Below, piece after piece: positions 1 to 38,086 of a stretch of DNA of 38,086 bases. The translations under genes and the position numbers were made by a program. A model generated the notes under the pieces. That model saw only the letters and a program-made list of their open reading frames with translations. It was not told the DNA's origin and searched no databases. The DNA comes from an uncultured Fidelibacterota bacterium (GTDB lineage: Bacteria > Fidelibacterota > Marinisomatia > Marinisomatales > UBA1611), in assembly GCA_902562835.1 (NCBI GenBank), contig CACEUX010000016.1:1-38086 (forward strand), read 5' to 3'. Position 1 is the first letter of the stretch; each line of letters starts with the position of its first letter.

Positions 1-15
1 GGACAGAGATAAAAA

Positions 16-1029
16 TTAAAATTTCAGTCCAATGGCTAGCTGGTTTGTATAATTCAGAATATCATAGTCAACGAATGCATAATCAATGGTCAATGCCCAT
101 TTACCCAAGCGAACATTCGCCCCCGCACCTAGACTTAAACCTGCAGTATCATGATTAAGGTGTGTCCCCGCTCTTAAGAAAGCAAGATTTTGCCAACCAT
201 ATTCCAGCCCCATACTTCCATAGACAACATAATCGCTGGGTTTGATACCATCTACGCTAACGATCAAGCTATGCTTATCATTCTTTAAAAATGGACTCTC
301 AGGACCCATTACCTTATTCTCTATGCCTAGCCTGAATGTAAGTGGTAAGGGAAACTTATCTGTGATCCTCTGCAAACTACCATCTACATCAATGGTATCT
401 GCAACCTGTACACTCAGATCCTCACCTGTATATTGTACTTCAGGACCAAAATTAGTAATACTCATACCCAGGACCGTATTATAAATACCCGTCTGAAAAT
501 TAGAACCAATATCATAAGAGATCGTCTGCATTTGGGTCTCAGCTATCTTATCGCTGATATAGTTGAGTGATCCCCCTACTTTTAAACGATCCGTAAGATT
601 GCGAGCAAAGGTCGCCCTTGCAGATAGCGATAAAACCTTAAAATCCTCACCAGTTCCATCTGGGAATAATTCTGTTGTTACCTCCATAGGACCGCTATCA
701 AGATAAAATAAATGAAGGCCTGCAAAATTAGATGGGCCCATTCGTGTACCATAGGTTAGAACACCATGTGTGATACCTGCTAGGTAACTAACTTGAGAAA
801 AATATGCCTCACTTTTCTCAATATAACCAATACTCGCAGGGTTATAGGGTATACCTGAGACGCCACGACCTGATGCAACAAAAGAACCACCCATGCCAAT
901 CGCTCGAGCGGAAGTCTCTAACTTTAAAAAACCACCGGCTGCTGTAGCCACTTTAGTGACCACATCAGGGATATCACGGTATTGACCTAATAGCAAAACA
1001 GGAAAAAGAAGTATCAGTATTCTCTTCAT
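16..1029 (-). CDS. PorV/PorQ-like outer-membrane barrel, copy 1
   Basis: A 337-residue protein with a short signal peptide (about residues 1-15), then the ARAIGMGGSF and NPASIGY motifs near residues 42-68 that mark PorV/PorQ (OMPP1/FadL-like) barrels. The rest alternates like beta-strands and ends in an aromatic residue (GLKF), as barrels do. In Bacteroidetes, PorV is the outer-membrane shuttle of type IX secretion; assigning that role here is inference. It is the last gene of the operon inside the window. Its ATG overlaps the TGA of secreted protein A (ATGA), so the two are probably translationally coupled. The protein is identical to the copy at 4541-5554. The stop here is TAA rather than TGA, just at the edge of the identical DNA. 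Confident on family, moderate on a secretion role. Confidence 0.8.
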   Translation of the reverse strand: MKRILILLFPVLLLGQYRDIPDVVTKVATAAGGFLKLETSARAIGMGGSFVASGRGVSGIPYNPASIGYIEKSEAYFSQVSYLAGITHGVLTYGTRMGPSNFAGLHLFYLDSGPMEVTTELFPDGTGEDFKVLSLSARATFARNLTDRLKVGGSLNYISDKIAETQMQTISYDIGSNFQTGIYNTVLGMSITNFGPEVQYTGEDLSVQVADTIDVDGSLQRITDKFPLPLTFRLGIENKVMGPESPFLKNDKHSLIVSVDGIKPSDYVVYGSMGLEYGWQNLAFLRAGTHLNHDTAGLSLGAGANVRLGKWALTIDYAFVDYDILNYTNQLAIGLKF

Positions 1030-1053
1030 CGTATCACCGCAAATTTGCCAATA
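18..1053. repeat. 1036-bp direct repeat, copy 1
   Basis: This matches 4543-5578 at a constant offset of 4525. It spans the whole PorV-like gene plus the last eight codons of the gene before it (encoding IGKFAVIR). The match ends inside the PorV stop codon on one side (TAA here, TGA in copy 2) and at base 1053 on the other (next base t here, a in copy 2). No difference was seen by eye. Confidence 0.9.
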
Positions 1054-4000
1054 TGGTACTGGGTCTTTTTAGTAAGTCTTTTATTATCGTATTTGCTGTT
1101 TGAATAATAATCATTTTCTAAACTGCCTTGAATATCACCTTCATCATCATATGTATCAATACAATATTCTTTTTCTTCTGGGAACTCGATCACATATAAA
1201 TATAGCCCTGGTGCTATCTCAGGACCATCCTGGTTTCTACCGGTTCTTAAGTTCCACCAGGCATTACCATCGAATTGTTCCTGATGTTCAAAGGAGGTCA
1301 CGTGTTCACCTGAAATGGTATATATTGATATGAGACATTCTTTTGGCAAATGAGTAAATCGAATCCTACGCTGGTTTGGGGTCTCATTAAATCTTGAGCT
1401 AGCTTTGTATGGATTAGGAACAACCTTAATAGAATCGAGGCATAGAGTATCGGGTATGCCAACCTCTTCACCCAATTTAGACATATCTGAGAACCAATTA
1501 TCACCATCAACAAATAATTTATGTGGTTTGACCAAGAGTTGCTCACCGCCTTTCCAGGGATAAGCTGGCCTCCAAGGATTGTTTCTTGATCCATCGTCAT
1601 CTTGATCTGAAAAAACAGACTGAGGTTTAGTACCAGGATCTGTTGGAACTTTAGCATGCCATAAGGTTCCTTGGTAGAAAACAGTATCCCCCTGATTGTA
1701 ACCTTTAACATCATCATAGGCCTTCCTATTTTTCTCACTATTTGGAATAGGAAGAAATAGGTCCATATTATAATTATATGCCTCTACCCATGCACCAGCA
1801 ATTCTGAGCGAATCTTTGATCATGAAAATATCTTCGCCAGGCGTCCATACATAGTCTGCGGCTCCATTACCATAATCGATTGGAGACGCATCTTCAGACC
1901 CATAGTCATTACATAGAAGGCCAACTTGTTTACCAGTATAGACATTGGTTATCTTAAATGGGAAATACATTTTGCCTGGGCCGGAGGTATTAGTGATAGA
2001 TATTGCCGTACCACTATCTGGCTCAGAAAAGAATTCTAGCTTATAGTCGAAATTCAATCTTCTAAGGTAACTGGTTACATTTGTATAGGATAGAGATGGT
2101 AAAACTGAGAAATACAGATTATAAACCTTAGCACTGTCCATAGCAACACTATCCGGACTTGACCATGACCATAATAATGTATCAATGGCTACAGGAGGAA
2201 CTGCAGATACATCCAGAGGAATTTTATTTTTGATCTTAAAGCGAATACCTTTGAACTGATCACTCCATCTACCCACAGAGGTTATAATATCATAATTTGG
2301 TACAACGTATGACCCATTTTCATAAATTGTACCTGGTAGACCAGAGATCGAATCCTTTTCAAAAAAGTTTAGATTTTCCTCATAATATGTTACAGTAGAA
2401 GTAGGGAGACCTGAGCTATCTTGAACAACATATCCAAACACACGCGGATCTTCACAAGCCATGCCATCTACTGCAGAACTACTCTGGTCTGCTTCTATTT
2501 CATATTTAATTTTATCTTGAACAATTTTTGTTCTATCAACAATAAAGTAGTCTCTGTCTCCTGTGCCTACATTAAAAATATCTGAAGTAAATAGAGCTTC
2601 AATATCACTGGCGTCCGGGAAAGAGATATCCAGTGCTGTATAGCCTGGAACAACTGTGATAAAATTATGATCACCTGAATCACCTCTTGCTGATTCTAGA
2701 AAAGGATAACCTCTTAACGGGTTCGCATCTTTTCTGATCCAATTACCAGCTTCATCGTAAAAGTCTACTGAGTCAGGGCCATAAAATTCACCAGGATTAG
2801 TAACAGGCCAGATAGTATCAGCGTTGAAGATACCTGATGAGTCGGTCTCTGTGAGAGATAGTTGAAACCTAGGTAAACCCATATCATAAGCTGTTACACT
2901 GTAGGTATACTCCACTCCGTCGATCACATTTGAATCAACATATGAATACTCTAATCCAGTATTACTTCCAAGAGTGAATCGAGGCAGGTATGGATCTAAA
3001 CCAGCAATTGATGTTTGCCGAGTTTCTTCTGATTCACATTCACCATTATGGTCATAGATGCAATGAAAAAAGTCTTCTTCATAATCGAAGTCAAATTGCG
3101 CGTAAGGAATCCAGCCAACAAATTCACCATTAAAATCATATAGTTTATCATTGTCGCCTCCCCAGGTTATCCCACCATCAATTGAACGATATAGCTTATA
3201 CCCTTCAAAATCTGAGTAACCCGTTAAAGAATCATATGAGGCCTCTGATGACGCATCCCAAGATACAAGCACCTGACCATGACTTGCAACTGCATAAACT
3301 GCTGGACTTACAGGTGCAGAAAAATCACTAAAAATAACCTCAACAGTATCATAACTGATGGCATTCTCACTATCCATTACCTTTAGACTATACATGTAAT
3401 TAGAATAGCGACTGATCGGGTCTAGATCTGATACTGAAATAGTAGGGTCTGATACGATCGATCCGCTTGGGGTGGTCCATTCATAACTAACAGACTCTCC
3501 ATCTGGGTCAAATGAGCTCCCTGCGTCAAGAGTAATCGTCGATGATTCAAATTTAGCCACTCTTCTTGTCTCACCAGCATCTGCAACAGGACACAAGTTA
3601 GCCTGTATCGTGATATTAACAGTATCATGATCTGAGCAATAGCCATCATTCACCTCTAGTGCCACCCTGTAAGACGTGGCCTCACTTAAATCTAATGGAC
3701 TTATAACCATTGGTTTATTAGTATTTGCATCATTTATAGTCAGTCCATCCAAAGAGGTCCAATTATAAGTTAGTTCATTCCAGTTCACATCATAAGATTG
3801 TGAGGCAGTGAGTGAGAATTGGTATTCACAGGTATTAATATCACTACCCGCATTGGATATAGGGGCATCATTATCTAGGTAGAAAACCTTAACGGTATCA
3901 GAGACACTTTGCACCGCATCAGACACCGTGAGTTTAAATGAAAAAATTTGATCTTGATCGGTCGTAGGAAAGTTGAAAACCGCTACAACTGAATCCGAAA

Positions 4001-4544
4001 CACTGAAATTACTATCAAACCCATCTAGAGATGTCCATTGATAAGTGATCGATTCATCTTGAGGGTCTTCTGAATCAGATCCATCAAATTGCGCTGTGAA
4101 AACACAACCGTTACTGAGCGTTTGGTCATCACCCGCAACTGCTCTTGGACACATATTGGATTGAATAAATACAATTACAGTATCTAAATCTTCACAAGAC
4201 CCAGATTCATCATATATCCTAAGCTGGACATAAAATTCTGTATCTTCAGCCAATTCATCTGGATATTTGAAACGAGGATCGGCTTCATCGGACTGACTAT
4301 TAGTGATGACAAGAGATTCCTCATCGCTACCATCACCAACTACTGTGAGAACGGTCCATTCATAATTGACGTCGCCTTCTTCTACTGAAGAACCAGTACC
4401 ATCAAGATGAGTATAATTAGATGATGATCCATCTCCATCACAGATGGAAATGTCATTACCAGCATTAGCACTACATTGGGCGTAGAGATAGCCTTGACCA
4501 ACAAACAGAATGATTGCCGAAAAAGTTAGAATTCGTTTTATCAA
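1026..4544 (-). CDS. Secreted multidomain protein A: PKD repeats, FN3-like domain, sorting tail
   Basis: A 1172-residue secreted protein. After a signal peptide (cleavage near YAQC, residue 23) come four PKD-like domains, about residues 24-130, 132-222, 227-315 and 318-405, each with an AGDD/AGSD-type start and a Y-x-W-T core. An FN3-like domain follows from about 410 (SWDASSEA...GYKLYRS). The last about 105 residues hold the VVPNPYK and IAPGLYLYVI motifs of a type IX-style sorting domain, ending GKFAVIR. It is paralogous to protein B in the FN3 and tail regions. The start is TTG at 4544, overlapping the TGA of the PorV copy upstream (TTGA); no ATG lies near the signal peptide. PKD and FN3 domains suggest adhesion or glycan or protein binding at the surface. 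No catalytic motif was recognised. Confidence 0.72.
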   Translation of the reverse strand: MIKRILTFSAIILFVGQGYLYAQCSANAGNDISICDGDGSSSNYTHLDGTGSSVEEGDVNYEWTVLTVVGDGSDEESLVITNSQSDEADPRFKYPDELAEDTEFYVQLRIYDESGSCEDLDTVIVFIQSNMCPRAVAGDDQTLSNGCVFTAQFDGSDSEDPQDESITYQWTSLDGFDSNFSVSDSVVAVFNFPTTDQDQIFSFKLTVSDAVQSVSDTVKVFYLDNDAPISNAGSDINTCEYQFSLTASQSYDVNWNELTYNWTSLDGLTINDANTNKPMVISPLDLSEATSYRVALEVNDGYCSDHDTVNITIQANLCPVADAGETRRVAKFESSTITLDAGSSFDPDGESVSYEWTTPSGSIVSDPTISVSDLDPISRYSNYMYSLKVMDSENAISYDTVEVIFSDFSAPVSPAVYAVASHGQVLVSWDASSEASYDSLTGYSDFEGYKLYRSIDGGITWGGDNDKLYDFNGEFVGWIPYAQFDFDYEEDFFHCIYDHNGECESEETRQTSIAGLDPYLPRFTLGSNTGLEYSYVDSNVIDGVEYTYSVTAYDMGLPRFQLSLTETDSSGIFNADTIWPVTNPGEFYGPDSVDFYDEAGNWIRKDANPLRGYPFLESARGDSGDHNFITVVPGYTALDISFPDASDIEALFTSDIFNVGTGDRDYFIVDRTKIVQDKIKYEIEADQSSSAVDGMACEDPRVFGYVVQDSSGLPTSTVTYYEENLNFFEKDSISGLPGTIYENGSYVVPNYDIITSVGRWSDQFKGIRFKIKNKIPLDVSAVPPVAIDTLLWSWSSPDSVAMDSAKVYNLYFSVLPSLSYTNVTSYLRRLNFDYKLEFFSEPDSGTAISITNTSGPGKMYFPFKITNVYTGKQVGLLCNDYGSEDASPIDYGNGAADYVWTPGEDIFMIKDSLRIAGAWVEAYNYNMDLFLPIPNSEKNRKAYDDVKGYNQGDTVFYQGTLWHAKVPTDPGTKPQSVFSDQDDDGSRNNPWRPAYPWKGGEQLLVKPHKLFVDGDNWFSDMSKLGEEVGIPDTLCLDSIKVVPNPYKASSRFNETPNQRRIRFTHLPKECLISIYTISGEHVTSFEHQEQFDGNAWWNLRTGRNQDGPEIAPGLYLYVIEFPEEKEYCIDTYDDEGDIQGSLENDYYSNSKYDNKRLTKKTQYHIGKFAVIR

Positions 4545-5554
4545 AATTTCAGTCCAATGGCTAGCTGGTTTGTATAATTCAGAATATCATAGTCAACGAA
4601 TGCATAATCAATGGTCAATGCCCATTTACCCAAGCGAACATTCGCCCCCGCACCTAGACTTAAACCTGCAGTATCATGATTAAGGTGTGTCCCCGCTCTT
4701 AAGAAAGCAAGATTTTGCCAACCATATTCCAGCCCCATACTTCCATAGACAACATAATCGCTGGGTTTGATACCATCTACGCTAACGATCAAGCTATGCT
4801 TATCATTCTTTAAAAATGGACTCTCAGGACCCATTACCTTATTCTCTATGCCTAGCCTGAATGTAAGTGGTAAGGGAAACTTATCTGTGATCCTCTGCAA
4901 ACTACCATCTACATCAATGGTATCTGCAACCTGTACACTCAGATCCTCACCTGTATATTGTACTTCAGGACCAAAATTAGTAATACTCATACCCAGGACC
5001 GTATTATAAATACCCGTCTGAAAATTAGAACCAATATCATAAGAGATCGTCTGCATTTGGGTCTCAGCTATCTTATCGCTGATATAGTTGAGTGATCCCC
5101 CTACTTTTAAACGATCCGTAAGATTGCGAGCAAAGGTCGCCCTTGCAGATAGCGATAAAACCTTAAAATCCTCACCAGTTCCATCTGGGAATAATTCTGT
5201 TGTTACCTCCATAGGACCGCTATCAAGATAAAATAAATGAAGGCCTGCAAAATTAGATGGGCCCATTCGTGTACCATAGGTTAGAACACCATGTGTGATA
5301 CCTGCTAGGTAACTAACTTGAGAAAAATATGCCTCACTTTTCTCAATATAACCAATACTCGCAGGGTTATAGGGTATACCTGAGACGCCACGACCTGATG
5401 CAACAAAAGAACCACCCATGCCAATCGCTCGAGCGGAAGTCTCTAACTTTAAAAAACCACCGGCTGCTGTAGCCACTTTAGTGACCACATCAGGGATATC
5501 ACGGTATTGACCTAATAGCAAAACAGGAAAAAGAAGTATCAGTATTCTCTTCAT
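4541..5554 (-). CDS. PorV/PorQ-like outer-membrane barrel, copy 2
   Basis: This encodes the same 337 residues as the gene at 16-1029, with matching DNA throughout as far as I can compare by eye. It sits between secreted proteins B and A. Its ATG overlaps the TGA of B (ATGA) and its own TGA overlaps the TTG of A (TTGA), so B, PorV and A are probably co-translated. Each large cargo-like protein is thus followed directly by a PorV-like barrel. One reading is that each barrel serves the cargo before it. Another is that the second copy exists for dosage. The identity of the copies argues against divergent cargo specificity. Confidence 0.8.
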   Translation of the reverse strand: MKRILILLFPVLLLGQYRDIPDVVTKVATAAGGFLKLETSARAIGMGGSFVASGRGVSGIPYNPASIGYIEKSEAYFSQVSYLAGITHGVLTYGTRMGPSNFAGLHLFYLDSGPMEVTTELFPDGTGEDFKVLSLSARATFARNLTDRLKVGGSLNYISDKIAETQMQTISYDIGSNFQTGIYNTVLGMSITNFGPEVQYTGEDLSVQVADTIDVDGSLQRITDKFPLPLTFRLGIENKVMGPESPFLKNDKHSLIVSVDGIKPSDYVVYGSMGLEYGWQNLAFLRAGTHLNHDTAGLSLGAGANVRLGKWALTIDYAFVDYDILNYTNQLAIGLKF

Positions 5555-5578
5555 CGTATCACCGCAAATTTGCCAATA
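4543..5578. repeat. 1036-bp direct repeat, copy 2
   Basis: Second copy of the repeat at 18-1053, in the same orientation, with protein A's unique sequence between them. The left edge falls at the first base of the PorV stop codon and the right edge within the C-terminal codons of protein B. No transposase, terminal inverted repeat or target duplication is visible at either edge. Confidence 0.9.
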
Positions 5579-8500
5579 AATGGGTCGCTTGATTGCCCAA
5601 CTTGTTCAACATGAAAAATATAAAGTCCTGGCGCGATCTCTTGGTTATTGATACTTCTCATATCCCACCATGCATTACCTGACTCAGTGTCATCATGTTC
5701 AATAGTACCTACAGCTTCTCCAGTCAATGTAAATATTCGAATGGTGCACTGAGCTGGCAGGTTTGTGAACCTGATCTGCCGCAAGTGCTCTCCCTCCTTA
5801 AAGCCCGAGTTTACTCTGTATGGGTTTGGTACAACGCCCACATCCCCTAAAGAGGCGACAGGCATTACTCCAGGGTAGACCTGTACAAAGTTTCGGTCTA
5901 AGACAGTGGTCCCTTTAGAGTTTTCAATGGATGCATAACCATCAGGGCTTGCCCATTGGTCAGGATTGGAATAATTTGTGTCGACCTGAACTACATATTG
6001 GCCATCGCCAACATCATTATAGATTTCTTCAAAAGGTGGCTCAACACCCATATCGTAGGCAACCACTGAGTAAGTATATTCCAAGCCGTCCACAACATTT
6101 TGATCTTTAAACATATAGTGCATTGTATCCCCGTTAACAACCACCGGTTCATCTAGTCTTATACTCTCAAAGCCTGTGTCATTACCAAGGCTGAACCAAG
6201 GGAAATAAGGATCCTGACCATTGATTGCATGCCCTCGTGACAATTCTTCAGGACAATCAAAACTTCTTTCGTAGACACAATGGAGAGAGTCTTCTTGCGC
6301 AGAGAGGTCATATTGCTGGTAGGGTCTCCAACCTGCAAAAATACCATCTGTATCATAGATCATGTCTTCTGCATTACCCCATGTATTGCCAGCATCTCCG
6401 CTCTTATATATTTTATAGCCCTCAAAATCTGCGTAACCAGTAACTACATCTCTGGACTCTTCAGCAGCGTCATCCCAGAAAATATTTACTTCACCCTGCC
6501 CAGTGACTGCATGCACAGTTGGCCTAGAGGGAGGTGTAAACCCTTGGTAACGTGAGTTATACATGACCTGTGCAAACCTTGCATTATTTATCAAATCTGT
6601 TTCAGTTTGTCCGAAAATAATACAGAATGAAAATGGAACCTCCCTACCTACAGGGAGATCAAAAGGTCCACAGCTCATTATTAGCACACAATCCAAACCT
6701 TCAGGGTCTCTTTCATAAACTGACTCTAATTTTAATCCCTCAACAGAATCGAAATGAGGATTTAATTCGTCGCCACTATCTGTTCCAGGATTTGGAGTAT
6801 GAAAATGCCAAGCTTTTTCACCTTCGCTTAGATTTGAGGTGTCCCCAACCATCAATTTGTATAGTATCTCTTCTTTATTTCTTGCAACTGGACAGCCTTC
6901 ATAGCCAGCATAACAACTACTTGAATTGGATTCAGGAGACACAACTCCAGGACGCTGGTACCAGTCTACCCAGTGCCAATCAGTCATTTTTAATGGCTCT
7001 CCTGGGAAAATATCGATTGTACCATCTAGGTCAAGGTCAACAGGATCTGTTGCTCTTGGCGAATCAAGTAACTGAGTAGCTACCACACCAAATTCATTTC
7101 CTGGATGAGATGTAACAGATGGTTCATCAAGTGTATATCCGGCGACTCCTGAAAGTCCATCGTGGTCGCCGATCATAGCCATACTAATCAACATACGATC
7201 ATTGTTCACTTCAAAGATCTCCCAATAGTACTTCATAAAATCATCGTCATTTGTATGTAAACCACCATTGTAGCCAGCCCAATCACCCATTAGGACATCA
7301 GCATCCATATAAAAACCCAGAGACATTCCGCTATAGTCAAATCCCTTGCCTCGATTGAGCTTTGTCCCATCCGGCATGATCATCGCCTCACCACATTCCT
7401 GATTGCCGTCTTTATCTAAAATTGGATTACCTTCCTCATCCTCTGCACACCAGTCGCCACTCTCATTACGCACTTTAACAGTAACGAACATAATATCTTC
7501 AGCATATGAGACACCGTAAGAATGAGCAGTCGCTTTGACACGGAGACCCATTGGATAACCTGTCTGCTCGTATTTATCATTGGTGTTGACATTGTTTGCT
7601 CTATGGGACCATCGATCATCAAACTCCATATAGACATCCATATCAGAAACAAATCTGCCAGGTACTTCTTCCCAGCAATTGGGATCTTTTCTTGAATAGG
7701 AGCAACCGGGAAGATTAACATTATAATCCTGTGACCACCATCCGGGCCAATATGATTCCATTAGACCAGTCGTCATATTCATGCTTGTAGGCCATGTATT
7801 GGAATACGCTGAATGAGCTAATACAGGGTAGGTATCATCACCAGAGACCCAAGGCGTATCCCCAAAAATATCACTTGCGTTGTATTCAGTCTGATGCGAA
7901 TTAGTTCTGGCCATTGTAGAAGCGTGCCAATCTGTTTTGTATTCTGTGCTGATAAAATGAGATTCAGCAGCATTTGCACCATAGTATACGTAATCATCAT
8001 CGTCTGTCCACTCTTCAAGATCTTCACCATAGTCATAAAAGTCGAATTGAGATTCTCTACTAATTAATGCAGGTCTAAGAGCCCAAGGATAAATAAAGCC
8101 AACTCTCGCAGTTGTTTTATTTGGGTCAGAATCCCCAAAAGTACTAAGCACGATCTTTCTATCCTCGTCATTAAAGTAATACTGGTTATTAGTATTGATA
8201 GCATCTACTGAGGAAACTTCATTATTCGGATTAAAAGACCCATCATCATTACCTAGGTCAAATAATATGCCTTTATAACTAGTGTCACCCGAAACTGGAT
8301 ACCAATCATCATATGCGCTTGAGGACTCCCATATGCTGTAAAGAGGAAACCCTTCTTCGTCAACCACTGTCTCTACATTTTCCCATAAAAAATGAGCAGT
8401 ATTCTTGTGCCCAGGTACAGCACCTATAAATGAAACGGCAGGTAAATATGAATAATCGCCCCAAATACCAGATGGGTGGACATCCCAATTGATAACACTA

Positions 8501-8721
8501 CCATAATTAGTTATGGCGCTTTTTACACGACCCTGGTCAATAAAGCCTTTTGCTCTGTCACTCATTGGATTAGTAGGAAATGGATTATCGCCAATTTTAG
8601 CTGTCGTAGTCCTTCTGAAGGGATCTGGCTGACTCGGCGCATCTTTAAGGCTACCATCTTTTGCCAAAATAATGGAAACCAGTATAAAGGTAATGGGTAT
8701 ATGTTTGAAAGTATTAGTCAA
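5551..8721 (-). CDS. Secreted protein B with FN3-like domain and sorting tail
   Basis: About 1056 residues. A signal peptide (hydrophobic ITFILVSIILA) leads into a large unrecognised N-terminal region of about 700 residues, rich in Trp, Tyr, Asp and Gly. An FN3-like segment follows near residues 730-830 (VNIFWDDAAEES...GYKIYKS). The last about 85 residues carry VVPNPYR and IAPGLYIFHV, ending GKFAVIR, as in protein A. The start is non-ATG: a TTG at 8721 has AAGGA six bases upstream (plus-strand 8728-8732), whereas a TTG at 8727 abuts that site, so 8721 is preferred. The start lies inside the end of the receptor gene. This is a probable cargo of the same export route as protein A. Its function is unknown. 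Confidence 0.7.
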   Translation of the reverse strand: MTNTFKHIPITFILVSIILAKDGSLKDAPSQPDPFRRTTTAKIGDNPFPTNPMSDRAKGFIDQGRVKSAITNYGSVINWDVHPSGIWGDYSYLPAVSFIGAVPGHKNTAHFLWENVETVVDEEGFPLYSIWESSSAYDDWYPVSGDTSYKGILFDLGNDDGSFNPNNEVSSVDAINTNNQYYFNDEDRKIVLSTFGDSDPNKTTARVGFIYPWALRPALISRESQFDFYDYGEDLEEWTDDDDYVYYGANAAESHFISTEYKTDWHASTMARTNSHQTEYNASDIFGDTPWVSGDDTYPVLAHSAYSNTWPTSMNMTTGLMESYWPGWWSQDYNVNLPGCSYSRKDPNCWEEVPGRFVSDMDVYMEFDDRWSHRANNVNTNDKYEQTGYPMGLRVKATAHSYGVSYAEDIMFVTVKVRNESGDWCAEDEEGNPILDKDGNQECGEAMIMPDGTKLNRGKGFDYSGMSLGFYMDADVLMGDWAGYNGGLHTNDDDFMKYYWEIFEVNNDRMLISMAMIGDHDGLSGVAGYTLDEPSVTSHPGNEFGVVATQLLDSPRATDPVDLDLDGTIDIFPGEPLKMTDWHWVDWYQRPGVVSPESNSSSCYAGYEGCPVARNKEEILYKLMVGDTSNLSEGEKAWHFHTPNPGTDSGDELNPHFDSVEGLKLESVYERDPEGLDCVLIMSCGPFDLPVGREVPFSFCIIFGQTETDLINNARFAQVMYNSRYQGFTPPSRPTVHAVTGQGEVNIFWDDAAEESRDVVTGYADFEGYKIYKSGDAGNTWGNAEDMIYDTDGIFAGWRPYQQYDLSAQEDSLHCVYERSFDCPEELSRGHAINGQDPYFPWFSLGNDTGFESIRLDEPVVVNGDTMHYMFKDQNVVDGLEYTYSVVAYDMGVEPPFEEIYNDVGDGQYVVQVDTNYSNPDQWASPDGYASIENSKGTTVLDRNFVQVYPGVMPVASLGDVGVVPNPYRVNSGFKEGEHLRQIRFTNLPAQCTIRIFTLTGEAVGTIEHDDTESGNAWWDMRSINNQEIAPGLYIFHVEQVGQSSDPFIGKFAVIR

Positions 8722-11700
8722 AATCAATCCTTATAAAAAAGTTTATCTCTCTTGGCGTGGAAAGGCGCCATGGTCTATCATAGTAGGCACTGGATTTATC
8801 TGCATAAACACCGGCCCCATTAGGGTCCGTGCCAGGCAATCCTACATAGTTTGTATAATAGGTTCCTGGATCATCTGGCTTACCTGTTAATGCATAAATA
8901 TCCCACGCGTTACGAATGTCCAGAATGTTGAAAATATTCAAGCCGATAGCGAATTTATGCTTAAATGCTTCAAGGTATTTTGAGAACGAAAGATTGACAT
9001 TTCGATAGGCCGGACCTCTCTTTGAATTTGGATGCCTAAGATCTTCTGCTGGGTCTTTTCCCTTAAAAATGATAGGAGTATAAGGGTATCCGCTCTGATA
9101 AAAGGCAGTTAGGCCAGCCTGAACGCCAAACGGCAAAAATGTATAAAGATAAAAAGTCAGGTCATGAGGACGGTCATAATAAGCAAGGTTTTCTTGACTA
9201 GGAGCATCAACATATTGCCCACTTATACTTGCCCATGCATACTCACTATTTGTTTTTGCAATGGAATAAGTATACTGAAGCATGGAGCCTAAAAATGCCC
9301 ATCGCCATTCTAATGTGAGGTCAAGACCTTTGGCAGAGCCATAATCGCCGTTTGTAGCGACTTGATAAGAGTATACACCTGACCTTTCATTATTATAGCG
9401 TGTCAATTGATCCATATCTCTTACCCAAGCTCCAAAGGAATATGCCCAATTCTCTCCAACCTGGACATTAAAACTTGCTCCATACTGCTGGGTCCTTTGA
9501 GCATTCATAGTAGCATTACCTACTGCGCCCTCTCCTTCTTCAAAAAGTTCTTCAGGGTCTTCCAAACTATTTGTATTCAGATAAACATTCTGATAAACAG
9601 GGTTTTGGAAATAAAGACCGTAATTGAAGGTAAAAGTTGATTTGTCTGTAATAACGTGGCTAAAACCGATACGGGGACTGATCTTGTAAGACCAGTTTGA
9701 ATTTTTCAGCATAATCTTTTGCCTTGCTAAACCGGCAATATCTGATGCTTCTTCTACTCCTTTATCCCATATATCATTATCATTGAGATCAGAATAAAAC
9801 CAGGGTCTACCTGGACTGAATTTACCTAGGGTATCGGACCAGACCTGGGAATTGTAATCAACCATATCAATCCTAACACCGTAGTTAATTACCATCCATG
9901 GCACTTCAAAAGTATTTTGAATGTATGCTGAAAATTCTTCAGGCTCGCGAAAATCGTCCCACTTACCATTATCATTCGCATCAGTATATTTTTCACCTTC
10001 ATCCCATCTACCATTATTTTCACCAGCATCGGCCTCTTCGTATCCTTCATCACCCAGCAGCAATCCATCCGGTCCGGTATCTTGCCAATACTCAGCGAAG
10101 GTCTGAATCTTAGCGCCAGCACCTAACCATGGATATTTTACCTCATAAAAATTAAGCTTATGGGACTTGTAGTCTGCACCTACTCTGACCTTCCACTTAT
10201 TAGTCAGCTGACTAGTAATGTCAAAACGAACTTCATCGGTAATCGAAGTAGAACTCGCATAAAAAGTATCATGGCCTCCGAATGTCCTGCCTTCATCCCA
10301 AGCTACACCAGTTACATCAGGCATGTAATAGTAAGGGTTGGCTAATCCTGGAATAAAGCTAAAGTTATTTGGCGTACCGTAATATCCAGGAACATTCTGC
10401 CAAAGAAGATCTATACTTTCATAATCGTAAAATGGTTCAAAATCTTCATACATTTCTGGCTCCAGCCAGTAATCTCCATCCTTATTGATCAATTCTTTAA
10501 TTAATTCTGGACCATCCCAGACTCCATCGCCATCAACATCGGTGTATTGCTCTCCAAAATCCCAGACTCCATTACCGTTTTGGTCATCAAAATCCTCTGC
10601 AAGCTCCCAATTCCAAAGTCCGGGCTTTGCGCCATGGTACCAGCCACTTCTCTCATCTACATTGGTATATCGAATTGTATCGCCGTCTTCTCCTATGGAA
10701 TAAGGCACTACGTATTTATTCTCAGGATCTGAAATTTGCTTATACCCGGCAGGATGCCTCCATTCAAACCAGTTAGGATAACCATCTTTATCATTATCTC
10801 TCCATCTCACACCCTGAAACTGGTCCTGAGTAAATCTCGACCACCTTAATGTGTAGAATGTGCTTTGGGTAACAGAGTGGTTCATCTCAAAATTATATCT
10901 GTATGTGTCGCGAAAAAGTTCATTTCTTCCTTCATCCCAATATAAATACCGTGGATTAAAGGCCTGTCTATGATTTGCGACTTGCCAATACGATCCATGG
11001 AATCGAAGCTTATTTGTAAACTTATAACTCAGTTTTGCAAACACATCCCAGGTATCATCGAACCCAAAACCTCTAAACCCAGCTACATCATCCCAGGGAT
11101 AAACAAGATCTTTTTTGTTCTGCTGCAGCTCATCAAGGTCGAGATCAGATTCATTAAGAAAATATTTTGATCCTCTATATATTTTATCATCAAATTCATA
11201 GACACTATACTTGTCCTCAATAGTATATTGACCTGAGACCCAGAAAGTAAGCTTTGGTATTCCAATAATTGGCCCACCTAATCCAAAATTAAAATCAGTA
11301 TAGCCACGATTCAGGTCATAATTATTTGTTTCAAGGTCGTTACCCAATGCTGAGTTTATAGCAGCACCAACTTGGCTTGTTTCATATTTAAAATGATACT
11401 CTATTTCTTTGCCACCCGCAGCTGTATGCCAATTAGAGACCGCTGATTGAGCGTCTCCATACTCTGCATTAAAACCCCCAGGCTGCCAGTCAAATTGCCT
11501 AACCGCAAATAAATTAAGCCTTGTGCCTGAACCTATCGATCCAAAAATAGGATTTCGTAGGTACATACCATCCATCATGTACGCGATCTCACCAGACCTG
11601 CCTCCCTTAACATGTATCTCTTCAATACCACGTTCTTCATGGTCTGGAACTGATTTCGTTCTACTTTCAACTTTAACAACGCCTGACTGGAGTGTATACA

Positions 11701-12139
11701 GTTCAGTCAGGTCACGTATTGGCAGAGACTGAATAGCTTCCTTATCAACGGTTACCTTTTTTGAAGTGGTGCCCTTTTCTACAAGAGGACGTGTACCAAG
11801 GACAACGACCTCATCACCTTCAACATTTTCAGGTCGGATTTTAAAATTAAGCCAAACCGTTTGGTCCATTACAACATTGACATTAGTAGTAGTTGTTTTT
11901 GCATAACCCATCATTTGACAGACCACATCATATTGCCCAACAGGGATATTCAATATAATGTAGTTTCCGTCAAAATCTGCTGCTGCACCTGTACCTATTT
12001 CTGGAACATATATGTTTGCCCCAGGAAGAGGTGCCCCTTCATCATCTGTGACCTTCCCACGAATTGTACCATCAGTTCCTGCATTTAAAAATGTTATGAG
12101 AAATACTAATAAAAATAGAGTATTGAAGGGCTTTCTCAT
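8714..12139 (-). CDS. TonB-dependent outer-membrane receptor
   Basis: A 1141-residue receptor. A signal peptide is followed by a carboxypeptidase-regulatory-like domain (about 23-105; GKVTDDEGAPLPGANIYV), a TonB-box-like DEVVVLGTRP stretch (about 108-118), a plug domain (about 125-235, with MMDGMYLRNP) and a beta-barrel to the C-terminus (ends in IRIDFD). This layout is that of SusC-type receptors, which import large substrates using TonB energy. Long loops carry calcium-loop-like inserts near residues 512-545, 690-735 and 780-792, e.g. NGNGVWDFGE and DGDGVWDG. The same kind of motif is repeated in the lipoprotein encoded just upstream. The ATG overlaps the lipoprotein TGA (ATGA). The substrate cannot be told from sequence. 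Confidence 0.92.
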   Translation of the reverse strand: MRKPFNTLFLLVFLITFLNAGTDGTIRGKVTDDEGAPLPGANIYVPEIGTGAAADFDGNYIILNIPVGQYDVVCQMMGYAKTTTTNVNVVMDQTVWLNFKIRPENVEGDEVVVLGTRPLVEKGTTSKKVTVDKEAIQSLPIRDLTELYTLQSGVVKVESRTKSVPDHEERGIEEIHVKGGRSGEIAYMMDGMYLRNPIFGSIGSGTRLNLFAVRQFDWQPGGFNAEYGDAQSAVSNWHTAAGGKEIEYHFKYETSQVGAAINSALGNDLETNNYDLNRGYTDFNFGLGGPIIGIPKLTFWVSGQYTIEDKYSVYEFDDKIYRGSKYFLNESDLDLDELQQNKKDLVYPWDDVAGFRGFGFDDTWDVFAKLSYKFTNKLRFHGSYWQVANHRQAFNPRYLYWDEGRNELFRDTYRYNFEMNHSVTQSTFYTLRWSRFTQDQFQGVRWRDNDKDGYPNWFEWRHPAGYKQISDPENKYVVPYSIGEDGDTIRYTNVDERSGWYHGAKPGLWNWELAEDFDDQNGNGVWDFGEQYTDVDGDGVWDGPELIKELINKDGDYWLEPEMYEDFEPFYDYESIDLLWQNVPGYYGTPNNFSFIPGLANPYYYMPDVTGVAWDEGRTFGGHDTFYASSTSITDEVRFDITSQLTNKWKVRVGADYKSHKLNFYEVKYPWLGAGAKIQTFAEYWQDTGPDGLLLGDEGYEEADAGENNGRWDEGEKYTDANDNGKWDDFREPEEFSAYIQNTFEVPWMVINYGVRIDMVDYNSQVWSDTLGKFSPGRPWFYSDLNDNDIWDKGVEEASDIAGLARQKIMLKNSNWSYKISPRIGFSHVITDKSTFTFNYGLYFQNPVYQNVYLNTNSLEDPEELFEEGEGAVGNATMNAQRTQQYGASFNVQVGENWAYSFGAWVRDMDQLTRYNNERSGVYSYQVATNGDYGSAKGLDLTLEWRWAFLGSMLQYTYSIAKTNSEYAWASISGQYVDAPSQENLAYYDRPHDLTFYLYTFLPFGVQAGLTAFYQSGYPYTPIIFKGKDPAEDLRHPNSKRGPAYRNVNLSFSKYLEAFKHKFAIGLNIFNILDIRNAWDIYALTGKPDDPGTYYTNYVGLPGTDPNGAGVYADKSSAYYDRPWRLSTPREINFFIRIDFD

Positions 12140-14349
12140 TCACTTAGCTCCCTTAGGTCTAATGTCTGGATACCACTCTGGGTATTAATGTAAAATGGAT
12201 CAAAATCGAAGTCGGGGTGGTCTCCTATATCCTTCAACCTTAAGGATTTGACCGGTTGGGTCAGCTTTCTAAAGACCCCACTTTCAGCTTGAATATCAAC
12301 CGAGGTTAACTCTATACGATTAAGGCCAACCCAAGCCTGGTTCAAAGTATCAAGGTAACTATTATTTTGTGTATAATCAGAATCATAGGGATGCTCGGTC
12401 CATCTGATGTAGACCTCGCTTTTTACAAGGCCCTTATTCTTAGCTAACCACGAAATGGTTCTTTGCCCAAAATCAACACCACTTCCAACCATGGTCATTG
12501 TAATAGTTTGAGTGACTTTGAAACAGTCTGAGAATGTAGTATCTGGCGCGGCTTCATCCATGCTTGCCCGATGTCCAGCGGGAACGGTCACACTTGCAGA
12601 TTCAACTTGATAGGATTTTTCGATAAAGTATACTGATATCTCTGTTGTGTCGTAATAGGAAGTATCAACCATTTCACCATCTCTTAGATAACCATTTGAA
12701 GTGTAATATAGCACCTCACTCTCTAAATTTTTCTTGTGCCAGAATCCATCTTCAATAGTATTAGGACTAAAATAGAAGCCAACCGGTAAAAAGTAGGATG
12801 GATAGATTATTTGATTTAAATGCGCTGGCTCATGAAAGATATGGTAGTTATAGAACCTTTCAGTTTGACCCCCTGCTGTTTTGGTCCATTCTGATTTAGT
12901 GATATAATAATCATCTGGAGACAGTGATGCGCCTGGATTATTGATATGGCCAACCTCTTCTCTTGTAAATAAAGTGACCAAGGAGTCCACGTCGTTGACA
13001 AATTGCTGTTTTAGGTCATAAAAATCTATTTCCTCAATAACATCAGTATATACTGTGCCCCACCTACTAGTAATATCATCACCTAATCCTATCTCGAGCA
13101 TAACCTGTGGAGAATTTGGGTCGATCCAATCTACGATCAAATTATCTGGTTTATCACCTATAGAGTAGAGTAAGGTATCTGCTGTGCCATCTGAATTTGC
13201 ATCCTTAAGAGTAAATTCTTCATCGTTGTCGTAAAGATTATTGCCTCTATCAGTGAAAGACTCTCCTTCTGTATAGCTACCTGAACCATCACTATCTTCA
13301 TATACTTCCGCATCATCCCATTTGTTATTGCAATTACGATCTTGATAGGGCTCATTTAAATCATATGTGCCAGAAGAATCAATGTCATAGAAAGGTTCTC
13401 TTGGGTCCCATACCCCATTTCCCCTATCCTGAAATTCATATGCTACAGATATTTCCTCATTACCATCGTAATCTTGGATCAGATCGTCTCCTGAGTCATA
13501 TTCACCATTGTTATTGTTATCCGAATACTCATATAAAACCTCATATATACCATTGCCATTATAGTCATCTATAGTTTCTTCTGATTCATCCCAGACACCA
13601 TTATCATTGCAATCTGTATTAGAACGAAACACCAATGAGTCTGAACTAAGTTGTTGCTTAATAAAGTCGAATGTGTTCAAAAACCTTAGCTGCTCATCGG
13701 AAATAAATACATAGTCTGTATCATTCCATTCAGATGAGTCCACAAATAATAGTCCATCATCAATAAATGGCGTGTCAACAACTGCCCAATAGGCACTTAC
13801 ATCAAATGTGTCATTGTAGAAGAGCATAGTATCTGAAACAATCCAATCTGAATTAACAAGCTTATATCTCTGCAGAGAAGGTTCTGCCTCTAAATTCCAT
13901 TGGAGCAACTCTAAATTCTTAAATGGAGTAGATGTCATCTGCACAGAATCATATACAACTGAATCAGCAACCGATAAAGAATCAATGTAATTCCTCTCAG
14001 TAAACTGTGATTCATCCGATGGGGTCATTGCAAGTAGATGGTTCGGAAATGTATTAAAGCTCATCCTGGTGGGGTCCTCGCCAAATAAACTATAGTAATC
14101 TAGATAGGTGTTATAGTTTGCCATAAGATTTGGATTGTAGCGAAAGAATGTTGCATTCACATCATTCTCAAAATTATAGAAATAATCTGTGATAGCGCCC
14201 TCAGCCCCGCCCAAGCTTTGGCTCAATGTGTTTGTATATTGTTCTGGTTGCTGTTCTTGTGTTTCTTCTTCTTCTTTTAAAAAGTCACATGAAGAAAGGA
14301 AAAATGCTATTCCAAAAACTAATGATAATCTAAAAATTTGTATTTTCAT
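12136..14349 (-). CDS. Surface lipoprotein with calcium-loop repeat array
   Basis: A 737-residue lipoprotein with signal peptide and lipobox FLSSC (Cys21), then an acidic low-complexity linker. Residues about 246-396 form about ten tandem units of 14-16 residues of the type D-x-[DN]-x-[DN]-G-x-[WY]-[DE]-x-x-E. The flanking domains are not recognised. It is the first gene of the receptor operon and overlaps the receptor start by four bases. By position it could play the part SusD lipoproteins play beside SusC receptors, but I see no SusD motifs, so that is an analogy only. The Asp/Asn pattern resembles EF-hand or thrombospondin-type-3 calcium loops. No clear Shine-Dalgarno or promoter was found in 14350-14446. 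Confidence 0.8.
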   Translation of the reverse strand: MKIQIFRLSLVFGIAFFLSSCDFLKEEEETQEQQPEQYTNTLSQSLGGAEGAITDYFYNFENDVNATFFRYNPNLMANYNTYLDYYSLFGEDPTRMSFNTFPNHLLAMTPSDESQFTERNYIDSLSVADSVVYDSVQMTSTPFKNLELLQWNLEAEPSLQRYKLVNSDWIVSDTMLFYNDTFDVSAYWAVVDTPFIDDGLLFVDSSEWNDTDYVFISDEQLRFLNTFDFIKQQLSSDSLVFRSNTDCNDNGVWDESEETIDDYNGNGIYEVLYEYSDNNNNGEYDSGDDLIQDYDGNEEISVAYEFQDRGNGVWDPREPFYDIDSSGTYDLNEPYQDRNCNNKWDDAEVYEDSDGSGSYTEGESFTDRGNNLYDNDEEFTLKDANSDGTADTLLYSIGDKPDNLIVDWIDPNSPQVMLEIGLGDDITSRWGTVYTDVIEEIDFYDLKQQFVNDVDSLVTLFTREEVGHINNPGASLSPDDYYITKSEWTKTAGGQTERFYNYHIFHEPAHLNQIIYPSYFLPVGFYFSPNTIEDGFWHKKNLESEVLYYTSNGYLRDGEMVDTSYYDTTEISVYFIEKSYQVESASVTVPAGHRASMDEAAPDTTFSDCFKVTQTITMTMVGSGVDFGQRTISWLAKNKGLVKSEVYIRWTEHPYDSDYTQNNSYLDTLNQAWVGLNRIELTSVDIQAESGVFRKLTQPVKSLRLKDIGDHPDFDFDPFYINTQSGIQTLDLRELSE
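13162..13614 (-). repeat. Tandem calcium-loop-like repeats within the lipoprotein
   Basis: About ten consecutive units of 14-16 codons, diverged at DNA level but sharing paired Asp/Asn residues, a central Gly and an aromatic at fixed spacing. Examples are DCNDNGVWDESEE, QDRGNGVWDPREP and EDSDGSGSYTEGE. Units 5-9 are the most regular. Similar single or paired units occur in the downstream receptor (about 9940-10060 and 10500-10610). Confidence 0.75.
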
Positions 14350-14446
14350 TGATTTAATTACAAGTTCAGCCCAAGATAGAAGCAGTAAATATAATGACTA
14401 AAGCATCATATATCTTTGCTTAATTAAAAAAAATCAGATATATGCT

Positions 14447-14880
14447 ATGAATAATACAAAAAATATATTCCTTATTTCCATAATTTTTATTTCATTCTTG
14501 AAATCGGACCTAGCAAGCCCCGAACCATTTATAGTATTACAACCAAGTGGTGAAAGGATTACAACAATTAATAGAGGTAACCACCTTCAAGGTTGGCGCG
14601 AGCATAATGGATGGACCACAACAAAGAACAGTGAAGGATGGTGGGTCTATGCTCAAGAACCACCATTGAATTTTCTGTTCCTGAAAACAATAATGATAAA
14701 GTCAGGTTGCGTGTATTTGATTTTGGCGGTAGAATGGTTGAGAGCCTGACGAATATGCAATATGCAAGTGACGTTTACAAACTTAATTGGGATGCATCAA
14801 AATTAAGTTCAGGTATCTATTTCTTAGAGTTCAAGGTAGGCTCTTTGAGGGACATCATAAAGTTAAGCCTGTTAAAATAG
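14447..14880 (+). pseudogene. Remnant of a secreted M6-type metalloprotease with sorting tail
   Basis: The first part reads as a signal peptide followed by about 45 residues matching the region before the catalytic domain of M6 (immune-inhibitor-A-like) proteases: a QPSGERITTINRG stretch, then GWREHNGWTTTKNSEGWWVYAQ. From about 14660 the frame is lost. The +2-shifted frame carries a complete type IX-style tail (IEFSVPENN...VFDFGGRMVE...LSSGIYFLEF) to the TAG at 14880. The catalytic domain, normally several hundred residues with HExxH, is absent. This is best read as a large internal deletion with a frame-shifting junction. The stop directly abuts the clpX stop on the other strand. A functional short secreted peptide is less likely. 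Confidence 0.68.
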
Positions 14881-16029
14881 CTAAGCTGACTTTCTGTTTT
14901 GAATATTTTTAAATAGAGGATGTTTACCTTTCAGAATAGTATCCTTGGTTATTATAACCCTTTCTATTCCTTCCATTTCAGGAAGCTGATACATTATTTC
15001 CATTAAATGTTCTTCCATGACAGACCTGAGTGCTCTAGCACCAGCCTTTTTCTTAATTGCAAGTTTGACGATCTCTTTTAGAGCGTTGGCGTGAAATTCA
15101 AGGACTACGCCATCAAGTAAAAATAATTTTTGGTATTGTTTGACTATTGAATTTTTTGGCTCAACTAATACGCGTAGTAAATCGCTCTCATCTAAGGTAT
15201 CCAAAGTACTAAGTATAGGTAGCCTACCAACAAGTTCAGGTATCAATCCATAGGTGATGAGATCTTCCTGCCTTACGTCTTTAAAAATTCCATTGATATC
15301 TCTTTGAGTTGATCTTCTTTTTGCACCAAAACCAAGCTCCCCTTTTCCAACCCTTCTAGATATGATCTCTTCCAAGCCCGAAAATGACCCTCCACAAATA
15401 AAAAGTATATTTGATGTATTAATGGGTATTAAGCTTTGTTCGGGGTGTTTTCTACCCCCTTTAGGCGGTACGTTCGCAATAGTACCCTCAAGTATCTTTA
15501 ATAAGGCCTGCTGAACTCCTTCCCCACTCACATCTCTAGTTATTGACGCACTGGCACTTTTACGGCCTACTTTATCGATCTCGTCAATATAGATTATACC
15601 TTTTTCTGCTGCACCTAGATTATAATTTGAAACTTGGAGCAATCTAACTAGTATATTTTCTACATCTTCACCCACATAACCTGCTTCTGTTAAAGTAGTA
15701 GCATCTGCTATAGCAAATGGAACTGATAAGAATCGAGCCAAGGTCTGAGCAATTAACGTTTTCCCGGTACCAGTAGATCCTATCATAAGAATATTACTCT
15801 TATCTAACTCAACATCTGACAAGTACGACTGGTGAATTATTCTCTTATAATGATTGTATACTGACACAGCTATAGCTTTTTTAGCTCTATCTTGGCCGAC
15901 AACATGGTGGTCAAGATAGGCTTTGATTTTTGAAGGTTTTTGAAGTGTTACTTTAAAGCCGGCTTGCGGTTGGTCAAGCTCAGAATCTAGATTTACTTCT
16001 GGCTTTTTCCCTTTCTTAATTTTAGTCAT
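14881..16029 (-). CDS. clpX: ATP-dependent Clp protease ATPase subunit ClpX lacking the zinc domain
   Basis: A 382-residue AAA+ unfoldase that threads substrates into ClpP. Visible motifs are Walker A GSTGTGKT (84-91), the pore loop GYVG (117-120), Walker B IIYIDE (145-150), RKH (193-195), the ClpP-docking LGF loop (232-234), the arginine finger in PELVGRLP (R269) and sensor 2 GARALR (330-335). The usual N-terminal zinc-binding domain of about 60 residues with four cysteines is missing. Only about 30 lysine-rich and acidic residues precede the ATPase core, and the protein has a single Cys. The ATG overlaps the clpP TGA (ATGA), fixing the start. It is the last gene of tig-clpP-clpX. Confidence 0.94.
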
Positions 16030-16634
16030 TTTCTCTTTGTAAGAATAGAATCAATCAAACCATAGGTCTTAGCCTCTTTTGATGTCAGGTAATTATCCCT
16101 TTCTGTATCTGACTCTATTTTTTTTAGAGTTTGTCCGGTATTTTTGGCTAGAATTGAATTCAATTGTTTTTTCATTCGCAGTATCTCTTCTGCCTGTATC
16201 TTGATATCAGTGGCCTGGCCTTCAGCGCCACCCATGGGTTGATGAATCATGATCCTAGAATTTGGTAACGCTGAACGTTTGCCTTTTGCACCGCCTGCTA
16301 ATAAAAAAGCGCCCATACTAGCTGCCTGCCCTAAGCATATAGTTGCAATATCTGGCTTTATATAATTCATCGTATCATATATACCCATACCTGAAGTGAT
16401 TATTCCTCCAGGAGAGTTAATATAAAGATAGATATCCTTTTCTGAATCTTCAGCTTCTAAAAAAAGTAACTGAGCTATGATAAGGGATGCTATAGAATCC
16501 TCTATTGGCGTTCCTAGAAAAACAATTCTTTCTTTGAGCAGACGAGAATATATATCAAAGGCACGTTCTGAACGACCTGTTTGCTCTACAACAATTGGGA
16601 CAAGTTGATTTAATATTTTTTCATCAATATGCAT
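16026..16634 (-). CDS. clpP: ATP-dependent Clp protease proteolytic subunit ClpP
   Basis: A 202-residue serine peptidase that forms the barrel to which ClpX docks. The catalytic triad is visible as S106 in GQAASMGA, H131 in MIHQP and D180 in DTERD. The ATG at 16634 is chosen because GGAA lies six bases upstream (plus-strand 16641-16644) and the protein then has normal length. An ATG at 16688 would add 18 residues and lie deeper inside tig. The gene overlaps the end of tig by 11 bases and clpX by 4. Confidence 0.95.
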
Positions 16635-17913
16635 GTTCTTTTCCACGGAGATCTTTAGTATATACTTCCACCTCTTTAACTTTAGCAAATTGTTCTAAGT
16701 ATTCCAAGATTATCTTTTCCATCAGATCATCCTCAATATGTTTTCGATTACTTGGTTTTTTATAAAATTTTATGATTTCTTTTTTGGATTGAGGAGTTCG
16801 ATCTACAAGCCTTTGGATTTCTTTTTCGATACTATCTTTTGAAACTGTTAGGCTTTGACTTTCAATTAACTTATTTCTTACCAAATACCATTTCATATTC
16901 CTTTCTGCAACAGGAGCATAATGCTCTCTTATTTTTGCCTCATCCATTGGCTCACCTTTGTTCTGTTTCTTCACATCTTCAACAAGGTTTGTTAGATAAT
17001 TTTCAACCATTGATGGAGCAAAAGATGGGTTGACCTTTACAATAAGCGCATCTGCAATATCTCGCTCGTATGCAGTTTTAGAACGTTCTTCAAAGTTCTC
17101 TTGTATTTTTTTCTCAACATCTTTTCTTAAGGCTTCTTCGGAATCTAGCTCGGGATTGATCCGTCTAAAGAATTCATCATTTATTTCAGGAAGGACCTCG
17201 CGCTCAACATTATTCACAGTAAGTTCATAATCAGCATCTTCCCCATCCTCATTTACTGGCAATCTCAGGCGAGTGGTATCGCCAGGTTTGAGACCAATCA
17301 TTTTATCTTTTTGATCATCAGTAAATGAACCTTTTCCAACCCGTAAGTATTGCTTTTCAAATTTTTTACCAATGATCGGGACACCTGACTCATCCAGTTT
17401 CTGCAATGCGCATATTAGGTAATCCCCTTCAATGGCACCTTCTTCAGCGGTTGTCATGGTAGCATGGGACTTCCTAAGCTGCATGATCGCATCCTCAATA
17501 TCTTGATTATCATGAACGTAGGTAGTGCGCTGCACAGATAACATTCTCTTTTTTAATCTCGGAAGGGATAATTCAGGCTCTATTTCAAAGGTTGCGCTAA
17601 AAGTAAAAGGTTCATTCATGCGAAATTGAACATCCTTGATCTCTGCTTTATTTACAGGTATCAATCCTTCCTGCTGAATTGCCATAAGGTAGTATTTCTG
17701 AAAATTCGCATCCATAAACTCAGCTTCTATATTTGGCTGAAACTGGCTTAATAACCTATCTCTTGGAATTTTGCCAGATCGAAAGCCGGGCATCTTGACC
17801 TGTTTACCGAACTTTTTGATTGTATCATCAAAATCAGATTCAAGATCGGTCCAAGGTATATCTATTTCTAGTTCCCTTGTATAGTCATTTTCTTTTTTTA
17901 CTTTTATTTTCAC
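16624..17913 (-). CDS. tig: Trigger factor, ribosome-associated chaperone
   Basis: 429 residues. The N-terminal ribosome-binding domain (about 1-115) contains the signature PGFRSGK near residues 42-48. A central FKBP-type prolyl isomerase region (about 150-245) and a helical C-terminal substrate-binding region follow. Trigger factor meets nascent chains at the ribosome exit tunnel. It starts at GTG (17913) with AGGA about seven bases upstream. A TATAAT-like hexamer lies on the minus strand at 17988-17993, but no convincing -35 was found. It leads the tig-clpP-clpX operon, a common order in bacteria. Confidence 0.95.
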
Positions 17914-18008
17914 TTTTGATCCTAAAAAATAGCTGGCGAATTTAGGAGTTGTTTTACTTTAGCCTAAGCAAGAAATAATATTTTATCATTATAGTATAAT
18001 ATTTTAAA

Positions 18009-19583
18009 TCAGGGATTTAAGACAATATTTATAAGAAAAACTATATCTACAACTGTGGTCTGATCATCATTGTTTATATCTGAAATAGATTGCGGGCAGA
18101 TACCAAATCCATTGTCGTTGACAATTTCCGACAGCAGCAATATATCTATGATATTTAGTTCTCCTGAATTATCAAGGTCACCAATCAGCCACTCATCACA
18201 GGCTTCAGTTGGATGAGCAAAAAAAGTATGCCAACCTGCAAGGGGGCTTTTCTCAATTCGGCCTGAAGAATCCGCACCCTGGACAAAGTACTGTATCGAA
18301 CCAGAATCTACAATCGCTGGGATTGAACCTGTCCACACATTTTGCTCTTCGGGTATACTAGAGCGAGATAGCATACGAGAATCCCAAGTCTCTGCTCCAG
18401 GCGTTTTCCAAAATACTTTCATAGAATCCTCAATTATCCCAGTTCCACTCAGATCATCAAATAAGGCATCCAATGAATATCCATTAATATCAGGTTCTGA
18501 ACCATCATTTAATGGGTTATGGATAATTTGAAGCATTTGAAGATCAGGAATACCTTTAGTTCGGCAATGCAGTGCATCTGTTGATTCCCAGCTACCTAAA
18601 AAGCCTAAAACTTCATAGCCTGGAAATGCAGTTTCATAAACAGCCAGTGCTTCATCATCCCAACTACCACCGGTGATAGGTACAAAAATTTTTTCATTGA
18701 GGATCAAAGAATTAGTATAGGGCTGGTTTCCAGGAGTCCAGACCCTGAATAATTCCCATGGCTCACCCCATTTATTTAATGAATTAGAAAAATATTCTGC
18801 TGCGTCTTCAATTTCATCATATTGAGGGTGACTCTCGGGGACTTCTCTGATCATTACCTTTGTTGTACTTAGGTATTTACCCCAACAATCAATGTGGTCG
18901 ATATATGTATTATTTGGATCATCAACCACATGATATGTCTCTATACCATAGTAGTCCTGCATTAAAGAATCTACATCTGCATCCGGTATGGAATTCTCGG
19001 TGTATACTATATCTGTAGAGGCGGAAATACCCAATCCATCAGTCATATAATTTCCTCCAGTATGTACAATATCAGAGGCATAAAATGGTACCTCTAGATG
19101 ATTTGACATTTTTAACGGTGCATCATTGTCATTGAGACGGGGACGATTATATGTAAAGTCCACAATTGCCATATTTCTATCACCATCCACAACCCACCAA
19201 GGCCCATAATCACGTGTCCAATAGCTATCTGTAGACCCAATAACAAATTCAACATTATCTAGGTTAACGCCTCCATTTTCTAATGCATTGAAAGCAGAAC
19301 TTTGTTGACTAGATGAGACCAAACAGTAGACCGTAATATCTTCGGACATCTCTGAAATTATTTCAGTGGATATCCCAAATGGATAACGAATAAGTACTCC
19401 TTGCATCCTCTCATATTCAGCAACATTTCGAACTGGTGTTGGTGGTGGGTCAGTTTCTCTACCCATGGAATATATTTCATGAACGCGTAACATTTCGTCT
19501 TCTGTTAAACCTATTGGAAGTTCAACAATCGAGTCATTTGATATCCCAATGCTTAGGAGAATGAGGAATGTAAAAGGTCTCAT
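18009..19583 (-). CDS. Secreted peptidylarginine-deiminase-like enzyme with dockerin-like tail
   Basis: A 524-residue protein with a signal peptide (about 1-15). It has a guanidino-group-modifying domain of the agmatine deiminase / Porphyromonas PAD family. Candidate catalytic residues are D125 (WTRDYGPWW), H230 and D232 (YIDHID), N291 (YTNS) and C340 (ALHCRTKG). R147 and R149 (YNRPR) fall where Porphyromonas PAD has the Arg pair that holds a substrate C-terminal carboxylate, so C-terminal arginines are a plausible target. Residues about 463-524 hold two dockerin-like calcium loops (DLDNSGELNIID and DINNDDQTTVVD) instead of a type IX tail. The expected reaction is arginine to citrulline plus ammonia, outside the cytoplasm. 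A secreted agmatine deiminase is the main alternative. Confidence 0.82.
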   Translation of the reverse strand: MRPFTFLILLSIGISNDSIVELPIGLTEDEMLRVHEIYSMGRETDPPPTPVRNVAEYERMQGVLIRYPFGISTEIISEMSEDITVYCLVSSSQQSSAFNALENGGVNLDNVEFVIGSTDSYWTRDYGPWWVVDGDRNMAIVDFTYNRPRLNDNDAPLKMSNHLEVPFYASDIVHTGGNYMTDGLGISASTDIVYTENSIPDADVDSLMQDYYGIETYHVVDDPNNTYIDHIDCWGKYLSTTKVMIREVPESHPQYDEIEDAAEYFSNSLNKWGEPWELFRVWTPGNQPYTNSLILNEKIFVPITGGSWDDEALAVYETAFPGYEVLGFLGSWESTDALHCRTKGIPDLQMLQIIHNPLNDGSEPDINGYSLDALFDDLSGTGIIEDSMKVFWKTPGAETWDSRMLSRSSIPEEQNVWTGSIPAIVDSGSIQYFVQGADSSGRIEKSPLAGWHTFFAHPTEACDEWLIGDLDNSGELNIIDILLLSEIVNDNGFGICPQSISDINNDDQTTVVDIVFLINIVLNP

Positions 19584-19646
19584 AATTGGATTACCTTCGT
19601 ATTACGATAATTAAAAATAATGTTTTAAATATAAGAAACTTGGACA

Positions 19647-19667
19647 ATAGGGATGTGCTATCCCTAT
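19647..19667. other. 8-bp perfect inverted repeat (hairpin)
   Basis: ATAGGGAT and ATCCCTAT are separated by five bases. The repeat lies between the small unknown gene (stop at 19693) and the deiminase-like gene (start at 19583). No clean T tract follows on either strand, so it may be a weak terminator for the small gene or a regulatory hairpin or operator for the deiminase gene. Confidence 0.4.
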
Positions 19668-19692
19668 CAACAGACAATCAAATATTCTGTAA

Positions 19693-20124
19693 TTATTGCC
19701 TTAGCCTATAGGTCGCACCTTCCATTGTTTTAAGAAACTTTTCTATCTGATTCTCAGTATGAAATAATTCATCAATCGGAACAAAAACATCACTGGGATA
19801 TTCTATATCATCATAATCTCTTAAAAAATTTGATTCTAATTTTAAAACCACATCACGTAAGACCATTGGAGGAATTTCTTTATTCCTCATAAAATTGATC
19901 TGAAGATTTAACTGCCCAGTAGATGTCATATGGAAAAGTGGCAGAGGCCCTACATCTGTATCGCAGCGAAATGTGAGAGTACCATGATCCGTACCACGGC
20001 CCCAGGAAATATCATCAGCATGCTTCTCTGTGAACTCAATGATAGCGACTCCAACTTTTGCAACTTCTCTGGTGCACTGATTCCTCAAATGGTCAATAAA
20101 TAAATTTTTATCCCAGTTTGACAT
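19693..20124 (-). CDS. Conserved-looking small protein of unknown function
   Basis: 143 residues, cytoplasmic-looking, with no signal peptide or membrane segment. It begins with a helical stretch and then has a WGRGTDHGTLTF...LFHMTSTGQLNLQINF pattern. This recalls a beta-rich module seen in some nuclease-associated and uncharacterised proteins, but the resemblance is too thin for a function. AGAGGA lies about eight bases before the ATG, so it is a real, separately initiated gene. Neighbouring genes give no hint. Confidence 0.65.
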   Translation of the reverse strand: MSNWDKNLFIDHLRNQCTREVAKVGVAIIEFTEKHADDISWGRGTDHGTLTFRCDTDVGPLPLFHMTSTGQLNLQINFMRNKEIPPMVLRDVVLKLESNFLRDYDDIEYPSDVFVPIDELFHTENQIEKFLKTMEGATYRLRQ

Positions 20125-20218
20125 ATACGATTCCTCTCAAAATATAATTGGATGGTAAAAGGGCGAGGCTGAACTTAATAAATAAGTAGGGGCCTAAGGA
20201 AGAATCGACTTTATTTAA

Positions 20219-22132
20219 TTATTTAGACCTCCATATGGCATAATAATCAGATTGGGTTTTACTGAGCTCCTTTGAAATCAGAAGTCGATGTTTATATTTT
20301 CTCTCTTTATATTCAATTTTGTATGGCAACAAGATACTCTTTCCATTCCTTTTTAATTTTATATTGATTTTTGTACCCTCAGGCCTTGGGTATCCTTTTT
20401 CATCATATAATAAAGAATCTAATATATCCGTATTTACACTATCTCCTTCCTGGAAACCAATGGGGTCTTTTTTACCAACTTTTTTAATTTTTTGATATTT
20501 ACCCATGGATAAAAAATGACTTTTTGTTCCGTAATCCTTAAAGATTCTTTTAGGTACAAAATGTTTTCCTTTTTTAGAATAATTCACTCCTATCTGATCA
20601 AGACCGCCTTGTAAATCTAGAGGAATTGTCCCCTCAACATGATCTTCAAACCATTGCCTAAGATCTGGATGAACTAGTGAACTGAACTCATCAAAAAAAT
20701 CCTCATCATCAAATGATACCTCTGTACCATACTTACTTGATAATTCCAATATAATATCCTTAAGGGTTTTGTGTCCATTTGTCAGCCGAATGATCTCAAT
20801 ATCTAAAAGCAAGCCAATGATCGCACCGCGTTGATATACTTGAAGGTAGTGGCGACCATATTTTTTTTCAAAAACTCGCTGGCTCATTTCCGTAAATGGT
20901 ATTTTCTTTTCTGGATAACGGCTAGAATAAGATATTTTATTTCGTATTCGCTGTGTAAAAAATTCCCTATCCGTTATGAGATCAGATTGTAATAATATCA
21001 AATTTGCAAAATATTCTGTTACGCCTTCATAGAGCCAGAGATGTTTTGACATTTTGGGCTCAACATAATCGAAATTTCCTATCTGCTCACTATGAAGATT
21101 TAATGGTGTAAAAATATGCATGAATTCATGCAGAGCTACACGTTTGATCATTGACGTAAATGTAGTATCACCAAAATCAGGGAGGACATAGAAAGATGAA
21201 TTACCATGTTCTAGGGCTCCAGCACCCATTAATGAGCGATTTTTCCAAATGGTACTTACTTTTTTTATGATTCCAATATCTTTAGACCTCAGGGTCTCCA
21301 TAAAAGCTTTTCCATCTCTTAGGTATAATATAAAATGATACTCGCTGACAGGTAAAGAGTCTGTAAAACTTGCAATCGCTTCCATGGATGGTTGGATATC
21401 TTTTTTTATTACTTCAGCAAATCCTTTTTCTCCGTTTGCATGGTATGCTTCAATAAATACCTTTGTGTTAGACACCATGAATGTTGCAGTATCGATTGTT
21501 GATATCATGATAGGACAATCAATCAGCTGATGATAATCACGTGCTTTGAACTCAATGGTATTACCATTTTTTTCCTTTATTGGCAATGCAGAAAATGATT
21601 CCATCCCATCTGGTACAATAAAAGAAACCTCTACAGGAACATTTTCTAGACCATCAAAGAAACCAAACCAGCCAGAGGCATTAATCACAAAATTAGCAGA
21701 ATCCTCTATATTTGTACCTCCCATCGGCCAGATCCGTGTCATTGCTTTTGGGTGATCCCAAGTATCATCTAACCAATAATTGATGCTAGTAAGATCTTTT
21801 GCATTAGATATCTCAAAATAATTTTTACCTATTTTTGTGGTTGGTAATTTTAGCCCTTTACTATCGAATGCACTGATATTGTCGATCATTTCTCCATAGT
21901 CGAGTTCCTTATAGGTCCCTGGAATTGTCTTAGGAAAATGAAAAATGACTTTCTCTTGACCAAGTCCTGGACAATCAAGAGCTACCCTTGCTTTATCATC
22001 TTTGATATTTGTCAGGTCAACAGAGTATGAATACAATTCTAAAAAATAGTCTCCAACTGGGTCATAGTCTAGTTCAGGTACACTAGTCGAACAGCTGAAT
22101 AGAATAAATAAGATACTAATATGATATTTCAT
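20219..22132 (-). CDS. M61-family glycyl aminopeptidase-like lipoprotein
   Basis: 637 residues. A lipoprotein signal (lipobox near LFSC, Cys14) indicates membrane anchoring in the cell envelope. The zinc site is HEFMH at 335-339 with the third ligand probably E369 in WLYEGVTEYFA. GALEHGNSS near 305-313 is the G-x-x-E-H motif typical of M61. The C-terminal region has the size and place of the family's PDZ domain. M61 enzymes release N-terminal Gly or Ala from peptides. It lies 36 bases downstream of the ABC/M1 fusion gene and is probably the last gene of that run. Confidence 0.88.
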   Translation of the reverse strand: MKYHISILFILFSCSTSVPELDYDPVGDYFLELYSYSVDLTNIKDDKARVALDCPGLGQEKVIFHFPKTIPGTYKELDYGEMIDNISAFDSKGLKLPTTKIGKNYFEISNAKDLTSINYWLDDTWDHPKAMTRIWPMGGTNIEDSANFVINASGWFGFFDGLENVPVEVSFIVPDGMESFSALPIKEKNGNTIEFKARDYHQLIDCPIMISTIDTATFMVSNTKVFIEAYHANGEKGFAEVIKKDIQPSMEAIASFTDSLPVSEYHFILYLRDGKAFMETLRSKDIGIIKKVSTIWKNRSLMGAGALEHGNSSFYVLPDFGDTTFTSMIKRVALHEFMHIFTPLNLHSEQIGNFDYVEPKMSKHLWLYEGVTEYFANLILLQSDLITDREFFTQRIRNKISYSSRYPEKKIPFTEMSQRVFEKKYGRHYLQVYQRGAIIGLLLDIEIIRLTNGHKTLKDIILELSSKYGTEVSFDDEDFFDEFSSLVHPDLRQWFEDHVEGTIPLDLQGGLDQIGVNYSKKGKHFVPKRIFKDYGTKSHFLSMGKYQKIKKVGKKDPIGFQEGDSVNTDILDSLLYDEKGYPRPEGTKINIKLKRNGKSILLPYKIEYKERKYKHRLLISKELSKTQSDYYAIWRSK

Positions 22133-22168
22133 GTAAAGTTGAGTTCTCTTTGAGAATTTGAACTAGTG

Positions 22169-25100
22169 TTAATTATCGTCAGATTGGGAGTCATCGAATG
22201 AGACTTTAATAAGATTATCTTTTGAATCCCTATCGACAAATTTAAACAATGGATCAATACCAGCCTTAAAGGGCTTTTTATCTAATTTGATCTCAAAGGT
22301 AGAAATGCTATCCGTTATAAAGACTTTCTCTATGTATATAGGTATTTCTTCTTTCTTTCCATTGATCTTTTCCTCACCCATAACACCAATCTCTAGCCAG
22401 TCTCCAAGTTCCGCAGTAGTTTGAACTCCTAAGCTATCAGAATATACTTTTTTTGCCTCAACTTCAAGGTTTAGGGTATAACTACCATCAGGGTTTTCAA
22501 AAGCATTTGCTAGCCTAGCCTTATTCTCATAAAGAGTAATTTTTTCAAATGTATCTGTAATAAGGTACTGTAGATCTTCAGGTGTTTCTTCCCTTATAGC
22601 TGAAATAAATTGACCAATATTAGGATATGGATCAAATTGATATCTGAATTTTTTAATGAATTTTCCTAATGCTTTATGGAAAATTTCTTCTCCAATAAAA
22701 TCTGATAGTGTAAAAAGTGTATGACCTGCTTTATTATATACAATGAATTGCTCGTTTCCTTCAGTAGCAATAATTGCTGGCTCTTTTGAATCAAATGCCC
22801 TTCCATTTAAATACTGATCAAGTTCATATTTTAAGAATTTTCTTAACTGGGTCTCACCTTTTTCCTTGGCCAATAGTGAGACTGCAGAATATTCTGATAG
22901 TCCCTCACTCATAAAATTTGCACCTTTAACATTCCCGCCAGATAATTGATGAGGCCACCATTGATGACCCATCTCATGTGCCGTAACCCAAAATGGCATG
23001 TCAAGGTCTTCTGAATCATTTGGATCCACATCCATAATGAAACCCATAGATTCTGAGAATGGTATGGTGTTAGGGAATGACTGTGCAAAAGAACTATAAC
23101 GTGGAAATTCTAATATTCTACATTGCCTGTATGGGTATGGTCCATAGATCGATCCATAATAGTCAATGGATTTTTTCATTGCATCCATCATTGTCTTTAG
23201 ATTATAGGTATGTTTGGGATGGTGGTATATCTCAAGACTTATACCGTTGTGGTCTTCTTTAAAAACATCATACCTACCCGATACAAAAGTAAAAAAATTT
23301 AATATTGGTTTATCCATTTTATAATGGAAATACCTGCGGTCATTTTCCACCCACTCTTCTTGCAAATATCCTGGTGCCATGGCTATCTGGTCTACATCTG
23401 TGCTCATCACAACCTCAAAATCAACCCAGTCAGCATTATCGCCCAAGAGCCCATTTTTATTTCCTTCAACATCATCAAAGTTTGGGAGTTCTTTTCTTGG
23501 TTCTAAACCGTATTTCTTTCTTCTATACTTTGAACGCAATTCACCATTGCTACTGTAACCGAAACTTGGAAATAATCGGCTACTTTGTATCATGGTTCCA
23601 TTTTCAATAACCAACTTATCGACACCACTATTATTGAAACCTTTCCTTTTTCTTTCTCCTGAAAATTTTAGAGCCAATTTTTCACCAGGCTCCAGTGGTT
23701 TATCAAAAACAAATATTTTCCACCCAAGCGTGCTATCATAAAAAACGAGTTCATTTGCCCTACCCCAGATAAACTCATTGAATTGCCAATCTTTATGTGG
23801 AGTACATACTGTATCTATTGGAACATTTGTCTTATTCTCAAGAATATAGTTTCCGCTGAATTCCAGACGTGCCTCTTTTGGAAAAAGATCTATAGTGCAA
23901 TCAACACTAATGATCTTGGGTAAAGGCAATCCTTCATATTTTTTATAGGCTTTTTCACCATCTGCTGATTGCTGCTCCCAATACTCCCGAGGGTGATAAT
24001 CATTTAATATATTTGTATTATAAAAGATGTATGATCCAGTACCAATAAACAAAACTATAAAAAGACCTAGATTGTATTTAAGAATTGGTGTTAAACGCTG
24101 GATAGCTTTGCGCAACCTAGATTTGATATCACCGATCAAACCACGTTTCCAAAACAGATTAGATAATAGTGCCAAAAATACTGCAAAGGAACCCCAGTAT
24201 AGTTTATACCAAAATAACCTAGATAAATATGGACTAAAACCATTTAGATCTGAATAGGTCGCGCCAGATCCCGAACCATAAAAGTAAAGGGTGTGATTTA
24301 AGTCTAGTATACCTCTAAACATTCCAAAAAGGAAATGTAAAATTATTATAAAGTGGCCTAAATATTTATTGGTCACAAGAGTTTGCACTGTAAATGCTAA
24401 AATGCACAGCAATATGAGTTCAGTCCATTTTAAGAGAAACAGTCTTTTTAAGTATAATGATATCTCATAATCATAGAACCCAAACCATGTTTGAATCAAC
24501 ACACCCAAGATCATAACTATAAATAATATGATAGCAGGAATAAGAATTAATGCTATCATTTTTGCAAGCATGGGTATCCAATTTGGCACAGGAAGAGCAT
24601 CTAGAATGCTGTCAGCTTTTAATTCCTTTTCCTTCCAAATTATCTGTCCAGAGTAAAAAATAACAATGATAAGCATAAAAAGGTTTAAACTCCCCAAAAG
24701 ACGGGATATTACACGATCTGTGACGGGTAAAACTTTTATGCCGTTCACATTATAACCAGCCCATTGGTTCAATATAATAAAAACAATTGCTGTAGCTAGA
24801 ATGCCCAAGAAATAAGGGTCTAAGAATGCTCTCCTTATTTCAATCAGCACTTTATTCTTGAATTGTATCCAATGAGTTGAGCGCTTAAAAATAGGTTTGT
24901 AAGAACCAAGCGGTTTTATTTCTGGCAATGCTACTGTTTTATCTAATTTTTTCTTTTTCTTAGATCTAGCAGACGCATGTTCAAAATCAAACCTTTTTAT
25001 ACCCAATAACAAAAATATTATTCCTATCGAGATCCAAATAATACGATTTAAGAGAATCCACCCAGAGATTGGTAGCAGGAGATTATTTTTTTCTGTTGGA

Positions 25101-25780
25101 GTCCAATAGCGAATAGCATCCTCCACCGCTTGGTCACAAAAAGGATCAAGAAGTCCTGCCAACCATCGGGTCTCCATATCCATCATTAAAGTACCAGCAG
25201 TTGCATATCCTAAAAATAATATAATGGTCCCTAAATACGTTGGTAGCATTCTCCTTGTTACGATGGCTAATGTAAAAATGATACTTCCTATAAAGAAAAG
25301 ATTAGGTATGACAAATAAAAGGAATGGCTGTATAAATGCATCAAATCTCAAAGGGCCAAAAACCTCTTGGTCTAAATAGGGCATTAAAAAACCAAATAGC
25401 AGACCAATGGAGACACTCAACTGTATCATAATATTCAAAAGCAACGCACCACTAAACCTTCCTAAGTAATATGAAGAAGGCCTTATTGGCTTTGTAAAGA
25501 AAAGGGGATGCATATTTGTTTCATAATCCCTATAGGCCGAATTTCCAAAAATAGCAGAACATACAATGGCTCCAAATATTGTAAAAAATGTCTGAAAACC
25601 AGCTATCATATATGGAGAATTCCATTTCGTATTATCCATAACCATACTTGAACCGATTATGGCACCGCCCATTATATTTACAATTAAGAATGATATACTA
25701 AAAAAGACAAGACAATATATCCAAAACGATAACTTTCTAATACCGGTCTTAACCTCAAAAAGTGCGATGTTCAGTAACAT
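22169..25780 (-). CDS. ABC-2 permease fused to M1-family aminopeptidase
   Basis: 1203 residues. The N-terminal half (about 1-600) contains about a dozen hydrophobic segments in two blocks, separated by a basic cytoplasmic stretch rich in Lys near residue 275, as in ABC-2-type permeases. The C-terminal half is an M1 metallopeptidase with HEMGHQWW near residue 930 and the downstream FMSEGLSEYSA glutamate. The peptidase domain should face the periplasm. Similar permease/peptidase fusions are annotated in Bacteroidetes. The ATPase partner is encoded 11 bases upstream. The substrate is unknown; peptides or a proteolytically handled envelope protein are reasonable guesses. Confidence 0.88.
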   Translation of the reverse strand: MLLNIALFEVKTGIRKLSFWIYCLVFFSISFLIVNIMGGAIIGSSMVMDNTKWNSPYMIAGFQTFFTIFGAIVCSAIFGNSAYRDYETNMHPLFFTKPIRPSSYYLGRFSGALLLNIMIQLSVSIGLLFGFLMPYLDQEVFGPLRFDAFIQPFLLFVIPNLFFIGSIIFTLAIVTRRMLPTYLGTIILFLGYATAGTLMMDMETRWLAGLLDPFCDQAVEDAIRYWTPTEKNNLLLPISGWILLNRIIWISIGIIFLLLGIKRFDFEHASARSKKKKKLDKTVALPEIKPLGSYKPIFKRSTHWIQFKNKVLIEIRRAFLDPYFLGILATAIVFIILNQWAGYNVNGIKVLPVTDRVISRLLGSLNLFMLIIVIFYSGQIIWKEKELKADSILDALPVPNWIPMLAKMIALILIPAIILFIVMILGVLIQTWFGFYDYEISLYLKRLFLLKWTELILLCILAFTVQTLVTNKYLGHFIIILHFLFGMFRGILDLNHTLYFYGSGSGATYSDLNGFSPYLSRLFWYKLYWGSFAVFLALLSNLFWKRGLIGDIKSRLRKAIQRLTPILKYNLGLFIVLFIGTGSYIFYNTNILNDYHPREYWEQQSADGEKAYKKYEGLPLPKIISVDCTIDLFPKEARLEFSGNYILENKTNVPIDTVCTPHKDWQFNEFIWGRANELVFYDSTLGWKIFVFDKPLEPGEKLALKFSGERKRKGFNNSGVDKLVIENGTMIQSSRLFPSFGYSSNGELRSKYRRKKYGLEPRKELPNFDDVEGNKNGLLGDNADWVDFEVVMSTDVDQIAMAPGYLQEEWVENDRRYFHYKMDKPILNFFTFVSGRYDVFKEDHNGISLEIYHHPKHTYNLKTMMDAMKKSIDYYGSIYGPYPYRQCRILEFPRYSSFAQSFPNTIPFSESMGFIMDVDPNDSEDLDMPFWVTAHEMGHQWWPHQLSGGNVKGANFMSEGLSEYSAVSLLAKEKGETQLRKFLKYELDQYLNGRAFDSKEPAIIATEGNEQFIVYNKAGHTLFTLSDFIGEEIFHKALGKFIKKFRYQFDPYPNIGQFISAIREETPEDLQYLITDTFEKITLYENKARLANAFENPDGSYTLNLEVEAKKVYSDSLGVQTTAELGDWLEIGVMGEEKINGKKEEIPIYIEKVFITDSISTFEIKLDKKPFKAGIDPLFKFVDRDSKDNLIKVSFDDSQSDDN

Positions 25781-25791
25781 TATAATAGGTC

Positions 25792-26667
25792 TTATATTTT
25801 AAAGTCATTTATGGTGGCAAAATAGAGGTCTTCAATCTCTGGCTCATTCAGTTTAAAACTAGGAATGGGCTCTTCGTCAGATAATAACCTTGCTTTGATT
25901 TTCCCCATATAAAGCCTGGATGAAATCAGTCTATCATCTTCTTTCAGTGATTCAGCATCTGTTTTTTCTAGTAGACCCTGCCAAATCTTTCCATTTAGTT
26001 TTTCTATGAGTTCGATTGGTTTACCTGCCAGTCTCACCTCTCCATCCAGAATGATGGCCATATCATTGCAAAGGTCACTTACGTCATCAACGATGTGTGT
26101 CGATAGTATTACAATTATATTCTCACCAATCTCGCTTAATAGATTGTGGAAACGATTCCTTTGCATTGGATCTAAACCAGCTGTAGGCTCATCAACAATG
26201 ATCAATTTAGGGTCGCCCAACAATGCCTGAGCGATGCCAAAGCGTTGCTTCATACCACCAGAAAATGTCCCCAATTTTTGGTCTTTAGTATCCCATAGGT
26301 TGACCTGATGGAGAAGAGACTCCACTTGCTCTTTTCGATTTTTCGCATCAGTAATTCCTTTCATGACAGCCATATGATCTAATAGGTCAATCGCAGAGAC
26401 CTTTGGATAGACACCAAATTCTTGAGGTAAATATCCAAGGATTTGTCGAAGTGCTTGCTTATCCTGAGCAACATCTATATCTCCAAGCATTATGGAACCA
26501 TTATCAGCTTCTTGCAAGGCAGCGATGGTCCTCATTAAGGTTGATTTTCCCGCACCATTTGGTCCAAGCAAGCCAAAAATACCATTGCTGATTTCTAGAG
26601 TAACACTTTTTAGCGCTTCTACACCATTAGGGTAGGTCTTTGAAATATTTTCAATTGTGAGCTTCAT
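25792..26667 (-). CDS. ABC transporter ATP-binding protein
   Basis: 291 residues with Walker A GPNGAGKS (35-42), Q-loop PQEFG near 81-85, signature FSGGMKQ (135-141) and Walker B LIIVDE (155-160) followed by the D-loop AGLDP. The switch His lies in STHIV. The length and the C-terminal extension fit the ABC-2 class. It very probably powers the permease/M1 fusion encoded immediately downstream. Confidence 0.95.
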   Translation of the reverse strand: MKLTIENISKTYPNGVEALKSVTLEISNGIFGLLGPNGAGKSTLMRTIAALQEADNGSIMLGDIDVAQDKQALRQILGYLPQEFGVYPKVSAIDLLDHMAVMKGITDAKNRKEQVESLLHQVNLWDTKDQKLGTFSGGMKQRFGIAQALLGDPKLIIVDEPTAGLDPMQRNRFHNLLSEIGENIIVILSTHIVDDVSDLCNDMAIILDGEVRLAGKPIELIEKLNGKIWQGLLEKTDAESLKEDDRLISSRLYMGKIKARLLSDEEPIPSFKLNEPEIEDLYFATINDFKI

Positions 26668-26723
26668 CTGGTTTCCAACCTATTATTTTATAATTTTTAA
26701 TTGAGTTTAAAACGAATCAATAC

Positions 26724-27632
26724 TTAATCAATTTCTTTTTCTTGGGCATATTCACCTGAATCTTCACTTATCTGGATTCGTTCATATTCCTCAGGTATCG
26801 CAAATGATAATGCATCGAATGGTACTGCGTATAGCTCCCTTATCTCAAAGGAGGCTGATTGTATCCAACTATTATCAGAATCTACCAGTAACTTAGCTGA
26901 TACTATGCTTTCATTTGATGGCTCTAAAGAATATGTGGAGTCTACTTGTTTAATAAAATCACGAGAAGAAACTTTTTTGTTGGTAAAATCCTCAAATTCG
27001 TCATCAGTTATCATAGGCAACAAGTATGAATAAAGTGAATCTTTTAGTAGTAGTTGATCTACCACCCATTCATCAATGACTAGTTTATTATTTTTAGTGG
27101 AGATTGTTGTTGTCCATTTATTAGTTCTAAATCCATTGATTATCTCAGTGCCATCACTTAAAAACCTGTCTATTTGAATAGAAGATGTGTCATCCTTAAA
27201 TATTTCTTTTATAATATTTCCAAAATCATTTCGATCTTCGCTTTTAGAAGTTTCTTTTTCGTCAAGTTCTTGTGTTGTAGAAGTTTCTTCTGTTTTTTCT
27301 TTTGATGGATTACCGAAACTCATATCCGCAAACATATTCATGCTACCGTAAGGTAATAACCAATACCTTTCACGTTTTGCATTATAGCCTATACTATTAT
27401 CTGTGCCAGTGATTATTATGAATCCCCGTTCGCCACCAAAAAATCGAAATATCCACCTTTTGGGATTTAGTTTACCGTTAAATCTTAGATAACCTCTTGC
27501 GGCAGTGACCTCTGCAACTGATTCTACTTCTCCCCCCCAATCAAAATCTATCGTATAAGCTGAAACATATTTAACCTGCAGGTCTTGAGCTACTGAAAAA
27601 GATAAAAAAAGGATTAGATTTACTAATCTCAT
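26724..27632 (-). CDS. Secreted protein of unknown function
   Basis: 302 residues with a signal peptide ending near SVAQ (about residue 16). The N-terminal part is beta-rich. A Glu/Lys/Thr-rich low-complexity linker lies near residues 109-130 (KEKTEETSTTQELDEKE). The second half has strand-like segments such as GFRTNKWTT and LVIDEWVV, reminiscent of LolA-like or DUF4412-type periplasmic folds. That comparison is weak and not used for a name. It starts three bases after the stop of the fumarylacetoacetase-family gene, so the two are cotranscribed. Confidence 0.7.
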   Translation of the reverse strand: MRLVNLILFLSFSVAQDLQVKYVSAYTIDFDWGGEVESVAEVTAARGYLRFNGKLNPKRWIFRFFGGERGFIIITGTDNSIGYNAKRERYWLLPYGSMNMFADMSFGNPSKEKTEETSTTQELDEKETSKSEDRNDFGNIIKEIFKDDTSSIQIDRFLSDGTEIINGFRTNKWTTTISTKNNKLVIDEWVVDQLLLKDSLYSYLLPMITDDEFEDFTNKKVSSRDFIKQVDSTYSLEPSNESIVSAKLLVDSDNSWIQSASFEIRELYAVPFDALSFAIPEEYERIQISEDSGEYAQEKEID

Positions 27633-27635
27633 GAA

Positions 27636-28283
27636 TTAAATGATTGTGAAGTTTAGGTCTATCTTATTTAGAATACTTGCTTCAACAATATCCCCAGTAT
27701 TTATTTTACTAACGCCTTCAGTAGTGCCCGTGAATATGAGATCTCCCTGCTTCAATGGAACATCGGCTGCCATTTCACATAGTAATTCTTGTGGTAGCCA
27801 GATCATGTCCGCACAAGAACCAGATTGTCTTAACTCACCATTCACCTTCAACCTCAGCTCCAAACCAGATAATTCTTCGAAACCTTCAATAGGAATAATT
27901 TTAGAGATTGGAGCACTACCAACAAAACTCTTTCCACGGAACCAGGGTTTCCCATCCTTTTTAGCCTGACCCTGTAAATCTCTTCTTGTAAGATCTACCC
28001 CAACAGCAAATCCAAATATGGACATATCTTGACCAACTGCCAGTACGAGCTCAACCTCATGTTGAAGGTTTTGAGTATTTGGAGGATATTTGACATCACC
28101 TGTAGTAATGGAATAACTGGGTTTAGTAAAAAAAAATGGTGGTTTTCTATCATCCACACCCATCTCTCTTGCATGAGCAGCGTAATTCCTACCAACACAA
28201 TAAACTTGATTGACGGGAAATAGTCCATCTGAACCATGAATTGGCAGTAAAACTCTTTCGACAGGTTGAAAAGGGAAACCCAC
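27636..28283 (-). CDS. Fumarylacetoacetate hydrolase-family protein
   Basis: 215 residues, the length of the short FAHD1-like class, whose members hydrolyse acylpyruvates or decarboxylate oxaloacetate. The family core is visible: VYCVGRNYAAHAREMG, FFFTKPS, the metal-binding HEVELV glutamates, the VDLTRRDLQ aspartate, and FTGTTEGV near the C-terminus. The start is GTG (28283), sharing one base with the TAG of the D-aminopeptidase gene. The exact substrate is not readable from sequence. Confidence 0.88.
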   Translation of the reverse strand: MGFPFQPVERVLLPIHGSDGLFPVNQVYCVGRNYAAHAREMGVDDRKPPFFFTKPSYSITTGDVKYPPNTQNLQHEVELVLAVGQDMSIFGFAVGVDLTRRDLQGQAKKDGKPWFRGKSFVGSAPISKIIPIEGFEELSGLELRLKVNGELRQSGSCADMIWLPQELLCEMAADVPLKQGDLIFTGTTEGVSKINTGDIVEASILNKIDLNFTII

Positions 28284-29086
28284 TATAAAGTAAACAACAT
28301 AAAACGCATTATTTCATCATAGTCTTCAGTATCAAATTGGACAGTCTTTGAATCGATCAGAGTAGCGCCATTGTATTGAGATGCTCTATATGCAGATTGC
28401 TGCTTGATATAGCGTATACGAAGAACAAAAGATTCTGGATGTTTCCAAATGCAAGACTCTATATCACCTTTAAGGGCATCCGTGACTTTCTTTTGAATCA
28501 TGTTTCTTGATTCCTTAGGCTGAATACTTATGGTAGAGTCGCCAACACCGACCATGGTCGCATGAGTGGCTGTATTGGGACTGACCTCCTTGACCTCCTC
28601 ACATAGTCCAGCATCGCCGGATACAAACACAAGGGGCACACCATGCTTACCTGCTATGTTCCCATGGAGAAAGAATTCTGACGTTTGCTGATCATTGATG
28701 AAAACAGAATCTATTTTAGATGAGGACATTGTGTGTGCAAGTGGGTTTCCGCCTTGTCCAGCCATCGAGTGATACCCTATCATCATTAACGCATCAAAGC
28801 TACTGTCTAATTCTTGGACCATGGAATATGGATGGCCACTCCAGCCGCGAATAAGCTTTACATTTTTTGGAAGGTGTTCTGAAAGGATATTTCTTCCTGA
28901 GTAATGAGCATCTTTTACCCAAATCTCAGTTACCCCAGCTTCATTTGCACCGTTACAAGCCGCCAATACTTCTTGCGTCATACGCTCCTGGAACTGAGGA
29001 TATGCGGCAGGCTTATCGTGCTCTACTTCATCCCAATGAGTAACACCGGTGATGCCTTCCATATCTACACTGATATAGATCTTCAT
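28283..29086 (-). CDS. dppA: M55-family D-aminopeptidase (DppA-like)
   Basis: 267 residues. The N-terminal SVDMEGITGV gives metal ligands D8 and E10. KDAHYSG (H61), MIGYHSM (H106) and AHTMSS (H118) supply further metal and catalytic histidines. DppA of Bacillus forms a ring-shaped zinc peptidase that removes N-terminal D-amino acids such as D-Ala, so cell-wall peptide recycling is plausible. It is the first gene of a minus-strand run with the FAH-family, ABC and M1/M61 peptidase genes. The 128-base gap upstream (29087-29214) shows no clear promoter or terminator. Confidence 0.92.
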   Translation of the reverse strand: MKIYISVDMEGITGVTHWDEVEHDKPAAYPQFQERMTQEVLAACNGANEAGVTEIWVKDAHYSGRNILSEHLPKNVKLIRGWSGHPYSMVQELDSSFDALMMIGYHSMAGQGGNPLAHTMSSSKIDSVFINDQQTSEFFLHGNIAGKHGVPLVFVSGDAGLCEEVKEVSPNTATHATMVGVGDSTISIQPKESRNMIQKKVTDALKGDIESCIWKHPESFVLRIRYIKQQSAYRASQYNGATLIDSKTVQFDTEDYDEIMRFMLFTL

Positions 29087-29214
29087 TTATTTTTCAGTTT
29101 TTTAATACCTGAAAATAGCTTACTTATCTGTAAATAATAAGATTAAGAAGCTGTGTAAATCTAAAGAATCACTCGCGCAAATATTTTACCTTAAAGGTCT
29201 AGAATCAGAATTGA

Positions 29215-31395
<2,181 letters not shown>

Positions 31396-31761
31396 CTAAT
31401 TGTGTTTATTACATTTTCCGATTAATGTTATTTCTACATCTAAAACTTTAAAATCAAATTTTCTCTTTACTGTTTTTTTTAGATCATCGTTTGGTAGCTG
31501 AAAATCGATGAGATCTCCACACGTATTGCATTTCAAATGATAATGAGAATCCATATTCCAGTCATATCTTGCAATACTACCATCATAAATTGTCCTGATA
31601 TAACCTTCATTGTTCAACTGCTTTAAATTCCTGTATACAGTTCCAAGACTAATATTGGGCACTGAGCTTTTTACTTGGTCATATATCCAATCTGCTGTTG
31701 GATGTGAGTTAGTGGAATAAACTACCTGCTTGATCAATTCTCTTTGATGACTGTAGCGCAT
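31396..31761 (-). CDS. perR: PerR-like peroxide-sensing Fur-family repressor, short form
   Basis: 121 residues against about 145 for the family. A winged helix with SLGTVYRNLKQL is followed by the sensing and zinc sites. Aligned to Bacillus PerR, H20, D67, H73, H75 and D86 correspond to the iron/manganese-binding set. The Asp at 86 (LIDF), where Fur proteins have Glu, favours PerR. The structural zinc site keeps C78xxC81 but ends C117xxH120 instead of CxxC, and the N-terminus is about 18 residues short. It is upstream of katG and divergent from a peroxiredoxin gene, the setting expected for PerR. A plain Fur is the alternative. Confidence 0.85.
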   Translation of the reverse strand: MRYSHQRELIKQVVYSTNSHPTADWIYDQVKSSVPNISLGTVYRNLKQLNNEGYIRTIYDGSIARYDWNMDSHYHLKCNTCGDLIDFQLPNDDLKKTVKRKFDFKVLDVEITLIGKCNKHN

Positions 31762-31772
31762 AAATTAAACAG

Positions 31773-31787
31773 TAATAGTTCCTATTA
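31773..31787. promoter_or_regulatory. Candidate PerR operator, 6-3-6 inverted repeat
   Basis: TAATAG-ttc-CTATTA lies 12 bases upstream of the perR ATG, in the 110-base gap shared with the divergent peroxiredoxin gene. Its AT-rich palindromic form resembles Per boxes, although the spacing is not the standard 7-1-7. Autoregulation by PerR is inferred from position. Confidence 0.45.
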
Positions 31788-31812
31788 TTGGTTAAAACAT
31801 TATTTTTTGGTT

Positions 31813-31818
31813 TATAAT
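31813..31818 (+). promoter_or_regulatory. Possible -10 element of the peroxiredoxin gene
   Basis: A perfect TATAAT lies 54 bases before the peroxiredoxin ATG. The best upstream partner, TTGGTT at 31788-31793, is 19 bases away and poor, so the assignment is tentative. It would place the inverted repeat at 31773-31787 close to the -35 region. Confidence 0.35.
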
Positions 31819-31871
31819 ATATTTAATTTTTAGTATAGTTATCCAATCACTTTTTAAAGGAAAAAAACTCT

Positions 31872-32339
31872 ATGTTAAATGTAAATGATACAGCACCGGA
31901 ATTCACTCTCAAAAATACAAATAAAGAGGATGTATCCCTATCTGACTATAATGATAAAACAGTTGTTTTAGCATTCTACCCTGGAGCGTATACAGGAGTT
32001 TGTGACACAGAAATGTGTACCTTGCAGGACAATCTTAATTCGTTCAACGATCTTAATGCTACGGTGATAGGAATCAGTGTTGACTCGCCCTGGGCCAATG
32101 GTGCATTTTGTAAACAATATAATTTAGAGTTTGAGCTGTTATCTGACATTGATAGAAAGGTTATAAAGGAATATGATGTTCTATTTACTGGCTTAGGCGG
32201 TATTGAAGGTTATACTTCTGCTAATCGAGCAGTATTTATCGTAAAAGATGGTAAAATCAAATACAACTGGGAAGCTGAGCCAAATCCAGGTGTTGAACCT
32301 GATTACGATGAAATTAAAAGGACACTTGAAACCTTATAA
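31872..32339 (+). CDS. Peroxiredoxin of the AhpC/TSA family
   Basis: 155 residues with a thioredoxin fold. The peroxidatic motif PGAYTGVC gives P37, T41 and C44, and the conserved Arg is in SANRAVF near residue 117. C49 and the Cys in NGAFCKQY could act as resolving residues. The closest type by feel is the AhpE / archaeal peroxiredoxin group. It reduces hydrogen and organic peroxides using a thiol donor. AAAGGA precedes the ATG by about 10 bases. It is transcribed divergently from perR-katG and is probably in the same regulon. Confidence 0.92.
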   Translation: MLNVNDTAPEFTLKNTNKEDVSLSDYNDKTVVLAFYPGAYTGVCDTEMCTLQDNLNSFNDLNATVIGISVDSPWANGAFCKQYNLEFELLSDIDRKVIKEYDVLFTGLGGIEGYTSANRAVFIVKDGKIKYNWEAEPNPGVEPDYDEIKRTLETL

Positions 32340-32344
32340 GGCAT

Positions 32345-33205
32345 TTATCTAAACCCCCTCTTAGAGGGGGTTTTTTTAAAAACTAGCATCTCCCTAAGAA
32401 TACCTCGTCCAACTACCCCTAAGAGTACGAGCCCTCCTCCCAGCAACGCAGTCCCACTCATTGCTTCGCCAAGAAAAACGAAAGCAAGCATAGGATTAAA
32501 AAGCGGCTCAATTACAGGGTAGATGATCGCATCAAGTGCCGAGACATGTTTTATGGCATTACTGTAAAGTATATACGCAAGTCCAAGCTGTATGATTCCA
32601 AGAAAACTGATCAAACCCCAAGAGGCTAGATCATTGGTCAAATTATTAAAGTAAAACGGAGAGCAAAGTAAGAACGTTATCAGATTTCCAACTAATACAG
32701 AATCTAAAGGCCTATCATTTTTCTGTTTTCGCATAAATAAGGTCAATCCCGCAAATCCAAATCCAGATAGTAATGCTAGCGTATTGCCCCAAATCTCATT
32801 AAAAGAAAGTTCTTCTATAAAGAAACAACCTAAACCAATAAGTATTACTAGAATAGCAAACCAATCTATTTTTGTCGAACGCTCTCCAAGGAATGAGAAT
32901 CCAAACAATGCTACATAAATAGGAGCTGCATATTGTATTAATATAACATTCCCTGCAGTTGTCATTTTATTTCCAGCCACAAAACAGATGACCATCAAAG
33001 CATAACAAAAGGCACCAGCCCAAGTATTTATACCAAATACGAATTTTCTTGGCCTACTATATAAAAAGATCACTAGTGCAGTAAATCCACTTCTAATTCC
33101 AGCAATGGCCATAGGAGGCCATGGAATCATTTTTATTAAAAATCCGCCAGTACTCCAAATGACCCCCGTTATTATAAGAAGTCCTATGGCAGACCTACGG
33201 TTCAA
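32345..33205 (-). CDS. EamA/DMT-family membrane transporter
   Basis: 286 residues with about ten transmembrane segments in two related halves, the layout of drug/metabolite exporters of the EamA class. Features such as GVIWSTGGF at the start, FLGERS at the end of the first half and FLGEAMS in the second fit the family. The substrate is unknown; metabolite or amino-acid export is typical. It starts at TTG (33205), overlapping the TGA of the HPP gene (TTGA). Its 3' end contains the terminator of the convergent peroxiredoxin gene. Confidence 0.9.
   Translation of the reverse strand: MNRRSAIGLLIITGVIWSTGGFLIKMIPWPPMAIAGIRSGFTALVIFLYSRPRKFVFGINTWAGAFCYALMVICFVAGNKMTTAGNVILIQYAAPIYVALFGFSFLGERSTKIDWFAILVILIGLGCFFIEELSFNEIWGNTLALLSGFGFAGLTLFMRKQKNDRPLDSVLVGNLITFLLCSPFYFNNLTNDLASWGLISFLGIIQLGLAYILYSNAIKHVSALDAIIYPVIEPLFNPMLAFVFLGEAMSGTALLGGGLVLLGVVGRGILREMLVFKKTPSKRGFR
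32351..32377 (+). terminator. Strong intrinsic terminator of the peroxiredoxin gene
   Basis: A 10-bp perfect stem (AAACCCCCTC / GAGGGGGTTT) with a TTA loop runs into seven Ts, 11 bases after the peroxiredoxin stop. It lies entirely within the last codons of the convergent EamA gene (encoding KKTPSKRGF). Confidence 0.92.
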
Positions 33206-33675
33206 ACTAGATCCTCTAGAAAAGGTTTCGCAATGTGACCTTTGATAGCTAAGAGAAGTACACTAATTAAAATTGCAGTAGCTGAGGTGCTGCTATAGGC
33301 TATTAATGTCATACCCAAGGACGTACCAGCAGCAGGCGAGTGTTCAACATCTAATACAACCATTGGGAGTATGGTTATGCCGACCGATAAAGATAACCAG
33401 ACCGCTTTAAAAAATAAAATATTCATGACTGGAAAAACTGCAAAACAAGACCCTATAAAAAAGCCTAGAAAATGTCCACCAATAATCCTTTTTGGTTCAG
33501 CTGAAATATTGTCTGGCATTGCAAAAACAATGAATGCATTTGCTCCTATACTAGCAATTATGACTGGATTATCGGATAGTATAAGCGAGATGATAAAAAC
33601 TGTGAAAGCAACATAAGAACTCTGAATAATATACTGTTTCCAATATGGAGGGAAATTAGAATCTATCTTCATCAA
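33202..33675 (-). CDS. HPP-family integral membrane protein
   Basis: 157 residues with four or five hydrophobic segments. The EHSPAAGTSLGM motif near residues 110-121 and the SIGANAFIVFAMP motif near 42-54 mark the HPP family; some members are linked to nitrite transport. It has no soluble CBS extension. It is translationally coupled to the EamA transporter, which suggests a joint transport role of unknown substrate. Confidence 0.85.
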   Translation of the reverse strand: MMKIDSNFPPYWKQYIIQSSYVAFTVFIISLILSDNPVIIASIGANAFIVFAMPDNISAEPKRIIGGHFLGFFIGSCFAVFPVMNILFFKAVWLSLSVGITILPMVVLDVEHSPAAGTSLGMTLIAYSSTSATAILISVLLLAIKGHIAKPFLEDLV

Positions 33676-33685
33676 AAAACTTATA

Positions 33686-33702
33686 AGATTATATCATAAT
33701 CT
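33686..33702. promoter_or_regulatory. 6-5-6 inverted repeat upstream of the HPP gene
   Basis: AGATTA-tatca-TAATCT starts 10 bases before the HPP ATG, in the gap shared with the divergent sodN gene. Its AT-rich palindromic form could be a Fur- or Nur-like operator. Chance is a real possibility in AT-rich DNA. Confidence 0.3.
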
Positions 33703-33736
33703 AATGAATGACTAGGTTTGTTAATATATATTGAGT

Positions 33737-33756
33737 GACTGTAAAATTGCACAGTC
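33737..33756. promoter_or_regulatory. 6-8-6 inverted repeat upstream of sodN
   Basis: GACTGT and ACAGTC are separated by eight bases, 42 bases before the sodN ATG, where a promoter or operator would be expected. Nickel-responsive control of sodN is known in other bacteria. This site does not match a standard that I can recall, so the assignment is open. Confidence 0.32.
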
Positions 33757-33787
33757 TAATTAACAAATAAACAAATGATAAATAAAA

Positions 33788-33790
33788 AGG
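33788..33790 (+). promoter_or_regulatory. Ribosome binding site fixing the sodN start
   Basis: An AGG core within AAAAAGGAAAA, eight bases before the ATG at 33799. This favours that start over the in-frame ATG at 33775, which has no such site. Confidence 0.7.
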
Positions 33791-33798
33791 AAAATATT

Positions 33799-34236
33799 AT
33801 GAAGAATGTTAATGCGCATGCTCATTGTGATGGTCCCTGCGGTGTATACGATCCTGCTAGTGCTAGAATTGCTGGTGAAGCAGTTCTTTCAATGACTAAC
33901 AAAATGCTAGATCTTCAGTGTCCTGATACATCAAACACAAAAGCAATGACTAGTTATTTAAATACAATGAGTAGGTATGCCTCAGTCAAAGAAGAGCAGG
34001 CACAATTATGTAAAGATGAGATATTAGTTTTATGGACAGACTACTTCAAACCTGATCATCTTGAAGACAACCCTGACCTACATGAACTTTTCTGGAATGC
34101 TGCTAAGCTATGTAGCTCTTGTAAAACAGAGGTTTCAAAAGAGCATGCAGAAGAGCTTATGGTAAAGATTCAAGAAATTCATAATCTATTTTGGAAAACA
34201 AAAGACCGTAACGTTCATTGGTATACTGCTGGCTAA
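33799..34236 (+). CDS. sodN: Nickel-containing superoxide dismutase
   Basis: A 145-residue precursor. The nickel hook HCDGPCGVYDP follows a leader of only eight residues (MKNVNAHA). Cleavage before this His exposes the N-terminal amine that binds nickel together with the two hook cysteines. The rest is helical, as expected for the four-helix-bundle hexamer. The start at 33799 gives a leader of normal type and has a good ribosome site; starting at 33775 would add eight residues. The next gene encodes the matching processing peptidase. NiSOD is frequent in marine bacteria. Confidence 0.95.
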   Translation: MKNVNAHAHCDGPCGVYDPASARIAGEAVLSMTNKMLDLQCPDTSNTKAMTSYLNTMSRYASVKEEQAQLCKDEILVLWTDYFKPDHLEDNPDLHELFWNAAKLCSSCKTEVSKEHAEELMVKIQEIHNLFWKTKDRNVHWYTAG

Positions 34237-34237
34237 T

Positions 34238-34543
34238 ATGTCAAGTAAAATCAGAGTTACGATTCTTGGTGATAGTATGAACCCAACATTTAAAAATGGT
34301 GATAAAATAATTTTCGAAGAATTAAATAATCAAAAAATATCGCCTAATGACCTCATTCTTTGTTATCATCCTTATATTTCCAATAAAAAAATAGTTAAAA
34401 GAGTAAAGAATATCACTGTTGACGGAAATATTTTTATCGAAGGAGATAATAAGAAAAGCAGTTCAGATAGTAGAAATTTTGGAACCATTAATAAACAAAG
34501 TATAATTGCATTAGCAAAAGGTAATCATGTTCAAACAATTTAA
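34238..34543 (+). CDS. sodX: NiSOD maturation peptidase (SodX-like, S26/S24 fold)
   Basis: 101 residues with the signal-peptidase-like serine motif GDSMNPTF (S13) and the lysine motif IVKRV (K54), plus the terminal GDN box. There is no transmembrane anchor, as in SodX-type processing enzymes and unlike LepB. It starts one base after the sodN stop, and its product is expected to trim the NiSOD leader in the cytoplasm. Confidence 0.9.
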   Translation: MSSKIRVTILGDSMNPTFKNGDKIIFEELNNQKISPNDLILCYHPYISNKKIVKRVKNITVDGNIFIEGDNKKSSSDSRNFGTINKQSIIALAKGNHVQTI

Positions 34544-34892
34544 ACCTTACCAACTTAGCGCGTTCAACGCGGTCTCATTGATTCTAATCGGTGGCTTCGG
34601 TTACCTGCAATCAGAAACACCTTCACCCACAGCTTTAATACCAGTTGTAATTGGTCTAATCCTTTTAGTCCTAAACCCTGGTGTGAAAAAAGAGAACAAA
34701 GTCGTTGCGCATATTGCAGTACTATTGACCCTAGTTATTCTATTTGGCCTTTTAATGCCACTTAATGCGGCTATTGGTCGATCTGATAACTTCGCAGCAC
34801 TAAGAGTTTTATTTATGCTCTTAACAACTGTGTTGGCTATTGTATCATTTGTGAAAAGCTTTATTGAAGCAAGAAAAAATAAAAACCAATAA
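34527..34892 (+). CDS. Small four-helix membrane protein of unknown function
   Basis: 121 residues with four hydrophobic segments (about 12-27, 36-50, 60-80 and 92-108) and a positively charged C-terminus. No family is recognised. The ATG lies 17 bases inside sodX with AAAAGG at 34516-34521, five bases upstream, so it is a real gene coupled to sodN-sodX. A role in nickel or superoxide handling would be guesswork from position. Confidence 0.75.
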   Translation: MFKQFKPYQLSAFNAVSLILIGGFGYLQSETPSPTALIPVVIGLILLVLNPGVKKENKVVAHIAVLLTLVILFGLLMPLNAAIGRSDNFAALRVLFMLLTTVLAIVSFVKSFIEARKNKNQ

Positions 34893-34901
34893 TTAAATCT
34901 C

Positions 34902-34936
34902 TTAAAAAGGGTTTATTGAAGAAATGACTTAACCCT
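34902..34936 (-). terminator. Possible terminator of the dehydrogenase gene
   Basis: On the minus strand, AGGGTT and AACCCT form a 6-bp stem with a long 17-base loop, followed by five Ts. The stem begins within the last codons of the dehydrogenase gene. The short stem and long loop make it weak. Confidence 0.35.
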
Positions 34937-36161
34937 CTCTCAGGTGATATGCACTGTGCACCCTATCTATTGCAACCATAAAAGATGCTATGCGCATTGG
35001 TACGCTCTTTTCTTTCTTAATCGTATAAACCTCATCGAAAGCATTAACCATTTTTTCTTCTAGTTTTTTATTAACCTCGTCTTCAGTCCACTTAAACTGT
35101 TGTAGGTTTTGTACCCATTCAAAATAAGATACTGTTACCCCACCAGCATTTGTCAAGATATCTGGTATAATAGCAATTTTTCTTTCCCAAAGTTTATTTG
35201 CAGCATCCCCAGTAACAGGACCGTTCGCAGCCTCAACTATGACTTTACATTTTAATGAATCTACATTTGAATCATTTATTGCGCTACCCAATGCTGCAGG
35301 AATCAGAAAATCACATTCTAATGCAAGTAATTCCTCATTTGTGATTTTTTTACCCTGATCAAAACCATCGATGGTTCTGTTTTGATAATTATGATCAAAA
35401 AGTGAGGGAATATCTAGTCCATCTGGGTCAAACAAACCACCACTGACATCACTCACAGCAATGATCTTACAGCCGTATTCATGTAAAAATTTTGCGGCAT
35501 ATGATCCAACATTCCCAAATCCTTGAATAACAACCTTACAATTTTTCAGATCAATGCCCCACTTTTCAGACGTTTCTCTGGTAATGACTGCTGTTCCTTT
35601 CCCCGTAGCTGCCTCACGTCCCTCTGATCCTCCTAACTCTAATGGTTTCCCAGTCACAATGGCAGGAGAGTAACCATGGATCTGACTATATTCATCCATA
35701 AACCAACTCATGACCTGTGCGTTGGTGTTCACATCAGGAGCAGGAATATCGACATTAACACCTATAACAGGATCGATTGCACGGAAAAACCGTCTGGACA
35801 TTCTTTCTAGCTCTGTTTTACTGAATTTAGTTGGGTCAACTCCTATACCACCTTTACCACCACCATAGGGAATATCCAATAGGGATGTTTTCCAGGTCAT
35901 CAATGTTGCAAGAGATCTAACCTCATCGATATCTACGTGCTGATGATACCTTATACCACCTTTAAATGGACCTCTAGTATTATTATGCTGAACCCTGAAT
36001 CCAATCACACTTTCTAATTCACCATTATCTTTTCTAAAGGGAACTTCCACAGTTAACTCACGATCTGGTAGTTCTAGCGCTCTTGCAATATTCGGTTTGA
36101 GACCCAATTTTTCTACTGCTTTTTTATATGCTGATGAAGTTGGGTTGCTGCTTGATGACAT
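34929..36161 (-). CDS. gdhA: Glutamate dehydrogenase (Glu/Leu/Phe/Val family)
   Basis: A 410-residue enzyme of usual length that interconverts glutamate and 2-oxoglutarate plus ammonia. Conserved residues include K67 (KGGIRYH), K91 (MTWK), catalytic K103 (GGGKGG) and D143 (PAPDVNT). The Rossmann motif GFGNVG lies at 214-219. The sequence type is the hexameric NAD(P)-GDH common in archaea and many bacteria; coenzyme choice is not clear. GGAG lies just before the ATG. A perfect 6-6-6 inverted repeat (36188-36205) lies upstream and may be regulatory. Confidence 0.93.
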   Translation of the reverse strand: MSSSSNPTSSAYKKAVEKLGLKPNIARALELPDRELTVEVPFRKDNGELESVIGFRVQHNNTRGPFKGGIRYHQHVDIDEVRSLATLMTWKTSLLDIPYGGGKGGIGVDPTKFSKTELERMSRRFFRAIDPVIGVNVDIPAPDVNTNAQVMSWFMDEYSQIHGYSPAIVTGKPLELGGSEGREAATGKGTAVITRETSEKWGIDLKNCKVVIQGFGNVGSYAAKFLHEYGCKIIAVSDVSGGLFDPDGLDIPSLFDHNYQNRTIDGFDQGKKITNEELLALECDFLIPAALGSAINDSNVDSLKCKVIVEAANGPVTGDAANKLWERKIAIIPDILTNAGGVTVSYFEWVQNLQQFKWTEDEVNKKLEEKMVNAFDEVYTIKKEKSVPMRIASFMVAIDRVHSAYHLREG

Positions 36162-36187
36162 AATTACTCCATTTATATCTAAGGTTG

Positions 36188-36205
36188 CATTAGTTGAATC
36201 TAATG
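36188..36205. promoter_or_regulatory. Inverted repeat upstream of the dehydrogenase gene
   Basis: CATTAG-ttgaat-CTAATG lies 27 bases upstream of the gdhA ATG within an 80-base intergenic gap. It could be an operator or chance. It is not a terminator, because no T tract follows. Confidence 0.28.
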
Positions 36206-36241
36206 ATCATCTTACTAACAAGAAACCACACAATGATTTAA

Positions 36242-37126
36242 TCACTTAACTATTAAGATTGGGCAACCACACTTACTCATAACGTTCAAAGGCTTACTTC
36301 CCATAAAAAATTTAGCTATAGGTGATTGACTTGATGCTCCCATAATTATGATATGGTTAGCACCTGAAGTTTCTATGATAGTTTCTGCTGGGTCTCCAAT
36401 TTTGAATATTGTCTCTGCATCCACGCCGCTCCTTCTCATCATTTTTGCTGCCTTGGCTGAAGCCTTTTTATCCGATTCACTAAAATGTTCATCCTTGCTG
36501 ATAGTTACAATGTTAACTTTGATATTAAATGCCTGGGCAACCCTGACACCATATTTCACAGCTTTTGCAGTGCCAGGAGAATCATCCACAGCTAGTAGTA
36601 TCTTGTAATTTTCATTTTTATTGAAATTATTTACCACAAAAATCGAGCAATCAATATACTGGATCATATCGTGGGCCATTTCACGCTTTCCACTACCGCC
36701 AATAATTGTTAGGTCGTATGAATAATTATGGACCTCATCTCTTAGTTCTTTAATAATATCACCATTTCTTAAGATCAAAGATAGATTTTCAAGAGCTGAT
36801 CCCTTTAAGAGTACTTCAGCTCGACCAGAGCCACGCTCAATTAAAAGATTCTTGGGAAAGCCGTCTTTTATTGATTGCTCTTCAATGAATTGGTTTTTAG
36901 AAAGGTAGTTGTAGGCCCATTCTAAAACATCAACACCAGGTCTATCCATATCCCAAGATTCCATCACCTCATTCGCCATACTCACATCTTTCAGGCTAAA
37001 CTCACTTATCTTTTGTCCTACATCCACAATTGTAGTTGAAGATTTAAGAGCACTGGCAATATTCATACCGACGTCAAGGGTAGGTTCCGAGTATTCCTTG
37101 CTGCTAATTGCGATTAATATTTTCAT
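36242..37126 (-). CDS. Tandem universal stress protein
   Basis: 294 residues with two UspA-like domains. The second is clear: ILLAVDDSPGTAKAVKYGV near 180-198 and the ATP-loop-like IIMGASSQSPIAKFFMGS near 265-282. The first is more diverged. The ATG at 37126 is chosen because it overlaps the TGA of the transporter gene (ATGA) and begins directly with the KILIAI strand; a start at 37141 would add five residues. Usp proteins coupled to transporters often act as nucleotide-dependent regulators of them, so control of the adjacent anion transporter is plausible. Confidence 0.88.
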   Translation of the reverse strand: MKILIAISSKEYSEPTLDVGMNIASALKSSTTIVDVGQKISEFSLKDVSMANEVMESWDMDRPGVDVLEWAYNYLSKNQFIEEQSIKDGFPKNLLIERGSGRAEVLLKGSALENLSLILRNGDIIKELRDEVHNYSYDLTIIGGSGKREMAHDMIQYIDCSIFVVNNFNKNENYKILLAVDDSPGTAKAVKYGVRVAQAFNIKVNIVTISKDEHFSESDKKASAKAAKMMRRSGVDAETIFKIGDPAETIIETSGANHIIIMGASSQSPIAKFFMGSKPLNVMSKCGCPILIVK

Positions 37127-38086
37127 GATAATAAAGGCCAATATAACGTTGAGATTATAAAAAGTATTATAATGGAAATAATAAACAGTTTCCAGCCTGC
37201 TTTAAAATAATCACTTGAAGTAATAAGGCCAGTAGAATGTATAATCATACACGTAGGCGATGCCACTACAGTTAAATAAGCAAATGCTGATGAAATAGAT
37301 GTCATAATTCCCATTATTACTGGATCACCACCCATATCCAAGATAACAGGTCCAAGTACGGCAACAGTTGCTGCATTACTTAATAAATTGGTGAGCAGTC
37401 CTGTTATAACAACAGATACAAACCATCTCACTACTGCAACATCCTGAAAAATAATATTTAAGGAATAAAGTATCTGTTCAGCAGTCCAGAGTGCTGCGCC
37501 CGTCTCTTTCATTTGTATTCCTAATGATATGGCTGAACCGAACAGTAGTATCACGCCCCAATTAGTGTTTCTATTTATTTCTTGCCATTCAACTAATCCA
37601 AAGGATAGATAAAGGAAAACTCCACTGAGTGCTACGATACCTAGACCAATGATAGGGCTTAGAAAGATCCACCCAATAAATACAAAAAGAAAAATTACAA
37701 TTGCCAATATTTGATTAGCCGTCAATTTCCCAGTTTTTGCAACTTTTACTTTTAGTTTTCTAACTGAGGAATCCATAACCTTTTGTTCGGGTGTAAAAGT
37801 ATACCATAGTATCAATGCAACAATTGGAATCTCTATAATAAGCATTGGGTAGGCATATTTCATCCAGTCGAGATAGGATATTTGAGCCATCCCAAATTCT
37901 GATAGATAACCGATCATTATCACATTTCGTCCACCGCCTGATGGGGTACCAATTGAACCAATAGCACAGCCATATGCTATTGAGAATAGGAGCAATGTGG
38001 AAAGCTTTGTTGCTTTTGTCGTACTCAGACCAGCATTGCGAATTAAAGCGAGTGCGACTGGTAACATCATGGCACCAACTGTATGT
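37123..38086 (-). CDS. DASS/SLC13-family anion transporter, 5' end cut by window edge
   Basis: At least 320 residues of a multi-pass membrane protein. The frame stays open to the window edge (in-frame HTVGA before MMLPVALAL), so the Met at 38070 is internal. The TVGAMMLPVALA segment is the first sodium/substrate motif of the divalent anion symporter family. The second appears as LSNAATVAVLGPVIL, followed by VVASPTCMIIHSTG. It probably carries dicarboxylates or sulfate. About 120-200 N-terminal residues are missing. It is coupled to the downstream Usp gene. Confidence 0.88.
   Translation of the reverse strand, partial: HTVGAMMLPVALALIRNAGLSTTKATKLSTLLLFSIAYGCAIGSIGTPSGGGRNVIMIGYLSEFGMAQISYLDWMKYAYPMLIIEIPIVALILWYTFTPEQKVMDSSVRKLKVKVAKTGKLTANQILAIVIFLFVFIGWIFLSPIIGLGIVALSGVFLYLSFGLVEWQEINRNTNWGVILLFGSAISLGIQMKETGAALWTAEQILYSLNIIFQDVAVVRWFVSVVITGLLTNLLSNAATVAVLGPVILDMGGDPVIMGIMTSISSAFAYLTVVASPTCMIIHSTGLITSSDYFKAGWKLFIISIIILFIISTLYWPLLS

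Follow-up and report, generated by a model that had tools for sequence, protein, structure and literature searches.

The window analysed here (the whole stretch of 38,086 bp) carries two identical genes for a PorV/PorQ-family protein in one operon, and these are very probably an old paralogue pair that recurrent gene conversion has kept identical. The window makes up all of contig C16 in a draft Neomarinimicrobiota genome (G000; 1.83 Mb, 97 contigs, 78% complete), the named relatives of which are Candidatus Neomarinimicrobiota / Marinimicrobia (SAR406). Self-comparison aligns positions 18–1053 with 4543–5578 in direct orientation at 1036 of 1036 bases; the match is maximal, with 0 bases of further identity at either side, and is the sole repeat found within the window by self-BLAST (E ≤ 1e-5). 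A perfect match of this length cannot be due to chance, and the tract is indeed present twice without difference, as the first-pass annotation had reported.

The operon and the edges of the identical tract

Along its direction of transcription, the operon comprises a lipoprotein, a TonB receptor, cargo B, a PorV-like gene (the upstream copy), cargo A and a second PorV-like gene (the downstream copy), after which the contig ends. Each gene overlaps its neighbours by a few bases, and because the window spans all of contig C16, copy 1 of the tract lies only 17 bases from the contig end.

12136–14349, minus strand: predicted lipoprotein, 737 aa; first operon gene, conserved by synteny, with a lipobox-like N-terminus by inspection
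8714–12139, minus strand: TonB-dependent outer-membrane receptor, 1141 aa (PF13715, PF00593); upstream operon member, conserved by synteny
5551–8727, minus strand: cargo B, secreted, 1058 aa
5558–5565, minus strand: GCGGTGAT, probable Shine-Dalgarno of the upstream PorV-like gene within the last codons of cargo B, from the wobble-base pattern
4541–5554, minus strand: upstream PorV/PorQ-family gene, 337 aa, after cargo B; stop TGA, overlapping the start of A
4543–5578: identical tract, copy 2, 1036 bp
1026–4544, minus strand: cargo A, secreted, 1172 aa; PKD domains (PF22352/PF18911) and a divergent T9SS-like C-terminal domain (CTD) ending IGKFAVIR
1033–1040, minus strand: GCGGTGAT, probable Shine-Dalgarno of the downstream PorV-like gene within the last codons of cargo A, from the wobble-base pattern
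16–1029, minus strand: downstream PorV/PorQ-family gene, 337 aa, after cargo A; stop TAA; NF033709, PDB and fold matches
18–1053: identical tract, copy 1, 1036 bp
1–17: contig end past copy 1, the same as the PorV-to-D junction of a genome of the same genus (G001) save one T

The two PorV-like genes agree at all codons ahead of the stop, and the right edge of the tract is the stop codon itself. The first-pass annotation had the tract ending at that codon; the stop is reached, but by one base only, and the two stops differ. Such a difference between copies is common, since one of the two stops overlaps the start of A. At the left edge, the tract was said to begin inside the IGKFAVIR codons of each cargo gene, and it covers exactly the 24 bases 5′ of the PorV ATG that encode I-G-K-F-A-V-I-R, with no need for a special recombination signal there. 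Among the genomes of the window's family (f1), identity on this side extends 20–35 bases ahead of the PorV ATG, over the codons for the conserved cargo GKFAVIR.

The IGKFAVIR codons are conserved in nearly all of these cargos. The wobble bases are for the most part fixed if PorV starts no more than 5 nt from the cargo stop, with GCGGTG at 27 of 35 such PorV copies; if PorV is spaced or absent, GCGGTG is present in 0 of 7 (the upstream copies of G035 and G125, G027, cargo A of G028 and G040, and two B paralogues of the window's own genome); both counts were made by eye on related genomes and are therefore non-independent. As GGTGAT fits a Shine-Dalgarno and the wobble bases are mostly fixed when PorV adjoins and free otherwise, we read the conserved DNA as a putative PorV ribosome-binding site inside the cargo gene. 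The left tract edge is thus probably explained in large part by the overlap of the conserved cargo C-terminus with the likely Shine-Dalgarno of PorV. A role of the IGKFAVIR DNA as a recombination hotspot is needless, given that wobble fixation tracks the proximity of the PorV start and that GGTGAT fits a Shine-Dalgarno. Conversion tracts ending at the ends of homology are known from tuf (PMC5485169).

Age of the arrangement and likeness of the copies within genomes

Further genera of f1 share this gene order (G004, G012, G016, G023, G007 and G047, and G008 as far as its contig end), as do additional families of the order (G031, G122, G034, G035 and G125; f8, f11, f12 and similar labels denote other families) and a second order of the class (G182 and G163), and orthologues of cargo A occupy the same place in relatives. 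Recurrence of this order across genera, families and orders indicates that neither cargo gene A nor the second PorV is a recent addition. The first-pass suggestion of a very recent insertion of a PorV copy beside a new cargo is therefore not upheld, since A and the downstream PorV hold this position across many genera and in further families. The sequence past copy 1 also tells against a new insertion, since it fits the PorV-to-D junction of two relatives, one of which has the gene at 90% protein identity; this downstream junction to gene D is conserved in G000, G001 and G010, with a related sequence in G010. Departures from the order include family f5 (G028 and G040), which has B-PorV-A with the second PorV absent. 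Two observations count against the conversion reading, namely an A-less form, B-PorV-D, in two genomes (G001 and G005) and the absence of the locus from some genera of good completeness.

In G024, which is assigned to f1, a divergent PorV (L045) comes after a larger B (1280 aa) and ahead of an A-like protein of 2593 aa. Because this PorV groups with f16 sequences, transfer or misbinning is possible. A contig labelled Lentimicrobiaceae (L068, PANC01000008.1) begins inside the same PorV gene and continues with genes of the sizes seen past the operon, and is apparently a misbinned Marinimicrobia contig.

Within genomes the PorV copies are homogeneous. The f1 comparison comprises all seven genomes with both copies on one contig, and the copies show 0 differences in the window, G004, G023, G007 and G047. 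Those of G012 are alike apart from N's and one called difference, and those of G016 are alike except for the last 10 bases, a mosaic that places the tract end inside the gene. Between the same genomes the synonymous sites of PorV are saturated (pS 0.66–0.85), with pN of 0.11–0.24. Even the nearest genome, G001 of the same genus, differs from the window gene by 51 synonymous changes (pS 0.218), set against no difference between the window copies. As metagenome assemblies make up nearly all of this set, the assembler could have flattened a few differences that exact identity would then conceal.

Near-identical pairs occur in 10 genomes, seven of f1, two of f8 and one of f19. In genus g18 of f8, the copies of G122 have one difference and those of G031 have 28, whereas pS between the two genomes is 0.70, which places conversion later than their split. 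The copies of G182 (f19, another order) are again identical, with a left identity that reaches 237 bases; this longer tract (L105, 8006–9265 and 12337–13596) takes in 150 bp of intergenic DNA and the end of the cargo gene. The f11 pair (G034) are sisters yet have 248 differences, as if conversion had ended long ago, and the copies of G163 (f16) are strongly diverged, with 47% and 37% identity to the window protein.

Phylogenetic trees agree with these comparisons. In f1 (7 of 7), f8 and f11 the PorV copies of a genome group together, and AU tests reject the f1 upstream copies as one clade (p 8e-57) and likewise the f1 downstream copies (p 6e-6); the cargo CTDs of the same genomes group by position, A versus B, with support of 94/92. 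In f12 the upstream and downstream copies form two separate clades by position. Because the f12 copies are diverged and sorted by position, the two-copy state must be ancient and homogenisation recurrent. Independently diverged copies at both sites, a pattern that the first-pass annotation had set against exchange between them, occur in the distant f12 and are not seen in close relatives.

We infer recombination as the mechanism. Homologous recombination between the two direct-repeat genes, which lie ~3.5 kb apart, would copy one over the other, the identical copies giving no direction. The conversion tract would usually reach the ends of the shared sequence, bounded by the cargo IGKFAVIR codons and, at the opposite end, by the PorV stop codon. 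Having no long DNA identity in common, cargo genes A and B diverge. Recombination or gene conversion between cargo-PorV cassettes had been among the first-pass suggestions, and it agrees with a conserved arrangement in which the copies are identical or nearly so within f1 genomes and saturated at synonymous sites between them.

Alternative explanations and draft assemblies

Independent recent duplication, by which a single PorV would have been freshly copied to the position after A in each lineage, is improbable. It would likewise yield identical copies within genomes, and the B-PorV-A order without a second PorV in f5 speaks for it. It requires, however, that an insertion occurred independently some 10 times at one position, in most cases with the same start, overlapping or abutting, and it does not sit well with a downstream flank that is conserved between genomes differing in PorV, with the mosaic 3′ end in G016, or with the old, separate upstream and downstream clades of f12.

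We regard it as highly improbable that the pattern is an assembly artefact in which a single PorV, or a pair of different ones, was entered twice. In favour of it are the draft state of the genome, the 17 bp between copy 1 and a contig end, and contig G001:C17 (TMED46), which has B-PorV-D only. Against this, the B-PorV-A-PorV order is repeated across independent projects and assemblers, including AM-382-M06 (G004), which is not labelled a metagenome assembly and which the plate-and-well style of its name and the absent 'MAG' tag suggest to be a single-cell genome. The sequence past each copy also tells against an artefact, the D-side junction of G001 being matched past copy 1 and the coding start of A standing past copy 2. 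The assembly join raised in the first-pass annotation is accordingly an unlikely source of the pattern, the arrangement recurring in many independent assemblies.

The A-less form is a likelier artefact than the two-copy form. In G001 (TMED46; L027, 11359–14597) B contains 59 ambiguous bases and the opening 72 nt of PorV another 3, against 0 in the 942 nt that follow. The TMED pipeline joined contigs that overlapped by 100 bp or more at 95% identity, and its binning was restricted to contigs no shorter than 7.5 kb (PMC5507172). Given this abrupt stop of ambiguous bases within PorV and these merging rules, a misjoin inside the repeat that dropped A is likely in G001. The same A-less form is present in G005 (MED586), and a true deletion by recombination between the repeats is possible for the two genomes.

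Contigs end in, or no more than 150 bp from, a PorV copy in 10 of 16 f1 genomes (P 0.013 against a rough chance estimate). This is the pattern expected of a real repeat, but as the estimate is rough and the excess modest we treat it as supporting evidence only. Contigs C195 and C120 of G010 overlap at the left edge of the repeat. Because the repeat breaks or misjoins drafts at the operon, metagenome bins may often lack cargo A and one PorV for technical reasons.

Protein-level purifying selection without DNA exchange can be dismissed: the protein is conserved (pN 0.11–0.36 between genomes), but the synonymous sites are identical within genomes (dS = 0) and saturated between them.

Predicted function and relation to known systems

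The first-pass annotation named both genes PorV, of which the family assignment holds and the specific one does not. The protein scores above the NCBIfam cut-off for the PorV/PorQ family (NF033709; 153 versus 90 bits) and below that of the PorV equivalog (NF033710; 55.9 versus 250 bits). A profile built from 25 relatives has a single PDB match, the PorV of the type IX translocon (6h3i_F, E 3.8e-14), and an AlphaFold2 model (pLDDT 80) has the PorV chains 8gl6_F and 6h3i_F as its closest PDB chains (query-normalised TM 0.65–0.68), with FadL-type barrels next. Other PorV-family genes are present in the same genome, the most PorV-like, on G000:C10, scoring 126.7 bits and also falling below the equivalog cut-off. 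The missed cut-off and these additional genes together suggest that the window pair are accessory PorV-family proteins, each beside a cargo gene. We predict that this outer-membrane PorV-like protein probably helps to export surface proteins and, from family membership and fold, that the two copies act as type IX secretion shuttles for A and B, each translated beside its own cargo. On the same grounds, one shuttle sequence common to both cargos would appear to be tolerated or favoured.

Cargos A and B have in common ~210 aa and the CTD (43–48% identity). Their CTDs are T9SS-like, with the pattern VVPNPY...GLY...IGKFAVIR; their likeness to TIGR04183 and CHU_C is weak and below the cut-off, and they do not classify as type A CTDs (TIGR04183). 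In the relative G004 (L030), two genes downstream of the second PorV pass the TIGR04183 cut-off. A search of 13 genomes found SprA_N in 11, among them two from the window's genus; it was not found in the window's own 78%-complete genome.

The closest solved sequence and fold, the T9SS PorV of 6h3i and 8gl6 (chain F), is a FadL-type beta-barrel. The window genes differ from it in missing the equivalog cut-off, in having a better PorV-like match elsewhere in the genome, at G000:C10, and in standing directly after cargo genes. In Flavobacterium, type B cargos have cognate PorP/SprF shuttles, the shuttle gene lying directly downstream of the cargo gene (PMC12618676). The window operon has the same cargo-shuttle adjacency, but its shuttles belong to the PorV/PorQ family and not to PorP/SprF, and the same shuttle sequence follows two different cargos.

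Prokaryotic protein genes rarely undergo recurrent concerted evolution: a survey found it in 26 genes, tuf (EF-Tu) pairs among them, using as criteria synteny, synonymous identity and occurrence in at least five species; outer-membrane genes were there associated with short-term cases (PMC6053082). PorV is not among the 26 genes. The PorV pair has paralogues closer to each other than to orthologues, at synonymous sites too, in old syntenic positions and in at least five species (10 genomes), and it is thus a well-supported new example of a known process. It has in common with the tuf pairs a within-genome likeness above that of orthologues, synonymous sites included, conserved synteny and long recurrence. 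Unlike tuf, the PorV copies are ~3.5 kb apart in one operon with a cargo gene between them, and their product is an accessory secretion or outer-membrane protein. Within the searchable papers, we found no earlier report of recurrent concerted evolution for a type IX secretion shuttle or in Marinimicrobia, none of one PorV-type shuttle repeated after two cargos and kept identical, and nothing relevant on Marinimicrobia together with type IX secretion, PorV or gene conversion.

It is conceivable, though we think it doubtful, that selection favours homogenisation. Cargos A and B would then carry a signal class of the Neomarinimicrobiota (VVPNPY...IGKFAVIR) served by a dedicated PorV-type shuttle, and identical copies would hold one specificity while keeping dosage coupled to cargo. 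If this is true, lineages with diverged shuttles, such as f12, would have split specificities. The existence of lineages with one shared shuttle sequence and of others with two diverged ones makes this question of shuttle-cargo specificity testable.

The window's own genome has at least two more B paralogues (G000:C13:6349 and G000:C15:1356; L101 and L102), which end in GKFAVIR or GKFAVVR and have no PorV directly 3′. These may depend on the shuttles of the operon, like the orphan type B substrates of Flavobacterium.
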